From assembly GCF_004123675.1 (NCBI RefSeq), contig NZ_CP035417.1, forward strand, positions 3,339,501-3,403,500: a stretch of 64,000 bases of DNA. The letters run 5' to 3'. This document shows positions 1-64,000 of this stretch, piece by piece; position 1 is the stretch's first letter, and every line of letters begins with the position of its first letter. The translations under genes and the position numbers were made by a program. The notes beneath the pieces were generated by a model, which did no database searches, had not been told where the DNA came from, and was given only the letters and a program-made list of their open reading frames with translations. The DNA is from Leisingera sp. NJS204 (GTDB lineage Bacteria; Pseudomonadota; Alphaproteobacteria; Rhodobacterales; Rhodobacteraceae).

Positions 1-1
1 C

Positions 2-310
2 CCCAAGATGCTGTCCGGCCGCTGCGCCTATGTCCATATGGGCCGTGCCCAGCATGCGGGTGTCCACGTGATCGGCTCAGCCATTGTCTACGCGTTGTTC
101 AGCGCACCCGTGCCGTTCATCCTGGTGCTGGCGGCGCTGGAATGGGTCGTGCATTTTCACATCGACTTCGGCAAGGCCCGGTTTTCCGAGCGTAAAAAGC
201 TGAACCCGCAGCAAGCGATGTTCTGGCAGGCCATGGGATCAGATCAGGCACTGCACCAGCTGACCTATATCGCCATGGCCTGGGCCTGGGTGAAATACGC
301 GGCGATGTGA
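2..310 (+). CDS. DUF3307 family membrane protein (3' part only)
   Basis: The reading frame is open from the window edge, so the true start lies upstream; the first internal ATG is at 8. The visible ~102 residues hold one or two hydrophobic helices (AIVYALFSAPVPFILVLAAL), then the pattern EWVVHFHIDFGKAR and a C-terminal FWQAMGSDQALHQLTYIAMAW. The conserved H-x-x-x-D-x-x-K and FW...DQ.LHQ motifs are typical of DUF3307, a small integral membrane family of unknown function. It ends 134 bases before the convergent Lrp-type gene. Confidence 0.6.
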   Translation, partial: PKMLSGRCAYVHMGRAQHAGVHVIGSAIVYALFSAPVPFILVLAALEWVVHFHIDFGKARFSERKKLNPQQAMFWQAMGSDQALHQLTYIAMAWAWVKYAAM

Positions 311-319
311 AAAAACCGC

Positions 320-372
320 GCGCTGGGGGCCAGCCCCCAGACCCCCGGAGTATTTTTGCAAAGATGAAATTA
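320..372. repeat. GC hairpin resembling a Rhodobacterales intergenic repeat
   Basis: Just after the DUF3307 stop, CTGGGGG (323-329) pairs with CCCCCAG (334-340) around a 4-base loop. An ACCCCCGGAG stretch, TATTTTTGCA and AAGATGAAA follow. This hairpin plus 'cggagtatttttgcaaagatgaa' layout is what I remember of short repeats scattered between genes in roseobacters. The T5 run at 352-356 could also give weak termination for the upstream gene. I see no second copy in the window, so the repeat label rests on memory. Confidence 0.4.
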
Positions 373-443
373 AAGGGTGGTCCTCGTTCCCGCCAGTCTT
401 GCGGGTCTTCCTTGCAGCAATGCTCCCGCCGCAGGCGGACTTT

Positions 444-902
444 CTAAGGCACAACAGGCCTGTCCCGTTTGATCGTGCGCAACACCACATTGGTCTGGGC
501 GCTGGCTACCGCTGGCAGGCGGAACAGGAAACCCTCCAGAAACCGGTTATAAGCATCCAGATCCGGCGCCAGAACCCGCAGGTGATAGTCGGACTGCCCC
601 GTCGTTGCGTAACATTCCTGAACCAGCGGACTGCTCTCAACCGCGCGAATGAACTCCACCAGTTTGTCCGGATCGTGGCGGGTTAAATGCACATGCACGA
701 TAGCCTGGAACCCCAGCCCCATTGCCGGTGCGTTCACCACCGCACCGTAACGTTCAATAATGCCCGCCTCCTCCAACGCCCGCACCCGGCGCCACAGGGC
801 CGACGGCGACATGCCCACGGCCTCTGCCAGATCAGCGTTGGAAATGCGGGAGTCTTCCTGCAGCAAGGTGAGGATACGGGAATCGCGGTCGTCAAGCTTC
901 AT
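444..902 (-). CDS. Lrp/AsnC family transcriptional regulator
   Basis: A 152-residue protein of normal Lrp/AsnC length. Residues 1-60 form the AsnC-type helix-turn-helix (LDDRDSRILTLLQEDSRISNADLAEAVGMSPSALWRRVRALEEAGII). The rest is the ligand-binding RAM domain, including VQECYATTGQSDYHLRVLAPDL. It is divergent from the indolepyruvate ferredoxin oxidoreductase gene with 145 bases between them. This is a common pairing, in which the regulator is inferred to sense an aromatic or branched-chain amino acid and control the oxidoreductase. The effector cannot be read from the sequence. Confidence 0.9.
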   Translation of the reverse strand: MKLDDRDSRILTLLQEDSRISNADLAEAVGMSPSALWRRVRALEEAGIIERYGAVVNAPAMGLGFQAIVHVHLTRHDPDKLVEFIRAVESSPLVQECYATTGQSDYHLRVLAPDLDAYNRFLEGFLFRLPAVASAQTNVVLRTIKRDRPVVP

Positions 903-1047
903 GTTCCGGTCACTTTCTTCACCAGATAACTGTCATTCGGAAATTCTAACCATAAATTCCCACAAAAACAGTAACTCGGGCAAATCTTTTCAAACATTGT
1001 GGATTACTTTTCCGGAAAGCACATTTTCCGCGCAAGGACTCCCCGAG
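903..1047. promoter_or_regulatory. Divergent promoter region, Lrp regulator / oxidoreductase
   Basis: An AT-richer stretch between the divergent starts. It holds a perfect 10-base palindrome TTTCCGGAAA at 1009-1018, 30 bases before the oxidoreductase ATG. Related pieces lie nearby (CGGAAATTCTAACC near 939, TTTTCCGCG near 1024). These are candidate Lrp-family contacts. I cannot fix the -10 and -35 elements. Confidence 0.35.
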
Positions 1048-4000
1048 ATGACCAAGCTGAGCCACGATTTCCGCAGCTACAAGCTGGACGACCGGTACGA
1101 AATGACCCAGGGCCGGGTTTTCCTGACCGGCACTCAGGCTTTGGCCCGGATTATGCTTGATCAGGCGCGCCGCGATCAGGAAGCCGGCTTGAATACCGCG
1201 GGCTTTGTCTCAGGTTACCGCGGCTCGCCTTTGGGGGCAGTCGACCTGGAATTCTGGCGCGCCAAGGACCGGATGCAGGCAAACCGGATCAAGTTCATGC
1301 CAGCGGTGAACGAGGACCTTGGCGCCACAGCTGTCCTGGGTGCGCAGCAGGCCGTGCTGGACCCGCATTGCGAGGTCGAGGGTGTGTTTTCCATGTGGTA
1401 CGGCAAGGGGCCGGGCGTCGACCGCTCCGGCGATGCGCTGAAGCATGGAAACGCCTATGGCTCCTCCGCAAAAGGCGGTGTGCTGGTGGTGGCTGGTGAC
1501 GACCACGGCTGTGTCAGCTCCTCGATGCCGCATCAGTCGGATGTGGCATTCATGTCCTGGTTCATGCCGGTGCTGAACCCAGCAGATGTGTCGGAGTATC
1601 TGGCTTTTGGCGAATACGGCTTTGCCCTGTCGCGCTACTCCGGCACTTGGGTCGGCTTCAAGGCGGTGTCGGAAACCGTTGAGAGCGCGCGCTCGGTGGA
1701 CCTGCAGCCGGACCGTGAATTCATCTGCCCGGAGCTGGCGGATTACCCAGGCGGGCTGCATATCCGCCGCTCCGACCTGCCCTCTCCCGAGATTGAGACC
1801 CGCATTCACGCCAAGCTGGATGCCGTTCGCGCCTTTGCCGAGGCCAACCCGATCGACAAGCGGATTTACGACATCAAGGACGCGCGTTTTGGTTTTGTTT
1901 CCACCGGAAAGGGTCATCTTGATCTCATGGAAGCGCTGCGCCTTCTTGGGCTGGATGAGGCCGCCTGCCGCCGCCTGAAGATCGACATTTACAAAGTCGG
2001 CATGGTCTGGCCGCTGGACCGCACCGACGCGCTGAAGTTCGTCAAAGGCAAGCAGGAAGTGCTGGTTGTCGAGGAAAAGCGCGGAATCATTGAAAGCCAG
2101 TTCAAGGAAAACTTCTATGACTGGCCCGGCAGCAAACCCGAAAAGATGGTCGGCAAATACGACAGCCAAGGGGAGCCTCTGATCCCCTGGACCGGGGAGT
2201 TGAGCCCGCTGCTGCTTGCCCCCATTGTTGCCGCGCGGCTCGATAGTTTTTTCCCGGAGGAAAACCTGCCAGCCAAGGCCGCAGCACTCACGGCGGAACC
2301 GCCGAAGCTGTTGAACGTGCCCGGCGCCGCCCGCACGCCCTATTTCTGCTCCGGCTGCCCGCACAACAGCTCGACCAAGCTGCCCGAAGGATCCAAGGCG
2401 TTTTCCGGCATCGGCTGCCACGTGATGGCCAGTTGGATGGACCGCGACACAGCCGGCTATGCGCAGATGGGCGGCGAAGGCGTGCCCTGGACCGTGGCCT
2501 CGCAGTTCAATGGAAACAAGCATGTGTTCCAGAACCTGGGCGAAGGCACCTGGTATCATTCCGGCTCGCTGGCGATCCGCCAGGCAGTCGCGGCCGGCAC
2601 CAATATCACTTACAAAATCCTGTATAATGACGCAGTGGCGATGACGGGCGGCCAGCCGGTGGACGGGCCGGTCTCGGTGCATGGTATCGCCCAGACCTGC
2701 CGCGCCGAGGGAGTGGAACGGATTGCATTGGTCTCGGACGACATTGGCAAGTTTGTCCGCAGCGACTTCCCCTCCGGCACCACCTTCCATGACCGCAGCG
2801 CGCTGGACACGGTGCAGCGGGAATTGCGCGACATCTCCGGCGTCACTGTTCTGATCTACGAACAGACCTGCGCCACTGAAAAACGCCGCCGCCGAAAGCG
2901 GGGCAAGATGGAGGACCCGAAACGCTTTGCCTTCATCAACGACCTGGTGTGTGAGGGGTGCGGCGACTGCTCGGTTGAATCCAACTGCCTGAGCGTCGAA
3001 CCGAAGGAAACGCCCTTTGGCCGCAAGCGCAAGATCAACCTGTCCACTTGCAACATGGATTTCTCCTGCCTGAACGGCTTCTGCCCTTCTTTCGTCACTG
3101 TAGAAGGGGGCACCCGGAAGAAGAAAAAACCCGCTGGTCTGGACGCCGCCGCATTGACCGCCAAGCTGCCGGCGCCGGAACTGCCCTCTCTCAAGACGCC
3201 GTTCGACCTGCTGGTCACCGGAGTCGGCGGCACCGGTGTTGTCACGGTCGGCGCGCTGATCACCATGGCGGCCCATCTGGAAGGCAAGGGATCAAGCGTG
3301 CTGGATTTCACCGGCTTTGCGCAGAAGTTCGGAACTGTCCTCAGCTACATCCGGCTGTCCAAAGAACCCGGCACCTTGAACCAGGTGCGTATCGAACAGG
3401 GCGGCGCGGATGCGGTTATCGGCTGCGACGTGGTGGTCAGCTCGGCGCCCAAGGCCTCGGCCCATTACCGCGCAGGCACCAAGGTGGTGCTGAACCGGGC
3501 TGAAATGCCCACTGGCGATCTGGTGCTGCGCCGCGATGCCGATCTGATGGCAGGCCTGCGCGAGAAAACCATTGCCGAGGCCGTCGGACCGCAAAACCTG
3601 TCCGGTTTCAACGCCAATGAAGCCGCCGAGACAATGCTGGGCGACGCTGTGCTGGCAAATGTCATGATGCTGGGTTTTGCCTGGCAGCAAGGGCTGGTGC
3701 CGGTCAGTGCCGGGGCGCTGGACCAGGCGATTGAGCTGAACGGCGTTGCCATTGAAAAAAACCGCCTCGCCTTTGCCATAGGCCGTGCCATGGCGGAGGA
3801 CCCGAAACTGGTCGCCAGCCACTTTGAGGAGACACCCGCAAAGACGGAAACATTGGACGCGCTGATCGAACGCCGTGCCACTTTCCTCACCGGCTATCAG
3901 AACATGGCTTATGCGGGACGCTACACCGCTGCCCTGAACCGGTTCCGCGACGCATTGCCTGCGGAGGCACAGGAAGAATTGACCGCAGCCGCGGCGCGGG

Positions 4001-4470
4001 CGCTATTCAAATTGATGGCGTACAAAGACGAATATGAAGTTGCCCGGCTCCTGACCAGCGACGCCTTCCAGCACCAGCTTGAGGATGAGTTCGAGGGGGA
4101 TTTCAGTGTCAAATACCACCTCGCGCCGCCTTTGCTGAACTGGAAAAAGGACGCCCGCGGACGCCCAGCAAAACGGGCCTTTGGGGCCTGGCTGCGACCG
4201 GCGATGCACTTGCTGGCCAAGGGCAAGACGTTGCGCGGTTCGGCCTTCAATATCTTCGGTTATCACGAAGAAGCCCGCCTGCACCGCGATCTGCTGGCCT
4301 GGTTTGAGGCCGCGCTGAAGACCATCGCCAGCCGTTACCGTGCCGATGCGCATGAGGTCTGCCTGAAGGTACTGAAAGCGCCAATGGATATCCGCGGCTA
4401 TGGCCCGGTCCGGCTGAAAGCAGCTGAGGAGGCGCGCGCGCAGGCTGAGGGTATTCTCCGCAGCCTGTAA
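1048..4470 (+). CDS. Indolepyruvate ferredoxin oxidoreductase, fused alpha-beta form
   Basis: A 1140-residue protein that oxidatively decarboxylates aryl-pyruvates (or related 2-oxo acids from amino acid breakdown) to acyl-CoA with thiamine diphosphate and iron-sulfur clusters, passing electrons to ferredoxin. The N-terminal IorA-like part has GYRGSPLG (56-63). The thiamine diphosphate region has CSGCPHN (C434, C437) and GIGCHVMASW. A ferredoxin-like segment has C635, C638, C641 and C647. The IorB-like part has GVGGTGVVTVGAL from about 725. The frame is open further upstream, but ATG 1048 begins the conserved sequence. The regulator is the divergent Lrp-type gene. The exact substrate is inferred from the family. 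Confidence 0.92.
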   Translation: MTKLSHDFRSYKLDDRYEMTQGRVFLTGTQALARIMLDQARRDQEAGLNTAGFVSGYRGSPLGAVDLEFWRAKDRMQANRIKFMPAVNEDLGATAVLGAQQAVLDPHCEVEGVFSMWYGKGPGVDRSGDALKHGNAYGSSAKGGVLVVAGDDHGCVSSSMPHQSDVAFMSWFMPVLNPADVSEYLAFGEYGFALSRYSGTWVGFKAVSETVESARSVDLQPDREFICPELADYPGGLHIRRSDLPSPEIETRIHAKLDAVRAFAEANPIDKRIYDIKDARFGFVSTGKGHLDLMEALRLLGLDEAACRRLKIDIYKVGMVWPLDRTDALKFVKGKQEVLVVEEKRGIIESQFKENFYDWPGSKPEKMVGKYDSQGEPLIPWTGELSPLLLAPIVAARLDSFFPEENLPAKAAALTAEPPKLLNVPGAARTPYFCSGCPHNSSTKLPEGSKAFSGIGCHVMASWMDRDTAGYAQMGGEGVPWTVASQFNGNKHVFQNLGEGTWYHSGSLAIRQAVAAGTNITYKILYNDAVAMTGGQPVDGPVSVHGIAQTCRAEGVERIALVSDDIGKFVRSDFPSGTTFHDRSALDTVQRELRDISGVTVLIYEQTCATEKRRRRKRGKMEDPKRFAFINDLVCEGCGDCSVESNCLSVEPKETPFGRKRKINLSTCNMDFSCLNGFCPSFVTVEGGTRKKKKPAGLDAAALTAKLPAPELPSLKTPFDLLVTGVGGTGVVTVGALITMAAHLEGKGSSVLDFTGFAQKFGTVLSYIRLSKEPGTLNQVRIEQGGADAVIGCDVVVSSAPKASAHYRAGTKVVLNRAEMPTGDLVLRRDADLMAGLREKTIAEAVGPQNLSGFNANEAAETMLGDAVLANVMMLGFAWQQGLVPVSAGALDQAIELNGVAIEKNRLAFAIGRAMAEDPKLVASHFEETPAKTETLDALIERRATFLTGYQNMAYAGRYTAALNRFRDALPAEAQEELTAAAARALFKLMAYKDEYEVARLLTSDAFQHQLEDEFEGDFSVKYHLAPPLLNWKKDARGRPAKRAFGAWLRPAMHLLAKGKTLRGSAFNIFGYHEEARLHRDLLAWFEAALKTIASRYRADAHEVCLKVLKAPMDIRGYGPVRLKAAEEARAQAEGILRSL

Positions 4471-4499
4471 CACCACACGCCCGCGGCCGCGGCTGGTGT
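4470..4499. terminator. Hairpin between convergent genes
   Basis: ACACCA (4470-4475) pairs with TGGTGT (4494-4499) around a GC-rich centre that includes CCGCGG. It lies exactly in the 30-base gap between the oxidoreductase stop and the TetR gene stop. There is no T-run on either side, so it is a possible bidirectional terminator rather than a canonical one. Confidence 0.4.
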
Positions 4500-4500
4500 C

Positions 4501-5166
4501 TCAGACGTCCCAGTGCTGCTTGGTGAATTCAGTGAAGTCCGCCATCTCTTCGGACAACGGCTCGCGCCCGGTAAAGACCTTGAGGTACTCGGGCGTCACC
4601 TCCAGCCGGTGGGCGTGGCTTTCATTCGGATCCGCCATCTCATAGCCGAGCTGCATGTAGTACAGCACCTTGGCCCGGGTCACTGCTTCCCGGTCCGCAT
4701 AGCCGTAGCGGGCAAACATCGCCGTCAGCGCCTCGACCCGGCGCCGGTCCGAGCGGTCCAGCAGGCTGCGCACCTTGCCGGAACGGCGCGACCAGTCACG
4801 TACGGCAAAGTCCAGCGCAGTGTTGAACAGATCAGGGTTGGCGATGCACTGGAACACATTCAGCACTGCCCCGGTGATGGCCTTGGCCGGCGCCTCGGCC
4901 TGGCGGACCATGCCGGCGGTATTGGTCTGCTCCCAGGTCTTGAGCAGCGCATCCAGCAAGTCCTGGCGTGATTTGAAATACCAGTAGAACGACGAGCGCG
5001 AAACCTGCATCCGCTCGGCCAGCGCCAGCACTTTCACCTGCTCCACCCCGTCCGAGATCAGCACATCCATCGCGACATTCAGCCAGTCGTTGCGGGTGAC
5101 CTTAATATTGCCGACCAGCGGCTCGGCTTCCGGATCGTCCCGGTGCAGAACAGTTTTTTGCGCCAT
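4501..5166 (-). CDS. TetR family transcriptional regulator
   Basis: 221 residues. The N-terminal DNA-binding domain lies at about 22-70 (NDWLNVAMDVLISDGVEQVKVLALAERMQVSRSSFYWYFKSRQDLLDALL), with the SRSSFYWYFKSR recognition-helix pattern of TetR proteins. The C-terminal part is a helical ligand-binding domain. The gene is convergent with the oxidoreductase and divergent from the ABC importer operon across a 436-base gap. A near-palindrome just upstream (5179-5194) may be its own operator. The ligand is unknown; the importer/CoA-transferase operon is a possible but unproven target. Confidence 0.88.
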   Translation of the reverse strand: MAQKTVLHRDDPEAEPLVGNIKVTRNDWLNVAMDVLISDGVEQVKVLALAERMQVSRSSFYWYFKSRQDLLDALLKTWEQTNTAGMVRQAEAPAKAITGAVLNVFQCIANPDLFNTALDFAVRDWSRRSGKVRSLLDRSDRRRVEALTAMFARYGYADREAVTRAKVLYYMQLGYEMADPNESHAHRLEVTPEYLKVFTGREPLSEEMADFTEFTKQHWDV

Positions 5167-5178
5167 GTGCGGCCTTTC

Positions 5179-5194
5179 GGAATGCGTGCGTTCC
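5179..5194. promoter_or_regulatory. Candidate TetR operator
   Basis: A 16-base near-palindrome GGAATGCGTGCGTTCC with 6 of 8 symmetrical pairs. It lies 12 bases upstream of the tetR start codon and overlaps the probable ribosome-binding region (GAAAGG). TetR repressors usually bind palindromes of about this size next to their own gene. The assignment rests only on position and symmetry. Confidence 0.35.
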
Positions 5195-5602
5195 CTGGCA
5201 TCCTATGCCGGGCTGACTGCCGGCGCCAACAAGGCAATCCTGTCAGCAGCCATTTGCGGCAAGGACCGAGTGGCGCCGGGGCCACAGCAGGTCCGCAGCG
5301 TCCGGAGGGCGGAATTTAGCATTGCACCATAAAACACGTGCCGGCACGCTAATGTGAGAAACTGTTATTCCTCCTTGGGACACCGGACCGAAAACACCGG
5401 ATATGCAGGGCGATTGCGGGATGACGGCACTGGTGAAGTGCCCGCAGTGCAACCGGGAAGCCCATCAATTTTTCCTTGCACAACGGGCATCTGGGCAAAT
5501 GGGGTTTGACTAAGCAGCCTTCAGCGCGCGAAGGTGAGGCCAAAAAACAGGGGAAAACAAGATCTCATGAGTGCCTTGAACCAGCCGGGCGGACAATTCT
5601 GA
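5195..5602. other. Long leader region upstream of the ABC importer operon
   Basis: There is no plausible gene here. A direct repeat ACACCGGA occurs at 5380-5387 and 5394-5401. A long imperfect inverted repeat lies at 5439-5489: arms TGCCCGCAGTGCAA and TTGCACAACGGGCA, 12 of 14 matching, with a 23-base spacer. A T5 tract at 5469-5473 sits inside the spacer. The inverted repeat ends about 113 bases before the operon start, so it could be an operator or a hairpin in the 5' leader. Confidence 0.5.
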
Positions 5603-7384
5603 ATGCACCCGCTGCTTTCCGTTGAAAATCTCAGCATTGGGTTTGGCAAGGGCGACCCCGTCGTGAAGGACGTCAGCTTTGCTGTGCAGCCAGGCGAAAC
5701 ACTCGCCTTGGTCGGGGAAAGCGGCTCGGGGAAAACGGTCTCTTGCCGGGCCGTGCTGCGCATCCTGCCGAAGGTGGCGCAGCTGCGCTCCGGGCGCATT
5801 TTGCTGAACACCCGCGGCAGCGAACTTGACCTTGCGACGCTCGACGAACGGCGGATGCGCGACGTTCGCGGCAATACCGTCGCGATGATTTTTCAGGAGC
5901 CGATGCGCTCGCTTTCGCCGCTGCACCGGATCGGCAATCAGGTGTCCGAAGTGCTGTGGCTGCATGGCCGCAAGTCCGAACGCAAGGCACGCAAGGAGGT
6001 TCTTGAATGCTTTGAGCGGGTCGGCTTCTCCGATCCGGAACGCACCTACAGATCTTATCCCTTCGAACTGTCCGGCGGGATGCGCCAGCGGGCGATGATC
6101 GCCATGGCCATGGTGGCCAAGCCGGACCTGCTGATCGCGGATGAGCCGACCACGGCGCTGGACGTGACCACACAGGCCCAGGTTCTGGGGCTGATGAAAG
6201 AGTTGCAGCGCGAAACCGGTATGGCGATGATCCTGGTCACTCATGATCTCGGGGTGGTCGCCAATATGGCAGAGCAAGTGGTGGTGATGCACAAGGGCCG
6301 GGTGATGGAATCCGGCCGTGCGGAACCGATGCTGCGCACCCCTGCCCACCCCTACACCAAGGCCCTGTTCAACGCTGCACCGGAAATTCCGGATGAAGCG
6401 GTCGTCGCCATCCCGCCGTCACGCGATGACCTGATCATGGAAATGAAGTCGGTCTCCAAGACCTACACATTAAGAGCCAGCAAGGGCTGGCAAGCTCCGA
6501 CCCTGATCCACGCCTGCCGCGAGGTTGATTTGCGGTTAGCCCGCGGGAAAACCTTGGCAGTTGTCGGTGAAAGCGGCTCGGGCAAGACCACGGCTGCACG
6601 AATTGCCTTGGGGGCAGAGCTTCCGGATCCCGGCGGCGAGGTGCTGTTCCGCCCTGATCCGGATCAGCCGGCGGTCACCGTGCACAGCATGGACCGCGCC
6701 GCGCGCACCGCCTTTCAGCGGCAGGCCCAGATGGTGTTCCAGGACCCTTACTCCTCGCTGTCGCCCAGGATGCGCATTCAGGATACTTTGGTCGAGCCGC
6801 TGGACATCCATCGCATCGGTTCTCGTGCCGAACGCCGGGACAAGGCGGCGGACATGCTGCGGCTGGTCGGCCTGTCACCGGACATGCTGAAACGCTATCC
6901 GCACGCGTTTTCCGGCGGTCAGCGCCAGCGGCTGTCGATCGCGCGCGCGCTGATGCTGGAACCGGCGCTGATCGTCTGCGACGAACCGACCTCGGCGCTG
7001 GATGTTTCAGTGCAAGAGCAGATCCTGCTGCTGCTGGAGGAAATCCGCGACCGGCAAAACCTGTCTTATCTGTTCATCAGCCATGATTTGGCCGTGGTCG
7101 CCCGCATCGCAGATGAGGTCGCCGTGATGCGGCGCGGGTTGATTGTCGAGCAGGCACCGCCGGAAACCTTGTTCTATAATCCTCAGCACCCCTACACCAA
7201 GGCGCTGATCGCAGCCCAGCCGGAACCCGATATCGACCGGCCCATCGACTTGAAACTGGTGGCCCAGGGCGCAGGCGCGCCGGACTGCTGGCCCGAGGAA
7301 TTCCGCTTTAACGGATCTGATGCCCCGCGACTGGTAAACCTGAAACACCTGGAACCCGGCCATAAGGTGCGCTGCCATGCTTGA
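5603..7384 (+). CDS. Fused double ATPase of a peptide-type ABC importer (DppD-DppF like)
   Basis: 593 residues with two complete nucleotide-binding domains in tandem, the arrangement of YejF and many Dpp/Opp fusions. The first Walker A is GESGSGKT at 38-45, followed by the signature [16 protein letters not shown] and the switch THDLG. The second half repeats [25 protein letters not shown] and SHDLAVV. Each half ends with the C-terminal oligopeptide-transporter extension ([16 protein letters not shown]). It energises import through the two permeases downstream and overlaps the binding-protein gene by 8 bases. No strong Shine-Dalgarno sequence precedes the ATG. Confidence 0.92.
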
Positions 7385-9290
7385 TGCCCTGAAACCCCTT
7401 TTGACGGCTGCCTTCTGCCTTGCCCCGCTTTCGGCCCTGTGCGGCCCCGAGGTCCAGGAAAGCAAGTTCTGGAGTTCCGAAGTCAAGGCGGGCTATCTGC
7501 CCCCGGTGGCCAAACGCCTGCCAGAGGTGCCGCTGGTGGTCGACCTCGCAGCCAAGGGCCGGGACTTTGGCACCGAAGGCGGCACGCTGAACACCATGGT
7601 GACCCGTTCCAAGGATATCCGCCAGATGGTGGTATACGGCTATGCCCGCCTGGCAGGCTATGACGAACGCTACCGGCTGCAGCCTGACATTCTGCTGGGC
7701 TATGAGAACGAAAGAAACCGGCGTTACACCCTCAAACTGCGGCGCGGCCACCGCTGGTCCAGCGGCGATCCCTTCACCTCTGCCGATTTCCGCTACTGGT
7801 GGGAGGATGTCGCCAACCACGAGCTGCTCAGCCCGGCCGGTCCGCCGGATTTCCTGCGCGTCAACGGCAAGCTGCCGCGCGTAAGCTTCCCGGACGAAGC
7901 CACAATCATCTACGAATGGGACGACCCGAACCCCAGTTTCCTGCACATGCTGGCCCAGGCGCGCCCGCCTTTCATCTACCGGCCTGCAGAATACTTGAAA
8001 CAATTCCACGCCGATTACGCCGACCCGGATGCGCTGGAAGAGGAAGTCGACTACGCCCGCGTCAAAAGCTGGGCCGCGCTGCACAACAAATACGACAACA
8101 TGTACAAGTTCGATAACCACGAGCTTCCGACGCTGCAGCCCTGGATCAACGCCTCGCCAGGCAAGAAGATCCGCCACCAGTTCGTGCGCAATCCCTATTA
8201 CCACCGGATCGACAGCCGCGGCGTGCAGCTGCCCTATATCGACACCGTGGAAATGGAAATTGTGACCGCCGGCCTGGTAGCGGCTAAGTCCAACGCAGGG
8301 GAAGCCGACCTGCAGGCCCGCGGTTTGGGGTTCCGGGATATCCCGATCCTGCGCAAAGGCGAAAAAGACGGCGCAAACTACAAGACTTATCTTTGGGGCT
8401 CCGGTGCCGCCTCGCAGATCGCGATCTATCCGAACCTGAATGCCAAGGATCCGGTCTGGCGCGAGGTGCTGCGCGATGTCCGGGTGCGCCGGGCGCTGTC
8501 CCTGGCTATCAACCGCCGGGCCATCAACCGGGCGCTCTATTTCAATCTGGCCAAATCCGGCGCCATGACGGTGCTGGAGCAGAGCGAATTTTTCGACCCC
8601 GCCCTGCGTGCCGCCTGGGCGGATTTCGACCCGGAGCAGGCCAACCGGCTGCTGGACGAGGCCGGCCTTACAAAGAAAGACGCCTACGGCATCCGCTATC
8701 TGGCCGACGGGCGGCTGATGGAGCTGGTGGTGGAAACAGCCGGTGAGCTTCAGGAAGTCGAGAATGCACTTCAGATAATCTCGGACGACTGGCGCGATGT
8801 CGGGGTCAAACTGGTGATGCGCCCGCTGGACCGCGACATCCTGCGCAACCGGGTGTTTTCCGGCAGCACCATGGCTTCTGCCTGGTTCGGCTGGGACAAC
8901 GGCTTGCCGCAAGTCTATACCTCGCCTGCCTATCTGGCGCCAACGGACCAGGTGTTCCTGTCCTGGCCGAAGTGGGGCCAATTCTATCAAACCGGCGGCG
9001 ACGCAGGCGAGCCGCCAGACATGGCTCCGGCGCGGCAACTGATGGATCTGATGCAGGACTGGAACATGGCCACCACAGATGCCGAGCGTGCCGCCGCCTG
9101 GCGCGCCATGCTGCAGATCCACGCCGATCAGGTCTATGCCATCGGCGTCGTGGCCGCCGCACCGCAGCCCGTCGTGGTCAGCAACCGCCTGCGCAATGTG
9201 CCCAAACAGGCAATATGGGCCTGGGACCCCGGCGCCCATTTCGGCCTTTACCGTCCGGATGAGTTCTTTTTTGAGGATGGCCAGGGCTGA
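7377..9290 (+). CDS. ABC importer solute-binding protein, family 5
   Basis: 637 residues, long for a peptide-binding protein (usually 500-550). An N-terminal hydrophobic segment (LKPLLTAAFCLAPLSALCG) looks like a signal peptide, so the protein should be periplasmic. Family 5 features include the early YARLAGYDERYRLQPDILLGYE, LKLRRGHRWSSGDPFTSADFRYWWED and the later VRRALSLAINRRAINRALY. The size and divergence recall YejA-like and oligosaccharide-binding members of the family. The natural ligand is therefore uncertain: peptide, modified peptide or oligosaccharide. It overlaps both neighbours, so translation is probably coupled. Confidence 0.88.
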   Translation: MLDALKPLLTAAFCLAPLSALCGPEVQESKFWSSEVKAGYLPPVAKRLPEVPLVVDLAAKGRDFGTEGGTLNTMVTRSKDIRQMVVYGYARLAGYDERYRLQPDILLGYENERNRRYTLKLRRGHRWSSGDPFTSADFRYWWEDVANHELLSPAGPPDFLRVNGKLPRVSFPDEATIIYEWDDPNPSFLHMLAQARPPFIYRPAEYLKQFHADYADPDALEEEVDYARVKSWAALHNKYDNMYKFDNHELPTLQPWINASPGKKIRHQFVRNPYYHRIDSRGVQLPYIDTVEMEIVTAGLVAAKSNAGEADLQARGLGFRDIPILRKGEKDGANYKTYLWGSGAASQIAIYPNLNAKDPVWREVLRDVRVRRALSLAINRRAINRALYFNLAKSGAMTVLEQSEFFDPALRAAWADFDPEQANRLLDEAGLTKKDAYGIRYLADGRLMELVVETAGELQEVENALQIISDDWRDVGVKLVMRPLDRDILRNRVFSGSTMASAWFGWDNGLPQVYTSPAYLAPTDQVFLSWPKWGQFYQTGGDAGEPPDMAPARQLMDLMQDWNMATTDAERAAAWRAMLQIHADQVYAIGVVAAAPQPVVVSNRLRNVPKQAIWAWDPGAHFGLYRPDEFFFEDGQG

Positions 9291-10318
9291 TGGAAATTCT
9301 GCGTTACGCCATTTACCGGTTTGGCACCATGCTGCTTACGCTTCTGGTGGTGTCGGTGCTGGTCTTTGCCATCATCAACCTGCCGCCGGGCGACTATCTG
9401 TCGAACCAGATTGCCGAGCTGCAGGCCACCGGCCAGTCCGCAGGCGTCGCCAAGGCGGAATTCCTGCGGCAGGAATATGCGCTCGATAAACCGCTGTGGC
9501 AGCAATACATGATCTGGATGGGCTTCATGCCCGGCCCGCACGGGTTCTCCGGCATGATCCAGGGAAATTTCGGCTGGTCATTCGAATTCGACAGCCCGGT
9601 TGCCGATATCGTCGGTGACAGCCTGTGGCTTACAGTTCTGGTAAACCTGTCCGCCGTGGTTTTTGTCTATGCAGTGGCGCTGCCGTTGGGGGTGCTGGCT
9701 GCCGCGCGGGCCCGCACCTGGATTGATTACACCTCGGCTTTCATCGGTTACCTGGGACTCGCTACGCCAAACTTCCTGCTGGCGCTGATCCTGTTCTACT
9801 ATGGCCATCGCTGGTTCGACCTGCCGATCGGCGGGCTGATGGCCCCCGAATACGAAGGCGTGCCGATGAATTGGGACAAAGTGAAGTCCATTCTCGTCCA
9901 CCTGATCGTTCCAACCTTCGTGATCGGCACCGCCGGTGCGTCCGCGATGATGCAGCGGCTGCGCGCCAACATGCTGGACGAACTGGGTAAACCATATGTG
10001 GAAACTGCCATCGCCAAGGGCATGAAACCCTCGCGGATGCTGGCCAAGTATCCGCTGCGCGTCGCCTTCAACCCCTTTGTCGCCGACATCGGCAACCTGC
10101 TGCCGGCAATGATCTCAGGCTCGGTGCTGGTGTCGGTGGTGCTGGGGCTGCAAACCATCGGGCCGACCCTGCTGACGGCGCTTAAAACCCAGGACATGTT
10201 CCTGTCGGGCTTCGTGCTGATGTTCGTCGCTTTGCTTACCTTGATCGGCACCATGGTTTCAGATGTTCTGCTGGTGCTGCTTGACCCGAGGATCCGGTAT
10301 GAGGGGCGCGGCGCATGA
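9290..10318 (+). CDS. ABC importer permease (DppB/YejB type)
   Basis: 342 residues. It starts with the family-typical MEILRYAIYRFGTMLLTLLVVSVLVFAIINLPPGD, then has several membrane helices and the EAA-loop region (GKPYVETAIAKGMKPSRMLAKYPLRVAFNPFV). It is an inner-membrane pore subunit that pairs with the following permease. Its start shares one base with the binding-protein stop, and its end overlaps the next gene by 4 bases. Confidence 0.92.
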   Translation: MEILRYAIYRFGTMLLTLLVVSVLVFAIINLPPGDYLSNQIAELQATGQSAGVAKAEFLRQEYALDKPLWQQYMIWMGFMPGPHGFSGMIQGNFGWSFEFDSPVADIVGDSLWLTVLVNLSAVVFVYAVALPLGVLAAARARTWIDYTSAFIGYLGLATPNFLLALILFYYGHRWFDLPIGGLMAPEYEGVPMNWDKVKSILVHLIVPTFVIGTAGASAMMQRLRANMLDELGKPYVETAIAKGMKPSRMLAKYPLRVAFNPFVADIGNLLPAMISGSVLVSVVLGLQTIGPTLLTALKTQDMFLSGFVLMFVALLTLIGTMVSDVLLVLLDPRIRYEGRGA

Positions 10319-11469
10319 CCCGGCTGCCTGATGGACGTTATGTCGATGATGAAGCTTTCGACCCGCAGGCCTCGCTGCTGGAGCTGGAGCGCAAGGACCT
10401 GGACGCGCCGAACTGGCTGCTGGTCTGGCGCAAATTCAAGACCCACAAGCTCGGGTTGATTTCAGGCCTGTTCCTATTGATCGCCTACCTCATGATCCCG
10501 TTCGCCGGCTTCCTTGCGCCCTACGGACCAAACCAGCGCTTTTCAGAGCATCTGTATTCCCCGCCGCAATCGATCAAGCTGTTCCACGAGGGCGCGTTTG
10601 TGGGACCCTTCGTTTATCCAATGACTTCCGAGGCCAACCTGGAAACCTTCCAGTGGGAGTTCAGTCCCGACACCTCGCGCCCGCTGAAGCTTGAATTCTT
10701 CTGTGAGGGCAAGACCTATAAACTGGCCGGTCTCATCGAAAGCAACCGCCACCTGTTCTGCGCAACCGAAGAGGCGACAATCTTTATCCTGGGGTCCGAC
10801 CGGCTGGGCCGCGACATCTTCAGCCGCGTTTCCTATGGTGCGCAGCTGTCGCTTACTGTGGGGCTGATCGGCATATCCGTGTCCTTTGTGCTCGGTATCT
10901 TCTTTGGCTCGCTGGCGGGGTATTTCGGCGGCAAAACCGATTGGCTGATCAACCGGGTGATCGAAGTTCTGCGGTCCCTGCCCGAGCTGCCTTTGTGGCT
11001 GGCGCTGTCTGCCGCGGTGCCCTCGAACTGGTCGCCGGTTGCGGTGTTCTTTGTCATCTCGATCATCCTTGGCATTCTCGACTGGCCGGGGCTTGCAAGA
11101 TCGGTGAGGGCAAAATTCCTGTCCCTGCGCGAAGAGGAATACGTGCGCGCCGCCGAAATGATGGGCGCATCTTCAGGCCGGGTAATCCGCAAGCATCTGC
11201 TGCCAAATTTCATGTCGCACCTGATCGCCTCGGCCACCCTGTCAATCCCGGCGATGATCCTGGGCGAGACCGCGTTGTCATTCCTCGGCCTTGGCCTGCG
11301 CGCGCCGGCGGTCAGCTGGGGCGTCATGCTGAATGACGCGCAAAACCTGGCCTCGATCGAAATCTACCCTTGGACCGCGATCCCGATGCTGCCGATTGTG
11401 ATTGTCGTTCTGGCATTCAATTTCCTCGGTGACGGGTTGCGCGACAGCCTGGATCCTTACCAGCAATGA
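10315..11469 (+). CDS. ABC importer permease (DppC/YejE type) with large periplasmic insert
   Basis: 384 residues, longer than standard DppC (about 300). After the first helix (LGLISGLFLLIAYLMIPFAGF) there is an insert of roughly 100 residues (about 70-160) before GSDRLGRDIFSRVSYGAQLSLTVG, as seen in YejE-like permeases. The EAA motif is EEYVRAAEMMGASSGRVIRKHLLPNF. It overlaps the upstream permease and the downstream CoA-transferase by 4 bases each. Confidence 0.92.
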   Translation: MTRLPDGRYVDDEAFDPQASLLELERKDLDAPNWLLVWRKFKTHKLGLISGLFLLIAYLMIPFAGFLAPYGPNQRFSEHLYSPPQSIKLFHEGAFVGPFVYPMTSEANLETFQWEFSPDTSRPLKLEFFCEGKTYKLAGLIESNRHLFCATEEATIFILGSDRLGRDIFSRVSYGAQLSLTVGLIGISVSFVLGIFFGSLAGYFGGKTDWLINRVIEVLRSLPELPLWLALSAAVPSNWSPVAVFFVISIILGILDWPGLARSVRAKFLSLREEEYVRAAEMMGASSGRVIRKHLLPNFMSHLIASATLSIPAMILGETALSFLGLGLRAPAVSWGVMLNDAQNLASIEIYPWTAIPMLPIVIVVLAFNFLGDGLRDSLDPYQQ

Positions 11470-12812
11470 CCCTGTTCACTGCCCTGCCGGCGCCTGGCAG
11501 CTACCGCCTGACCGGCACAGGACACTGGCGCAGCGCCTTTGCGGTTACGGAACTTGCCAATGCCTCAGTCGCCGCCGTGGGGCTGGAGCTGGCGCGGCTG
11601 GTAAAGGCCCTGAACCTTGCGCCCGTTGCACCGGACGTCACGGTGGACCAGCGCCTGGCATCACTTTGGTTCAGCTATAGTTTCCGCCCCGAGGGCTGGG
11701 AGCTTCCCAGCCTGTGGGATCCGGTGGCCGGCAGTTATGAAACCGCAGATGGCTGGATCCGCCTGCACACCAACCTGCCGCACCACCGGCAAGCTGCTCT
11801 GAAAGTACTGGACTGCGCAGGAGACCGCGCGGCCGTGGCAATTGCCGTGAAACAATGGCAGGCCAGTCATCTCGAAAACGAAATCGTAAACGCGGGTGGT
11901 GTGGCCGCCGCCATGCGCAGCCGAGCGGCTTGGCTGACGCATCCGCAAGGTCTTTCTGTGGCGGCGGAACCGCTGATCCTATGGCAGTCGCCCCGTGTTA
12001 TCCAACTGCGTGAGCGGCCAAAAGCAACAGCCGAACGCCCGCTGGCCGGACTGAAAGTGCTGGACCTCACGCGGGTTTTGGCCGGTCCGGTTTCCACCCG
12101 CACTCTGGCCGGATTTGGCGCCGATGTGCTGCGTATCGACCCGCCCGGCTGGGACGAACCTGGTGTCATCACCGATGTTGCGCTGGGTAAGCGCATGGCT
12201 TCCCTGGATCTGCGCAATACAGTGGACCGCCAGCAGTTTGAGGCGTTGCTGTCCAAGGCCGATGTGCTGGTGCATGGCTACCGTCCCGGTGCGCTGGATG
12301 GTCTGGGCTACGGCGCGGACGCCCGCCGCCGGATCGCTCCCAATGCGGTTGAAGCCTCTCTGGATGCCTATGGCTGGACCGGCCCCTGGGCCCAGCGGCG
12401 CGGTTTTGACAGCCTCGTGCAGATGAGTGCAGGCATCGCCGATACAGGCCGCGTCCAGGCCAAGGCGGACGATCCGCACCCTTTACCGGTACAAGCGCTG
12501 GACCATGCCACGGGTTATTTGATGGCAGCAGCGGTGCTCTCGGCCTTGGCAACTGCTGCCCAAAAGGCGGCGGTGCCCGCAGCGCATCTATCGCTTGCCC
12601 GCACCGCAGAACTGCTTGGTGGAATGCAGAAATGTTCCAAAGGACCGTATGTCGTCAAACCGGCACACAGCGACTTCACCCAGGAGATCGAAAACAGCGG
12701 CTGGGGGCCGGGCCGCCGCCTTGCTGCGCCGCTTGCCCTGGACACTAGCAAAATGCGCTGGGGCCGGCCCGCCTCCCATTGCGGCAGCGCCCCGGCATGC
12801 TGGCCGGAATAA
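11466..12812 (+). CDS. CaiB/BaiF class III CoA-transferase family protein
   Basis: 448 residues. Two half-domains resemble the family: the divergent N-terminal part, and from about residue 195 the usual LAGLKVLDLTRVLAGPVSTRTLAGFGADVLRIDPPGWDEP, followed by LDLRNTVDRQQFEALLSKADVLVHGYRPGALDGLGYG. Such enzymes move CoA between carboxylic acids. Translation is coupled to the importer (4-base overlap), suggesting that a carboxylate delivered by the importer is activated here. The substrate is unknown. Confidence 0.82.
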   Translation: MTLFTALPAPGSYRLTGTGHWRSAFAVTELANASVAAVGLELARLVKALNLAPVAPDVTVDQRLASLWFSYSFRPEGWELPSLWDPVAGSYETADGWIRLHTNLPHHRQAALKVLDCAGDRAAVAIAVKQWQASHLENEIVNAGGVAAAMRSRAAWLTHPQGLSVAAEPLILWQSPRVIQLRERPKATAERPLAGLKVLDLTRVLAGPVSTRTLAGFGADVLRIDPPGWDEPGVITDVALGKRMASLDLRNTVDRQQFEALLSKADVLVHGYRPGALDGLGYGADARRRIAPNAVEASLDAYGWTGPWAQRRGFDSLVQMSAGIADTGRVQAKADDPHPLPVQALDHATGYLMAAAVLSALATAAQKAAVPAAHLSLARTAELLGGMQKCSKGPYVVKPAHSDFTQEIENSGWGPGRRLAAPLALDTSKMRWGRPASHCGSAPACWPE

Positions 12813-13031
12813 CCAATGGAAATGGGGCGCTGCCCCTCTTGGCTTGCAACCAGTTCACCCCGGCAAATTCTCAACCAGAACAAAACCGGATTCCGCAGCG
12901 GCGGCTTCTTTCTGGGAGAAGTACCTCCGCCGGAGGCAGCGGCGCGCGCCAGCGCGGCGCCACGCCCAACCCCAAGCGGAGCGCGCTAGCGGTCCAGCGC
13001 GGGGGCGGGAGGTCGCCGGTCAGGCATCTGC
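12813..13031. other. GC-rich, hairpin-rich convergent intergenic region
   Basis: No gene is visible. Immediately after the CoA-transferase stop, GGGGC (12824-12828) and GCCCC (12832-12836) form a short hairpin followed by TCTTGG, a possible terminator. Further on, CCTCCGCCGGAGG (12921-12933) and GGCGCGCGCC-type runs near 12943-12965 give more self-complementary sequence, resembling repetitive intergenic elements in roseobacters. Confidence 0.4.
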
Positions 13032-15416
13032 TCAGCGGTCATCGCCGCCCGGGCCGCCCATTTCGTCCAGAAGATCGTCGTCAATCGCCGCCTGCACTGC
13101 CCCTGCGGCAGCCTCTTTCTGCTTCGGCGTCATCTCATCAGCCTGGTCCGGCGCCAGCCGCACGGTGACCTCGCGATGAGCAAATCTGATGCCCTCGCGG
13201 GCAAACAATTCACGGATCTCCTGGTACACCCGTTTGCGGACAATCCACTGATCCCCCGGTTTGGTCATGAATTTCACGCGGATAATCATCGCTGAGTCCT
13301 GCATCTCGATCACACCCTGGGACTTCAGCGGCTGAATAAAGGTATGTCCGACAACAGGGTCATCCATCAGCTTCTGGCCAAGCTTCTTGATCAGCTTGCG
13401 AACCTTCTCCACGTCAGTATCATAGGTCACGCGCATCGGCAGTTTCATCATCACCCAGTCACGCGAATAATTGGTCAGAACCTTGATCTCGCCGAAGGGG
13501 ATCGTGTGCAGCGCCCCGAGGTGATGGCGCAGCTGGAAAGACCGCACCGAGATCTTCTCGACCGTGCCCTTAACGTCGCCGATGTCGATGTATTCGCCCT
13601 TGCGAAAGGCATCATCGATCAAGAAAAAGGCGCCAGAGAAAATATCCCGCACCAGCGTCTGCGAACCAAAGCCAACCGCAAGACCGACAACACCGGCACC
13701 GGCGAACAGCGGGCTGACATTAATACCCAGTTCCAGCAGAACGATCAGCACGATCGAGACCAGCACAACCGCCAGGATCGTTCCCCGGAACAAGGGCAGC
13801 AAAGTGGCCAGACGGCTGGCGCCCCCGGCCCCGCCTTCATCACCCAGCTCTGCCTCCGAAACATCGCCGGCTTCCTCATCGATCTTGCTGTCGATCCAGA
13901 TCCGGAACAGGTGATAGACGATAAAGCCGATGAACAGGATCACCGTCACATCTATCACCCGTTCAGCCGCAGTGGTTTCGGTCCATTGGGCGTCCGGGTT
14001 CCAGACAATCACCAGTGAATAGGCCCCGACTACAAAAGCCAGAATGCCTGCCACTCTGCGGGCAAGATCCTGGTACGTGCCAATAGGATGTCTTGCGGCC
14101 GGTGCATCTGCGGCTTCCGCAGCGGTCTCCGCCTCATCCGGAGCAGCTTCTTCACCCCGTTGCTCAGAAATACCCTCCGCTTCCGTGGCGGCACCTTCCT
14201 GCCCGGTTGCTGCCATGGCAGCCTGCATTCGCCGGGTGCGGTTGAAATAGCGTTCGATGAAGTAGTTGATCGCGCCATAGACAATCAGGATCGTGGTCAG
14301 AACGAAATAACTGCCCGCCATCAACGGGATCGAAATATCCTTTTCCAGCACCAGATCAAAGGCCAGCTTAAGCCAGCCAAAAGCCATGTAAGCCATCAGA
14401 ACCGGTGCCCAGGCAACTGCCAGAACACGCACCAGCCAGGAACATTTTTCCGGCATTCGGCCGGCACGGATGGCATTGGATATGGCGCGCCCGTTGACCA
14501 GCACCATCAGCAGGTTGCCCAGCATCCCGACCAGTGCCAATACCCCGTATACCAGTGCATAGACATTGTAATTCAGGCCGAAATCGCCGACCCAGGTGGC
14601 AAACAGCGTCGAGGAAATGTCATAGGTCGCCAGCAGGGACGCCCAGATATAGAGCCGTTTTGCGTCCCGGTCTGAAAACACCGGTATCCGGTACTGGGCC
14701 AGGAACGGCGACAGCACCATCCGCCACAGATCGGACACCGTGCGGGCCAGGAAAAACGCCGTGTAGACAGCAGTTGCCGTGAATTCGATTGAGGGGTCGC
14801 CCGAAGCACCGAAGATCAAATAGGAAATCAGCGCCGCAAAGACCATCGCAAAGACGGTCCCGCCAATCCCCATCAGGAACCGGTAGACCAGGAAGGGCAT
14901 CTTTTCCTGATAACCTTCCGGGTTCTGCCGGATCCGCGCCACGACGAAACGCTTGGCAAAGCGCTTTCCGTAGATTTCCGTCGACAGCCAGCGGCCGATC
15001 AGCAGGAACAGCACGCTCCAGAACAGCACCTCGACATAGGTCATGATCCGGCCGTCCGGGCTGGTTTCCCGCAGGATCCATTCCACCTCCAGCCGCGAAT
15101 AGGGCAGCGCCTCCAGGCGGCTGCTCAATTCAGCCCGGAAGGCGCCGACCCTGGATTGCGCTTTCATCAGCGCCGAGGGCTGCTCCATCGTGTCGGATGC
15201 AGGATGGTCCGCTGCCTGTTCCGCGTCCGGCGGCGCGTTCAGCAACTTGCCGCTGCTGTCCACCACGACCACACTGACACCGCTTTCCGCCGCCTGTTCG
15301 ATCGCACGGGACAATGTATCTGCTCCGCTCGCTTCACTTTCCTGCGCGCCTGCGTGAGCGGCCAGGCCAAAACTCAGCAGGCCGCAAATGAGAACCCGGA
15401 ACAAAACTTGCAGCAT
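13032..15416 (-). CDS. Large MscS-type mechanosensitive channel
   Basis: 794 residues, much longer than MscS (286) and nearer the YbiO/YnaI-like enlarged forms. A signal peptide (LFRVLICGLLSFGLAAHAGAQ) leads into a periplasmic N-terminal region, then many membrane helices. A charged loop follows (about 400-440, rich in E and A). The MscS core includes the pore-lining helix region SPLFAGAGVVGLAVGFGSQTLVRDIFSGAFFLIDD, then the beta domain EYIDIGDVKGTVEKISVRSFQLR. The role is osmotic pressure relief in the inner membrane. It stands alone, divergent from the glycan operon. Confidence 0.9.
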   Translation of the reverse strand: MLQVLFRVLICGLLSFGLAAHAGAQESEASGADTLSRAIEQAAESGVSVVVVDSSGKLLNAPPDAEQAADHPASDTMEQPSALMKAQSRVGAFRAELSSRLEALPYSRLEVEWILRETSPDGRIMTYVEVLFWSVLFLLIGRWLSTEIYGKRFAKRFVVARIRQNPEGYQEKMPFLVYRFLMGIGGTVFAMVFAALISYLIFGASGDPSIEFTATAVYTAFFLARTVSDLWRMVLSPFLAQYRIPVFSDRDAKRLYIWASLLATYDISSTLFATWVGDFGLNYNVYALVYGVLALVGMLGNLLMVLVNGRAISNAIRAGRMPEKCSWLVRVLAVAWAPVLMAYMAFGWLKLAFDLVLEKDISIPLMAGSYFVLTTILIVYGAINYFIERYFNRTRRMQAAMAATGQEGAATEAEGISEQRGEEAAPDEAETAAEAADAPAARHPIGTYQDLARRVAGILAFVVGAYSLVIVWNPDAQWTETTAAERVIDVTVILFIGFIVYHLFRIWIDSKIDEEAGDVSEAELGDEGGAGGASRLATLLPLFRGTILAVVLVSIVLIVLLELGINVSPLFAGAGVVGLAVGFGSQTLVRDIFSGAFFLIDDAFRKGEYIDIGDVKGTVEKISVRSFQLRHHLGALHTIPFGEIKVLTNYSRDWVMMKLPMRVTYDTDVEKVRKLIKKLGQKLMDDPVVGHTFIQPLKSQGVIEMQDSAMIIRVKFMTKPGDQWIVRKRVYQEIRELFAREGIRFAHREVTVRLAPDQADEMTPKQKEAAAGAVQAAIDDDLLDEMGGPGGDDR

Positions 15417-15811
15417 GACCGCCTATCCTTTTGGAAACTTGCGTCAAATTAACCACGCAGCGGAGCGTTGCGCAAATGGCGCGGACGCAATTTCCTGTGC
15501 GGCAGGCAACAAAGGCGCATGATTGCATGCACACAGGCTCCGGGCTATACCAATTCATATACCCGCCCCTTGGGCGGACTGCTGCAGAGACTGGACTGGC
15601 AAACACCCTCCGGGCTTGAGCGGCAGCAAAAGCAAACACTGACCGTGCCCCCGCCGCAACCGGCTTCTGGGGCGCGCAAACTGAGGCGGAAGATGGCGGA
15701 GCACACGAGCACGCGCCCGGGGACGAGCGGCAAAACCGGCTGGCCTGGTTCCTGCGCCGCCGGCCCCGGATTTCGGCCATCCGCCGCCCGGCAACCTGAT
15801 CAGGCAACTCA
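15417..15811. other. Divergent intergenic region, channel gene / glycan operon
   Basis: No gene is supported. TTGCGCAA (palindrome, about 15469) and CCGCCCCTTGGGCGG (about 15564) are small symmetrical elements. An AT-richer patch near 15545-15565 (ATACCAATTCATATACC) is the most promoter-like sequence. The stretch 15600-15811 is GC-rich with coding-like composition but no convincing product. Confidence 0.4.
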
Positions 15812-17032
15812 ATGACGACCGCAAGCACCACACCGGCAGCGGCGGGCACCCGCGGGCCGCGGATCATGTTCTACAGCCACGACACTTTCGGACTGGGGCA
15901 TCTGCGCCGTTCACGTGCGCTGGCAGGTGCACTCACCTCAGCCAATCCCGACGCTTCGGCGCTGATCCTGACAGGTTCACCGGTTGCGGGGCGGTTTTCC
16001 TTTCCGACCCGGGTCGATCATGTCCGCCTGCCGGGTGTGATCAAGCGTACCGACGGCTCTTATGCCTCGCGCACCATGGGCATGAGCATCGAAGAAACTG
16101 CTGATCTGCGCGCTGCGCTGATCCGCTCTACAGTAGAGCAATACGACCCTGACGTGCTGGTGGCCGACAAGGAACCCACCGGCTTTCGCGGTGAGCTGAT
16201 GCCGGCGCTGGACCTGCTGAAATCGCGGGGCCGCTGCAAGATGGTGCTGGGCCTGCGCGATGTGCTGGACGAGCCCGAAGTGCTGGCCGCCGAATGGGAG
16301 CGCAAGCACGCGGTTGAGGCCACCCGCGATTTCTATGATGAGATTTGGGTCTACGGGCCGCGGTCCGTGTACGATCCCACCGCGGGGCTGCCCTTCACCC
16401 CGCAGATGCAGGCCCGGATGCATTGGACCGGCTACCTGCGCCGCGATCTTGGCCAGGTGGGGGAACCGCCCGAACAGCCCTATTTGCTGGTCACTCCTGG
16501 CGGCGGCGGCGATGGCGAGATGATGGTGGACCTGGTGCTGTCGGCTTACGAAGCCGACGCGGAGCTCTCCCCGCGCGCCGTGCTGGTCTATGGCCCTTTC
16601 CTGTCCGGGGAAACCCGGGAGGATTTCGAGGAGCGTGTCGCCCGCCTGAATGGCAGGGTTACCGCAGTTGGCTTTGAATCACAGATCGAGACGCTGTTTG
16701 CCGGCGCCCAAGGGGTGGTCTGCATGGGCGGCTACAACACGTTCTGCGAGGTCTTGTCCTTTGACAAACCCGCCGTGATCGTGCCCCGCACCACGCCGCG
16801 GCTGGAGCAATGGATCCGCGCCAGCCGGGCCGAGGAAATCGGCCTGACCACCATGCTGGACGAATCCCGTGACGGCTGGACACCCCCATCCCTGGCCAAG
16901 GCGATCCGCGCGCTGGCCACCCAGCCGCCGCCCTCTGCCGCCGGGTCTGAGGGGCTGCTGGACGGGTTGGACTATGTCACCCGCCGGGTGGACGCACTGC
17001 TGCAGGACACACATCAGGAGGCCGCCGAATGA
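15812..17032 (+). CDS. COG4671-type glycosyltransferase (GT-B fold), first gene of glycan operon
   Basis: 406 residues. The N-terminal FYSHDTFGLGHLRRSRALAGAL has the GHLRR acceptor-side signature. The C-terminal half has LVTPGGGGDGEMM and CMGGYNTFCEVLSFDKPAVIVPR, the sugar-nucleotide-binding arrangement of MurG/UGT-like enzymes. It is probably a cytosolic or membrane-peripheral glycosyltransferase. A second member of the same type is encoded at 19949-21085 in the same operon. The start lacks a strong Shine-Dalgarno sequence; the conserved part begins at about residue 17. The donor and acceptor are unknown. Confidence 0.75.
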   Translation: MTTASTTPAAAGTRGPRIMFYSHDTFGLGHLRRSRALAGALTSANPDASALILTGSPVAGRFSFPTRVDHVRLPGVIKRTDGSYASRTMGMSIEETADLRAALIRSTVEQYDPDVLVADKEPTGFRGELMPALDLLKSRGRCKMVLGLRDVLDEPEVLAAEWERKHAVEATRDFYDEIWVYGPRSVYDPTAGLPFTPQMQARMHWTGYLRRDLGQVGEPPEQPYLLVTPGGGGDGEMMVDLVLSAYEADAELSPRAVLVYGPFLSGETREDFEERVARLNGRVTAVGFESQIETLFAGAQGVVCMGGYNTFCEVLSFDKPAVIVPRTTPRLEQWIRASRAEEIGLTTMLDESRDGWTPPSLAKAIRALATQPPPSAAGSEGLLDGLDYVTRRVDALLQDTHQEAAE

Positions 17033-18273
17033 GCACGCCCCGCCCGCCGCTCGCGGTGGTGGTAAAGGGCTGGCCGAGGCTGTCCGAGACCTTCATTGCA
17101 CAGGAACTGGTTGCCCTGGAGGCCGCCGGCCACGCGTTTGAGATCTGGTCTCTGCGCCACCCCACCGACATCAAGCGCCACCCGCTGCATGCGCAGCTGC
17201 AGGCGCGCGTTAACTATCTTCCCGAATACCTCCATGATGAGCCGGAGCGGGTCTGGCGCGCACGCACGATGGCGCAACAACTGCCCGGTTATGCTGAGGC
17301 CTACCGCATCTGGCGCGCCGATCTGCGCCGTGACCAGACACCCAACCGCATCCGCCGCTTTGGCCAGGCCTGTGTGCTGGCCGCAGAAATGCCCGCGGAC
17401 GTGCTGGGGCTTTACGCCCACTTCCTGCACACGCCGTCCTCGGTTGCGCGTTATGCCGCGATCATGCGCGGGCTGCCCTGGAGCTTTTCGGCCCACGCCA
17501 AGGACATTTGGACCTCGCCCGATTGGGAGCTTAAGGAAAAGCTCTCCGCCGCCCACTACGGCGCGGCCTTCGGCGCCACCTGCACCGGCTTTGGCGCCAA
17601 ACACCTGCAACAGATGGCCGATACGCCGGGCCGCGTCGATCTGGTTTACCACGGGCTGGATTTGTCGCGGTTCCCCGCCCCCCCTGAACGCGGCCTGCGC
17701 CAGCCGCAGGATCCGATCCAGTTCATGTCCGTGGGGCGTTTGGTCGAGAAAAAAGGCTTTGACCGGCTGATCGCCGCCTTGGCTCTGCTGCCCTCAGGGC
17801 TTGATTGGCACTGGACCCATATCGGCGGCGGCGGATTGGGCGATTTGCTGCAGGGCATGGCTGAGGATGCTGGCATTGCCAACCGCATCACCTGGCGCGG
17901 CGCCTGCGACCAGCCCGAAGTGATCGAGGAAATGCGCCGCTCGGATCTGTTTGTGCTGCCCAGCCGGGTGGCTGCGGACGGCGACCGCGACGGGCTGCCC
18001 AATGTGCTGATGGAGGCGGCTTCACAGTGTTTGCCAATCCTGTCGACACCGGTTTCTGCGATCCCAGAGTTCATCACTCATGGAACCCATGGCCTGCTGA
18101 GCGAGGACCGCCCCGAGACGCTGGCCGAGACCCTGCTGTATGCTGCCCGGCACCCGCAACGGCTGGCAGCAATGGCCGGCGCAGCACTTGTCCGCCTGCG
18201 CACTGATTTCGGCATGGATCCCGGCATCGCCCAGCTGTCCAGGCGGCTGCATGCCATGCTGCAAGGAAGCTGA
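17029..18273 (+). CDS. Glycosyltransferase, GT4-like (WcaL/ExoL type)
   Basis: 414 residues. The opening VVVKGWPRLSETFIAQELVALEAAGH matches the SETFI.QEI pattern of WcaL-like exopolysaccharide glycosyltransferases. The C-terminal domain has FMSVGRLVEKKGFDRLIAALALL, ADLFVLPS-like LFVLPSRVAADGDRDGLPNVLMEAASQCLPILSTPVSAIPEFI, and the E-x7-E-type GLPNVLMEAA. The start overlaps the upstream gene by 4 bases. It is probably a retaining glycosyltransferase acting in glycan assembly. Confidence 0.85.
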   Translation: MSTPRPPLAVVVKGWPRLSETFIAQELVALEAAGHAFEIWSLRHPTDIKRHPLHAQLQARVNYLPEYLHDEPERVWRARTMAQQLPGYAEAYRIWRADLRRDQTPNRIRRFGQACVLAAEMPADVLGLYAHFLHTPSSVARYAAIMRGLPWSFSAHAKDIWTSPDWELKEKLSAAHYGAAFGATCTGFGAKHLQQMADTPGRVDLVYHGLDLSRFPAPPERGLRQPQDPIQFMSVGRLVEKKGFDRLIAALALLPSGLDWHWTHIGGGGLGDLLQGMAEDAGIANRITWRGACDQPEVIEEMRRSDLFVLPSRVAADGDRDGLPNVLMEAASQCLPILSTPVSAIPEFITHGTHGLLSEDRPETLAETLLYAARHPQRLAAMAGAALVRLRTDFGMDPGIAQLSRRLHAMLQGS

Positions 18274-18279
18274 CCGGTC

Positions 18280-19368
18280 ATGCAGCCGGGAGCCGGAAAG
18301 CGGGTCGCCTTCTACGCACCGATGAAGCCGCCGCATCACCCGGTGCCCTCCGGCGACCGCGAGATTGCCCGCAACCTGATGGAGCTGCTCACCGCCAGCG
18401 GTGCGGCGGTGCAGCTGGTTTCAGACTTGCGGATCTATGACAAGACCGGCGACGCGGCGTTGCAGTCCAGCCTGCGCAATCAGGCCGAGGCCGAGGCTGA
18501 AAGACTGATCCGTTGCATGCCCGCCGCGGACCTCTGGGTCAGCTATCACAACTATTACAAGGCGCCAGATCTGATCGGCCCCGCTGTCGCCCGCGCCCGT
18601 GGAATTCCCTATGTGCAGATCGAATCCACCCGCGCCAAGAAACGCCTGACCGGACCATGGGCCGGTTTTGCTGTAGCGGCCCATGCCGCTGCCGACGCTG
18701 CCGCGGCGATCTTCTATTTCACCGAGCAGGACCATTTCGCATTGAACCGCGACCGCTGCGGCGCGCAGGCAGTGGCCCATCTGCCGCCCTTCCTGCCGCT
18801 GGATCAGCTGCCCGAAGCCTCGTCGCTGGACGGCCCGATGCTGACCGCCGGCATGATGCGTCCGGGTGACAAGCTGGCTTCCTACCAAATTATCTCGGAA
18901 ATGCTGTCTCATCTGCCTGGCGATTGGCGGCTGGACATTGCCGGCGACGGCCCCGCCCGCAGCGAGGTTGAAGCACTGATGGCCCCTTTCGGACACAAAG
19001 TGCGCTTCCTCGGCCAGCTTTCCCGCGCGAAGCTGGCAGCCGCCTATGGCAACGCCAGCCTGTTCCTTTGGCCGGGCGTGAACGAAGCTTTTGGCATGGT
19101 CTATCTGGAAGCCCAGGCCCATGGCCTGCCCATCGCAGCCCAGGACCGGCCCGGCGTGCGGGATGTGCTGTTGCCCGCTGGCTATCCCGCTCCGGATCAA
19201 GGGGCCGAGGCTCTCGCAGGTTTTACCGCAGGCTTGCTTGCAAACCCCGAACTGCGCATTGAGGCTGGCAAGGATGCACGTGACCTCATTTTGTCCCGCC
19301 ACCTTGCTCCCGCCGCTGCCCGGCAGTTCTGGGCAACCGTTCTGCCGTTAATGGAGACCCGCGTATGA
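18280..19368 (+). CDS. Glycosyltransferase, GT4-like
   Basis: 362 residues. It opens with VAFYAPMKPPHHPVPSGDREIARNLMELL, a GT4-type nucleotide-fold start. Further on are TAGMMRPGDKLASYQIISEML, VRFLGQLSRAKLAAAYGNASLFLWPGVNEAFGMVYLEAQAHGLPIAAQDRPGVRDVL, with the EAFGMVYLEAQ donor-binding motif. It lies 6 bases after the upstream gene and overlaps the phosphatase gene by 4 bases. The glycan made is unknown. Confidence 0.82.
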   Translation: MQPGAGKRVAFYAPMKPPHHPVPSGDREIARNLMELLTASGAAVQLVSDLRIYDKTGDAALQSSLRNQAEAEAERLIRCMPAADLWVSYHNYYKAPDLIGPAVARARGIPYVQIESTRAKKRLTGPWAGFAVAAHAAADAAAAIFYFTEQDHFALNRDRCGAQAVAHLPPFLPLDQLPEASSLDGPMLTAGMMRPGDKLASYQIISEMLSHLPGDWRLDIAGDGPARSEVEALMAPFGHKVRFLGQLSRAKLAAAYGNASLFLWPGVNEAFGMVYLEAQAHGLPIAAQDRPGVRDVLLPAGYPAPDQGAEALAGFTAGLLANPELRIEAGKDARDLILSRHLAPAAARQFWATVLPLMETRV

Positions 19369-19952
19369 TCCGCCTCGCCCTTTTGCGTCATGGCCACACC
19401 GCCTGGAACCGCGCCGGCCGCATCCAGGGCCGCAGTGACATACCGCTGGATGATCAGGCCCGCAAAGAGCTGCGCGGCTACGCCCTGCCCGCTGACTGGA
19501 CGCAGGCAGACCTCTGGTCCAGCCCGCTGATGCGCGCGGCGGAGACCGCAGAACTGATTACAGGCCGCGCACCCAGCACCGCACATGAACTGACCGAAAT
19601 GAACTGGGGCGACTGGGAGGGGCTGCATGGGCAGGACCTGAAGGCCGACCCGGCAAGCGGTTTCCGCGATATCGAGAACTGGGGCTGGCACTACCGCCCG
19701 CCCGGCGGTGAAACCCCTGCCGAGGTCTGGACCCGTATAGAACCCTGGCTGCGCAGTCTGACGCGGGATACAGTAGCGGCCTGCCACATCGGCATCATGC
19801 GGATGATCCTGGCACGCGCCCATGGCTGGGATTTCGACGGCCCCGCCCCCTTCCGCATCAAACGCAACCGGCTGTTTGTGGTGGAAATCAGCAGCTCCGC
19901 CCTTATGCCTTGGCCCGAACCGGTCCGGCTGATCCGCAAGGCCGCGCCATGA
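19365..19952 (+). CDS. Histidine phosphatase superfamily protein
   Basis: 195 residues. LALLRHGHTAWNRAGRIQGRSDIPLDD carries the catalytic RHG motif at about residues 8-10. LWSSPLMRAAETAELI and ELTEMNWGDWEGL are the standard second half of the pocket. Members remove phosphate from sugar phosphates or small phosphoesters. In this operon it may release a phosphate from a glycosyl intermediate, much as glucosyl-3-phosphoglycerate phosphatases do, but no substrate can be read from the sequence. Confidence 0.88.
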   Translation: MIRLALLRHGHTAWNRAGRIQGRSDIPLDDQARKELRGYALPADWTQADLWSSPLMRAAETAELITGRAPSTAHELTEMNWGDWEGLHGQDLKADPASGFRDIENWGWHYRPPGGETPAEVWTRIEPWLRSLTRDTVAACHIGIMRMILARAHGWDFDGPAPFRIKRNRLFVVEISSSALMPWPEPVRLIRKAAP

Positions 19953-21085
19953 AAGTCCTGATCGCCGTCACCCATCTGCTTGGCACCGGCCACTTGGCCC
20001 GTGCGCTGACATTGGCCCGCGCTTTCACCGCTGCCAGCCATCAGGTTCAGGTGGTTTCCGGCGGCTTCCCTGCCCCGCAGCTCGACACGGATGGAATCAA
20101 TCTGATCCAGTTGCCGCCGTTGCGTTCCGATGGAGTGGATTTCACCCGGCTGCTGGCAGAGGGCGGAGGGCTGGCGGACGCGGCCTATTTGATCCGGCGC
20201 CAAGACGTTCTTTGTGCCGCTCTGAACGAAATGCAGCCCGATGTGCTGATTACCGAACTTTATCCTTTTGGCCGCCGCTCGCTGCGCAAGGAGTTTCTTG
20301 CGCTGCTTGATGCTGCCCATGCGTTGCCCCGGCGGCCGGTGATCCTGTCCTCTATCCGCGACATTCTCGCCCCGCCCTCCAAACCCGGGAAAGCGGACAA
20401 AGCCGATGCTGTAATCGCCCAATTTTATGATGCGGTTCTGGTCCACTCCGACCCCGCAGCAACAAAACTGGAGGCCAGCTGGCCGGTCACCCGCATGCTT
20501 GCAGGCAAGCTGCGCTATACCGGTTACGTTGCCCCTCCGGCTGCCGGCCTGCATCCGTCACAGGCAGGATCAGGCGAGGTGCTGGTCAGTGCTGGCGGCG
20601 GCAGCGTAGGAACGCCGCTATACCAGGCAGCACTTGACGCGGCAAAGCTGATGCCGGACACGCCTTGGCGGCTGCTGGTTGGCGGATCAAACGCCGCCCG
20701 GCGCATCACAGAATTTGCCAAAACAGGCTCCCCCGCCCTGCTGGAACCAGCGCGCAAGGATTTCCGCCAAATGCTCTCCCATGCCGCGGCCTCGGTCAGC
20801 ATGTGCGGCTACAACACTGCTCTGGATCTGCTGCAAGCCGGCACGCCTGCGGTGCTGATCCCGTTTGATGCCGGGAATGAAACCGAGCAGGGTCTGCGCG
20901 CCGCCAGCCTTGCGCCCCTGAACGGCGTCCAAGTGGTCAAAACCGCAGATCTCTCAGCTGAGACGCTATGCGCTGCGGTCAAGGCGGTATTGCACGCACC
21001 GCCGCGGGTTGCAGGCGGTTTCAGGTTTGACGGCGCCGCCCGGAGTGTGGAGATTGCCGCAGAACTTGCGGGAGGGCGCGAATGA
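19949..21085 (+). CDS. COG4671-type glycosyltransferase, second copy
   Basis: 378 residues. The ATG at 19949 overlaps the phosphatase stop and starts VLIAVTHLLGTGHLARALTLARAF. It shares blocks with the operon's first gene: GHLxR near the start, RDIL/RDVL, YTGYV/WTGYL, SAGGGSVG/TPGGGGDG, and MCGYNTALDLLQAGTPAVLIPF against CMGGYNTFCEVLSFDKPAVIVPR. The two are therefore diverged paralogues. They probably use related donors at different steps. The closest well-known relatives are MurG-fold enzymes. Confidence 0.75.
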   Translation: MKVLIAVTHLLGTGHLARALTLARAFTAASHQVQVVSGGFPAPQLDTDGINLIQLPPLRSDGVDFTRLLAEGGGLADAAYLIRRQDVLCAALNEMQPDVLITELYPFGRRSLRKEFLALLDAAHALPRRPVILSSIRDILAPPSKPGKADKADAVIAQFYDAVLVHSDPAATKLEASWPVTRMLAGKLRYTGYVAPPAAGLHPSQAGSGEVLVSAGGGSVGTPLYQAALDAAKLMPDTPWRLLVGGSNAARRITEFAKTGSPALLEPARKDFRQMLSHAAASVSMCGYNTALDLLQAGTPAVLIPFDAGNETEQGLRAASLAPLNGVQVVKTADLSAETLCAAVKAVLHAPPRVAGGFRFDGAARSVEIAAELAGGRE

Positions 21086-21840
21086 CACCGGATTGGAGCG
21101 GTCTGGACCGGGAACTGGAGCACTGGCAGACGGCAGGATTGACGCTGCCTTTGTGGTGGCGGGATGATGACGCGATGTCCCATTCAACCGAGCTGGAGCG
21201 TTTGGCAGCACTGTCTGCGGACCTGGACCTGCCGGTGCATCTCGCGGTGATCCCGCACGGCGTCACCCCGGATCTTGGCCGTTTTGTTGCAGATCATCCG
21301 CAACTGATCCCGGTGGTGCATGGCTGGACGCATCAGAACCACGCGCCCGCCGGCGAGAAGAAAGCCGAGTTTGGAGCGCACCGCCCGCTGGAGGAACTGC
21401 TGGACGATGCCGAGCGCGGCCTGATCTGTCTGCAAGAGATATTCGGCACCAGCCTTCGCCCTATGTTCGTGCCGCCCTGGAACCGGGTCTCTCCGGAAAT
21501 GCTGACATGGCTGGCGGGTACCGGTTTCACCGCAGTTTCCACTTTTACACCGCGCAAAAGCGCCAAACCCGCCTCCGGCCTGCTGCGGGTGAACACCCAC
21601 CTGGATCCCATCGACTGGAAAGGCGGCCGCAGCTTGCTGCCACCGGAGCAGCTGATTGCGCAAGTGGCGCGCCAGCTGCGCGACCGCCGGCTTGGCGATG
21701 CCGACAATGCAGAGCCTTACGGGCTGCTGACCCACCACCTGGTGCATGACGAGGCAGTCTGGAACTTTATCGCCGCTCTTGCAGTGCGCCTGCTGGATGG
21801 CCCGGCAGAGGCCTGGATCTATGACGAAAGGATGTCCTGA
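21082..21840 (+). CDS. Polysaccharide deacetylase family (CE4-like) protein
   Basis: 252 residues without a signal peptide, so probably cytosolic, unlike most secreted CE4 enzymes. WWRDDDAMSHSTEL supplies the metal-binding aspartates near residues 20-22. PVVHGWTHQNHAP supplies the H-x-x-x-H pair. MFVPPWNRVSPEML matches the third CE4 motif. It probably removes an acetyl group from an N-acetylated sugar in the same pathway. It overlaps the upstream gene by 4 bases and is directly followed by the methyltransferase ATG. Confidence 0.8.
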   Translation: MTPDWSGLDRELEHWQTAGLTLPLWWRDDDAMSHSTELERLAALSADLDLPVHLAVIPHGVTPDLGRFVADHPQLIPVVHGWTHQNHAPAGEKKAEFGAHRPLEELLDDAERGLICLQEIFGTSLRPMFVPPWNRVSPEMLTWLAGTGFTAVSTFTPRKSAKPASGLLRVNTHLDPIDWKGGRSLLPPEQLIAQVARQLRDRRLGDADNAEPYGLLTHHLVHDEAVWNFIAALAVRLLDGPAEAWIYDERMS

Positions 21841-22320
21841 ATGAGCCGTCTTGATTCCATGCTGCGCCGCCTCACCGCCCAGCGCGACGGGTTGAACTGG
21901 GCCGCAAATCAGGTCGCCCCGCTGGGCGGCGATGTGCTGGACATGGGGCTTGGCAACGGCCGCACCTATGATCACCTGCGCGAAACCCTCGCCAGCCGGC
22001 GGATCTGGGTCATTGACCGGTTGCTGCAATGCCATCCCTCCTGCGTGCCGCCGGAGCAGGATTTCCTGCAAGGCGAGGCAAAACCAATGCTGGAACGGCT
22101 GGCGGCTGAGGGGCGCAAAATCGCCTTGGCGCATTATGACTTCGGCTTCGGGATCAAGGAAAAGGACGTCGCCGAGGCCGCTGCCCTCTCCCCCGTCATT
22201 GCGCAGGTCATGGCCCCTGGCGGCATCATCGTCTCCGGCCAGCCGCTGGTTGGTTTTGAAGAACTGGACGGCCCTGATGGCATCCAGCCGGGGCGCTATA
22301 TGTTCTACCGGGCCGGCTGA
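21841..22320 (+). CDS. Small SAM-dependent methyltransferase-like protein
   Basis: 159 residues. A Rossmann-type opening GGDVLDMGLGNGRTYDHLRETL resembles SAM motif I (DxGxGxGRxxxHL). IWVIDRLLQCHP could be motif II. The protein is short and lacks an obvious C-terminal substrate domain. It starts immediately after the deacetylase stop and is the last gene of the operon. A terminator-like hairpin follows. Methylation of the glycan or its lipid carrier is an inference. Confidence 0.65.
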   Translation: MSRLDSMLRRLTAQRDGLNWAANQVAPLGGDVLDMGLGNGRTYDHLRETLASRRIWVIDRLLQCHPSCVPPEQDFLQGEAKPMLERLAAEGRKIALAHYDFGFGIKEKDVAEAAALSPVIAQVMAPGGIIVSGQPLVGFEELDGPDGIQPGRYMFYRAG

Positions 22321-22331
22321 TCCGGGTCACC

Positions 22332-22352
22332 GCCCGGCCCGGAAGGCCGGGC
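22332..22352. terminator. GC hairpin after the glycan operon
   Basis: GCCCGGCC (22332-22339) pairs perfectly with GGCCGGGC (22345-22352) around a 5-base loop. It starts 12 bases after the methyltransferase stop, in the gap before the convergent phnM. No T-run follows. Confidence 0.55.
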
Positions 22353-22411
22353 AGCGCACGCCCCCGCCCCAAGAGGGCTGGCGCTCCTCCCGCTTCCGGA
22401 TTCTGGGCCGC

Positions 22412-23554
22412 TCAGGCCACACGCTCCCCGCGCGACCAGACCCCGCGCAGGACCGGCGCGCCGGCTTTCAGCCGGAACCGGATCAGATCCGCGCGCTGAC
22501 CGGTTTCCAACCGCCCGCGATCACTCAGCGCAACTGCATCGGCCGGCGCATGGGTTACCGTGCCCAGGCCGCGCGCCATGTCGCCCCACAGATCGCCCAG
22601 CTGTACTGCCGCCATCAGCAATGCCGCAGGGACATAGTCTGACGAAAGAATGTCCAGCAGCTCCAGCTCCGCCAGCTCATGCGCCGCCACATTGCCGGAA
22701 TGCGAGCCGCCGCGGATCAGGTTCGGCGCCCCCATCATGACTTTGATCCCATTCGTATGACAGGCCTGCGCCGCCTCTACCGTTGTCGGAAATTCCGCCA
22801 GGCTGATGCCATGACGGGCTGAAACAGCCACTTGACCCGCGGTGGTATCGTCATGACTGGCCAGCACCGAACCGAACCGCCTGGCGGCTTTCACAGCCTC
22901 AGCTTCATGCACGTCGCCGTAGGTTTCGCGCAGCCCTTTCAGATGCGCGACATGGGCCTGAAAAGCCGCATCATCAAACCCATGCTTTCCCTTCACATAT
23001 TGCTCAAGCTTTGCGAGATCGCGAAATTGCCGCTGACCCGGCGTGTGATCCATCAGCGAAACCAGCCCTACACGGTCCGCATCTCCAAATGCATTCAATT
23101 CATCTACCAGAGTATCACTGCAAACTTCGGCCCGCAGATGCAGAAAATGCGAGATCTTCAGCGCGCCTGCCGCCCGCAGCTCCAGAAGCTCGCTCGCCAG
23201 TCCGCGGGCATAGGCGCCATAGCGGCTTTCCCTGCGGCTGATCGACCCCACGCGCATGGCATCAAACACCGTGGTGATCCCAGTGCCCGCCAGTTCCGCA
23301 TCATGGGCGATGATGGCGCTGGCATGCGGCCAGTCCACCTTGGGCCGGGGCTGGATGTGGCGTTCCAGATTATCGGTATGCAACTCCACCAGCCCCGGGC
23401 AGACGCAGTCGCCCTCGCAGTCAATTGCGCCTGCCGGAATCGAAGCCCCTTCGGCAATATCAGTGATTTCACCGCCGGTGACCTTAACACTGCCTGTCCG
23501 GGTCTCGCCCGGCAGCACCAGTGTGGCATTGGCAAGGATTAAATCTTCTGTCAT
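22412..23554 (-). CDS. phnM: Alpha-D-ribose 1-methylphosphonate 5-triphosphate diphosphatase
   Basis: 380 residues, normal PhnM length. It is an amidohydrolase-fold enzyme that removes diphosphate from the ribose methylphosphonate triphosphate made by PhnGHIL, before C-P cleavage. The sequence has CPGLVELHTDNLERHIQPRPKVDWPH (metal-binding H-x-D/N region), HFLHLRAEV and the late FPTTVEAAQACHTNGIKVMMGAPNLIRGGSHSGNVAA. It is separated from phnN by the oppositely oriented DUF1045 gene, so it needs its own promoter in the 50-base divergent gap. Confidence 0.95.
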   Translation of the reverse strand: MTEDLILANATLVLPGETRTGSVKVTGGEITDIAEGASIPAGAIDCEGDCVCPGLVELHTDNLERHIQPRPKVDWPHASAIIAHDAELAGTGITTVFDAMRVGSISRRESRYGAYARGLASELLELRAAGALKISHFLHLRAEVCSDTLVDELNAFGDADRVGLVSLMDHTPGQRQFRDLAKLEQYVKGKHGFDDAAFQAHVAHLKGLRETYGDVHEAEAVKAARRFGSVLASHDDTTAGQVAVSARHGISLAEFPTTVEAAQACHTNGIKVMMGAPNLIRGGSHSGNVAAHELAELELLDILSSDYVPAALLMAAVQLGDLWGDMARGLGTVTHAPADAVALSDRGRLETGQRADLIRFRLKAGAPVLRGVWSRGERVA

Positions 23555-23604
23555 CTGAACTTCACATCTTTCGAGCTATGGAAGGCCACGTTTAGGAGGC
23601 CAAT

Positions 23605-24288
23605 GTGACATTCACGCGATACGCGATCTATTACGCCCCGCCTGCCGGGGCAGCATGGAGCCGGTTTGCCGCCGGCTGGCTGGGCTGGGACATGGAAGCG
23701 GGTCTGGACTTGCCTCACCCGCAGGTTCACGGGCTGGATGTGGCGGCAATCACCGATGTGCCGCGCACATACGGGCTGCACGCCACCCTGAAGCCGCCGA
23801 TGCGCCTCGCCGAGGGGCAGACCCGTTCGGCGCTTGAAGACGCCTGCGCGGCGCTGGCCGCCACGCATAAACCGGTCACGCTGGACGGTCTGCAACTGGC
23901 GCGGCTGGGCCGTTTCCTGGCCCTGCGCCCTGCCGGAGACGATACCGCGCTGAAGGCGCTGGCCGCCGCCTGCGTGACAGAGCTTGACCGGTTCCGCGCG
24001 CCTGCCTCTGAGGCTGAGCTGGAGCGCCGCCGCGGCGCGGGGCTGCCCCCGGAGCAGGACGCAAACCTCAGCCGCTGGGGCTACCCTTATGTTCTGGACC
24101 AGTTCCGTTTTCACATCACCTTGACCGGCAAGCTGCCCAAGCCGCAGCTGCCCGCGGTGCAGGACGCGCTCGACACGCATCTCCTCCCGCTGCTGCCTGC
24201 TCCCTTCGTGATCCGGGATCTGGCGCTGGTGGGCGAAGCAGCGGACGGCCGGTTCCACCTGATCCATCGCTACGCCCTTTCCGGCTGA
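23605..24288 (+). CDS. DUF1045 2H phosphoesterase-like phosphonate-locus protein
   Basis: 227 residues. The start is GTG at 23605, preceded by AGGAGG at 23594-23599; an ATG two bases earlier runs straight into TGA. Two H-x-T motifs, H59-A-T61 and H170-I-T172, fit the 2H phosphoesterase superfamily, whose members open cyclic or other phosphodiesters. The family (named in TIGRFAM as a phosphonate-operon protein) recurs in alphaproteobacterial C-P lyase loci. This locus has no visible phnP, so it may hydrolyse the 5-phosphoribosyl 1,2-cyclic phosphate left by PhnJ. It overlaps the convergent phnN by 19 bases. Confidence 0.85.
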   Translation: MTFTRYAIYYAPPAGAAWSRFAAGWLGWDMEAGLDLPHPQVHGLDVAAITDVPRTYGLHATLKPPMRLAEGQTRSALEDACAALAATHKPVTLDGLQLARLGRFLALRPAGDDTALKALAAACVTELDRFRAPASEAELERRRGAGLPPEQDANLSRWGYPYVLDQFRFHITLTGKLPKPQLPAVQDALDTHLLPLLPAPFVIRDLALVGEAADGRFHLIHRYALSG

Positions 24289-24830
24289 ATGGCGCTCAGC
24301 GCGGCCTGCACGGCCGCGCTGAGCGCACCGCTGTTGTCAATCTCATGCACACGGGCCAGCCCCTCAGGCAGCGGATTGGCGGCGCGCGTCAGACGGCGCC
24401 GCACCTCTTGCGCATCTTCCCGCCCGCGTGCCAGCAGACGGTCGGCCAGAACCTCCGGCGCGGCAGTCACTGACAGCACGATGAAATCCCCGAACACGTC
24501 CTGTGCCTTCAGCAGCACGGAACGCGAAAGGTTCACCAGCACGCCGCCCGATCCTTCCCGCAGCATTTCAATGTCGCGTGGAATGCCATAGTGCAGCCCG
24601 TGTGCCCGCCAGTGCAGGGCAAAGACCCCATTTTCTGCCAGCGCAGAAAACTCAGGTTCCGTAACCGCCTGATAGTCCTCTCCGCCCGCCTCTGGCGCGC
24701 GGGTAATAACCCGCCGCATCAGCCGCAGCTGCGGGCCGGATACCGCCAGGGCAGACATCAGACTATCCTTGCCCACCCCCGATGGCCCGACCACCGCGAT
24801 GACGGGTCCCTTTTCAGAAGGCGCACTCAT
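24270..24830 (-). CDS. phnN: Ribose 1,5-bisphosphate phosphokinase
   Basis: 186 residues. It phosphorylates ribose 1,5-bisphosphate to PRPP, feeding C-P lyase products to nucleotide synthesis. The P-loop is VVGPSGVGKDSL near the N-terminus, with a guanylate-kinase-like fold (VITRAPEAGGEDYQAVTEPEF). The ATG at 24830 is chosen because it overlaps the phnL stop by 4 bases and directly precedes the P-loop region; an upstream extension would be unconserved. Last gene of the minus-strand phnGHIJKLN run. Confidence 0.93.
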   Translation of the reverse strand: MSAPSEKGPVIAVVGPSGVGKDSLMSALAVSGPQLRLMRRVITRAPEAGGEDYQAVTEPEFSALAENGVFALHWRAHGLHYGIPRDIEMLREGSGGVLVNLSRSVLLKAQDVFGDFIVLSVTAAPEVLADRLLARGREDAQEVRRRLTRAANPLPEGLARVHEIDNSGALSAAVQAALSAIQPERA

Positions 24831-25510
24831 GCCGCGGCCTGGGGCGCAAAGCCCGACACATCCACGAACCGGTCGCAAACCTGCTGGCGCGCCGTCTCAT
24901 CATGAAAAATGCCGATGATCGCCGCCCCGCGCGCCTTGGCACTTTCTATCAAACCCAGCACGATGGCGCGGTTCCTCGCATCAAGGCTCGCTGTCGGCTC
25001 ATCCAGCAGCAGCGCCGGATAGCCATAGGCAAAACCGCGGGCGATATTCACCCGCTGCTGCTCCCCGCCCGAAAATGTGGTCGGGCTAAGGCTCCACAGC
25101 CGTTCCGGAATGTTCAGCTGCGCCAGCAGCGAGGCCGCCGTATCACGCGCCTGTTCTATTGGCGTGCCAACCGCAAGCAGCGGCTCAGCCACCACATCCA
25201 GTGCCGGAACCCGCGGCACCACGCGCAGGAACTGGCTGACATATCCCAAGGTCTCGCGGCGCAACGCCAGAATCTCACGCGGCGCGGCTTTGGCGACATC
25301 CAGCCCGCCGACCATCACACTGCCGGACGCTGCCAGATAGTTGCCGTATATCACCCGCATCAGGGTGGACTTACCCGCCCCGGACGCGCCGGTCAGGCCA
25401 ACGCACTCACCCGGCTTTACACGCAGCGTGGCGTTTTCCATCACCGGGATCACTGCGCCGCCCTGATTGTGCAGGGTAAAGCTTTTGCTTACCTTATTCA
25501 GTTCAATCAT
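24827..25510 (-). CDS. phnL: C-P lyase subunit PhnL, ABC-type ATPase
   Basis: 227 residues. It is an ABC ATPase-fold protein needed with PhnG, PhnH and PhnI to join phosphonate to the ribose of ATP. LTGASGAGKSTLMR is Walker A, FSGGEQQRVNIARGF the signature and LLLDEPTASLD Walker B. The ATG at 25510 (MIELNKVSKSF) follows GAGGACAGGGTG and starts the conserved sequence. It lies 10 bases after the phnK stop and overlaps phnN by 4. Confidence 0.94.
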   Translation of the reverse strand: MIELNKVSKSFTLHNQGGAVIPVMENATLRVKPGECVGLTGASGAGKSTLMRVIYGNYLAASGSVMVGGLDVAKAAPREILALRRETLGYVSQFLRVVPRVPALDVVAEPLLAVGTPIEQARDTAASLLAQLNIPERLWSLSPTTFSGGEQQRVNIARGFAYGYPALLLDEPTASLDARNRAIVLGLIESAKARGAAIIGIFHDETARQQVCDRFVDVSGFAPQAAA

Positions 25511-25520
25511 CACCCTGTCC

Positions 25521-26291
25521 TCAGACTTGCAGCACGCTGGAGACCAGCAGCTGGGTATAGCCATGCTGGGGATCATCCAGCACCTGATCAGTCAGCCCGG
25601 TTTCAACCACATGGCCGTCCTTCATCACCATCAGCCGGTCCGCCAAAAGACGCACCACCGCCAGGTCGTGGGTGACGATGATGGCGCTCAGCCCCATTTC
25701 GCGAACCAGCCCCCGCAGCAGATCCAGCAATCGCGCCTGGACCGAGACATCAAGGCCGCCGGTCGGTTCATCCATGAACACCAGCCGTGGGCCGGTTACC
25801 AGATTACGGGCGATCTGCAGCCGCTGCTGCATGCCGCCGGAAAAGGCTGACGGACGGTCATCAATGCGGTTGCCGGAAATCTCCACCCGGCCCAGCCAGT
25901 CCGCAGCGCGTTCCCGGATCGCGCCATAATGGCGGTCCCCGACTGCCATCAGCCGTTCGCCGATGTTACCGCCGGCACTGACGGACATGCGCAGCCCGTC
26001 GCGGGCGTGCTGATGCACAAACGCCCAGTCAGTGCGGCTGAGCATCCGGCGTTCCGGCTCGGACATGGTGACGGTATCCACAGGACCATCACCGCGGGTG
26101 TCAAAGATCACCTCTCCCCGGTCCGGCGTCAGATGGCCCGCCAGACTGTTCAGCAGCGTCGACTTGCCCGAGCCGCTTTCACCCACGATCCCCATCACCT
26201 CGCCGGGGTAGAGATCAAAGCTCACATCCGTGCAGCCGATCCGTGCGCCATACATTTTGGCAACGTTTTTCACTTGCAGCAAAGGTATCAT
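25521..26291 (-). CDS. phnK: C-P lyase subunit PhnK, ABC-type ATPase
   Basis: 256 residues. An ABC-type ATPase that docks on the PhnGHIJ core complex. [15 protein letters not shown] is Walker A, FSGGMQQRLQIARNL the signature, VFMDEPTGGLDVSVQARLLDLL Walker B and beyond, and THDLAVVRLL the switch region. It overlaps phnJ by 4 bases. Confidence 0.95.
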   Translation of the reverse strand: MIPLLQVKNVAKMYGARIGCTDVSFDLYPGEVMGIVGESGSGKSTLLNSLAGHLTPDRGEVIFDTRGDGPVDTVTMSEPERRMLSRTDWAFVHQHARDGLRMSVSAGGNIGERLMAVGDRHYGAIRERAADWLGRVEISGNRIDDRPSAFSGGMQQRLQIARNLVTGPRLVFMDEPTGGLDVSVQARLLDLLRGLVREMGLSAIIVTHDLAVVRLLADRLMVMKDGHVVETGLTDQVLDDPQHGYTQLLVSSVLQV

Positions 26292-27148
26292 TGCGCTGCC
26301 TCCTCACCCAGGCGGCCAGTATGGCCTGCGCCGCGCCGCGAGCGGCAGTAATCAGTGTCGGAACAGACAAACATCCGGCTGCCCGCATCATCCAGGATCA
26401 CCTCGTCCAAATAGCTGTCTTCCGCCGCGCATAGATCGCAAGCGTGATCCGCTTTGCTGGCTTCAAACGGGTAGTCCTCAAAATCCAGCGAGACGACTTT
26501 GGTATAGGGCGGCACTGCATAAATGCGCTGTTCCCGGCCTGCGCCGAACAGCTGGATCGCCGCCATTTCCATCTTGGGGTTGTCGAACTTCGGGATCGGC
26601 GAGGGATCCATCACATAGCGCCCTTCGACCTTCACCGGATAGGCATAGGCGGTGGCAATTGCACCGTGCTGGCTGATGTCCTCATACAGTTTCACATGCA
26701 TCAGCCCGTATTCCTGCAAGGCATGCATTTTGCGGGTTTCTGTTTCCCGCGGCTCCAGAAACCGAAGCGGCTCCGGGATCGGCACCTGATAGACAAGGAT
26801 CTGATCTTCGGTCAGCTCCGCCTCGGGGATCCGGTGACGGGTCTGGATGATGCTGGCCTTCTCGGTTTCCTCGGTGGTTTCAACACCCGCAGTCTTTTCA
26901 AAGAACTTGCGAATCGACACCGCGTTGGTGGTGTCGTCGGCCCCTTGGTCGATCACTTTCAGCGTGTCATCCGGCGTCAGCGTGGCTGCCGAGACCTGCA
27001 CACCGCCTGTACCCCAGCCATAGGGCATCGGCATCTCACGGCTGGCAAAAGGCACCTGATAGCCCGGCACCGCCAGCCCTTTGAGGATTGCCCGGCGGAT
27101 CATCCGCTTGGTCTGCTCATCCAGATATGCAAAGTTGTAGTCGTTCAT
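26288..27148 (-). CDS. phnJ: C-P lyase, radical SAM PhnJ
   Basis: 286 residues. It cleaves the carbon-phosphorus bond of ribose 1-phosphonate 5-phosphate, giving the 1,2-cyclic phosphate and an alkane (methane from methylphosphonate). The unusual iron-sulfur motif C-x2-C-x21-C-x5-C is intact at C237, C240, C262 and C268. Overlaps with phnI and phnK (4 bases each) show translational coupling. Confidence 0.97.
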   Translation of the reverse strand: MNDYNFAYLDEQTKRMIRRAILKGLAVPGYQVPFASREMPMPYGWGTGGVQVSAATLTPDDTLKVIDQGADDTTNAVSIRKFFEKTAGVETTEETEKASIIQTRHRIPEAELTEDQILVYQVPIPEPLRFLEPRETETRKMHALQEYGLMHVKLYEDISQHGAIATAYAYPVKVEGRYVMDPSPIPKFDNPKMEMAAIQLFGAGREQRIYAVPPYTKVVSLDFEDYPFEASKADHACDLCAAEDSYLDEVILDDAGSRMFVCSDTDYCRSRRGAGHTGRLGEEAAQ

Positions 27149-28245
27149 TCCGCAGCCTCCCGTGCCGCCAGCGTCTCTGCCAGTTCCGCCGCTTCCCGGC
27201 GCAGTTTGCGGACAAGTTCCAGTTCGGACTGGAAATCCACGTAGTGGGGCAGCTTGATGTGCTCCAGAAAACCGGTAGCCTGGATGTTGTCGGCATGGCT
27301 CAGGACAAATTCCTCATCCTGCGCAGGCGCGCCGACGTTGTCCTCGCCCAGTTCCTTCCAGCGCAGCGCGCGGTCAACCAGCGCCATGGCGATGGACTTG
27401 CGTTCTGACTGCCCGAACACCAGGCCATAGCCGCGGGTGAACTGCGGTGGCACCGTCTTGGAACCCTTGAACTGGTTCACCGTTTCGCATTCGGTCAGCT
27501 CCACCTCGCCGATCTCGATGGCAAAGCCCAACTCCGGGATTTCCATCTCCACCGGCACCGTGCCGATGCGCAGCTCACCTACAAAGGCGTGGTTGCGGGC
27601 ATAGCCGCGCTGGGTGGAGTACGCCATGCCAAGGATAAAGCCCTCATCCCCGCGGGTCAGCGACTGCAGCCGCACCGATCTGTTCGCCGGGAAGGACATC
27701 GGCTCACGGGTCAGATCCCCCGGCGCAGCGTCCGAGGACGGCTCACGCTCGATAATGTCCTCGCCTTGCAGAAATCCGGTGATATGCGGCGTTTCTTCCA
27801 TGCGCGGTTCCGCAACCGGCGCTTCGGGCACCTCGCCGTCTGCGGCCAGTTTGAAATCCAGAAGGCGGTGTGTATAGTCAAACGTCGGCCCCAGCACCTG
27901 GCCCCCCGGTGCATCCTTGAAGGTCGCGGAAATCCGGCGGTCGCAGGCCATCCCGCCGGTTTCCACCGGCAGCGTATAGCCGAAGCGCGGTAAGGTGGTG
28001 CGGTAAGCGCGGATTAAAAAGATCGCCTCAATCAGGTCGCCGCGCGATTGTTTGATCGCCAGCGCCGCCAGGTCCGGATCATAAAGAGACCCTTCCGCCA
28101 TCACCCGGTTCACCGCCAAACTTAGCTGTTCGCGGATCTGGGCAAGAGACAGCTCCGCCACATCCCTATCACCGCGGCGCTCTTCGGCAAGCCAGGCGTG
28201 GGCGTTGTCAATCGCCCGCTCGCCGCCTTTTACTGCAACATACAT
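27145..28245 (-). CDS. phnI: C-P lyase subunit PhnI
   Basis: 366 residues, usual size. It is the nucleosidase-like subunit that, with PhnG, PhnH and PhnL, forms ribose 1-phosphonate 5-triphosphate from ATP and a phosphonate. It opens with MYVAVKGGERAIDNAHAWLAEERRGD, the conserved start of the family. It overlaps phnJ by 4 bases and starts 3 bases after the phnH stop. Confidence 0.96.
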   Translation of the reverse strand: MYVAVKGGERAIDNAHAWLAEERRGDRDVAELSLAQIREQLSLAVNRVMAEGSLYDPDLAALAIKQSRGDLIEAIFLIRAYRTTLPRFGYTLPVETGGMACDRRISATFKDAPGGQVLGPTFDYTHRLLDFKLAADGEVPEAPVAEPRMEETPHITGFLQGEDIIEREPSSDAAPGDLTREPMSFPANRSVRLQSLTRGDEGFILGMAYSTQRGYARNHAFVGELRIGTVPVEMEIPELGFAIEIGEVELTECETVNQFKGSKTVPPQFTRGYGLVFGQSERKSIAMALVDRALRWKELGEDNVGAPAQDEEFVLSHADNIQATGFLEHIKLPHYVDFQSELELVRKLRREAAELAETLAAREAAE

Positions 28246-28248
28246 CGT

Positions 28249-28833
28249 TCAGGTCTCCGCGTTGATTTGGGTGGACCGGGGCAGCGCAGCCAATTGCGCC
28301 CCGCAGGTGAAAAAGAAATCCACCCCCAGCGGGTAAAGCATCGCGTTGTTCTGCAAGGCTTCCAGCTCAGGCAGCGCCATCTTTGCGGTGTCCTTGATGC
28401 CGGGTCCGGACAGGACGGCATTGGGCGCGCCGAACGCCGGCACTTCCACAATCAGGGTGGCAGAGCGATCCGGATACTCCGGCGTCCCGATGCGGAAGCG
28501 GTCGAGCGGCATCAGCGCAGCCCAGCTGCCAAGGACAAAATCCGCCTGTTCCGCCGCCACGATAGGCGCGCCGGTGTGAAATGACAGCCAGCAGCGCAAG
28601 GCTTCGCTGTCCACGTCCGGGGCCAGATAGACACCGGTTTCCGGATCGCACAGTGTCAGCAGCAGGCTGCCAGCAGCAACCGATATCCCGCCGGGCGGTA
28701 TGGCGCCGGTGATATCTTCGATCCGGCCGGGACGTGCCATCGCATTCATCGCTGCGCGAAACGCTTGGGCCGACACCACCGGCGGATTGCTGAACCCGCC
28801 GGCATAGGCCATATTCTGAGACTGCCGAGGCAT
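28249..28833 (-). CDS. phnH: C-P lyase subunit PhnH
   Basis: 194 residues, usual length. A structural subunit of the PhnGHIJ core. The conserved N-terminus FSNPPVVSAQAFRAAMNAMARPGRI is clear, with the later LGVDFFFTCGAQLAALPRST. The ATG shares one base with the phnG stop (TGATG). Confidence 0.95.
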   Translation of the reverse strand: MPRQSQNMAYAGGFSNPPVVSAQAFRAAMNAMARPGRIEDITGAIPPGGISVAAGSLLLTLCDPETGVYLAPDVDSEALRCWLSFHTGAPIVAAEQADFVLGSWAALMPLDRFRIGTPEYPDRSATLIVEVPAFGAPNAVLSGPGIKDTAKMALPELEALQNNAMLYPLGVDFFFTCGAQLAALPRSTQINAET

Positions 28834-29285
28834 CAGTCTTCCCCCCGCACCATTGTAAAAAACTCAACCTTGGTTGCCGCAGCCTTGGCGGCCCGGGCCG
28901 TCTTGCAGGCCTTGCGTTCGGCGGCCAGCGGTTCCAGCACTGCAGTACGCAGGCCCGCCGCCGTACCGGTCTGCATCAACGCGTCGATCTTGGCGGCCAT
29001 TCCGGCCTTTGCCTTGCTGCGGCCCTGCACATAGCCGTGACCAACCGTTCCGTCCTCCAACGACAGCGCACAGCGGGTGATGGTCATCTCACCCAGATTG
29101 AACGAGGCGCCGACCCCGCCAATCCGGCCCCGGACCATAACGCCGCCTGCCTCCGGCGCGCGCAGCCATTCACAGGCGGGATCGGCCCCGTATTCTTGCC
29201 ACAGCTCAGCGAGCCGGACCTCGTCAGCAGAGGCCAGCAAGCTCATCCAGCCCTTGCGGTCTTCTGTGGAAAATTCTTTGTTCAT
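28833..29285 (-). CDS. phnG: C-P lyase subunit PhnG
   Basis: 150 residues. First gene of the minus-strand C-P lyase operon. The ATG at 29285 (MNKEFSTEDRKGWMSLLA) is preferred because a GAGG lies 9 bases upstream and the family starts here; the frame continues upstream without conserved sequence. EWLRAPEAGGVMVRGRIGGVGASFNLGEMTITRCALSL is the family core. A candidate PhnF half-site touches the start codon region. Confidence 0.94.
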   Translation of the reverse strand: MNKEFSTEDRKGWMSLLASADEVRLAELWQEYGADPACEWLRAPEAGGVMVRGRIGGVGASFNLGEMTITRCALSLEDGTVGHGYVQGRSKAKAGMAAKIDALMQTGTAAGLRTAVLEPLAAERKACKTARAAKAAATKVEFFTMVRGED

Positions 29286-29336
29286 TTGTCTAAGCCTCTT
29301 GGCCAGGTTGTCTATATAAGCTATACAACTAGACAA
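29286..29336. promoter_or_regulatory. Candidate PhnF operator between phnG and phnF
   Basis: TTGTCTA occurs at 29286-29292 and again at 29308-29314. Its reverse complement TAGACAA lies at 29330-29336, and a variant TATACAA at 29322-29328. HutC/PhnF-type GntR repressors bind sites built on GT-N-TA-N-AC, which these halves match. Position in the divergent gap, overlapping the phnG start region, suggests autorepression and control of the operon. Which pair of halves is the true site is unclear. Confidence 0.5.
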
Positions 29337-29392
29337 ATGCTATCTGAGTCGCCCCTGCCGACGCAATCCAAGACTTGTGAAAGTTACATGAC

Positions 29393-30106
29393 ATGGCCCG
29401 CACCCCCGTTTGGAAGTCCATCGCCATTGCCCTGACAGACGACATCGCACAGGGCCGCTACGAGACCGGCGGCAAGCTGCCCGCCGAGGCGCAGCTGTCG
29501 GCCCGTTTCGGGGTGAACCGCCACACTGTGCGCCGGGCGTTAGCCGATATGGCGGAACAGGGCCTGGTGCATGCGCGCCGCGGCGCCGGTGTGTTCGTGG
29601 CGGCCAAGCCGACGGATTATCCAATCGGCAAGCGGGTGCGCTTTCACCAGAACCTGACTCGCGAGGGGCGCAGCCCTGCCAAACAGATCCTGATGCTGGA
29701 GACCCGCGCCGCGGCGCCCCGTGAAGCCAATGCGCTGCAGCTGGATCCCGGCGCCCAGGTGCATGTCTATGACGGCCTGTCCCTTGCTGACGGCCAGCCC
29801 ATTGCCCTGTTTCAAAGCATCTTTCCCGCGGACCGGTTTCCGGGGATTCTGAACGCATTGAAAGACCTGCGCTCGGTCACGGCGGCATTGCAAGAACAGG
29901 GTGTTGAGGACTACACCCGCGCCGAAACCCGGATCACGGCCAAACTCGCCAACGCGACCCAGGCCCTGCATCTGAAGATAGCCGAAGGCAGCCCGATCCT
30001 GCGCACCACCGGCATCAATACAGATCCTGAGAACCGCCCCGTCGAGTTTGGCCGAACCTGGTTTGCCGGCGATCGGGTCACCTTGACCGTCGGCGGCGAG
30101 ACCTGA
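29393..30106 (+). CDS. phnF: Phosphonate utilisation regulator, GntR/HutC family
   Basis: 237 residues. The N-terminal winged helix (VWKSIAIALTDDIAQGRYETGGKLPAEAQLSARFGVNRHTVRRALADMAEQGLV) is followed by a UTRA ligand-binding domain (from about 85 on, ending GRTWFAGDRVTLTVGGE). It is divergent from phnG, as is usual for PhnF. It is expected to repress the phn genes until a phosphonate-related ligand or phosphate starvation signal appears; the ligand is not known from the sequence. Confidence 0.9.
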   Translation: MARTPVWKSIAIALTDDIAQGRYETGGKLPAEAQLSARFGVNRHTVRRALADMAEQGLVHARRGAGVFVAAKPTDYPIGKRVRFHQNLTREGRSPAKQILMLETRAAAPREANALQLDPGAQVHVYDGLSLADGQPIALFQSIFPADRFPGILNALKDLRSVTAALQEQGVEDYTRAETRITAKLANATQALHLKIAEGSPILRTTGINTDPENRPVEFGRTWFAGDRVTLTVGGET

Positions 30107-30365
30107 AGCAAAAAGCTCCCGCCTGTTCCGGCGCATTTTGAAAATGCACCTCTCAGTTGGGCCGCGCGCCGCGCTGACGCGCGGCGCGCAACCACTTCGA
30201 CCTCAATTGCAGTTTGTTCAATTGCAACGCCCCCTGCCGTGCGCAGCACGGCTGCCACGCCCAACCATTGCAGGGTATCTTTGATACCCGGAACGGGCGG
30301 GAGTACCACCGCAATGGAACAGGCCCCCGCTGACAGCAGAGGTTTAGCGTGCAGATCAAAAACCG
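30107..30365. other. Convergent intergenic region with several hairpins
   Basis: No gene is seen. GCATTTT-G-AAAATGC lies near 30132-30146. A strong hairpin pairs GCGCGCCGCG (30164-30173) with CGCGGCGCGC (30180-30189) around 6 bases. CAATTGCA occurs twice near 30206-30228. GGGTATC (30273-30279), TTT, GATACCC (30283-30289) is a compact stem-loop. Together they probably terminate phnF and tupA transcripts from both sides. Confidence 0.5.
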
Positions 30366-31169
30366 CTATTGTTTGGCGTTGAACACAAACAGCGTCTCGC
30401 CATTGATCTGATACCCGTTGATCAGCTCTTGTGCTTTGTCCGAAACCAGCCAAGCCTCCAATTGCACCGCCAGGCTGTTCTTCACGTGACCATGTTTTTC
30501 CGGGTTCACCGGGATATAGGCGTATTGGTTGAACAGCACCGGATCGCCTGAAAACAGCAGCGCCAAGCCACCTTTGTTGCCAAAGTTGAGCCAGCTTGCA
30601 CGGTCCGACATGATGTAACCGTCCATGCCTGACGCCGTATTCAGAGCAGCCCCCATCCCCGCACCAACCGCGCGGTACCAGTCGCCGAAATCCTTAGGAT
30701 CAAGGCTGGCCGATGCCCACAGGCTCAGCTCTTTCTTGTGGGTGCCGCTGTCGTCCCCGCGGCTGACAAAGGCGGTTTCAGCGCCTGCAATCTTCTGCAG
30801 CGCGCTTGCAGCATCCGCGGCACCGGACACGCCGGCCGGATCCGCCTTTGGACCAATGAAGACAAAATCATTATACATGATCTCGCGGCGGTGGGTGCCG
30901 TACCCGCCAGCCAGGAACTTTCCCTCAGCCGTCTTGGAATGCACCAGAATCGCATCGACGTCACCGGCTTCGCCCAGCCTGAGCGCCTGACCGGTACCAA
31001 CAACCAAAAGCTGCAGATCCAGACCAAGATCGTTCTTGATCTCCGGCAGCAGGATCCCGGCCAGGCCGGAATTGTGGAAGGAAGTGGTCACCGCCATCTT
31101 CATCTCTTCCGCAAGCACTGCCGTGGCCATTGCCATTGAGGCAACCGCACCAATAATCAGATGTTTCAT
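30366..31169 (-). CDS. tupA: Tungstate ABC importer binding protein
   Basis: 267 residues with a signal peptide (LIIGAVASMAMATAVLAEE). The TupA-type pocket motifs are TTSFHNSGLAGILLPEI near the N-terminus, VVGTGQALRLGEAGDVDAILVH and FVSRGDDSGTHKKELSLW. These bind tungstate for tungsten-dependent enzymes. Third gene of its operon; its start overlaps the ATPase gene by 4 bases. A molybdate role is less likely, given the TupA-like motifs, but cannot be excluded. Confidence 0.85.
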   Translation of the reverse strand: MKHLIIGAVASMAMATAVLAEEMKMAVTTSFHNSGLAGILLPEIKNDLGLDLQLLVVGTGQALRLGEAGDVDAILVHSKTAEGKFLAGGYGTHRREIMYNDFVFIGPKADPAGVSGAADAASALQKIAGAETAFVSRGDDSGTHKKELSLWASASLDPKDFGDWYRAVGAGMGAALNTASGMDGYIMSDRASWLNFGNKGGLALLFSGDPVLFNQYAYIPVNPEKHGHVKNSLAVQLEAWLVSDKAQELINGYQINGETLFVFNAKQ

Positions 31170-31876
31170 TCTACAATATCTCCGTTCAGAAATGCGCGTC
31201 CCTGAGGGGTTCCGGGTCCGGCAAAGAAATCTTTTGCCGGGCTGAATTCATGAATGCGGCCCTGCAGGACAAAGATCACCTCATCCGCCAGCCGCCGGGC
31301 CTGGCCCATATTGTGGGTGGACATCACCAGCCGCGTGCCGCTTTCCGATGCATGGGCCAGAATATCCTCGATCTCGCGGGTGGCGCGGCCGTCCAGCGCC
31401 GCGCAGGGCTCATCCAGGAACAGGACCTGCGGCTCACGCACCAGAGCGCGCGCAAGAGCCAGCTTCTGCCGCTCACCGCCGGACAGCATAGTTGCCTGGC
31501 GCTCCAGGATTGCCCCCAGCCCCACCCGCCCGGCCCAATCCGCCGCCCGTGCACGCGCTTCTTTGCGGGCCAGGCCGGTCAACCGCAACGGATAGGCGAT
31601 GTTCTCGATCACCGAGCGCCGCATCATCACCGGGGTCTGGAACACAAAGGCCTGGTGCTTTTGCGCCTCTTCCAGCGGGCAGGCCCAGTCCAGGCTGCCG
31701 CCGTTCATCCGCACTATGCCATGCAGCATCTTCAGCAGCGTCGTTTTGCCCGCCCCATTGGGACCCACCACAATCGAGGTACCCTGCCCGCCCAGCGTCA
31801 GATCAACCGGCCCGACCAGAACCTTGCTGCGGCGGCGCACCATGGCGCCCTTGGCCACCAGCGGGAACATCTGCAT
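31166..31876 (-). CDS. tupC: Tungstate ABC importer ATPase
   Basis: 236 residues. Walker A is VVGPNGAGKTTLLKM, the signature LSGGERQKLALARAL, Walker B VLFLDEPCAALD, and the switch STHNMGQARRLADEVIFVLQGRI. The frame is open far upstream, but ATG 31876 is chosen because it shares one base with the permease stop (TGATG) and begins recognisable ABC sequence. Confidence 0.88.
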   Translation of the reverse strand: MQMFPLVAKGAMVRRRSKVLVGPVDLTLGGQGTSIVVGPNGAGKTTLLKMLHGIVRMNGGSLDWACPLEEAQKHQAFVFQTPVMMRRSVIENIAYPLRLTGLARKEARARAADWAGRVGLGAILERQATMLSGGERQKLALARALVREPQVLFLDEPCAALDGRATREIEDILAHASESGTRLVMSTHNMGQARRLADEVIFVLQGRIHEFSPAKDFFAGPGTPQGRAFLNGDIVE

Positions 31877-32580
31877 CACCAGCGCCCCTCGCTCTCCGTC
31901 CGGCCCAGCCAGTGGATCGCCAGATTGACTGCAATAGCCAGCGCGATCAGCACAAACCCCAGCCCCAGCGCCATGGCAAACTCGCCCTTGCCGGTTTCCA
32001 GCGCAATCGCTGTTGTCAGCACCCGGGTGGCATGGTCGATGTTGCCGCCGACCACCATGATTGCCCCGACTTCGCCGATGGCGCGGCCAAAACCCGCCAG
32101 CGCCGCAGTCAGCAGCGCCCGGCGCCCGTCCCACAACAGCGCCCGAATGCGCTGCAGCTGGGTTGCGTTCATCGAGATCAGCAGATCATGGTAATCGCTC
32201 CAAAGTTCCCGCAATGACTGATGCGCAATCGAGGCTACCAAGGGCACAACAATGATCACCTGCGCGATGATCATCGCTGTGGGCGTGAACAGCAGGCCAA
32301 ACACGCCAAACGGTCCGGCCCGCGACAGGAACACATAGACCACCAGCCCCACCACCACCGGCGGAAGCCCCATCAGCGCATTCAGCACCGCAATTGTGGC
32401 CCGGCGCAGCCGGAACCGGCGCACCGCCAGAAACGCCGCCAAGGGCAGCGCAATGGCACAGGCAATCGCCAGCGCAGTCAGCGTCACCCGCAGCGAGCGC
32501 AGGGTGATTTCCACCAGATCCGCGTCCAGCGCCGCCAGCAGCCAAAAGGCCTGGCTCAGTCCTGCCCACAGATCATTCAT
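31876..32580 (-). CDS. tupB: Tungstate ABC importer permease
   Basis: 234 residues with about five membrane helices. The EAA-like loop is MNATQLQRIRALLWDGRRALLTAALAGFGRAIGEVGAIMVVGGNI, typical of TupB/CysT-type permeases. First gene of the tupB-tupC-tupA operon. The binding protein gene last is unusual compared with the common tupA-first order. Confidence 0.88.
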   Translation of the reverse strand: MNDLWAGLSQAFWLLAALDADLVEITLRSLRVTLTALAIACAIALPLAAFLAVRRFRLRRATIAVLNALMGLPPVVVGLVVYVFLSRAGPFGVFGLLFTPTAMIIAQVIIVVPLVASIAHQSLRELWSDYHDLLISMNATQLQRIRALLWDGRRALLTAALAGFGRAIGEVGAIMVVGGNIDHATRVLTTAIALETGKGEFAMALGLGFVLIALAIAVNLAIHWLGRTESEGRW

Positions 32581-32828
32581 CGCGTCCGGTCACTCTCCCA
32601 AAGGCCAACTGCCGGCCCGGTCTAACATGGCTTTGCGCGGCTCCAAATCACAGGAGCAGACGCCGGGACAGCCAAAAACGGCAATCCGGCTGGAAAATTC
32701 TGCCCCCGATACCCATTTGAGAAGTAACGGCTTCCCGAAGATGCCGCCTGTTAGCGCCAAATCACCGCTTTTGGCTGCAAAAGCCTTCTCGCGTGCTTGC
32801 GTGCGCCAAATGAACATGAAACAACCCC

Positions 32829-32851
32829 CGTCCAAAGTGTCCCCTTGGACG
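32829..32851. promoter_or_regulatory. Inverted repeat just upstream of nadA
   Basis: CGTCCAA (32829-32835) and TTGGACG (32845-32851) are perfect 7-base arms with a 9-base spacer. They end 18 bases before the nadA ATG, next to the GAGGAC ribosome-binding region. This may be an operator for an NAD-related repressor or a leader hairpin that affects translation. I do not recognise a known NadQ or NrtR consensus with confidence. Confidence 0.4.
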
Positions 32852-32869
32852 CAACTTTGAGGACTTGCC

Positions 32870-33922
32870 ATGTTCGACCTGCAATCCATGCGGGATCAAC
32901 TCGCCAGCCAGTATGATCTGGCGCCCAATCCTGCCCTTGCCGAAAAGATGACGGATGTATACGCGCGGATGAACCGTGTGGTGAACCCCATCGAATGGGT
33001 CGCCCATGCGCCCTATGTTGCAGCCATCCTTGAGCTGAAAAAGCAGCGCAATGCGGTGATCCTGGCGCATAACTACATGACGCCCGAGATCTATCACGGC
33101 GTATCGGACGTGGTTGGCGACAGCCTGCAGCTGGCGATCGAGGCGGCAAACGTCGAGGCCGATGTGATCGTCCAGTGCGGCGTGCATTTCATGGCTGAGA
33201 CCTCCAAGATTCTCAGCCCGGACAAGACGGTGCTGATTCCCGACATGGAGGCCGGCTGCTCGCTGGCGGAATCAATCACCGCCGAGGGCATCGAACAAAT
33301 GCGCGCCAAATACCCCGGCGCACCGGTCGTGTCCTACGTGAACACAACAGCTGAGGTGAAAGCCGCATCTGACATCTGCTGCACCTCGTCGAACGCGGCA
33401 CAGATCGTCGCGGCGCAAGACAGCCACACCGTGATCATGACACCGGACCAGTATCTGGCCCAGAACGTCGCCAAACAGGTGCCGCAGAAAAACGTGGTCT
33501 GGTGGGAAGGCTCCTGCATCGTGCACGAGCAATACACCGCCCAGGATCTTCGCGATTTCCGCGAATGGAATCCCGGCACGCGGCTGATCGCCCACCCGGA
33601 ATGCCCGCCCGATGTGGTGAACGAGGCCGATTTCTCAGGCTCCACCAGCGGCATTCTTAAATACGTGACTGATGAAAAGCCGGAAAAGGCGATGCTGATC
33701 ACTGAATGTTCGATGGCCTCGAACATCGCCGATCAGCTGCCCGAGGTGGATTTTGTCGGCCCCTGCAACATGTGCCCTTACATGAAGAAGATCACGCTGG
33801 AGAAAATCCTCTGGTCTTTGCACACCATGTCCGAGCCGGTCGTGGTCGATGAAGTTGTGGCCGAAAAGGCCCGTGTGGCGGTTCAGCGGATGATTGACCT
33901 CAGCCAGAAACTTGGCGTCTGA
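32870..33922 (+). CDS. nadA: Quinolinate synthase
   Basis: 350 residues. It condenses iminoaspartate with dihydroxyacetone phosphate to quinolinate using a [4Fe-4S] cluster. Visible motifs are VILAHNYMTPEIYHGVSDVVGDSLQLA, VQCGVHFMAETSKILSP, WEGSCIVHE and the C-terminal CNMCPYMKKITLEKI. First gene of the nadABC operon; nadB starts 3 bases after its stop. Confidence 0.97.
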   Translation: MFDLQSMRDQLASQYDLAPNPALAEKMTDVYARMNRVVNPIEWVAHAPYVAAILELKKQRNAVILAHNYMTPEIYHGVSDVVGDSLQLAIEAANVEADVIVQCGVHFMAETSKILSPDKTVLIPDMEAGCSLAESITAEGIEQMRAKYPGAPVVSYVNTTAEVKAASDICCTSSNAAQIVAAQDSHTVIMTPDQYLAQNVAKQVPQKNVVWWEGSCIVHEQYTAQDLRDFREWNPGTRLIAHPECPPDVVNEADFSGSTSGILKYVTDEKPEKAMLITECSMASNIADQLPEVDFVGPCNMCPYMKKITLEKILWSLHTMSEPVVVDEVVAEKARVAVQRMIDLSQKLGV

Positions 33923-33925
33923 TCT

Positions 33926-35479
33926 GTGATCGAAACCGGCCGCATTGTTATTGCCGGCGCAGGTCTTGGCGCGCTCTACGCCGCGCTTGAGCTGGCACCG
34001 CGGCCGGTTCTGGTGATCTCACCGGAAACCTTGGGCAAGGGCGCAAGCTCTGCCTGGGCGCAGGGCGGCGTTGCGGCAGCCATGGCCAATCATGACACGC
34101 CCGAGGCCCACGCCGCCGACACTCTGCAGGCAGGCGCCGGCACGGTCGATGCTAAGGTGGCCGCGATGGTCACACGGGTCGCGCGCGCGCATATCGTCGA
34201 CCTGACCGACCTTGGCACGCCATTTGACCGCGATGCGGACGGCAATTATGTGATGAGCCGCGAAGCTGCCCATTCCGCCGCCCGCGTGGTGCGCGTAAAG
34301 GGCGACCAGGCCGGCGGCAAGATCATGCAGACATTGATTTCTGCCGTGCGCGCAGCGCCGTCCGTGCAGGTGCTGGAAAACACCCAGGCAGTGCGGTTGG
34401 AAACCGAAGGCAATACCGTTACCGGCATCTGGATCACCCGCGCCGATACGCCTTCTGCCCCGGTGCTGGTCAAATGCCCCGGCGTGCTGCTGGCCGGCGG
34501 CGGCTCCGGCGGGCTTTATGCCCATACCACCAACCCGCCCCGCATCCGCGGCCAGGTGATCGGTTTTGCCGCCCGCGCCGGCGCCCGCATCGCCGACCCG
34601 GAATTTGTGCAATTCCACCCCACCGCCTTTGACATCGGCGAGGACCCGGCCCCGCTGGCGACCGAAGCATTGCGCGGCGAAGGCGCGGTGCTGATCAACG
34701 CGGATGGTGAACGCTTCATGCTGGCTGAGCACCCGGACGCCGAACTGGCCCCCCGTGACATCGTTGCCCGCGCGATCTTCGCCGAAACCCAAGGCGGCCG
34801 CCGCCCGATGCTTGACACAACCGAAGCACTCGGCGCCGAGGTGCTGACCCGCTACCCCACGGTCGCAGAAACCTGCGCCCGTGCGGGCATCGACCCGGTG
34901 CAGAACCCGATCCCGGTTGCCGTCGCCGCACATTACCACATGGGCGGGGTCGAGGCCGACATGCAGGGCCGCAGCAGCCTGAAAAACCTCTGGGTCTGCG
35001 GCGAGGCGTCCTCCACCGGCCTGCATGGCGCCAACCGTCTGGCCTCTAACGGGTTGCTGGAAGCGCTGGTCTATGCCCGCAACGCAGCTCAGGACATCGG
35101 GTCGCTGGATACCCCGGTAAATGTGGATGAGATCCACCCGAGCTTCCCGCCGGGCGGACAGAATCTGGACGCTGCAGCGGTCAAAAACCTGCGGGAAACC
35201 ATGACCGCGCATGCCGGCGTGCGCCGTACCGCCCAAGGCCTGAAACAGGCGCTGGCAGCCATTGCCCGGCTCGAAGCCGGGCAGGCCGCAGACGAGAATT
35301 TCGCCAATATGTGCGCTACCGCCACGCTGATCACCGCCGCTGCGCTTCAGCGCAAGGAAAGCCGGGGCGGTCATTTCCGCGACGACTTCCCCACGGCCGA
35401 CCCTGCGCAGGCCCACCGCACCCGCATCACCCTGGACGAGGCCATGGCGATCCGTGACCGGATTGCCCCCGGGCCGTGA
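33926..35479 (+). CDS. nadB: L-aspartate oxidase
   Basis: 517 residues, starting at GTG 33926. An FAD-dependent enzyme that makes iminoaspartate for NadA. The dinucleotide fold is IVIAGAGLGALYAAL. The succinate dehydrogenase-like active-site region includes GKGASSAWAQGGVAAA, FVQFHPTAF, YHMGGVEADMQGRSSLKNLWVCGEASSTGLHGANRLASNGLLEALVYARNAA. Start choice rests on its position next to the nadA stop and the immediate FAD motif. Confidence 0.96.
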   Translation: MIETGRIVIAGAGLGALYAALELAPRPVLVISPETLGKGASSAWAQGGVAAAMANHDTPEAHAADTLQAGAGTVDAKVAAMVTRVARAHIVDLTDLGTPFDRDADGNYVMSREAAHSAARVVRVKGDQAGGKIMQTLISAVRAAPSVQVLENTQAVRLETEGNTVTGIWITRADTPSAPVLVKCPGVLLAGGGSGGLYAHTTNPPRIRGQVIGFAARAGARIADPEFVQFHPTAFDIGEDPAPLATEALRGEGAVLINADGERFMLAEHPDAELAPRDIVARAIFAETQGGRRPMLDTTEALGAEVLTRYPTVAETCARAGIDPVQNPIPVAVAAHYHMGGVEADMQGRSSLKNLWVCGEASSTGLHGANRLASNGLLEALVYARNAAQDIGSLDTPVNVDEIHPSFPPGGQNLDAAAVKNLRETMTAHAGVRRTAQGLKQALAAIARLEAGQAADENFANMCATATLITAAALQRKESRGGHFRDDFPTADPAQAHRTRITLDEAMAIRDRIAPGP

Positions 35480-35489
35480 AGGAGCCGAC

Positions 35490-36344
35490 ATGAGCACCCA
35501 ATTCGCCACCCTGCCCGACTTGATCCTGGAACCGATGGTGCGCGCAGCGCTGATGGAAGACCTGGGCCAGAACGGCGACATCACCACCCGCGCTGTGATC
35601 CCGGCCACAGCCGCCTACACCGCCCGGGTGAACGCCCGCGAGGACGGCGTGGTCTCCGGCATGCAGATCGCCCGGATCGCCTTTCATCTGGTGGATGCCG
35701 GGCTGAAGGTGGAAACGCTCCTGCCCGACGGCAGCCCCTGCCGTAAGGGCGACACGCTGATGACCATCGAAGGCTCTGCCGCCTCGATCCTGTCGGGCGA
35801 GCGTGTGGCGCTGAACTTTGCCGGACGGCTGACCGGTATTGCCACCCTTACTGCTGCCTTTGCCGCCGAGGTCAAGGGCACCGCCACCCGCATCACCTGC
35901 ACCCGCAAGACCACGCCGGGCCTGCGCATCGCCGAGAAGCAGGCGGTTCTGCATGGCGGCGGTTACAACCACCGTTTCGGCCTGTCGGATGCCATCCTGA
36001 TCAAGGACAACCACATCGCCGCGGCTGGCGGGGTGCGCGCCGTTCTGGACGCCGCCAAATCCAGCGTCAGCCACATGATGAAGGTGGAAATCGAAGTCGA
36101 CACTCTGGACCAGCTGACCGAAGTCATCGCCACCGGCGGTGCCGATGTGGTTCTGCTGGACAACATGGATACCCCCACCCTGGCCAAGGCTGTGGAGATC
36201 GCCAAGGGCCAGGTGGTGACCGAAGCCTCTGGCAACATGCGCCTTGACCGCATTGCCGAAGTGGCTGCAACCGGGGTTGATTACATTTCCTCCGGCGCGC
36301 TTACCCATTCGGCGCGCACCCTGGATCTGGGCCTTGATTTCTAA
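35490..36344 (+). CDS. nadC: Nicotinate-nucleotide pyrophosphorylase
   Basis: 284 residues. It converts quinolinate and PRPP to nicotinate mononucleotide. Motifs: ALMEDLGQNGDITTRAVIP, ALNFAGRLTGIATLTAAF, CTRKTTPGLRIAEKQAVLHGGGYNHR, LIKDNHIA and the closing SGALTHSARTLDLGLDF. ATG 35490 follows GGAG at 35481-35484, 10 bases after the nadB stop. PRPP also comes from PhnN, but no direct link is implied. Confidence 0.97.
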   Translation: MSTQFATLPDLILEPMVRAALMEDLGQNGDITTRAVIPATAAYTARVNAREDGVVSGMQIARIAFHLVDAGLKVETLLPDGSPCRKGDTLMTIEGSAASILSGERVALNFAGRLTGIATLTAAFAAEVKGTATRITCTRKTTPGLRIAEKQAVLHGGGYNHRFGLSDAILIKDNHIAAAGGVRAVLDAAKSSVSHMMKVEIEVDTLDQLTEVIATGGADVVLLDNMDTPTLAKAVEIAKGQVVTEASGNMRLDRIAEVAATGVDYISSGALTHSARTLDLGLDF

Positions 36345-36365
36345 GGCAGCCCCGAACCGCCGGAC

Positions 36366-36393
36366 ATAACGCCGGGCCAGTGCCCGGCGTTAT
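36366..36393. terminator. Terminator-like hairpin between nadC and the gtr cluster
   Basis: ATAACGCCGGG (36366-36376) pairs perfectly with CCCGGCGTTAT (36383-36393) around a 6-base loop. It lies between convergent genes and overlaps the stop codon of the glucosyltransferase gene, so it probably works in both directions. A short TTCG follows rather than a long T-run. Confidence 0.6.
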
Positions 36394-37862
36394 TCGTCAG
36401 CCTGGCGGTTTTTCCGGGCGGCCTCCAGCTTGCCTTCCCGCAGCGCCTTGGGCGACAGCATCAGCACCGAACCGCCATCAATATGGCGCACCTCATAGCC
36501 CTGCCCCTCCAGCAAGCCGCCGCGCAGCTCCCCGGGCAGGCCGGCACAGGCTTCAGGCCGGCTTTCGCACATCACGATGTCCCGCCCCGTCAGGTAATTC
36601 AGCCGGAATTCGACTGACTGATCCTTTTGCAGGTCCGACTTGTTGGCCGCTTCCAGGGACAGATAGGTTCCGGTGACATAAACCGTCCCCTCCCCGCCAG
36701 CCAGCTCTGCCGCCATGTCCTGGCTCAACCGGTTCCATTCGGTAGAGAAATAGTGGGTCAGCCCGGCAAAGATCACATACAGGGCCGTGAAGCCAAACAG
36801 CAGGTTGCGGCTCAGCCGGGCCCGCCCGCCGTCACGCAGCTGAAGGGCGAACAAGCCGACAAAGACTGCGCCAAATGCCCACAGAAACCCGCCGGACCGC
36901 ACCGGCATGTCGATGCCGCTGCGAATGACCTGCAGGCAGATCAGCGCCAGCCCCAGCCCGGCTCCGGACAGCATGTACAGCGCCCGCCATTTGTCCCGGC
37001 TCCACACGGCCCACACGGCACAGCCAAGCACCGCAGTCTGAAGCAGCGCCAGCCCGGTGATGCTGTAGCCGCCTTTCAGCACCAGGTTCACCAGGAAATC
37101 CGCGGCCAGTTTGGAATTTTTCAATGCCGAGGCCAGATCCGTCGCAGGGCTGGGATTGCGCCAGTCTGCCATCGGCACGCCGAACACCCCGTGTTCGGCA
37201 TAGTTCAGCGCGTAGATTGCCAGCATTCCAAGGGCAAAGCTGGCGATGAACAAAATCAGCAAACCCGCGAGATCCTTTGCCGAACGCGCGGCGTCTGCGC
37301 GGGTCAGGCTCATCGCGAGGATCAAAAACGGGTAGGTCGTATAAGACATCAGCGCCGCCGGAACAAAGACCAGCATCAGCCAGCGGCACGCCCGTTCGCT
37401 CAGCCGGGTGGCAAGCCAGCCATAGAGCGCCAGAATCGCCAGCCCCGGAAGCAATGTGTTGAACCACAGAGAGATCAGCACCGATGGCAGACACAGCCCG
37501 GCAATCAACGCTACCATCACCCGCTGCCAGACCTCAGCTTGCCGACCAAAAGCATTATGCACCAGACAGCCCAGATAGATCGCCCACAGCAGGTGGTAGG
37601 CCAGGAAGTTAACCCAGGCCGGCGTCACTACGCCGCGCAAATGCCACAGATAGTTGACCCAACGTCCTTCGGTCAGAGTTTTGGAATAGAACAATGATGG
37701 ATCCGCCAGCAGCGCCGGATAGTCGTCATGCCGGATCATTGGATCATGCAGTTGGAACAGCGCGGCCAACAGCATCAAGGCAAAGACCGCAGCTACCGTT
37801 ACCAGCAACTGCGGCACTGCAGGTCGCCCCGTAGCAGTACTGCCGGCGGTGGCAAGTGTCAT
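36390..37862 (-). CDS. GtrII-type membrane glucosyltransferase
   Basis: 490 residues with about ten membrane helices. The N-terminal loop after the first helix (FQLHDPMIRHDDYPALLADPSLFYSKTLTEGRWVNYLWHL) has the paired aspartates and GRW typical of GtrII family (Glucos_trans_II) enzymes. They transfer glucose from undecaprenyl-phosphate-glucose to O-antigen on the periplasmic side. It is the last gene of a cluster with a GtrB-like and a GtrA-like protein, which supports the role. The start overlaps the methyltransferase stop by 4 bases. The exact sugar and acceptor are unknown. Confidence 0.8.
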   Translation of the reverse strand: MTLATAGSTATGRPAVPQLLVTVAAVFALMLLAALFQLHDPMIRHDDYPALLADPSLFYSKTLTEGRWVNYLWHLRGVVTPAWVNFLAYHLLWAIYLGCLVHNAFGRQAEVWQRVMVALIAGLCLPSVLISLWFNTLLPGLAILALYGWLATRLSERACRWLMLVFVPAALMSYTTYPFLILAMSLTRADAARSAKDLAGLLILFIASFALGMLAIYALNYAEHGVFGVPMADWRNPSPATDLASALKNSKLAADFLVNLVLKGGYSITGLALLQTAVLGCAVWAVWSRDKWRALYMLSGAGLGLALICLQVIRSGIDMPVRSGGFLWAFGAVFVGLFALQLRDGGRARLSRNLLFGFTALYVIFAGLTHYFSTEWNRLSQDMAAELAGGEGTVYVTGTYLSLEAANKSDLQKDQSVEFRLNYLTGRDIVMCESRPEACAGLPGELRGGLLEGQGYEVRHIDGGSVLMLSPKALREGKLEAARKNRQADE

Positions 37863-38623
37863 CCTGCCGCCTCCTGCAGGCGGCGTGCACGGCGGGCCAG
37901 CACCGCAGCGCGGCCCTGGGCGATTCTGGTGACCACTGGCTGCGGCATCAGCGAGACGATCCCCCTCCGCATCCGCCAGCCGAGGCTGCCAGCCAGCGGC
38001 ACGTTCTGTCCAGCCGGTACTTCCGCAGCCAGCACCGCCTGCGGCAGGTTTCTTCGCCCAGCGGCATTGGCGTATAGAACGGTGTTATAGCGGTACCAAG
38101 GCTCGACGCCGTCGATGTCCTTCAGTTGGGGCCGGGCAAAGTCAAAGGCAGAGAAGCCGCGCGCGGCAAACATCTCCTGCCAGAATGACAGTGGCTTTTC
38201 GTTGATGTGAAATTCCCCTCCCTGCCCCGGCACCGCGGCTGAGAAAAGAACCCGGTCGGCGTGGCAGGTCAGGCTATCCACCAGCCGCTCCGAGGCCGCC
38301 TCGGGCAGATGCTCACCCACTTCCAGGCTTTGCGCCAGGTCAAACTTGCGTTTCAGGTCAAAGGGTTTGGTCAGGTCAGCTGCGTGAAACTGCTCACGCG
38401 GGATTGCCAGCCGGTCGCGATCTACATAATCGCCATCAACGCCGGCCACATCCATCACACCGGCCTTGATCCATTCGCTCAGCCAAACGCCACGGCCGCT
38501 GCCCAGATCCAGCACACTGCCCGCTTGCAGATGCGGCTGCACCACCGAAATCATCGCCTGCGCCGAAGATCGCGCGCCCTGGTCGATGTAATCGTAAAAC
38601 TCGTTGGAATAGATATGGGACAT
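37859..38623 (-). CDS. SAM-dependent methyltransferase in gtr cluster
   Basis: 254 residues. Motif I is QAGSVLDLGSGRGVWLSEWIKAG, followed by DVAGVDGDYVDRDRL, FDLAQSLEVGEHLPEAASERLVDSL, all of the class I fold. It lies between the GtrA and GtrII genes, so it may methylate the sugar that is flipped or added by this cluster. Standard phage gtr operons lack such a gene. Confidence 0.85.
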   Translation of the reverse strand: MSHIYSNEFYDYIDQGARSSAQAMISVVQPHLQAGSVLDLGSGRGVWLSEWIKAGVMDVAGVDGDYVDRDRLAIPREQFHAADLTKPFDLKRKFDLAQSLEVGEHLPEAASERLVDSLTCHADRVLFSAAVPGQGGEFHINEKPLSFWQEMFAARGFSAFDFARPQLKDIDGVEPWYRYNTVLYANAAGRRNLPQAVLAAEVPAGQNVPLAGSLGWRMRRGIVSLMPQPVVTRIAQGRAAVLARRARRLQEAAG

Positions 38624-38641
38624 AGTTGCTCCGATCGATTG

Positions 38642-39034
38642 TCAGCCAGCCGCGGCATACACCCAGAGGCGGAAGATGATAAAATTCTGAACCGGCAGGA
38701 TCACCGTGACGGCAGCGGCGGACAGCCAATCCGCCCAGCCCAACGCCGGACCGATCACACCGGTGATCAGCGCCGAGACGGCAAATCCCGCAGCGATGGT
38801 GCAGGAAAAGCGCAGCATCTGCTCCGGCATGCCCAACGGGCGGCGGAAGGTCCATGCCGTTTGCAGTACATATTGAACAGCGACAGCAACGGCAAAGGCG
38901 AGCACATTTGCGGACGCCTGTGCCAGCCCCGATGCCAGCAACGCGGTATAGCCCAGCACATAAAGCCCCGCGACCGTCGCGCCCACAATCGAGAACCGCA
39001 GAACCTGACCGGAATCGCCCCCCAAAACAGCCAT
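38642..39034 (-). CDS. GtrA family membrane protein
   Basis: 130 residues with four predicted helices (FSIVGATVAGLYVLGYTALLASGLA; NVLAFAVAVAVQYVLQTAWTF; LRFSCTIAAGFAVSALITGVIG; WLSAAAVTVILPVQNFIIFRLWVY). This is the GtrA layout, a proposed flippase for undecaprenyl-phosphate-linked glucose. It sits 2 bases after the GtrB-like gene. Confidence 0.85.
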   Translation of the reverse strand: MAVLGGDSGQVLRFSIVGATVAGLYVLGYTALLASGLAQASANVLAFAVAVAVQYVLQTAWTFRRPLGMPEQMLRFSCTIAAGFAVSALITGVIGPALGWADWLSAAAVTVILPVQNFIIFRLWVYAAAG

Positions 39035-39036
39035 CC

Positions 39037-40014
39037 TTACGACGCTTCCTTGTGCCGGGGGGCCGTTTCGATGTTCACCGGATCAGCCGCCGCCGCAGTG
39101 CCGGTTTCTTCCGACAAAAAGTACATGGGCCGCTGTTTGCTCTCCATATAGAGCCTGCCGATGTATTCCCCCATGATCCCCAGCGTCAGCAGCTGAATGC
39201 CCGAGAAGAAGGAAATCGCCAGCAGCATCGACGCCCAGCCCGGCGCGGTGTTGTGAAGGATCAGCGACAGGAACACATAGACCGCCATCAGGAAAGTCAC
39301 ATAAAGGCTCAGGAACGCCAGCCGCGTCGCCATTTTCAGCGGCTTGGTGGAGAACCCGGTCAGCGCGTCCGTCGCAAAGCGCAGCATGGCCCGGAACGGG
39401 TATTTGGTGACACCGGCAACCCGCGCATCGCGCACATATTCCAACCCGATCTGTTTGTAGCCTGCCCAGGCAAACATGCCGCGGATGAACCGCGCGCGCT
39501 CGGGCATTGCCAGCACTGCGTCCAGCGCGCGGCGGCTGACCAGACGGAAATCGCCGGTATCCTTGGGGATATCCACATCCGACAGCGTGTTCAGGAAACG
39601 GTAGAACCCATAGGCCGTGATCTTCTTGAACAGGGTCTCCCCCTGCCGTTCGGCCCGGCGCCCGTAAACCACGTCATAGCCGCGGTCCATCATCATCATC
39701 ATGTCCGGCAGGATTTCCGGCGGGTCCTGCAGGTCGGCGTCCAGCATAAAGACACGCGCGCCACGCGCAGCCTCCAGCCCCGCGGTCAGCGCCACCTGAT
39801 GACCGCGGTTCGCCGACAGGCGGATGCCGCGCACCACAGGGTATTTGGCATGGGCCGCCTCTATCGCCGCCCAGGTTTGGTCGCTGGATCCGTCATCCGC
39901 CAGGATGATCTCGGCGTCCTGCGCCCATGGTTCAATGGCCTGCACCAGCCGCTCCACCAGCATGGGGACCGACTCTTCTTCATTGTAGCAGGGCACAACA
40001 ACGGAAAGCTGCAC
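39037..40014 (-). CDS. GtrB-like bactoprenol glycosyltransferase (GT2)
   Basis: 325 residues from GTG 40014. It opens LSVVVPCYNEEESVPMLVERL and has ILADDGSSDQTW, ANRGHQVALTAGLEAARGARVFMLDADLQDPPE and two C-terminal helices (LAFLSLYVTFLMAVYVFLSL; MLLAISFFSGIQLLTLGIMGEYIGRLY). That is the GtrB/DpmA-like architecture that loads sugar on undecaprenyl phosphate. The frame extends to ATG 40116, but the GTG directly precedes the conserved sequence. First gene of the gtr cluster. Confidence 0.85.
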   Translation of the reverse strand: MQLSVVVPCYNEEESVPMLVERLVQAIEPWAQDAEIILADDGSSDQTWAAIEAAHAKYPVVRGIRLSANRGHQVALTAGLEAARGARVFMLDADLQDPPEILPDMMMMMDRGYDVVYGRRAERQGETLFKKITAYGFYRFLNTLSDVDIPKDTGDFRLVSRRALDAVLAMPERARFIRGMFAWAGYKQIGLEYVRDARVAGVTKYPFRAMLRFATDALTGFSTKPLKMATRLAFLSLYVTFLMAVYVFLSLILHNTAPGWASMLLAISFFSGIQLLTLGIMGEYIGRLYMESKQRPMYFLSEETGTAAAADPVNIETAPRHKEAS

Positions 40015-40216
40015 TTTCTCGCCCCCAATACTGTTTGTTAACCGCTCGTTAACTAAGATACTGGCCGATCCGGCACGGCCAAGGCAACGGCAGCCCGCTG
40101 AGGGTTTAATTTGCAATCAAATGGTTAAAGGCCTGTGTGTTTTTGGTAACGCACTATGTCAAAACCAAGGCAAATGCGGACGAATTGCCGAAAACCCGCC
40201 CGCATCCCGCCCTGGA

Positions 40217-42202
40217 TTACAGCACGCCGCGCGGAATCACTTCCTGCCATTCCTTGGTCAGGACCACTTCCCTGTTTGCGCCCTCATAGGCCGTCACCCG
40301 GCGCCAGAGGTAAAAATTCTCCCGGTCGCAGGTCACCTTGTTTTCAGTGTCAATTGCAACTTGCCAGCCGCCACGCTCGAATTCGAAATTCCAGTTGCTG
40401 GCAAAGGCTGCAGTGGCCGGATCATCCGGATGCACTTCGTAATGCATGGAGACATGGCTGCCTGCGCTCATGCCGTGGCTGGGATCCACCGCCTTGCCGT
40501 AATCGTCAAAGGTATCCAGCACCAGCGCGCCGTCTTCCCGGGTCCAGGTCCTGGAGGTGCCGCCAGCCGCCCGCAGCTTCTCCGCCTGCAGCACCGGATA
40601 GTCCCGCGGCGCGCCAGGGGCCTGCGGGTCGATCTCTTGCGAAACCCGCCGCTCGGGCAACACCAGCGTGCAAGCTTCGAGATGCAGCGTGACTTTTGCT
40701 GCCTCCGGCGCGGGCCAGACAATCGGCCAGTAGGACGTCGACAGCGCCAGCCGCAGCACGTGCCCCGCCTTCAGACGGTGCGCGCATTCATTCAACTCGA
40801 TCTCCGCTTCATACCGCTCACCCGGCACCAGGTTTTGCGGCGCCTCGAACCCGTTGCGGCAGGTCAGGTTCAGCGGCCGGAAGGTGATCCGTTGCGAGAC
40901 ACCTTCAGGCGAGACATCACACAGCCGCGCCACCAGCTGCGCCACCGGCCTGTCGACGCTGAACGCCACCTTGACCCGCGGCCGGCCCAGCAGCTCCAGC
41001 GGATCTGCCAGCGGTGCGCTGTCAAAACAGGCAGACAACGCATCGTCGCCTGCCTGATCGCCCGCCAGTTCATTGTCGAACCGCATCCCCGGACAGAAAT
41101 AGCCCGACGCCTGCCCGACCGTCGCCGGGCTGCTGACTGTCTGAGTGCCGCTTGCAGCCTCTCCGGCCAGCACGCCCGTGCCCAGATGCATCACCCGCTC
41201 CTGCACATTGGGTGAGGGCCACGCGGCTTCCGCCACCCAGCGCCCCTGACGCGGTTTGTTCTGCATCGACGGATTGAAATGCTCCTGCATGTAGACACGG
41301 TAGTCCGGCAGGTCTTCCGCCCCGGTCTCCTCGCCCTTCAGCCATTTGCCGAACCAGGTCAGCACCTCGCCATGGAAATCCGCCGGATCCAGCTTGGCGA
41401 TATGGGCATAGCGGTGCTCCCACGGGCCGATCATCGCCTTGGCCGGCACTGTCAGATTGGCGGCCAGCGCGGGCGGCGCATTCACATAGGCATCCGCCCA
41501 GCCGGTGATTGCCAGCACCGGTGCCTGGATCGCCGGCCAGTCCTCGCAGACCGATCCATGCTTCCACTGGCCATCCCTGGTCTGTTGCCGCAGCCAGTCC
41601 GCGGCCATGAAAGGCATCTCTTCGATCCGCTTGATCCAATCCGCGCGCCAGTCCGGGCGCAGCTCAGGATCCGCAGGGCGCGACTGATATGCAAACATCT
41701 GACTGCCCCAGTTGGCGTTGTCGCTAAGGAGACAACCGCCCATGTAGTGGATATCATCGGCATAACGATCCACGGTCGAGGCAACCGAGACCACCGCTTT
41801 CAACGCCTCCGGGCGGCGGAACGCCAGCTGCAACCCGTTGAAACCGCCCCAGCTGATGCCAATCATGCCGATATTGCCATCGCACCAGTCTTGCGCTGCG
41901 ATCCAGGCCAGAACCGCCTCGCCATCGCTCAGCTCCTGCTCGGAGTATTCATCGTCAAACACGCCCTCGCTGTCGCCGGTGCCGGCAATATCCACCCGGA
42001 TGCAGGCATAGCCTTCGGTGGCAAAAACCGGATGCGTGGTTTCATCGCGGGGCGCTGTGCCGTCGCGCTTGCGATAGGGCAAATACTCCAAAATTGCCGG
42101 AAACGGCCCCTCGCCTTCGGGCATCCACATCCGCGCCGCCAGCTTGCGCCCGTCCGGCAGGGTGATCCAGGTGTTTTCAATGATGCTGAATGTGCCGGGC
42201 AT
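40217..42202 (-). CDS. CocE/NonD family hydrolase (X-Pro dipeptidyl-peptidase-like)
   Basis: 661 residues. The N-terminal alpha/beta-hydrolase has the nucleophile elbow IGISWGGFNG with S117, DIAGTGDSEG and DDEYSEQELSDGEAVLAWIAAQ. The C-terminal half is the jelly-roll domain of the family (RPRVKVAFSVDRPVAQLVARLCDV, GHVLRLALSTSYWPIVWPAPEAAKVTLH). Family members cleave esters, amides or X-Pro peptides. No signal peptide, so probably cytosolic. It is divergent from an XRE regulator with direct repeats between them. Confidence 0.88.
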   Translation of the reverse strand: MPGTFSIIENTWITLPDGRKLAARMWMPEGEGPFPAILEYLPYRKRDGTAPRDETTHPVFATEGYACIRVDIAGTGDSEGVFDDEYSEQELSDGEAVLAWIAAQDWCDGNIGMIGISWGGFNGLQLAFRRPEALKAVVSVASTVDRYADDIHYMGGCLLSDNANWGSQMFAYQSRPADPELRPDWRADWIKRIEEMPFMAADWLRQQTRDGQWKHGSVCEDWPAIQAPVLAITGWADAYVNAPPALAANLTVPAKAMIGPWEHRYAHIAKLDPADFHGEVLTWFGKWLKGEETGAEDLPDYRVYMQEHFNPSMQNKPRQGRWVAEAAWPSPNVQERVMHLGTGVLAGEAASGTQTVSSPATVGQASGYFCPGMRFDNELAGDQAGDDALSACFDSAPLADPLELLGRPRVKVAFSVDRPVAQLVARLCDVSPEGVSQRITFRPLNLTCRNGFEAPQNLVPGERYEAEIELNECAHRLKAGHVLRLALSTSYWPIVWPAPEAAKVTLHLEACTLVLPERRVSQEIDPQAPGAPRDYPVLQAEKLRAAGGTSRTWTREDGALVLDTFDDYGKAVDPSHGMSAGSHVSMHYEVHPDDPATAAFASNWNFEFERGGWQVAIDTENKVTCDRENFYLWRRVTAYEGANREVVLTKEWQEVIPRGVL

Positions 42203-42283
42203 TTGGTCTTCCTTGTCTCAGTTCCGGGCGGTGCCCTTTGGCGGTACTCTTGCCAAACCGGCATCGAAAGAAAAGTGATCACT

Positions 42284-42311
42284 TGTACGCATATGTAAGC
42301 GAGTGTACGCA
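42284..42311. promoter_or_regulatory. Direct repeats TGTACGCA between hydrolase and regulator genes
   Basis: Two identical octamers TGTACGCA at 42284-42291 and 42304-42311, start-to-start 20 bp (about two helical turns, same DNA face). The sequence between them is AT-rich (TATGTAAGC). They lie in the 141-base gap between the divergent CocE-like and XRE genes, so they are a candidate binding site for the XRE protein. Confidence 0.5.
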
Positions 42312-42343
42312 GTCAGACAGCCATTCCGTGAAAGCCCGCACCG

Positions 42344-43132
42344 ATGCCCGACGATTTTTCCCGCAATTTGCGAAGGCTGTGCGCCGATACCGGCAGCATC
42401 GCTCAGGTCTGCCGCGAGATCGGTATGAACCGGCAGCAGTTTAACCGGTATCTCAACGGGCACGGCCTGCCTTCGGCCCACAATCTGCACCGCATCGCGC
42501 GTTACTTCGGGCTGGAGGAGGAGGCGCTGTTTACCCCGCATCAGGACTTTCGCCAGCAAAGGGGTGCTGCCGCCGCGGTGTCGGCCCCGGCCTTGCAATT
42601 CGGCAGCCTGTTCCGCGATCAGGCCCGGCGGCTGCGCCGTTTCATGGGCGTCTACCACGGTTATTTCCGCACCCCGACCTGGCCCGGCCAGATTCTGCGC
42701 ACGCTGATCTGGCTGCGCCCGCAGGACGGCTGCGCCGTCACCCATACATTTGAGCGCGCCATTGCCCGCGACGGCAGTATTCGCCAGCGCAGCCGCTATG
42801 CCGGCATGGCCACCCTCCGCAACAACCGGATCTGCATGTATGAAACGCCCCGCCGCGGCGGCGGCTACCTGTCCGAAACAGTGCTGATGCCCGCCCATCC
42901 GCAGCAGGTCTCCTACTTGCAGGGGCTGACCCTGGGGATCTCCGCAGGCCCCGGCCAGGCGCCCTTCGCCACAAACACCGTCTGGGTGCGGATCGGCGAA
43001 AGGACCTCGGCCCGCGAGGCGCTTGCCGCAACCGGTGCTTACCCTGAGGCCAGCCCCCGCATTGACCCGAAGGTACGGCGCCTGCTGGGAGAACAACCGC
43101 CGCTGAGCCTGAGCGCAGGCCCTCAGGTTTAA
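42344..43132 (+). CDS. XRE-type transcriptional regulator with long C-terminal domain
   Basis: 262 residues. The helix-turn-helix is at about 5-65: NLRRLCADTGSIAQVCREIGMNRQQFNRYLNGHGLPSAHNLHRIARYFGLEEEAL. The C-terminal ~170 residues (GSLFRDQARRLRRFMGVYHGYFRTPTWPGQILRTLIWL onward) resemble no domain I can name and may sense a ligand. It is divergent from the hydrolase gene, which it may control. Confidence 0.82.
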   Translation: MPDDFSRNLRRLCADTGSIAQVCREIGMNRQQFNRYLNGHGLPSAHNLHRIARYFGLEEEALFTPHQDFRQQRGAAAAVSAPALQFGSLFRDQARRLRRFMGVYHGYFRTPTWPGQILRTLIWLRPQDGCAVTHTFERAIARDGSIRQRSRYAGMATLRNNRICMYETPRRGGGYLSETVLMPAHPQQVSYLQGLTLGISAGPGQAPFATNTVWVRIGERTSAREALAATGAYPEASPRIDPKVRRLLGEQPPLSLSAGPQV

Positions 43133-43165
43133 CCGCACCCGCTCTGCCGCGTGTCGGGCTGCGGG

Positions 43166-44269
43166 TTACTCCGGCAGCTTCGGCGCTGATTTCTTCAGCG
43201 CAAGTTCCGCATCCGAAAACGTCCACGGCCCCCGCACCCCCGGTACGCCTTCCGGCGCGATCTGCATCTGCCGGTGCTGGATCTGCGGATCCTCAAAGGC
43301 CTGCCCGATGGTGTTGATCGGCCCCGCGGGCACAGTTGCCGCCTCCAGCGCTGCCAGCAGATCCGTTTGCGTCCAGGCCGCCAGCACCTCCTCCAGAACC
43401 GCCGTCAGCACCTTGCGGTTGGCAACCCGCAGCTGGTTGGTCTGGAACCGCGCATCCGCTTTGGCCTCGGCCAGCCCCAGCACATCGCACAGCCGCAGGA
43501 ACTGCCCGTCATTGCCCACCGCCAGGATCACATGGCCGTCCTTCACTGCCATCACCTGATAAGGCGCGATATTCGGATGGTCATTGCCCAACCGCACCGG
43601 GCTGTCGCCGGTCGCCAGATAGTTCATCGCCTGGTTCGCCAGCAAGGCCGTCGCGCAGTCCATCAGCGACATATCCAGATGCTGGCCGCGGCCCGTTGTG
43701 TGGCGCTGCTCCACCGCCGCAAGAATGCCGATCGTGCCATAAAGCCCGGTGACAATATCGGTGATCGCCACCCCCACCTTCTGCGGCTGGCCATCCTGCG
43801 CGCCGGTGATCGACATCAAGCCTGACATGCCCTGCAGCAGAAAGTCATAGCCCGCCCGCTTGGCATAAGGTCCGTCCTGGCCAAAACCGGTGACCGAGCA
43901 GTAGATCAGCCGCGGGTTGATCTGCGCCAGGCTGTCGTAATCCAGTCCGTATTTCTTCAGACCGCCGACCTTGAAGTTCTCGATCAGAATGTCTGCGTCA
44001 CGGATCAGGTCAAGGACAGTCTGCTTGCCCTCCTCAGTCCGGAAATCAGCAACGACACAGTCCTTGCCCCGGTTGGCAGCATAATAATAAGCGGCGGTTT
44101 TATCGCCGTCCCGCTCAATGAACGGCGGCCCCCATTTGCGGGTATCGTCGCCGTCCGGGCTTTCCACCTTTACAACCTCAGCGCCCAGATCCGCCAGCGA
44201 CTGGCCGATCCAGGGCCCTGCCAGGATACGGGCAAGCTCAACCACCTTAAGGCCGGCTAGCGGGGTCAT
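43166..44269 (-). CDS. CaiB/BaiF class III CoA-transferase
   Basis: 367 residues. It opens with PLAGLKVVELARILAGPWIGQSLADLGAEVVKVESPDGDDTRKWGPPF, then NRGKDCVVADFRTEEGKQTVLDLIRDADILIENFKVGGLKKYGLDY with the catalytic-Asp neighbourhood (DADILIENF), GFGQDGPYAKRAGYDFLLQGMSGLMSITG. This is a full-length formyl-CoA-transferase/succinyl-CoA transferase-type enzyme. ATG 44269 is preferred because GGAGG lies 7 bases upstream; an in-frame ATG two codons earlier is too close to it. The substrate is unknown. Confidence 0.9.
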   Translation of the reverse strand: MTPLAGLKVVELARILAGPWIGQSLADLGAEVVKVESPDGDDTRKWGPPFIERDGDKTAAYYYAANRGKDCVVADFRTEEGKQTVLDLIRDADILIENFKVGGLKKYGLDYDSLAQINPRLIYCSVTGFGQDGPYAKRAGYDFLLQGMSGLMSITGAQDGQPQKVGVAITDIVTGLYGTIGILAAVEQRHTTGRGQHLDMSLMDCATALLANQAMNYLATGDSPVRLGNDHPNIAPYQVMAVKDGHVILAVGNDGQFLRLCDVLGLAEAKADARFQTNQLRVANRKVLTAVLEEVLAAWTQTDLLAALEAATVPAGPINTIGQAFEDPQIQHRQMQIAPEGVPGVRGPWTFSDAELALKKSAPKLPE

Positions 44270-44330
44270 GGGCATTCCTCCCTGTTGGTGCTTTGGTCTT
44301 TGCTGGATATGCTTAACGGCTGAAACAGCT

Positions 44331-44365
44331 CCGGGCAAGATTTGATCAAATCAACGCTTGCCCGG
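44331..44365. promoter_or_regulatory. Nested palindrome upstream of the CoA-transferase gene
   Basis: CCGGGCAAG (44331-44339) and CTTGCCCGG (44357-44365) are perfect 9-base arms. Inside them lies the perfect 14-base palindrome GATTTGATCAAATC (44339-44352). It sits 62-96 bases upstream of the CoA-transferase ATG and 68 bases downstream of the spermidine synthase stop. It may therefore be a terminator for one gene, an operator for the other, or both. Confidence 0.4.
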
Positions 44366-44432
44366 GTCCCGTGACAGGCCGGCTGCCAAAAACAGATATG
44401 TTCCGGGCTGTTTCCCGTGCCGGGATACGGCC

Positions 44433-45986
44433 TTACTCAAACCACTGGTCCCAGCCGTCCTGGTAATACCCGGCCAGCGCATGGGATTGCAGCGAGTTGA
44501 TCGCCACGTCAACCGGCCCGGTGTCATCCCCAAAGACCTGCGCCGCCTGCCACACAGCGGCATTCAAGAACTTCAGCCCCGCAGGCAGTGTCAGTTCCCG
44601 CGGCCTTAGCGCCTGCGGCGTGGCCAGCACAAATCCCCAATCGCCAAAGCTTGGCACATAGGCGTGATACGGCAGTACCTGCAGCCCCTCGCCCGGACGG
44701 TAGGGATTGCGCGCCGCCTTCAGCGTCCCCGCCACCGACCAAAAAGCGCTGCGGGCAAACAAAGGCGAGCCGGCCTGGGTCACCACCACCCCTTGTGCGC
44801 TCAACCGTTCCATCAGCGCGCCATAGAACTGCCGGGTGTACAGCTTGGACAACGCCAGATTCTTGGGGTCCGGCAGATCCGCGATGATTACGTCAAAGAC
44901 GCGATCCGTCCCCTCTACAAACTTCCACGCATCCATGTTGCGGATGGTTACACGTGAATCCTTCAGCGCCCCGCCATTCAGCGCCGACAACTGCGGATGG
45001 CCGCGGAACAGCTCCGTCACCCGCGGGTCAAGATCCACCAGCGTAACACTTTCCACCTCCGCCCAGCGCAGCACCTCGCGCACTGCCATGCCATCGCCGC
45101 CGCCCAGGATCAGCACGTCCTTGCGCCGCGGCGCCAGCGCCATCGCCGGGTGCACCAGGCTTTCGTGATAGCGGTGCTCATCCAACGTATCGAACTGGAT
45201 CGAGTAATCCAGAAACAGCCGCACCCGGTCCTTGTAGCGGGTCACGGTGATCTGCTGATACGGCGTTGCCTCGGTCAGGATGATGTCGTCCTCAAACAGA
45301 TCGGCTTCGGCCACCGACACCAGCCGCTCGGATTGCCACAGGCCCGCGAGCGTGGCGGCAAAAACCACGGCCCAGACTGCGGCCTGCGCCCGGCTGGCAT
45401 CAGCGCGGAACACCCATAGCGACAGGCCGGCAACACCCAGGTTCAAGGCCCCGAAACTCAGGCTGGCCGACATCAGGCCCAGCTGCGGAATGATCAGCAG
45501 CGGAAAGGCGACCGAGGCCGCCAGCGCGCCGGCATAATCCACGCTCAGCACGTTTTCGAACCGGAACTCCGGCGCGCCGATCTGCTTCAGCACCCGCGCA
45601 ATCAGCGGGATTTCCATCCCAGACAGCACACCAACCAGCACCAGCAGCCCGTACAGGGGCACCGAAACGCTCTCCATCCAGGCATAAGAAAAGAAAATCG
45701 CCGGCGCCATAAAGCCGCCAGCCACCCCCAGCCCGATCTGCGCCCAGATAAAGCCGCTCATCGCCTGACCGACAAAACGCGACAGCCAGGCCCCCAGCCC
45801 CATCGCAGACAGGAACACCCCGATCACCAGCGAGAACTGGCGCACGGAATCCCCCAGGAGGTAACTGGAAAGTGTCGCCGCGATCAGCTCGTAAATCAGC
45901 CCCGATACCGCCACCAGAAAGGTCGCCGCCAACAGCCAGAACTCGCGCAGCCGCACGCCCCCGCCGTCAGGGGCCGCGCCGGTCAT
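44433..45986 (-). CDS. Membrane-fused spermidine synthase (polyamine aminopropyltransferase)
   Basis: 517 residues. The first ~215 carry about seven membrane helices (LLAATFLVAVSGLIYELIAATL, FSLVIGVFLSAMGLGAWLSRF, and so on). The C-terminal Rossmann domain has YHESLVHPAMAL, VLILGGGDGMAVREVLRW (decarboxylated-SAM site), VTLVDLDPRVTELFR and IIADLPDPKN with the catalytic-type aspartates. It should transfer an aminopropyl group to an amine at the inner membrane. ATG 45986 is chosen because it overlaps the DUF350 stop by 4 bases; the upstream extension is not conserved-looking. Last gene of a five-gene operon. No SAM decarboxylase gene lies in the window. Confidence 0.88.
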   Translation of the reverse strand: MTGAAPDGGGVRLREFWLLAATFLVAVSGLIYELIAATLSSYLLGDSVRQFSLVIGVFLSAMGLGAWLSRFVGQAMSGFIWAQIGLGVAGGFMAPAIFFSYAWMESVSVPLYGLLVLVGVLSGMEIPLIARVLKQIGAPEFRFENVLSVDYAGALAASVAFPLLIIPQLGLMSASLSFGALNLGVAGLSLWVFRADASRAQAAVWAVVFAATLAGLWQSERLVSVAEADLFEDDIILTEATPYQQITVTRYKDRVRLFLDYSIQFDTLDEHRYHESLVHPAMALAPRRKDVLILGGGDGMAVREVLRWAEVESVTLVDLDPRVTELFRGHPQLSALNGGALKDSRVTIRNMDAWKFVEGTDRVFDVIIADLPDPKNLALSKLYTRQFYGALMERLSAQGVVVTQAGSPLFARSAFWSVAGTLKAARNPYRPGEGLQVLPYHAYVPSFGDWGFVLATPQALRPRELTLPAGLKFLNAAVWQAAQVFGDDTGPVDVAINSLQSHALAGYYQDGWDQWFE

Positions 45987-46207
45987 GACAGGATGACGGC
46001 AGCGATGATGATCGAGATGGACAGGAACAGAAAGCCGATCAGCACCGCCAGCGCCATGTTCTGGTCCTGCTCGATTTCCTTCATGATCGGAAAGGGCGTC
46101 ATCCAATCGATCACTTTCCAGACCGCCCCCATCAGCGCCACGCCGACAAAGGTATAAAACACAGTGCTGATCAGCTCAGCGGCTTGGATGGCAGAGAAAT
46201 ACTCCAT
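45983..46207 (-). CDS. DUF350 small membrane protein (YjfL-like)
   Basis: 74 residues with two membrane helices: about 14-31 (LISTVFYTFVGVALMGAVW) and 50-73 (MALAVLIGFLFLSISIIIAAVIL), joined by a loop with MTPFPIMKEIEQDQNMALA. That loop is the family pattern (longer members have duplicated units). The E. coli relative YjfL lies next to a glutathionylspermidine synthase-like gene, so a polyamine link recurs. The function is unknown. Confidence 0.85.
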   Translation of the reverse strand: MEYFSAIQAAELISTVFYTFVGVALMGAVWKVIDWMTPFPIMKEIEQDQNMALAVLIGFLFLSISIIIAAVILS

Positions 46208-46219
46208 GGGGTCCCCCGG

Positions 46220-46378
46220 TTATTTGACGTTGCCGTTTGAATAGCGCCCGCCGCTGGCGGCGCGGATGGATTTGTCCAGGTCGCGGCTCTCGCCGCCGTA
46301 GCCCTGATACGAGACATAAGCAGCCCCGGTGATGGAGAGGCCGGACATGACCAGAAAGATGATGCGGAACAGGTTCAT
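46220..46378 (-). CDS. 52-residue membrane microprotein in polyamine/DUF4178 operon
   Basis: Found by reading the gap between the DUF350 and DUF4178 genes. The ATG shares one base with the upstream stop (TAATG), and the TAA lies 12 bases before the DUF350 ATG. A single N-terminal helix (LFRIIFLVMSGLSITGAAYV) is followed by a short polar tail rich in Gly, Ser, Arg and Asp (QGYGGESRDLDKSIRAASGG). Codon use is like the neighbours (G/C at third positions). I recognise no family. Confidence 0.75.
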   Translation of the reverse strand: MNLFRIIFLVMSGLSITGAAYVSYQGYGGESRDLDKSIRAASGGRYSNGNVK

Positions 46379-47712
46379 TAGTCGTCGTCTTCCACCCAAT
46401 CACTGCCGCGCCAGCGCGCCTTGCGATGCCACCAGGCGCGCAGGAAACCCTGCCCGGCCAGCAGGCCGAATGCGATGGCCAGAAAGCCCATATATAGCCC
46501 GGAGGACAATCCGGATTTCGCTGAAACCGTAAGTTTGCTGAGCGCCGGCCGGTTTTGTGCCGCAGTTTTCGGGCGCGTTTTCGTGGATTGCGGGTAGCTC
46601 AGCTCCGTCCAGTGGCCGCTTTCCTCAACCTCCAGGCTCAGCGTGTAGGTGCCGGCCATCAGCGGCCGGAAGGTCAGCTGCGCCTTGTTGTCGCCTTCGC
46701 TCCAGTTCCCATCCGAACTGCGGCCATGGTAATACTCAACCGTGCGTCCAGCTTGGAACACGGGTTCATCCTCCGGGTCGGTCAGCTCAATCCCGACAAA
46801 AGCCCAGCTGTTATTTGTATTTCCTGCGAGTCTGATGCGTGTCAGCTTGCCGGCTTCACTGACTATCACAGGAAGCTCTGCCGGCAGGTCAGCAGCCGTC
46901 AGAACCGTCCGCTTCAGCGCAACCTCGCCAGAGCGTCCCTGCAAGTTCATTCCGATGATCAGGCACACCACGGCACAGGCGGCAGAGGCCCATTTTATAA
47001 AGTCGAAATCCGGCCCGGTCTTAAAGGGCTGCAACGGATGTGTGCCATGCGGCTTCAACCCGGTCTGGATGCCAAATCCTGCTTCAGCATCCCCGGCAGG
47101 CAAGTATTGCGACAGCCAAGTTTCACGCTCGCTGCCGGCCTGGGCGAAACTCAGCATCGCGTCATCAGCAAGCGCAGTGACCGTTGTGGTTTTTTCACCC
47201 TTTTTCGGGGACCAGGTGAACTCCCCTTCGGCAAAGGTGATCCGGCTGGTGGAGGTGCCGTAATACTGAAACGTGCGGGATCCCGCATGCACCTTTGGCC
47301 GGTGTTCCGCCCGTTCCACCCAATGCACCGACATCCATACCGGGCGCCGGTAGCGCCGAGTGAAAACCAAATGGCCATCCTCAATCGTCAGCCAGGCATA
47401 GCCGTGGGTCGGGGAAAAAAGCTGGTGATCCACCCAGATCCAGGTCCGCACGCCCCAGCGTTCTTCGTGCTGCAATGTGCCGATCACGGTGTAGTCTGCA
47501 CCGAACAGAGTGCCGGTCATGCCGATTGCGAACGGGCTGATCGGGCGTTTGATATCGTTGAACGTGCGAACAGCGCGGTAATTGTCCAACGCGTCCAGTT
47601 CAGTGCCGCAATAGGGGCAGATATGCACCGTCACCCGGCCGCCGCCCAGGATATCCAGCCCTGCCCCGCAGGAGGTGCAGTTGACCGCCTTCAATTCAGC
47701 GTTCCGGGTCAT
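46378..47712 (-). CDS. DUF4178 protein with zinc ribbon and two membrane helices
   Basis: 444 residues. A zinc ribbon lies at the N-terminus (C12, C15, C32, C35). The DUF4178 beta-rich part follows (about 60-200: LFGADYTVIGTLQHEERWGVRTWIWVDHQLFSPTHGYAWLTIEDGHLVFTRRY). One helix lies near 230-250 (WASAACAVVCLIIGMNL), then a periplasmic-looking beta domain (about 260-380), and a last helix (LYMGFLAIAFGLLAGQGFL) before a charged tail ending WVEDDD. It overlaps the small DUF4178 gene by 4 bases. Function unknown. Confidence 0.82.
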   Translation of the reverse strand: MTRNAELKAVNCTSCGAGLDILGGGRVTVHICPYCGTELDALDNYRAVRTFNDIKRPISPFAIGMTGTLFGADYTVIGTLQHEERWGVRTWIWVDHQLFSPTHGYAWLTIEDGHLVFTRRYRRPVWMSVHWVERAEHRPKVHAGSRTFQYYGTSTSRITFAEGEFTWSPKKGEKTTTVTALADDAMLSFAQAGSERETWLSQYLPAGDAEAGFGIQTGLKPHGTHPLQPFKTGPDFDFIKWASAACAVVCLIIGMNLQGRSGEVALKRTVLTAADLPAELPVIVSEAGKLTRIRLAGNTNNSWAFVGIELTDPEDEPVFQAGRTVEYYHGRSSDGNWSEGDNKAQLTFRPLMAGTYTLSLEVEESGHWTELSYPQSTKTRPKTAAQNRPALSKLTVSAKSGLSSGLYMGFLAIAFGLLAGQGFLRAWWHRKARWRGSDWVEDDD

Positions 47713-48317
47713 GCCAGCACCTCGACCTCAAACGGGTCATACCACCGGCCATGGTACCATTCGCGGCGGCTGCCCTGAAACTCCGCTGACAACAGCGTGC
47801 CGTCATCGCCCTGCAAGTTTACAAAGCGATAGCGCTCGCCCACCAGCAGGGGCTGATCGAAACTGCCGCGCACTGCGATGCATTCGGCATCGTCTTCTTC
47901 GGCAACTGCGAACTCCACGCTGTCATGGTCAATGCGCTGCCCCAGCCGTAGATAGCCGTCATACCGCGGCCAGGCAGCGCGCTGCAGCACCCGCTGCATC
48001 ACGATGTCGCCCTCATCTATCGAGACCCAGCAGGGGGCGCCTTTGTCATCCAGCGCCCAAAACTCGTCCCAATATCCGCGCCCATAGGAAAACCGCGCGT
48101 GGCCCAGGATCTGCAACTGGTGGCCGCCTAACCGGATGGCGCTGCCAAGGCCGAACAGCAGCGGGGTGTCATGCATGACACCTGCGTCGCCTGCGAGCCG
48201 CACCTGCGCATCCTCGATGAACAGGGTAGTGCCGCAGGCCTCGCAAGCGGTCAGCTTGACCGTGGCCGCCTTCGGGGTCACCGGGCTGGCACAATTGGGG
48301 CAGTGAAACATGCTCAT
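47709..48317 (-). CDS. Short DUF4178 protein with zinc ribbon
   Basis: 202 residues. Zinc-ribbon cysteines are C6, C9, C25 and C28. One DUF4178 domain follows (LFGLGSAIRLGGHQLQILGHARFSYGRGYWDEFWALDDKGAPCWVSIDEGDIVMQRVL). It has no membrane helix, unlike its longer partner. First gene of the operon. ATG 48317 is chosen over 48311 (two codons later); both are possible. The frame is open further upstream but crosses a probable operator. Confidence 0.82.
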   Translation of the reverse strand: MSMFHCPNCASPVTPKAATVKLTACEACGTTLFIEDAQVRLAGDAGVMHDTPLLFGLGSAIRLGGHQLQILGHARFSYGRGYWDEFWALDDKGAPCWVSIDEGDIVMQRVLQRAAWPRYDGYLRLGQRIDHDSVEFAVAEEDDAECIAVRGSFDQPLLVGERYRFVNLQGDDGTLLSAEFQGSRREWYHGRWYDPFEVEVLA

Positions 48318-48391
48318 GGCTTCCCAATTCCCCAAGCCGGCGGTCAATTCAAGCGGGAAGTCCGGGACAGGGCAACAATTGATCAGTACTG

Positions 48392-48420
48392 TTGACCCAA
48401 TGTTTCGCACGCGAAACATT
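48392..48420. promoter_or_regulatory. Perfect 10+10 inverted repeat with adjacent -35-like box
   Basis: AATGTTTCGC (48399-48408) and GCGAAACATT (48411-48420) are perfect arms separated by AC. TTGACC (48392-48397), a -35-like hexamer, abuts it on the left; AACATT would fall in the -10 position 17 bases later on the plus strand. A repressor here would block a promoter directed at zwf, whose start is 184 bases downstream, or act on the divergent DUF4178 operon. Confidence 0.6.
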
Positions 48421-48604
48421 CCGGCAGCAAGGCTGACCTGTTTGCAAGCAGACGGGCCGCCGTGTTTTTCCGGATGGCCCTCACCGGCCCCATATGTTAG
48501 CGATAACTCAACTTTAACCAGCCATATGGCAACAGAGGCAATTGAATTGCCCCGCCCCAAGCGGCACAATGGCCTGGCCTCTGTAGAACAGCGATGTAAA
48601 ATCA

Positions 48605-50065
48605 ATGGTTTCCCGCGTCATCCCCGTTGAACCCTTTGACCTCGTGCTGTTTGGCGCGACCGGCGACCTGGCCCGCCGCAAGATCCTGCCGGCCTTGTTT
48701 CACCGCTTCCAGATCGGTCAGTTCAGCGATGCGTGCCGGATCATCGGCAGCTCGCGCAGCACATTGACCGCCGAAGAATTCCGCGCCCAGACCGCCGATG
48801 CTATCCGCGATTTCGGCCAGGATGTGGAGACCACGCCTGCGGAAATCGCCGCTTTCACCGCCCTTCTGGACTATGTCGCGGTGGATGCACGCGGCGATGC
48901 CGGCTGGGATGTGATTCACGGGAAACTGCGCGACGATGCGGTGCGCGCCTTCTACCTCTCGGTCGGCCCGCCGCTGTTCACCGACATTGCCCGCCGCCTC
49001 AGCGAGACCGGCATCGCCACGCCGGACAGCCGCATCGTGCTGGAAAAACCCTTTGGCCATGATCTGGCTTCAGCCCAATCCCTGAACACCGCGCTGCGGG
49101 CCCATTTCGAGGAACGGCAGATCTACCGGATCGACCATTACCTGGGCAAGGAAACCGTGCAGAACCTGATGGCGCTGCGCTTTGCCAATTCGCTGTTTGA
49201 ACCCTTGTGGAACTCCTCGCACATCGACCATGTGCAGATCACCGTGGCCGAGAGCATCGACGTTGAAGGGCGCGGGGAATACTACGATAAATCGGGCGCC
49301 ATGCGGGACATGGTGCAGAACCATCTGATGCAGCTGCTGTGCCTCACTGCGATGGAGCCGCCCGCGCAATTCACCCCAAACGCCGTGCGCGATGAAAAGG
49401 TCAAAGTGATCGAGGCGCTGCGCCCGGTGCCCCAATCCAGCATCGCCCGCGGCCAGTACCGGAGCCGGAACGGCGGCAAAGCCGGCGGCAGCTACCGTGA
49501 CCACGCCGCCAACCCGTCCAGCCGCACCGAAAGCTATATCGCGCTCAAGGTTGAAGTGGCGAACTGGCGATGGGCCGGGATCCCCTTCTACCTGCGCACC
49601 GGCAAATGCCTGCGCGAGCGGGTGAGCGAGATCGCCGTCTATTTCCGCGACCCGCCGCACAACATCTTCGAAGGTTCCGGCACCGTGCATGGCAATGTGC
49701 TGGTGATCCGTCTGCAACCGGATGAGGGCATTACGCTGAAGACCACAATCAAGGACCCCGGCCCGGGCGGCATGCGCCTGACGGGGGCCAATCTGGACAT
49801 GACATTTGCGGATGAGCTGCCAGAATCGGGCCGCCCGCAGGACGCCTATGAGCGGCTGATCATGGATGTGATCCGCGGCAACCAGACCCTGTTCATGCGC
49901 GGCGACGAGGTTGAGGCCGCCTGGGCCTGGGCCGACCCGATCATCGCCGGCTGGGAGGACGCGGGCGAAGCGCCGCAGCCCTATGACAGCGGCAGCACGG
50001 GACCTGATGACTCGTTGCTGCTGATCCACCGCGACGGCCGCCGCTGGCGCAGTATCGGAACCTGA
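48605..50065 (+). CDS. zwf: Glucose-6-phosphate 1-dehydrogenase
   Basis: 486 residues. It oxidises glucose 6-phosphate to 6-phosphogluconolactone with NAD(P)+. DLVLFGATGDLARRKILPALF is the coenzyme site, EKPFGHDL and YRIDHYLGKETVQNLMALRFAN the active-site signature (about 174-195). The order here is zwf-edd-eda with no pgl between. A weak AA-rich leader precedes the ATG. Confidence 0.97.
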   Translation: MVSRVIPVEPFDLVLFGATGDLARRKILPALFHRFQIGQFSDACRIIGSSRSTLTAEEFRAQTADAIRDFGQDVETTPAEIAAFTALLDYVAVDARGDAGWDVIHGKLRDDAVRAFYLSVGPPLFTDIARRLSETGIATPDSRIVLEKPFGHDLASAQSLNTALRAHFEERQIYRIDHYLGKETVQNLMALRFANSLFEPLWNSSHIDHVQITVAESIDVEGRGEYYDKSGAMRDMVQNHLMQLLCLTAMEPPAQFTPNAVRDEKVKVIEALRPVPQSSIARGQYRSRNGGKAGGSYRDHAANPSSRTESYIALKVEVANWRWAGIPFYLRTGKCLRERVSEIAVYFRDPPHNIFEGSGTVHGNVLVIRLQPDEGITLKTTIKDPGPGGMRLTGANLDMTFADELPESGRPQDAYERLIMDVIRGNQTLFMRGDEVEAAWAWADPIIAGWEDAGEAPQPYDSGSTGPDDSLLLIHRDGRRWRSIGT

Positions 50066-50113
50066 GATGACTGCCCTCCCCTTTGCCCCCGCAGTTTGCT
50101 ACAAAGGCACCCC

Positions 50114-51922
50114 ATGACCCTGAACCCCACCCTGGCCGCCGTCACCGACCGTATCATCGCCCGCAGCGAGGTCACCCGCTCGGCCTATCTGGAACGGATG
50201 GCTGCTGCCTGCGGCAAGGGACCTGCGCGGGCGCATCTGTCCTGCTCCGGCCAGGCCCATGCTTATGCCGCCACCGGGGCGGACCAGCAGACACTGGCCC
50301 AGGGCGCCAAGGGTCATCTGGGAATTGTCACCGCCTATAATGACATGCTGTCGGCGCATCAGCCGTTTGAAACCTACCCAGGCTTGATCCGCGACGCTGT
50401 GCGCCGGGCCGGCGGCACCGCCCAGGTGGCGGGCGGGGTGCCTGCCATGTGCGACGGCGTCACCCAAGGCGAGGCCGGCATGGAGCTGAGCCTGTTTTCC
50501 CGCGACACCATTGCCATGGCCGCAGGCATCGCGCTCAGCCATAATGTATTCGACGCCGCGGTTTTTCTTGGCGTCTGCGACAAGATCGTGCCGGGGCTGG
50601 TGATCGGCGCCCAGGCGTTCGGCCACATCCCGGCGGTTTTCCTGCCGGCAGGTCCGATGACCAGCGGCCTTGCCAACGATGAAAAAGCCAAGATCCGCCA
50701 GAAGTTTGCGGCCGGGGAAATCAACCGCGAAGAGTTGCTGAAGGCAGAAATGGCGGCCTATCACGGGCCCGGCACCTGCACCTTCTACGGCACTGCCAAC
50801 ACCAACCAGATGCTGATGGAGTTCATGGGCCTGCACCTGCCCGGCTCCTCTTTTGTCACACCCGGCACACCGCTGCGCGAGGCCCTGACGGTTGAGGGCG
50901 CCAAACGTGCGCTGTCGCTCAGTGCATTGGGGAACAATTATACCCCGGTCTGCGACGTTCTGGACGAGAAAGCCTATGCCAATGGCATCGTCGGGCTGAT
51001 GGCCACCGGCGGTTCCACCAATCTGCTGATCCATCTGATCGCAATGGCCCGTGCGGGCGGCATCCTGCTAGACTGGCAGGACTTTGCAGATCTGTCCGAA
51101 GCGGTGCCGCTTTTGGCAAAGGTCTACCCCAACGGCCTTGCTGACGTGAACCATTTCCACGCGGCCGGCGGCCTCGGCTACATGATCGGCGAACTGCTGA
51201 AAGCCGGCTGCCTGCACCCCGACACCAAAACCGTGGCAGGCGACGGGTTGGAAAATTACGTGATGGAACCGTTCCTGTCCGAAGACGGCCTGACTTTCCG
51301 CGCCGGTCCGGGGCAAAGCCTGAACGACGCGGTGCTGCGCCCGGCAGATGCGCCGTTCCAGGCAACCGGCGGGCTGAAGCGGCTGACCGGAAACCTGGGC
51401 ACTTCGGTGATCAAGGTCTCGGCAGTGGCCAAGGAGCACCAAGTGATCGAGGCCCCCGCCCGCGTCTTTCATGACCAGGAAGAAGCCAAGGCCGCCTTCA
51501 AGGCAGGTGAGCTGACCGGCGACGTGATTGTTGTGGTGCGCTTCCAGGGCCCCAAGGCCAACGGCATGCCGGAATTGCACAGCCTGACCCCGATGCTGGG
51601 CATCATGCAGGGCAAGGGCCAGAAGGTGGCGCTGGTCACCGACGGGCGGATGTCCGGGGCCTCCGGCAAGATCCCCGCCGCGATCCATGTGGTGCCCGAA
51701 GCGCTGGACGGCGGCCCGATAGCCAAACTCAAGGACGGTGACATGCTGCGGCTGGACGCGGTGCGCGGCACGATGGAAATCCTCACCGAAGGCGTGCTGG
51801 AGCGCGATACCGCCACTGCCGACCTCAGCGCCTATCAGCACGGCACCGGGCGTGAGCTGTTTTCCCTATTCCGCCGCTCGGTCGCTTCGGCCGACGAAGG
51901 CGCCAGCGTTTTTGGAGTTTGA
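50114..51922 (+). CDS. edd: 6-Phosphogluconate dehydratase
   Basis: 602 residues, usual length. It makes 2-keto-3-deoxy-6-phosphogluconate in the Entner-Doudoroff pathway with a [4Fe-4S] cluster. Visible family blocks: [109 protein letters not shown] 50114 starts [14 protein letters not shown], the conserved N-terminus. It starts 48 bases after zwf and is followed 1 base later by eda. Confidence 0.97.
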
Positions 51923-51923
51923 A

Positions 51924-52577
51924 ATGACGCGGATAACCCCTCAGGACGCCAGCCTGCGCACATGCGGGATCTGCACCCTGGCGCCGGTGATGCCGGTGCT
52001 GGTGGTCGACGACGCGGCCCATGCCCGCCCCTTGGCCGAAGCGCTGATCGCGGGCGGCTTGCCGGCACTGGAGGTCACCCTGCGTACAGGTGCTGCGCTG
52101 GATGTGATCCGCGAGATGGCACAGGTGAAGGGCGGTGTGGTCGGGGCCGGCACGCTGATCACCCCCGAAGACGCCGAAGCCGCCAAGGAGGCCGGCGCGC
52201 AGTTCGGCGTCTCCCCCGGCGCGACGGATGACTTGCTGGACGCCTGCGAATCCATCGGCCTGCCGCTGTTACCCGGTGCTGCGACAGCAACCGAGGCGAT
52301 GCGCCTGCTGGCGCGCGGTTATGGGATGCTGAAGTTTTTCCCGGCAGAAGCCTCAGGCGGCGTGCCCGCGCTGAAAGCGATCGGCGCGCCCTTGCCGCAA
52401 ATCTCCTTCTGCCCCACCGGCGGCATCAGCCCCGCCAATGCGGAAACCTATCTGAGCCTGCCTAACGTGGTCTGCGCCGGCGGCAGCTGGGTGGCGCCTG
52501 CCGATCTGGTCAAGGCTGGCAACTGGGCAGCAATCGAAGCAGTTGCGCGGGACGCAAGCCAGCTCGGCAAGGGTTAG
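51924..52577 (+). CDS. eda: KDPG aldolase
   Basis: 217 residues. It splits 2-keto-3-deoxy-6-phosphogluconate to pyruvate and glyceraldehyde 3-phosphate. The Schiff-base lysine is K137 in YGMLKFFPAE; GLPALEVTLRTGAALDVI and FCPTGGISPANAETYLSL match the family. ATG 51924 sits in GGAGTTTGAAATG, one base after the edd stop. Confidence 0.96.
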   Translation: MTRITPQDASLRTCGICTLAPVMPVLVVDDAAHARPLAEALIAGGLPALEVTLRTGAALDVIREMAQVKGGVVGAGTLITPEDAEAAKEAGAQFGVSPGATDDLLDACESIGLPLLPGAATATEAMRLLARGYGMLKFFPAEASGGVPALKAIGAPLPQISFCPTGGISPANAETYLSLPNVVCAGGSWVAPADLVKAGNWAAIEAVARDASQLGKG

Positions 52578-52649
52578 GTCACCGCAAAATCCACCGGTCA
52601 GCTCTGCTCCTGCCATGACCGGCGGCCGTTTCACGGCCCGTAGTTACTC

Positions 52650-52676
52650 CGCCGTGTCCCCGCGGGGACAGCGGCG
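52650..52676. terminator. Hairpin downstream of eda
   Basis: CGCCG-T-GTCCCC (52650-52661) pairs with GGGGAC-AG-CGGCG (52664-52676) around GC. It lies between eda and a convergent gene. On the plus strand A-residues follow, so it is not a classical T-tailed terminator. Confidence 0.4.
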
Positions 52677-52720
52677 AAAAAGTTCAGCCCAGGGCCTGCA
52701 CGATATCCGTTGGCAGCCGG

Positions 52721-53749
52721 TCATGGTGCCTGCGCGCCGCCAAATCCAAGGTCGTTTTGATAGGCAAACAGCGCCGGCAGCCCACCGGTGTGCAACAGCA
52801 GCACCTTCTGGCCTTTGCGGATGCTGCCCTCCTCCAAAAGGCCAAGCAGACCGGCAAAGGTCTTGGCAGAATAGACCGGGTCCAGCAGGATCCCTTCTGC
52901 CCTGGCCATGCGCTGCAGTGCGGCGCGGGTGGCGGGGCCTGCGCGGCCATAGCCCGGTGCCAGCGCACCGTCCCAGGTAAGGATTCCGTCGCTGCCAAAT
53001 GGGCGCGGGATGCCTATCAGGTCTGCCAGCGCATCCGCCACTGTCCCCAACCGTTCTTTCTGCAACGCAGCATCACGGCGCACGCAGATGCCAAAGACAG
53101 GCGAGGTGATGCCCGCAAGACGCACTCCGGTCAGAAACCCGGCGTGGGTCGCTCCACTGCCCGACGGCACCACGGCTGCATCAAAGCCGCCAATCTGCGC
53201 TACCAGTTCCGCCCCGCCCTGCACATAGCCCAGCGCGCCAAGCGGCGGATGGCCAAGGCCAAGCGGGATGATGTAGGGGTTTCGGCCCTCGGCGCGCAGG
53301 TCTTCGGCACGGGTTTCCAGCGCGGCATCCGCGCCGGCCTCATCCTCGCCCCCGGGATAGCTCATCACCCCTGCACCAAGGATGTCCGACAGGAAGACAT
53401 TGCCTGAACTATGGTAGAGCGGGTCCATATCCGGCACCCGCTCCTCTCGCTGCAGCACCGCTTGCATGCCGTATTTCGCAGCCGCGGCGGCGGCGGTGCG
53501 GGCAAAGTTTGATTGCACCGCGCCGGTGATCAGGATGGTGTCGGCCGCAGCCGCGCGCGCAGCACCGATATAGAACTCCAGCTGGCGCGTCTTGTTGCCG
53601 CCAAAACTCAGACCGGTAAGGTCGTCACGCTTGATCCACAGGTCGGTATCCAGCTCAGCGGACAGCCGGTTGAGACGTTCCAGGGGTGTCGGTCCTGCCA
53701 GCAGACTTGCGCGCGGGAAGGCAGAGAGGAGCGTGTCGATCCGGGGCAT
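52721..53749 (-). CDS. PLP-dependent D-cysteine desulfhydrase / ACC deaminase family enzyme
   Basis: 342 residues. The PLP lysine is K53 in LSFGGNKTRQLEFY. LITGAVQSNFARTAAAAAAKYG and VPSGSGATHAGFLTGVRL are family blocks, ending VLLLHTGGLPALF. Relatives degrade D-cysteine, 1-aminocyclopropane-1-carboxylate or, in roseobacters, L-cysteate (CuyA). The sulfonate context 3.5 kb away makes CuyA worth testing, but the sequence does not decide. ATG 53749 is preceded by AAAGGAGACTGCT. Confidence 0.85.
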   Translation of the reverse strand: MPRIDTLLSAFPRASLLAGPTPLERLNRLSAELDTDLWIKRDDLTGLSFGGNKTRQLEFYIGAARAAAADTILITGAVQSNFARTAAAAAAKYGMQAVLQREERVPDMDPLYHSSGNVFLSDILGAGVMSYPGGEDEAGADAALETRAEDLRAEGRNPYIIPLGLGHPPLGALGYVQGGAELVAQIGGFDAAVVPSGSGATHAGFLTGVRLAGITSPVFGICVRRDAALQKERLGTVADALADLIGIPRPFGSDGILTWDGALAPGYGRAGPATRAALQRMARAEGILLDPVYSAKTFAGLLGLLEEGSIRKGQKVLLLHTGGLPALFAYQNDLGFGGAQAP

Positions 53750-54037
53750 AGCAGTCTCCTTTGACGGGGCCGGGCAAAGCGGGCGGCTTGCAGTCAGGCC
53801 CGAACTAAGGCTGTACGCAATTTGCAATCCTGGCAAGCCGGCGCAATCGCGGCCCCGGGCGAGGCCGCCGCCGGCAAGGATACCTGCACGCCCAAACCGC
53901 TCCAATCCGCTGATCCTTTCGCGGCGAGCCCGAAACCAGGCCTATTCTGCACAGATGGGGCGCCGCTCGCAGGTTGCTTTCCGGATGGGCCGCCCCCATC
54001 TCCCCTGCAACGCGTTGAACATAAAAGGACCCGCCTC

Positions 54038-54706
54038 ATGGAAACTTCCGAAGCCCGCCCCGCCCTCCGGGTGGATATCATCTCGGACGTGGTTTGCCCC
54101 TGGTGCGCGGTGGGGTACAACCAACTGGCCTTTGCCGCCCGCCGCGCCGGGGCGGTTCTCGACATCCACTGGCAGCCGTTTGAATTGAACCCGGACATGG
54201 CGCCGGAAGGCGAGGACCTGCGGGAGCATCTGGCCGCGAAATACGGCAGCACGGCGGAACAATCGGCGCAGGTGCGGGCGCAATTGACGGAACTGGGGGA
54301 GGCCTTGGGTTTCACCTTCCGCTTCTTTGACGGGATGCGGATCTACAATACCTTCCAGGCGCATCAGCTGATCGAATGGGCGGAAGAACGCGGCAAAGGC
54401 CATGAGATGAAACAGGCGCTGCTGGCGGCCTATTTCACCGACGGCAAAGATGTCTCCGATCCGGAGGTTCTGACGCAAGCTGCCGGGAACCTAGGCCTGG
54501 ACGGTTCAGAAGCCCGTGCTGCGCTGGACAGCGGCAAACATGCCGACAGCGTGCGCCAGCGCGAAGCGTTCTGGGTGAGCCAGGGCATCCGCGGTGTGCC
54601 TGCGATGGTGCTTGATGGCCGCCATCTGGTGACCGGGGCGCAAGGGGTGGAGAATTACGCCGGTATTCTGGATCAGCTAGGCGACACCGGGAGCAAAATG
54701 CGCTGA
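54038..54706 (+). CDS. DsbA family oxidoreductase, FrnE-like
   Basis: 222 residues without a signal peptide, so cytosolic. The thioredoxin-fold active site is C20-P-W-C23 in DIISDVVCPWCAVGYNQL. QPFELNPDMAPEGEDLREHLAAKYG and the cis-proline region RGVPAMVLDGRHLVTGAQG match FrnE/2-hydroxychromene isomerase-like DsbA proteins. ATG 54038 is chosen because the thioredoxin fold starts soon after; AAAAGGA lies 10 bases upstream. Confidence 0.88.
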   Translation: METSEARPALRVDIISDVVCPWCAVGYNQLAFAARRAGAVLDIHWQPFELNPDMAPEGEDLREHLAAKYGSTAEQSAQVRAQLTELGEALGFTFRFFDGMRIYNTFQAHQLIEWAEERGKGHEMKQALLAAYFTDGKDVSDPEVLTQAAGNLGLDGSEARAALDSGKHADSVRQREAFWVSQGIRGVPAMVLDGRHLVTGAQGVENYAGILDQLGDTGSKMR

Positions 54707-54739
54707 GGGCAGCGCCCGCCCATGGGGCGGGCGCTGCCC
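54707..54739. terminator. Strong hairpin after the FrnE-like gene
   Basis: GGGCAGCGCCCGCCC (54707-54721) pairs perfectly with GGGCGGGCGCTGCCC (54725-54739) around the loop ATG. It lies between convergent genes. No direct T-run follows (TATTTCTTTG begins about 20 bases later), but the stem is strong enough to act in both directions. Confidence 0.65.
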
Positions 54740-54776
54740 GGCCTGCGGCCAGGCGGTTAGTATTTCTTTGAGCAGC

Positions 54777-56105
54777 TTAAGCTTGCGGCAGGCACTGGGT
54801 GATGGCGGCCTCCAGCTTATCCACCACCTCGGAAATCTGTTCCCCGGTGATGATGAACGGCGGTGCCAGCAGGATATGGTCGCCGTTCTGACCGTCGCGG
54901 GTGCCCGGCATCGGGTAGCAGATCAAACCGGCCTGAAACGCTGCCTTCTTGATGCTCTTGGCCAGACCCAGCGCCGGATCGAAAGGTTCCTTGGTGTCGC
55001 GGTCGGCGACCAGCTCGACCCCGCGGAACAACCCGCGCCCACGGATATCGCCGACGTAGGGGTGCCGGCCGAAACGGTCCTCCAGCGCGGCCTGCAGCTT
55101 TTCTCCCATTTCGGCACAACGCTGCACCAGCCCGCGCTCCAGCATCGCCTTGACCACGGCAAGGCCGGCAGCGGCCGCCACCGGGTGGCCGATATAGGTG
55201 TGGCCGTGCTGGAAAAAACCTGAGCCGTGCTCGATCGCCTCATATATCTGGCGGGTGCAAAGCATTGCACCAATCGGCTGATAACCGGCGCCCAGCCCCT
55301 TGGCGATGCACAGGATATCCGGCGCCACGCCGTCCGCCTCGCAGGCAAACAGATGGCCGGTGCGGCCCATGCCGCACATGACTTCATCCAGGATCAATAG
55401 CACGCCGTACTTGTCGCAGATCTCGCGGATGCGTTTGAAATAGCCCGTAACCGCCGGCACCGCACCCAAGGTTGCACCGACCACCGGTTCCGCCATGAAG
55501 GCCATCACGGTCTCGGGGCCAAGGCGGAGGATTTCCGCCTCCAGCTCATTTGCCACCCGCTGGCCATAGTCAAAGCTGCTCTCTCCCTCACCCCGGCCCA
55601 CGTATTCGTAGCAGGGCGAAATGTGGGAGATCTCGATCAGGAGCGGGGCAAACTGGGTTCGGCGCCATTCGTTGCCGCCTGCGGCCAGCGCCCCAAGGGT
55701 GTTGCCATGGTAGCTTTGCTTGCGGGCGATAATGCGGCAGCGCTGCGGCTCGCCGCGTTCCAGATGGTACTGGCGGGCGAGTTTGATCGCCGCCTCGGTC
55801 GCCTCGGAGCCGCCGGAGACGAAATACACCCGGTCGATATCACCCGGCGCATGGGCAACCAGCAGATCCGCCAGCTCCTCGGCGGGATCCGAGGTAAGGA
55901 AACCGGTGTGGGCAAAGGCCAGCTTGCCGACCTGATCCTGAACCGCCTTGATCACATCAGCGTCGGAATGGCCGAGGCAGGACACCGCAGCACCGCCGGA
56001 GCCGTCGAAATAGCGCTTACCGTCTGCGTCGATCAGATAGCAGCCCTCGCCCGCGACGGCGGTGGGCAGCGCGGCCTTGGTGTGGCGGGGAAAGACGTGG
56101 GACAT
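54777..56105 (-). CDS. Class III PLP aminotransferase
   Basis: 442 residues. Fold-type I, class III features: SGGSEATEAAIKLARQYH, MCGMGRTGHLFACE, and CIAKGLGAGYQPIGAML with PLP lysine K269. Typical substrates are omega- or beta-amino acids with pyruvate or 2-oxoglutarate. It follows the BKACE gene by 2 bases, so the two probably act in one pathway. ATG 56105 is preferred (AGGAG 8 bases upstream) over a GTG three codons earlier. Confidence 0.9.
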   Translation of the reverse strand: MSHVFPRHTKAALPTAVAGEGCYLIDADGKRYFDGSGGAAVSCLGHSDADVIKAVQDQVGKLAFAHTGFLTSDPAEELADLLVAHAPGDIDRVYFVSGGSEATEAAIKLARQYHLERGEPQRCRIIARKQSYHGNTLGALAAGGNEWRRTQFAPLLIEISHISPCYEYVGRGEGESSFDYGQRVANELEAEILRLGPETVMAFMAEPVVGATLGAVPAVTGYFKRIREICDKYGVLLILDEVMCGMGRTGHLFACEADGVAPDILCIAKGLGAGYQPIGAMLCTRQIYEAIEHGSGFFQHGHTYIGHPVAAAAGLAVVKAMLERGLVQRCAEMGEKLQAALEDRFGRHPYVGDIRGRGLFRGVELVADRDTKEPFDPALGLAKSIKKAAFQAGLICYPMPGTRDGQNGDHILLAPPFIITGEQISEVVDKLEAAITQCLPQA

Positions 56106-56107
56106 GA

Positions 56108-56884
56108 TCAGCACTCCTTAAGGCGATGGCCCGCATCCCGCGCGGCCTGAACGAAGGCGGCAACCGAGGCTGCATTGTCGGCCAGCAGCCCGCCTTCCGG
56201 TGTTTCGATGTTATTCTCAAATCCGATTCGCGCATCCCCGCCTGCGGCGATGGCGGCCAGCAGGCAGGCGTGCTCGTGGCGGCCAAAGGCGCAGACAGTC
56301 CAGCTCAGGCGCAAATCTGCCGCCGCGTCACGGAAGGCCGCGAGCCCGTCAGGCTGCGCCAGAACCGGCGGGGTGTATTTGCCCAGAACAAAGATCGCAT
56401 CACGCATACGGCCCGGCACGGTGCCGTCCTGATACCAGACGCGCAGCTGAGCGATGCAGTCCGGACCATACAGGATGTGCTGCACCTGCGTCCCTGCCTC
56501 CGCGCACAGCGCATAGGCCCGCGCGGCGACGCTGGTGTCCCGGGCCATTTCCCGGATGGAAACCGAAGCCGCAACAGGGCGTACCGCCTCCAAACAGGCG
56601 AGCTGGGCAGAAGCGTCGTAGACACCGGCGCTTTCCGTGGTGATCTGCACCGCCATTCCCGGCGCGCTTTCCCGCACCGCATCAAGGGCTTCGCGGTAAC
56701 GGCCCGCATCCAGCGAATGGCGCCCCGCATCGTCGCGCACATGCAGATGCAGTGCCTGGGCGCCGGCCGCATAACAGGCTGCAGCCGCCGCTGCCGTCTG
56801 CTGCGGCGTCACCGGCAATTCAGGATGATCGCCACGCCCGCGGCGGGCGCCGTTCGGGGCCACCATCAATCTGTATTCCGCCAC
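56108..56884 (-). CDS. BKACE family (DUF849) beta-keto acid cleavage enzyme
   Basis: 258 residues, a little short for the family (about 270-310). It cleaves a beta-keto acid with acetyl-CoA to acetoacetate and an acyl-CoA. The zinc-binding motif is H46-L-H48 in ALHLHVRDD, with QITTESAGVYDA and ARIGFENNIETPEG as other conserved blocks. It is the first gene of a two-gene operon with the aminotransferase. Its beta-keto acid is unknown. Confidence 0.85.
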   Translation of the reverse strand: MAEYRLMVAPNGARRGRGDHPELPVTPQQTAAAAAACYAAGAQALHLHVRDDAGRHSLDAGRYREALDAVRESAPGMAVQITTESAGVYDASAQLACLEAVRPVAASVSIREMARDTSVAARAYALCAEAGTQVQHILYGPDCIAQLRVWYQDGTVPGRMRDAIFVLGKYTPPVLAQPDGLAAFRDAAADLRLSWTVCAFGRHEHACLLAAIAAGGDARIGFENNIETPEGGLLADNAASVAAFVQAARDAGHRLKEC

Positions 56885-57044
56885 CGGCTACCTCCTTTGC
56901 GGTCTGCCCAGCCGCGACTTGCGCCCAGGATGCCTGCAGCTTGCCCCTTTGGGACATCCGCTCTCAAGCCGGTAACTTCAGAACATTTGTTCCAGGGCAA
57001 TCCGCAGCCGGCGCCGCGCCGCTAATTCGCTGAACCGGACGTCT

Positions 57045-57077
57045 CTGGACCTAAGCAAGCACATGCTCTGGCCCTAA
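57045..57077. promoter_or_regulatory. TauR-box direct repeats upstream of tpa
   Basis: CTGGACCTAA (57045-57054) and CTGGCCCTAA (57068-57077), start-to-start 23 bp. They match the direct repeat I remember for TauR in Rhodobacter capsulatus (CTGGACYTAA). They lie about 100 bases before tpa, upstream of a CATAAT-type -10 near 57107, as expected for an activator. Confidence 0.75.
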
Positions 57078-57177
57078 CGAATTCCCGGAATCTGACGTTT
57101 CTGGTACATAATACGCCTCAGAAGCCCTGTAGGGTTCCGGGCAGCCAGTTTCACTTCTAACGCCGAAAGGACATGTC

Positions 57178-58575
57178 ATGGACGGCACGTTCAACGAAAA
57201 CGATCTCTCCCGTGTGGTTGAGGCCGACAAGGCCCACATGTGGCATCACCTGTTCCAGCACAAGGCGCTGGAAACTGCTGACCCGCGCATCATTGTCGAG
57301 GGCAAGGGCATGCGCGTCTGGGATCAGAACGGCAAGGAGTTCCTGGATGCGGTCTCCGGCGGCGTGTGGACCGTCAACGTCGGCTATGGCCGCGAAAGCG
57401 TCTGCAAAGCTGTCTACGAACAGATGATGAAGATCTGCTATTTCGCCAACTCCGCCGGTTCCATCCCCGGTGCGCTGTTTGCCGAAAAACTGATCGAGAA
57501 GATGCCGGGCATGACCCGCGTCTACTACACCAACTCCGGATCCGAGGCCAACGAGAAGGCCTTTAAGATGATCCGCCAGATCGCCCACAAGAAATACGGC
57601 GGCAAGAAAACCAAGATCCTGTACCGCGACCGCGACTATCACGGCTCTACCCTGGCGACCATGTCGGCGGGCGGCCAGGACGAGCGCAACGCGCAGTACG
57701 GGCCCTTTGCGCCGGACTTTGTCCGCGTCCCCCACTGCATGGAATACCGCAAGCATGAACTGGGCCTGGAACACCTGTCCGGCCGCGAGTTCGGCATTGC
57801 CGCGGCAGACGCCATTGAGGAAGTGATCCTGCGCGAAGGCCCGGAAACCGTGGGCGCCCTGTGCCTGGAGCCGGTAACCGCAGGCGGCGGCGTGATCGAG
57901 GCGCCGGAAGGCTACTGGGAGCGCGTGCAGGAGATCTGCAAGAAGCACGACGTGCTGCTGCACATCGATGAAGTGGTCTGCGGTGTTGGCCGCACCGGCA
58001 AATGGTTCGGCTACCAGCAGTACGGCATCAAGCCCGACTTTGTGACCATGGCCAAAGGCGTGGCTTCGGGCTATGCGGCGATTGCCTGCATGGTGACCAC
58101 CGAGGAAGTCTTCAACATGTTCAAGGAAGATGCCTCGGACCCGATGGGTTATTTCCGCGACATCTCGACCTTTGGCGGCTGCACCGCAGGTCCCGCTGCT
58201 GCGCTGGAAAACATGCGCATCATCGAAGAAGAGAACCTGCTGGACAACTGCACCGCCATGGGCGAGCGGATGCTCAGCAACCTGGCCGCGCTGAAAGAAA
58301 AGCATGCAGTGATCGGCGATGTGCGCGGCAAGGGCCTGTTCCTGGGCGCCGAGCTGGTTGCCGACCGCGAAACCAAGGAGCCGGTAGACGAGAAGCTGGC
58401 CCAGCAGGTTGTCGCGGAATGCGGCGCGCAGGGCGTGATCATCGGTGTCACCAACCGCTCGCTGCCGGGCCGCAACAACACCCTGTGCTTCAGCCCGGCG
58501 CTGATCGCCACTGCGGATGACATCGACCAGATCTGCGATGCGGTCGACAAGGCCCTGACCAAAGTATTCGGCTGA
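57178..58575 (+). CDS. tpa: Taurine-pyruvate aminotransferase
   Basis: 465 residues. It transfers the amino group of taurine to pyruvate, giving sulfoacetaldehyde and alanine. Class III fold: TNSGSEANEKAFKMIRQ, HIDEVVCGVGRTGKWFGYQ, and MAKGVASGY with PLP lysine K293. The long identity with roseobacter Tpa that I recall, the TauR boxes before it and the nearby tauR and xsc support the name over a general aminotransferase. AAAGGA lies before the ATG. A good terminator follows. Confidence 0.93.
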   Translation: MDGTFNENDLSRVVEADKAHMWHHLFQHKALETADPRIIVEGKGMRVWDQNGKEFLDAVSGGVWTVNVGYGRESVCKAVYEQMMKICYFANSAGSIPGALFAEKLIEKMPGMTRVYYTNSGSEANEKAFKMIRQIAHKKYGGKKTKILYRDRDYHGSTLATMSAGGQDERNAQYGPFAPDFVRVPHCMEYRKHELGLEHLSGREFGIAAADAIEEVILREGPETVGALCLEPVTAGGGVIEAPEGYWERVQEICKKHDVLLHIDEVVCGVGRTGKWFGYQQYGIKPDFVTMAKGVASGYAAIACMVTTEEVFNMFKEDASDPMGYFRDISTFGGCTAGPAAALENMRIIEEENLLDNCTAMGERMLSNLAALKEKHAVIGDVRGKGLFLGAELVADRETKEPVDEKLAQQVVAECGAQGVIIGVTNRSLPGRNNTLCFSPALIATADDIDQICDAVDKALTKVFG

Positions 58576-58603
58576 CAACCTCTCCCTGTTGGACGAACAA
58601 ACT

Positions 58604-58635
58604 GCGCCCTGGAAATTCCGGGGCGCTTTTTCGTT
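58604..58635 (+). terminator. Rho-independent terminator of tpa
   Basis: GCGCCC (58604-58609) pairs with GGGCGC (58621-58626), with an inner GGAA/TTCC extension. A T5 tract (58627-58631) and CGTTTT follow. It starts 28 bases after the tpa stop. Confidence 0.85.
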
Positions 58636-58656
58636 TTAAGTTTTAGGTGCAGGGGC

Positions 58657-59412
58657 CTAGACCAGCCGCACGGCAACCCCGCCGTCCACAGCCATCGGCG
58701 CTCCGGTCACAAAACTGGACCGGTCCGACAACAGGAACACCGCGGCTTGAGCAATTTCAGACGGGGCGGCCATCCGCTTCATCGGGTGCAGCCCGGCGAT
58801 AAAGCTGTGGGTATCCGGATCATCGCCGGCCATCGCAGTCCTGGTCCCGCCCGGCAGCAGGGCATTCACCCGGATACCTTCGGCCGCATGATCAGAGGCC
58901 AGCGATTGGACCAGCCCCACCAGCCCGGCCTTGGACGCGGCATAGGCCCCCATGCCGGGCATGCCGCCGTTGCTGACGCCGACAAAGGACCCGGTAAAGA
59001 CAATCGAACCGCTGCCCCGCGCCCTCAGCGCAGGTATCTGCGCCTTGGCCGAATAAAATGCCCCCGTCAGATTGGCTGCGATTACCGCGTTCCAATTGGC
59101 GGCGTCCATCTGCTCCACCGGCCCCATATCGCCCATCATGCCCGCGTTGTTGAAGGCCCCGTCCAGCCCGCCGAATTCTTCCACGGCAAGCGCCACCAGG
59201 TTTGCCGAATAGGCTTCGCTGGTGACATCGCCGGCAAGACAGGCAGCCTTGCCGCCGCTTTGATTGATCTGCCCGGCAAGGGTCTGCAGTTCGGCCTGCC
59301 GCCGGGCCCCCAGCACAACATTGGCCCCTTCTTCTGCAAACAGCAGTGCCGCGGCGGCGCCTATGCCGCTGCTGGCGCCGGTAATGATGAGTGTCTTGTT
59401 TTTCAGTTCCAT
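58657..59412 (-). CDS. SDR family oxidoreductase
   Basis: 251 residues. A classical short-chain dehydrogenase: cofactor motif TGASSGIGAAAALL near 12-25, NNAGMMGDMG, and the catalytic Y-x-x-x-K in GMGAYAASKAGLVGL. ATG 59412 is chosen because GGAGG lies 8 bases upstream; a TTG two codons earlier is too close to it. It is on the opposite strand between tpa and tauR, so it need not be part of taurine use. The substrate is unknown. Confidence 0.9.
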   Translation of the reverse strand: MELKNKTLIITGASSGIGAAAALLFAEEGANVVLGARRQAELQTLAGQINQSGGKAACLAGDVTSEAYSANLVALAVEEFGGLDGAFNNAGMMGDMGPVEQMDAANWNAVIAANLTGAFYSAKAQIPALRARGSGSIVFTGSFVGVSNGGMPGMGAYAASKAGLVGLVQSLASDHAAEGIRVNALLPGGTRTAMAGDDPDTHSFIAGLHPMKRMAAPSEIAQAAVFLLSDRSSFVTGAPMAVDGGVAVRLV

Positions 59413-59470
59413 CGTCAAAGCCTCCAGTGGTTGAATGGCTTTGACCTAAACGCCCCGCCCAACTGCGCTC

Positions 59471-59525
59471 GACCCGTTTCTTGCGCTTGCCGCCGCCGGG
59501 TGTTTAAAACCGCAAGAAACGGGTC
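59471..59525. promoter_or_regulatory. Perfect 15-base inverted repeat upstream of the SDR gene
   Basis: GACCCGTTTCTTGCG (59471-59485) and CGCAAGAAACGGGTC (59511-59525) are perfect arms separated by 25 bases, so the arm centres are 40 bp apart, near four helical turns. It lies 58-113 bases upstream of the SDR start on the minus strand. This suits binding by a dimer of dimers or a looped pair of AraC- or LysR-type sites. It could also be a hairpin. Confidence 0.55.
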
Positions 59526-59610
59526 AAAACACCAGTGCCGCCCGGCTCACCTGATACTTCTTGGCCGCATGAGACGCTGCGCCCGGAGAAGCATAAGCAG
59601 GCAGCACGGA

Positions 59611-60354
59611 TCAGAGTTGCAAGTGAATATGGTCGTCATGCCGCGCCGCCCGGCAACCCTGGAAGCGCAACTTGCTGGAGCGAACCCCTAAGCGGTCCTG
59701 CAAATGCGGTTCCAAAAAAATCTTTCCGGCCCGCTTGTCCGCTGCCAAGACCTGCAGCAGATGGCCGGTCCGGCCGGCGTCGACCTTCAAATCCCGCCAG
59801 AGCGGCTGCAAGAGGCCCATATCCCAGCGCAGAGTCAGCCAGTTGCCGGGACAGTCCGTTGGCCCCTGCTCAAATGCGAAATAGCCCAAGGGCGACCGGG
59901 TAACCCCAGGCGCATACCCCTCGGCATCCGCATAGTAAATGGCAAGGTCGGCCTTGTTGCCATCGTCATGGGACAGATGCGGCAGCAGCGGGAACCCGGC
60001 CAGCACGGGGAAATTCGCGTCCAGTACTTGTGTCACCGTGCCGGGAAAGGCCTGGTTCATAGCCACGGCGGTGTCCTGCAGCAACTCTGCCAGTTCTGGC
60101 GTCACGTAGTTCCGGTTCAAGGCGCAGTAGACCCAGGATTGCACATGCAAAGGCCCGCGCCCCCCGCAGCTGAGTGCTACCCGGCCGAAATGCGGCGCTA
60201 CCCAAACGGCAGCCATGCTGAGGCCTGTGTATAAGATCAGGAACGCCAACAGCCGCCGCCGGAAGATTAGCGCGGTCAACCAGGCGATGCCGCCCAACTG
60301 GCTGAGAATCGTAAAAAGAACAACAATTGCCAAATGGCCTAATACTTTAAGCAT
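59611..60354 (-). CDS. Membrane-anchored M15/M74-like (LAS) peptidase
   Basis: 247 residues from ATG 60354. Two N-terminal helices (VLGHLAIVVLFTILSQLGGIAWLTAL; LLAFLILYTGLSMAAVWVA) anchor a periplasmic domain. The zinc site of LAS peptidases is visible: H129-x6-D136 in SHDDGNKAD and H242-x-H244 in HDDHIHLQL at the C-terminus. Relatives (MepA, VanX, L-alanyl-D-glutamate peptidases) cut peptidoglycan cross-links or stem peptides. The overall similarity to known members is low, so the exact activity is uncertain. It is divergent from tauR. Confidence 0.65.
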   Translation of the reverse strand: MLKVLGHLAIVVLFTILSQLGGIAWLTALIFRRRLLAFLILYTGLSMAAVWVAPHFGRVALSCGGRGPLHVQSWVYCALNRNYVTPELAELLQDTAVAMNQAFPGTVTQVLDANFPVLAGFPLLPHLSHDDGNKADLAIYYADAEGYAPGVTRSPLGYFAFEQGPTDCPGNWLTLRWDMGLLQPLWRDLKVDAGRTGHLLQVLAADKRAGKIFLEPHLQDRLGVRSSKLRFQGCRAARHDDHIHLQL

Positions 60355-60408
60355 GGCGGCAAGCTGCCACTCCCAGCTAGACCAAAGCAAGCCACAGATT
60401 TCCCGAAA

Positions 60409-60446
60409 CTGGCCCTAAGTCCAGATTGCACCGCGTTTAAGTCCAC
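60409..60446. promoter_or_regulatory. TauR-box-like repeats upstream of tauR
   Basis: CTGGCCCTAA at 60409-60418 on the plus strand. On the minus strand, CTGGACTTAG (60424-60415) and GTGGACTTAA (60446-60437) repeat with a 22-bp step. They fill the gap between the divergent peptidase gene and tauR, suggesting autoregulation and perhaps control of the peptidase gene. Confidence 0.6.
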
Positions 60447-60461
60447 CCTAAGGTGGCGCGC

Positions 60462-61922
60462 ATGGGCATTTCCGTCGATACCTTTTTCCTCAACCCTGAC
60501 GCCCAGGGCACTCTGCAAGCGCAGATCCAGGAGATGATTGCCGAGGGCATTCTGTCCGGCCGGTTCCGGGTCGGGGAAAAGCTGCCGTCGTCGCGCAAAC
60601 TGGCGGCGCATCTGGGGATCAGCCGGATCACCGTGACGCTGGCCTATACCGAGCTTTTGGCCAATGACTACCTTACCTCGCGCGGGCGGTCGGGGTACTT
60701 TGTTTCCGACAATGCGCCGGTGCCGCCCTCCTACACGCCGCAGCAGAAGTCCGGCGATGCGATGGATTGGGGCAAGGTGCTGGCGCGCAGCTTTACTGGC
60801 GGCGACACCCCGCGCAAACCCCAGAACTGGCGCGAGTACCGCTATCCGTTCATCTACGGGCAAGCCGATGCCTCACTGTTTGACCATGCCAATTGGCGGC
60901 TGTGCGCGCTGCGGGCGCTGGGGCAAAAGGATTTTGCCGCGCTGGCAAATGATTATTTTGACCAGGACGATCCGCTGCTGATCGAGTACATCGCCCGCCA
61001 CACGCTGCCGCGGCGCGGGATCACTGCGCGGCCTGAAGAGGTTTTGATCACCCTGGGCGCCCAGAATGCGCTGTGGATCACCTGCCAGCTGCTGTTGAAC
61101 CGCAGGCGGCGGGCTGCGGTGGAGGATCCGGCCTATTACACCCTGCGCGACCAGGTGGTGCAGACCCGCTGCCAGGTGGATTGCATTCCGGTCGATGACG
61201 GCGGGCTGCCGCCCGAGCAGATTTCGCAAGACACCGATGTGATCTTCTGCACCCCCAGCCATCAAAGCCCGACCACCTTCACCATGCCGATGGAACGGCG
61301 CAAGGAGCTGCTGCAGCGGGCCGGTGAAATCGACGCGGTGATCGTCGAGGATGACTACGAATTCGAAATGTCCTTTCTGGGCGCGCCTTCCCCTTCGCTG
61401 AAGTCTCTCGATACCGAAGGGCGGGTGATTTATGCCGGCAGTTTTTCCAAATCGCTGTTTCCCGGGCTGCGGCTTGGGTATCTGGTCGGCTCGGAACCGT
61501 TTATCCGCCAGGCCCGGGCCTTGCGCGCCAGCGTGCTGCGGCACCCGCCGGGCCATGTCCAGCGCACCGTCGCCTATTTCCTGTCGCTGGGCCATTACGA
61601 CGCCCAGATCCGGCGTACCGCCAAGGTACTGCATGACCGCCGCGCAGTGATTGAGGATGCCATCCGCAAGCACGGCCTCGCCATTGCCGGCGTCGGCAGC
61701 TTTGGCGGCTCGGCCCTGTGGATGCGGGCACCGGACGGGGTGGATACCACCGCTGTTGCAGAACGGCTGAAGGAAAAGAGCGTGATCATTGAGCCCGGCG
61801 CACCGTTTTTTGGCGCCGAGCACCGGCAGCAGAATTATTACCGGCTTGGCTATTCTTCGATACCCGTCACAAGGATCGAGCCTGGCCTGGCATTGATTGC
61901 CAAGGCACTGAAGCAAGGCTGA
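60462..61922 (+). CDS. tauR: Taurine regulator, MocR/GntR-aminotransferase family
   Basis: 486 residues. The N-terminal winged helix (LQAQIQEMIAEGILSGRFRVGEKLPSSRKLAAHLGISRITVTLAYTEL) is fused to an aminotransferase-like domain with the PLP lysine K330 in SFSKSLFPGLRLGY. TauR-type proteins activate taurine genes in response to taurine-derived PLP adducts. ATG 60462 is chosen because AAGG lies 8 bases upstream; the GTG at 60453 is too close to it. Located between tpa and xsc. Confidence 0.88.
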   Translation: MGISVDTFFLNPDAQGTLQAQIQEMIAEGILSGRFRVGEKLPSSRKLAAHLGISRITVTLAYTELLANDYLTSRGRSGYFVSDNAPVPPSYTPQQKSGDAMDWGKVLARSFTGGDTPRKPQNWREYRYPFIYGQADASLFDHANWRLCALRALGQKDFAALANDYFDQDDPLLIEYIARHTLPRRGITARPEEVLITLGAQNALWITCQLLLNRRRRAAVEDPAYYTLRDQVVQTRCQVDCIPVDDGGLPPEQISQDTDVIFCTPSHQSPTTFTMPMERRKELLQRAGEIDAVIVEDDYEFEMSFLGAPSPSLKSLDTEGRVIYAGSFSKSLFPGLRLGYLVGSEPFIRQARALRASVLRHPPGHVQRTVAYFLSLGHYDAQIRRTAKVLHDRRAVIEDAIRKHGLAIAGVGSFGGSALWMRAPDGVDTTAVAERLKEKSVIIEPGAPFFGAEHRQQNYYRLGYSSIPVTRIEPGLALIAKALKQG

Positions 61923-61941
61923 ACCCGGAATCCAGCAGAGA

Positions 61942-61984
61942 ATGGCGCGGCAAATGATACCAAACGTATCATTTGCCGCGCCAT
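61942..61984. terminator. Perfect 19-bp hairpin between tauR and xsc
   Basis: ATGGCGCGGCAAATGATAC (61942-61960) pairs perfectly with its complement at 61966-61984 around the loop CAAAC. It starts 19 bases after the tauR stop and 198 bases before xsc. No T-run follows, so it may be a terminator of unusual type, a transcript-processing stem, or a protein site. Confidence 0.6.
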
Positions 61985-62063
61985 CTGCATTCATGCGCCT
62001 GCACAGCGTGACCGGCTGAAGCGTATATGAAAATCCACCTTTGCTATTTTCATCATGCCAGTT

Positions 62064-62096
62064 TTGGACCTATCCGGGTTTGGCAACTGGCCCTAA
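62064..62096. promoter_or_regulatory. TauR-box direct repeats upstream of xsc
   Basis: TTGGACCTAT (62064-62073) and CTGGCCCTAA (62087-62096), start-to-start 23 bp, the same step as before tpa. They lie 86-119 bases before the xsc ATG. This places xsc under its own TauR-controlled promoter rather than depending on readthrough from tauR. Confidence 0.7.
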
Positions 62097-62182
62097 CCCG
62101 GTCTCCCCCCGCCCCCTAAACCAGAGTCAATTCCCGGCACTGCGCCCGGGGGAATTCCGCGTCTCACTCAGGAGAACCCGCC

Positions 62183-63955
62183 ATGAAAATGACCACCGAA
62201 GAAGCCTTCGTCAAAACCCTGCAAATGCACGGCATCGAACACGCCTTTGGCATCATCGGCTCGGCCATGATGCCGATTTCCGATATCTTTGAGCCGGCAG
62301 GCATCACCTTCTGGGACTGCGCCCACGAAGGTTCCGGCGGCATGATGGCGGACGGCTACACCCGCGCCACCGGCAAGATGTCGATGATGATTGCCCAGAA
62401 CGGCCCCGGCATCACCAACTTTGTGACCGCCGTGAAAACCGCCTACTGGAACCACACCCCGCTGCTGCTGGTCACCCCGCAGGCCGCGAACAAGACCATG
62501 GGCCAGGGCGGTTTCCAGGAAATGGAACAGATGCGCATGTTTGCCGACTGCGTCTGCTACCAGGAAGAAGTGCGCGACCCCTCGCGCATGGCCGAAGTCC
62601 TGAACCGCGTGATCATGCAGGCCAAGCGCAACTCGGCGCCGGCCCAGATCAACGTGCCGCGCGACTATTTCACCCAGGTGATCGACATCGACCTGCCCGC
62701 AATCGTCGACTTTGAACTGCCCTCCGGCGGCGCGGATGCGGTGAGCCAGGCAGCCGAGCTGCTGTCGAACGCCAAGTTCCCGGTCATCCTGAACGGTGCC
62801 GGCGTTGTCATCGGCGGCGCGATCCCCGCGTCCATGGCCCTGGCCGAGCGTCTGGATGCCCCGGTCTGCGTTGGCTACCAGCACAACGACGCCTTCCCCG
62901 GCTCGCACCCGCTGTTTGCAGGCCCGCTGGGATACAACGGTTCCAAGGCCGGCATGGAGCTGATCTCCAAAGCTGACGTAGTGCTGGCACTTGGCACCCG
63001 CCTGAACCCGTTCTCGACCTTGCCCGGCTACGGCATCGACTATTGGCCGACCGACGCGAAAATCATCCAGGTTGACATCAACCCGGACCGCATCGGCCTG
63101 ACCAAGAAAGTATCCGTGGGCATCGTCGGCGACGCAAAAACCGTTGCAGACACGATCCTTGGCCAACTGGCAGACACTGCAGGCGACGCGGGCCGCGATG
63201 AGCGCAAGGCGCTGATCTCGCACACCAAGTCGGCTTGGGCCCAGGAACTGTCCTCGATGGACAGCGAGCAGGACGATCCCGGCACCACCTGGAACGAACG
63301 TGCCCGCGCTGCCAAGCCCGACTGGCTCAGCCCGCGCCGCGCATGGCGTGCAATCCAGGCCGGCCTGCCGAAAGATGCGATCATCTCCTCGGACATCGGC
63401 AACAACTGCGCCATCGGCAACGCCTACCCGTCGTTTGAAGACGGCCGCAAATACCTGGCCCCCGGCCTGTTCGGCCCCTGCGGTTACGGCCTGCCGGCAG
63501 TTGTCGGCGCGAAAATCGGCTGCCCCGACGTTCCGGTTGTCGGTTTCTCGGGCGACGGCGCATTCGGCATCGCAGTGACCGAGCTGACCGCGATCGGCCG
63601 CGAAGAATGGCCCGCCGTGACCCAGGTTGTTTTCCGCAACTACCAGTGGGGCGCGGAAAAGCGTAACTCCACCCTGTGGTTCGACGACAACTTTGTCGGC
63701 ACCGAGCTGGACCAGCAGGTCTCCTATGCCGGCATCGCCAATGCCTGCGGCCTGAAAGGTGTGATTGCCCGCACCCAGGACGAGCTGACCGACGCCCTGC
63801 GTCAGGCCTGCGAAGACCAGAAGAAAGGCATCACCACCCTGATCGAAGCGATGATCAACCAGGAACTGGGTGAGCCGTTCCGCCGCGACGCAATGAAGAA
63901 ACCGGTCGCCGTTGCTGGCATCAGCAAGGACGACATGCGTCCGCAGCAGGTCTGA
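62183..63955 (+). CDS. xsc: Sulfoacetaldehyde acetyltransferase
   Basis: 590 residues, the usual Xsc length. A thiamine diphosphate enzyme that turns sulfoacetaldehyde and phosphate into acetyl phosphate and sulfite. It opens MKMTTEEAFVKTLQMHGIEHAFGIIGSAMMPISDIFEPAGITFWDCAHEGSGGMMADGYTRATGK, with the thiamine-site glutamate in DCAHEGS. The cofactor motif VVGFSGDGAFGIAVTEL-to-FRNYQWGAEKRN follows near the C-terminus. AGGAGAACCCGCC precedes the ATG. A phosphate acetyltransferase gene would be expected just beyond the window. Confidence 0.96.
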   Translation: MKMTTEEAFVKTLQMHGIEHAFGIIGSAMMPISDIFEPAGITFWDCAHEGSGGMMADGYTRATGKMSMMIAQNGPGITNFVTAVKTAYWNHTPLLLVTPQAANKTMGQGGFQEMEQMRMFADCVCYQEEVRDPSRMAEVLNRVIMQAKRNSAPAQINVPRDYFTQVIDIDLPAIVDFELPSGGADAVSQAAELLSNAKFPVILNGAGVVIGGAIPASMALAERLDAPVCVGYQHNDAFPGSHPLFAGPLGYNGSKAGMELISKADVVLALGTRLNPFSTLPGYGIDYWPTDAKIIQVDINPDRIGLTKKVSVGIVGDAKTVADTILGQLADTAGDAGRDERKALISHTKSAWAQELSSMDSEQDDPGTTWNERARAAKPDWLSPRRAWRAIQAGLPKDAIISSDIGNNCAIGNAYPSFEDGRKYLAPGLFGPCGYGLPAVVGAKIGCPDVPVVGFSGDGAFGIAVTELTAIGREEWPAVTQVVFRNYQWGAEKRNSTLWFDDNFVGTELDQQVSYAGIANACGLKGVIARTQDELTDALRQACEDQKKGITTLIEAMINQELGEPFRRDAMKKPVAVAGISKDDMRPQQV

Positions 63956-64000
63956 ACCTGATGCCCCTGCCCTTTGACCTTTCAATGGGCCAGGGGGCCT

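What the first reader, a model, noticed from the sequence alone, without database searches (positions are those of the whole stretch)
44433..48317. Five-gene membrane operon: two zinc-ribbon DUF4178 proteins, a microprotein, DUF350 and a membrane-fused spermidine synthase
All five genes overlap or nearly touch on one strand (4-, 1-, 12- and 4-base junctions), so they probably form one complex or pathway. The operon pairs an enzyme that makes polyamines at the membrane with proteins of unknown function. The microprotein has no recognisable family. The E. coli YjfL (DUF350) gene also neighbours a polyamine-modifying enzyme gene and a PspA homologue, so a link between membrane stress and polyamine modification is plausible. 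No SAM decarboxylase is visible, so the aminopropyl donor must come from elsewhere or the substrate differs. My suggestion is that an aminopropyl group is added to a lipid, peptide or exported amine.
Basis: partly seen in the sequence, partly recalled or inferred. Interest (0 to 1): 0.82.

Follow-up and report, generated by a model that had tools for sequence, protein, structure and literature searches.

The report
Membrane aminopropyl enzyme with lysine-tailed microprotein
A five-gene bacterial operon couples a membrane-bound polyamine-making enzyme to a tiny membrane protein whose tail ends in lysine, which suggests an undescribed protein modification on the outer side of the inner membrane.

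Summary
In detail: five genes, all junctions exact. The operon class is already in print (Ravi 2024, passages; Li 2019, recalled), including the idea that the membrane-fused spermidine-synthase-like enzyme (TM-SpeE) aminopropylates something other than putrescine. New here is the microprotein. It is present in 79 of 79 complete Rhodobacteraceae loci and always ends in Lys. All 31 DUF4178 loci of the genome survey carry a membrane-anchored partner, or a fused tail, ending exactly in Lys. So do 14 of 17 TM-SpeE loci from genomes without a Pfam DUF4178 match, the host genome's second TM-SpeE, and one Gemmatimonadota locus, but 0 of 21 soluble-SpeE loci. DUF1190 proteins, whose E. coli members sit beside peptide-spermidine ligases, end in Gly-Gly instead (27 of 30). 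Loop charges (109 of 109) and Cys-free catalytic domains (107 of 109; soluble SpeE 0 of 21) suggest that the catalytic domain lies outside the cytoplasm. AdoMet decarboxylase is present in 42 of 44 TM-SpeE genomes. Best explanation: TM-SpeE transfers aminopropyl from decarboxylated AdoMet to the tail's C-terminal Lys. The partnership is well supported, though nearly all such loci also have DUF350; the topology is probable, the chemistry inferred.

The parts
47709..48317 (-). DUF4178a: N-terminal Cys4 zinc ribbon + DUF4178 domain, 202 aa; presumed cytoplasmic
   Evidence: first gene of the set in 79 of 79 complete loci
46378..47712 (-). DUF4178b: zinc ribbon + DUF4178 (presumed cytoplasmic), helix 236-259, beta-rich domain ~263-402 (predicted extracytoplasmic), helix 406-433, short charged end
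   Evidence: AlphaFold model pLDDT 93.4; no convincing solved relative
46220..46378 (-). Microprotein, 52 aa: N-terminal hydrophobic anchor, short tail ...SGGRYSNGNVK ending in Lys; proposed acceptor protein
   Evidence: last residue K in 80 of 80 sequences, codons AAA 70 / AAG 10, median dN/dS 0.45
46223..46225 (-). Codon of the C-terminal Lys (AAA) directly before the stop TAA 46222-46220: proposed aminopropylation site
   Evidence: conservation
45983..46207 (-). DUF350, 74 aa, two hydrophobic segments with a charged loop
   Evidence: present in 79 of 79 complete loci
44433..45986 (-). TM-SpeE, 517 aa: 7-helix membrane domain (8-217) fused to an aminopropyltransferase domain (about 223-517) with YHE, GGGDG and DxxDP motifs

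Best explanation
The operon encodes a protein-modification system of the cell envelope. TM-SpeE uses decarboxylated AdoMet, made by AdoMetDC (encoded beside the operon or elsewhere), to add an aminopropyl group to the side-chain amine of the C-terminal Lys of the membrane-anchored microprotein. A Lys side chain is an aminobutylamine, so it mimics putrescine, and a C-terminal position lets it enter a narrow active site. The catalytic domain most likely faces the periplasm, the same side as the tail. The 7-TM domain, with nearly invariant in-membrane acids E33, E125 and D150, or DUF350, would pass the cationic donor across. DUF4178 proteins act as cytoplasmic/transmembrane regulators or scaffolds. 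In some relatives a Tat-exported FAD amine oxidase may process the product. SHOWN (by computation): the gene set, the Lys-ended tail partner, the AdoMetDC link, catalytic motifs, Cys depletion and loop-charge bias. INFERRED: periplasmic catalysis, Lys as acceptor, donor transport, the roles of DUF350 and DUF4178, and the purpose (a more cationic, membrane- or wall-binding tail under envelope stress).
For: (1) Partner: 79 of 79 complete Rhodobacteraceae loci carry the microprotein and all end in K. All 31 DUF4178 loci of the genome survey have a K-ended tail, separate or fused to DUF4178 (partly the same genomes). (2) Further tests: the second TM-SpeE of the same genome, without DUF4178 or DUF350 in its 12-kb stretch, has an upstream protein with an N-terminal hydrophobic segment that ends SGGLRAGK. 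14 of 17 TM-SpeE loci from genomes without a Pfam DUF4178 match meet an automatic tail criterion, against 0 of 21 soluble-SpeE loci and 0 of 17 opposite strands. 6 of 6 fetched plasmid loci (of 13 records found) have such a partner by eye, one in Gemmatimonadota. Background: 32 of 493 ORFs end in K. (3) Acceptor logic: DUF1190 proteins, encoded in E. coli beside peptide-spermidine ligases, end in GG in 27 of 30 loci read. (4) Location: K/R on the N-terminal side exceeds the SpeE side in 109 of 109; 7 membrane helices in the model; 107 of 109 catalytic domains have no Cys, against 0 of 21 soluble SpeE; 7 of 11 operon amine-oxidase ORFs begin with a Tat signal, four not judged. (5) Donor: AdoMetDC in 42 of 44 TM-SpeE genomes. 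In 7 of 16 genomes checked, TM-SpeE gave the only PF01564 match, and all 7 have AdoMetDC.
Against: No biochemical data. In the 17-locus test the 14 loci with a tail are exactly the 14 with DUF350; the three without a tail (L157, L169, L170) lack DUF350 too, and all six plasmid loci have DUF350. So the tail could belong to DUF350; only the second TM-SpeE of the own genome separates the two. Three of the 17 (L158, L159, L161) do match my own broader DUF4178 profile. A periplasmic aminopropyltransferase needs exported dcAdoMet, and I know of no exporter. ATP-grasp ligases need cytoplasmic ATP although YgiB looks exported, so TM-SpeE could also act before export. Topology rests on loop charges and Cys content, not on a measured map; pTM is only 0.66. 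The 17 further catalytic domains are less Cys-poor (10 of 17 without Cys, 0.19 per 100 aa). Tail bodies differ widely (VK, IK, THK, GHK, RGK), so some could be convergent. Two TM-SpeE genomes (G097, G117) have no detected AdoMetDC; G097 still has a K-ended tail.
Confidence: 0.47

Rival explanations
1. TM-SpeE aminopropylates a lipid or another small amine, and the Lys-ended protein is a docking subunit, a pseudo-substrate regulator, or a partner of DUF350 rather than of TM-SpeE.
For: The enzyme is membrane-fused. The published operon analysis leaves the acceptor open (PMC11237479, passages). In the 17-locus test the tail occurs exactly where DUF350 occurs, and E. coli's DUF350 gene also has a tail-bearing DUF1190 neighbour.
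Against: The own genome's second TM-SpeE has a Lys-ended partner without DUF350 nearby. A C-terminal amine-bearing residue is retained across unlike tail bodies; the Gly-Gly end of DUF1190 fits a different enzyme chemistry.
Confidence: 0.23
2. Same chemistry (aminopropylation of the C-terminal Lys), but catalysed on the cytoplasmic side before the tail is exported; TM7 does not fully cross or the helix count is even.
For: dcAdoMet is made in the cytoplasm; ATP-grasp peptide-spermidine ligases face the same order of events; pTM 0.66 leaves orientation open.
Against: 109 of 109 sequences have more K/R on the N-terminal side (internal loops 7.3 vs 0.96 on average); 107 of 109 catalytic domains without Cys.
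Confidence: 0.15
3. A polyamine synthase for a free polyamine (spermidine, thermospermine or similar) made at the membrane for export or a local pool, with the partners as stress sensors.
For: NCBIfam equivalog match; linked AdoMetDC and amine oxidase in relatives.
Against: The genome has a separate soluble SpeE+SpeD pair. By recall of its abstract, Li 2019 found that the fusion and its SpeE domain alone do not complement an E. coli speE mutant and that spermidine is absent. Does not explain the Lys-ended partner.
Confidence: 0.1
4. The catalytic domain is a sensor of polyamine or dcAdoMet rather than an enzyme, regulating DUF350/DUF4178 in membrane stress.
For: PspA, SPFH/band-7 and CesT/Tir genes accompany the operon in other lineages.
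Against: Positions Y273, D298, D320, D352, D370 and D373 stay invariant across 28 aligned sequences, soluble SpeE included.
Confidence: 0.05

Closest known systems
CesT/Tir-PspA operon with 7TM-fused spermine/spermidine synthase, DUF350, lipoprotein and DUF4178 (Ravi et al. 2024, PMC11237479; archetype AAN56744-AAN56747)
   Same: TM-SpeE, DUF350, DUF4178 and a small membrane/lipoprotein partner in one operon (passages read)
   Different: The window lacks the CesT/Tir-PspA dyad, has two DUF4178 genes and a microprotein; in the passages read, a Lys-ended tail and an extracytoplasmic catalytic domain are not mentioned
MFS/SpdSyn-like fusion with AdoMetDC and DUF350 (Li et al. 2019, Biochem J 476:2579; not held; abstract recalled; cited in PMC11237479)
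   Same: Same enzyme type, same AdoMetDC link (class 1b and class 2), same inference of a non-putrescine acceptor
   Different: As far as recalled, no acceptor protein and no topology proposed
E. coli YjfC/YgiC peptide-spermidine ligases with DUF350 YjfL and DUF1190 YjfM/YgiB (Pederick 2023: only its title seen, as a citation; annotation)
   Same: DUF350-linked polyamine chemistry on peptides (yjf cluster); partner protein with a Gly/Ser-rich C-terminal tail
   Different: Ligase of another type (ATP-grasp, per Ravi 2024 and recall) and tail ending Gly-Gly, versus SpeE-fold enzyme and tail ending Lys
Diatom silaffin polyamine-modified lysines (PMC3820600, passages)
   Same: Propylamine units on protein lysines; enzymes suspected to include AdoMetDC and aminopropyltransferases
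   Different: Eukaryotic, internal lysines, often long N-methylated chains; no sequence link tested
Hypusine / deoxyhypusine synthase (recalled)
   Same: A polyamine-derived aminoalkyl group on a Lys side chain
   Different: Aminobutyl from spermidine, cytosolic eIF5A, unrelated fold

Membership tests
Polyamine aminopropyltransferase, membrane-fused type (NF002956/PRK03612) | Whole-protein HMM score above curated cut-off | tested here: met
   617 bits vs 472
Polyamine aminopropyltransferase, membrane-fused type (NF002956/PRK03612) | SpeE fold and catalytic residues | tested here: met
   Foldseek top hits are SpeE structures, E 2e-17; invariant Y273, GGGDG, D370/D373
Polyamine aminopropyltransferase, membrane-fused type (NF002956/PRK03612) | Makes spermidine or another free polyamine | not testable with these tools
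   Published negative complementation recalled only (Li 2019, not held)
PspA/CesT-linked TM-SpeE operon class (Ravi 2024) | TM-SpeE, DUF350 and DUF4178 in one gene cluster | tested here: met
   Window; 79 of 79 complete related loci; 31 of 31 surveyed loci, one of them with TM-SpeE 3 kb outside the fetched stretch
PspA/CesT-linked TM-SpeE operon class (Ravi 2024) | CesT/Tir-PspA dyad in the operon | tested here: not met
   Not among the ten window genes scanned; found by Pfam in L054
PspA/CesT-linked TM-SpeE operon class (Ravi 2024) | Small lipoprotein/membrane partner | tested here: inconclusive
   A microprotein holds the slot and shares the C-terminal Lys with small partner proteins of L054-L058 and L155-L168, but homology to the published lipoprotein domain was not tested
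Peptide-spermidine ligase system (YjfC/YgiC) | ATP-grasp ligase gene | tested here: not met
   No such Pfam match among the ten window genes scanned: the five operon genes and five neighbours
Peptide-spermidine ligase system (YjfC/YgiC) | DUF1190 partner with Gly-Gly C-terminus | tested here: not met
   Microprotein ends VK; no DUF1190 match in the own genome
Extracytoplasmic enzyme (localisation class) | Odd number of membrane helices with positive loops on the N-terminal side; few cysteines | tested here: met
   indirect, no experimental map

The most novel reading that the evidence does not exclude
A bacterial protein-modification system that no paper seen here describes: a periplasm-facing aminopropyltransferase uses exported decarboxylated AdoMet to aminopropylate the C-terminal lysine of small membrane-anchored or lipoprotein tails, forming N-epsilon-(3-aminopropyl)lysine. 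It parallels the DUF1190 system, where a ligase would modify the tail's Gly-Gly carboxylate, so two unrelated enzyme types would put polyamine groups on Gly-rich envelope tails.
Probability: 0.4. Interest if true: 0.92.

Novelty: new variant of a known kind. Interest (0 to 1): 0.76.

Why it matters
The acceptor of these membrane-fused synthases is an open question (Ravi 2024 passages; Li 2019 recalled), and I know of no established function for the DUF350 and DUF4178 genes around them. A candidate acceptor with a single predicted residue makes the question testable by one mass-spectrometry experiment. If right, it adds a lysine modification to bacterial envelope biology, predicts polyamine-type chemistry and a decarboxylated-AdoMet route outside the cytoplasm, and gives the PspA-linked polyamine operons a shared logic: the end residue of the tail matches the enzyme's chemistry.

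Tried and rejected
Considered and rejected: (a) the cell's only spermidine synthase: a separate SpeE+SpeD pair exists. (b) Missing donor: AdoMetDC is elsewhere in the genome and adjacent in 25 of 79 relatives. (c) Microprotein as a spurious ORF: conserved in order and frame in 79 of 79 loci; median dN/dS 0.45 over 2169 pairs (dS near saturation, so only moderate evidence). (d) Lys codon kept as a ribosome-binding signal: both codons are used and the same ending occurs on long lipoproteins and on fused DUF4178 tails; not tested formally. (e) Fold clue for DUF4178b: Foldseek gave only weak matches, listed TM-scores at most 0.35. (f) Promoter/terminator scan: nothing above shuffles.

Led nowhere: one multi-term paper search returned nothing; Li 2019 is not held; aminopropyltransferase + C-terminal lysine + lipoprotein gave 0 papers; a search on aminopropylation/periplasm/lysine listed 15 of 2850 papers, none on this by title; the YgiB/YgiC/DUF1190 papers were only listed.

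Limits: the tail criterion was written after seeing the DUF4178 loci and after the L155-L171 ends had been seen, so it is a check with controls, not a blind test; the plasmid tails were judged by eye. On the DUF4178 loci it missed L013, L064, L066-L068 (25 of 30; L063 was left out because TM-SpeE lies outside its stretch) and, among the Rhodobacteraceae, L082, L097, L126 (76 of 79); by eye all eight end in K. Several genomes occur in both the L012-L051 and L073-L152 sets. The 21 soluble-SpeE controls are the own one plus 20 that I picked from the soluble matches. The 16 genomes were picked because one search gave one match each. In G383, not counted among the 7, both PF01564 matches lie in the one TM-SpeE frame. 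A split TM-SpeE match below the cut-off (G061) was not fetched. For DUF1190 the ORF was chosen by eye where two frames overlapped, and a ligase beside it was checked only in E. coli. Fisher values ignore relatedness. The one Rhodobacteraceae catalytic domain with Cys (5) is a shortened one from L126, whose gene is read in two pieces; the other exception is L068 with 1.


Full report
CHECK. The five genes are exactly as described, with overlaps of 4 and 1 bases, a gap of 12 and an overlap of 4. Pfam and NCBIfam support four of the five identities; the microprotein matches nothing. The window lies in a 5.04-Mb genome. The nearest named relative found is Leisingera sp. ANG-Vp: TM-SpeE 91% identical, DUF4178b 72%.

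CONSERVATION. A scan of named genomes with the DUF4178b alignment gave 207 relatives, of which the best 80 were kept. In 79 of them all five genes follow each other on one strand; the 80th is a 3.9-kb contig that ends inside the operon; in L096 and L126 TM-SpeE is read in two pieces. In 25 of the 79 an AdoMet decarboxylase gene abuts the operon tail to tail. The operon is patchy: DUF4178 occurs in 4 of 61 genomes of the family and 28 of 397 of the phylum. I fetched stretches around all of these: 31 loci including the window. All 31 carry DUF350, 30 carry TM-SpeE within the stretch, and in the remaining one (G236) TM-SpeE lies about 3 kb outside it. Other lineages add PspA (L054, L055) and CesT/Tir (L054), a band-7/SHOCT protein (L060, L231), DUF2617 (L059), a FAD amine oxidase (L052, L061, L231) or AdoMetDC (L014). 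In Novosphingobium sp. ES2-1 the annotated order is SPFH, DUF4178, DUF4178, a 48-aa protein, DUF350, aminopropyltransferase, FAD oxidoreductase, SpeD.

WHAT IS IN PRINT. Ravi et al. 2024 (PMC11237479; passages only) describe an operon class with CesT/Tir-PspA, a 7TM-fused spermidine-synthase-like protein, DUF350, a lipoprotein and DUF4178, and suggest polyamine sensing or aminopropylation of other substrates. They cite Li et al. 2019, which is not held; from recall of its abstract, the fusion does not complement a spermidine synthase mutant and a non-putrescine acceptor was proposed. DUF4178 appears in one paper of the library.

THE MICROPROTEIN. Aligned microproteins (79 loci plus the window) differ in most positions, but all 80 end in Lys, encoded by AAA in 70 and AAG in 10. 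In two loci of the same class (L052, L053) the same slot holds a small protein ending THK. In nine loci of one family (L061-L065, L069-L072) two DUF4178 domains are fused and end in one hydrophobic helix and a Gly/Ser-rich tail ending GHK or SHK; L060 ends AHK. In L066-L068 that tail is again a separate 49-63 aa protein ending GHK. In L054 and L056-L058 an 84-100 aa protein ends RGGK or HGGK; L055 ends RRGK and L059 RSGK. The ten Rhodobacteraceae loci end VK or IK. Thus 31 of 31 loci have a Lys-ended partner. For comparison, 32 of 493 ORFs picked mechanically in the first set of stretches, not all of them genes, end in Lys.

FURTHER TESTS. If the Lys-ended tail belongs to TM-SpeE rather than to DUF4178, it should occur where DUF4178 is absent. 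The second TM-SpeE of the window's own genome (G000:C1:1396673) has neither DUF4178 nor DUF350 in its 12-kb stretch, but directly upstream is a 195-aa protein with an N-terminal hydrophobic segment and the end SGGLRAGK. A phylum scan for TM-SpeE (NF002956) found 44 of 397 genomes above the cut-off. The 17 above-cut-off loci from genomes without a Pfam DUF4178 match were fetched. In 14 of 17 an adjacent same-strand protein has a Gly/Ser/Arg-rich end terminating in Lys, such as TTSRGIRRGK. The exceptions are L157 (TM-SpeE at a contig edge), L169 and L170. The same criterion, written afterwards, gives 0 of 21 loci of soluble SpeE, 5 of 127 opposite strands and 116 of 127 TM-SpeE loci overall. Two facts weaken the independence: three of the 17 (L158, L159, L161) match my own broader DUF4178 profile, and the 14 with a tail are exactly the 14 with DUF350. 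Only the own genome's second TM-SpeE separates the tail from DUF350. 25 of 26 such proteins examined have an N-terminal hydrophobic segment, and 10 match a lipobox. Of 13 plasmid records with TM-SpeE six were fetched. All six have a Lys-ended partner by eye and DUF350, including Gemmatirosa (Gemmatimonadota), where a small ORF ending FRHGK lies between DUF4178b and DUF350 as in the window.

CONTRAST. E. coli YjfM and YgiB (DUF1190), encoded beside the peptide-spermidine ligases YjfC and YgiC (annotation), end in WGG and MGG. Of 30 DUF1190 loci read (41 of 249 genomes have the family), 27 end in Gly-Gly, one each in GS and GT, one could not be read, and none that could be read ends in Lys. A ligase of that type needs a carboxylate; a SpeE-type enzyme needs an amine. 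The end residue fits the enzyme in both systems. That a Lys side chain resembles putrescine is my inference.

TOPOLOGY. The AlphaFold model of TM-SpeE (pLDDT 90.5, pTM 0.66) has seven long helical membrane segments before the catalytic domain. In 109 of 109 sequences K+R on the N-terminal side exceeds the other side (9.3 against 2.2 on average; internal loops 7.3 against 0.96). By the positive-inside rule the N-terminus is cytoplasmic, so the catalytic domain is outside. The catalytic domain contains no Cys in 107 of 109 sequences, whereas all 21 soluble SpeE proteins have at least one, 1.2 per 100 residues. In the 17 further TM-SpeE it is 0.19 per 100, with 10 of 17 Cys-free. Of 11 amine-oxidase ORFs in the operons, 7 begin with a twin-arginine signal, 6 of them with a lipobox; the other four have over-extended starts and were not judged. 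The Novosphingobium one has both. All this fits chemistry outside the cytoplasm, but none of it is a measured topology.

ENZYME AND DONOR. The catalytic domain matches solved SpeE structures (E 2e-17). Positions Y273, D298, D320, D352, D370 and D373 are invariant in 28 aligned sequences including the soluble SpeE of the same genome, while the segments after DxxDP and around P-[ST]-[YF] differ from the soluble enzyme. Class-1 AdoMetDC occurs in 34 of 44 TM-SpeE genomes against 77 of 353 others (Fisher 5e-13, ignoring relatedness). Of the 10 without it, 8 have the class-2 enzyme, so 42 of 44 have one; G097 and G117 have none detected. Class 2 was not searched in the other 353 genomes. In 7 of 16 genomes checked, picked because one search had given one match each, TM-SpeE gave the only PF01564 match (four of the 7 are from the window's family), and all 7 have AdoMetDC, which must then serve TM-SpeE or something unknown.

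READING. The partnership of TM-SpeE with a Lys-ended envelope tail is well supported (about 0.85, lower than it would be if tail and DUF350 could be separated in more than one locus), the extracytoplasmic catalytic domain probable (about 0.75), and aminopropylation of the Lys a fitting but untested inference (about 0.5 overall). Precedents for propylamine-type groups on lysines are silaffins (PMC3820600, passages) and, recalled, hypusine. No title or passage that I saw describes a bacterial case; the library lacks most subscription journals.

Noticed in passing
L016 (own genome C1:1391000-1403000), ORFs 5659-7206, 7287-7874, 7877-9217 on the minus strand: Second TM-SpeE in the same genome, in a separate cluster with a Lys-ended protein bearing an N-terminal hydrophobic segment and a rhomboid-GNAT fusion protein (Pfam Rhomboid + Acetyltransf_1).
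   Followed up: partly
L015 (own genome C1:1823000-1835000), ORFs 4070-5083, 5216-6079, 6076-6612: The soluble SpeE+SpeD pair is followed by a phosphatidylserine decarboxylase gene.
   Followed up: no
L233 (Alteromonas mediterranea pAMCP48-600), 5932-12590: Plasmid-borne relative of the operon with SpeD and a gene annotated as toxic anion resistance protein between TM-SpeE and DUF4178.
   Followed up: no
L059 4842-7128: 576-aa protein with an N-terminal hydrophobic segment ending RSGK, next to DUF2617 and DUF350; DUF2617 may be a further part of the system.
   Followed up: no
L052, L061-L072 and L231 neighbourhoods: FAD amine oxidases with Tat signals, mostly with a lipobox, encoded beside TM-SpeE; not among the window's scanned genes.
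   Followed up: partly
L155-L171: Tail protein and DUF350 occur together in 14 of 17 loci and are missing together in the other three.
   Followed up: partly
window 46378-47712 (DUF4178b residues 263-402): Predicted extracytoplasmic beta-rich domain with a WSEG segment and only weak similarity to solved structures; possibly a ligand sensor.
   Followed up: partly
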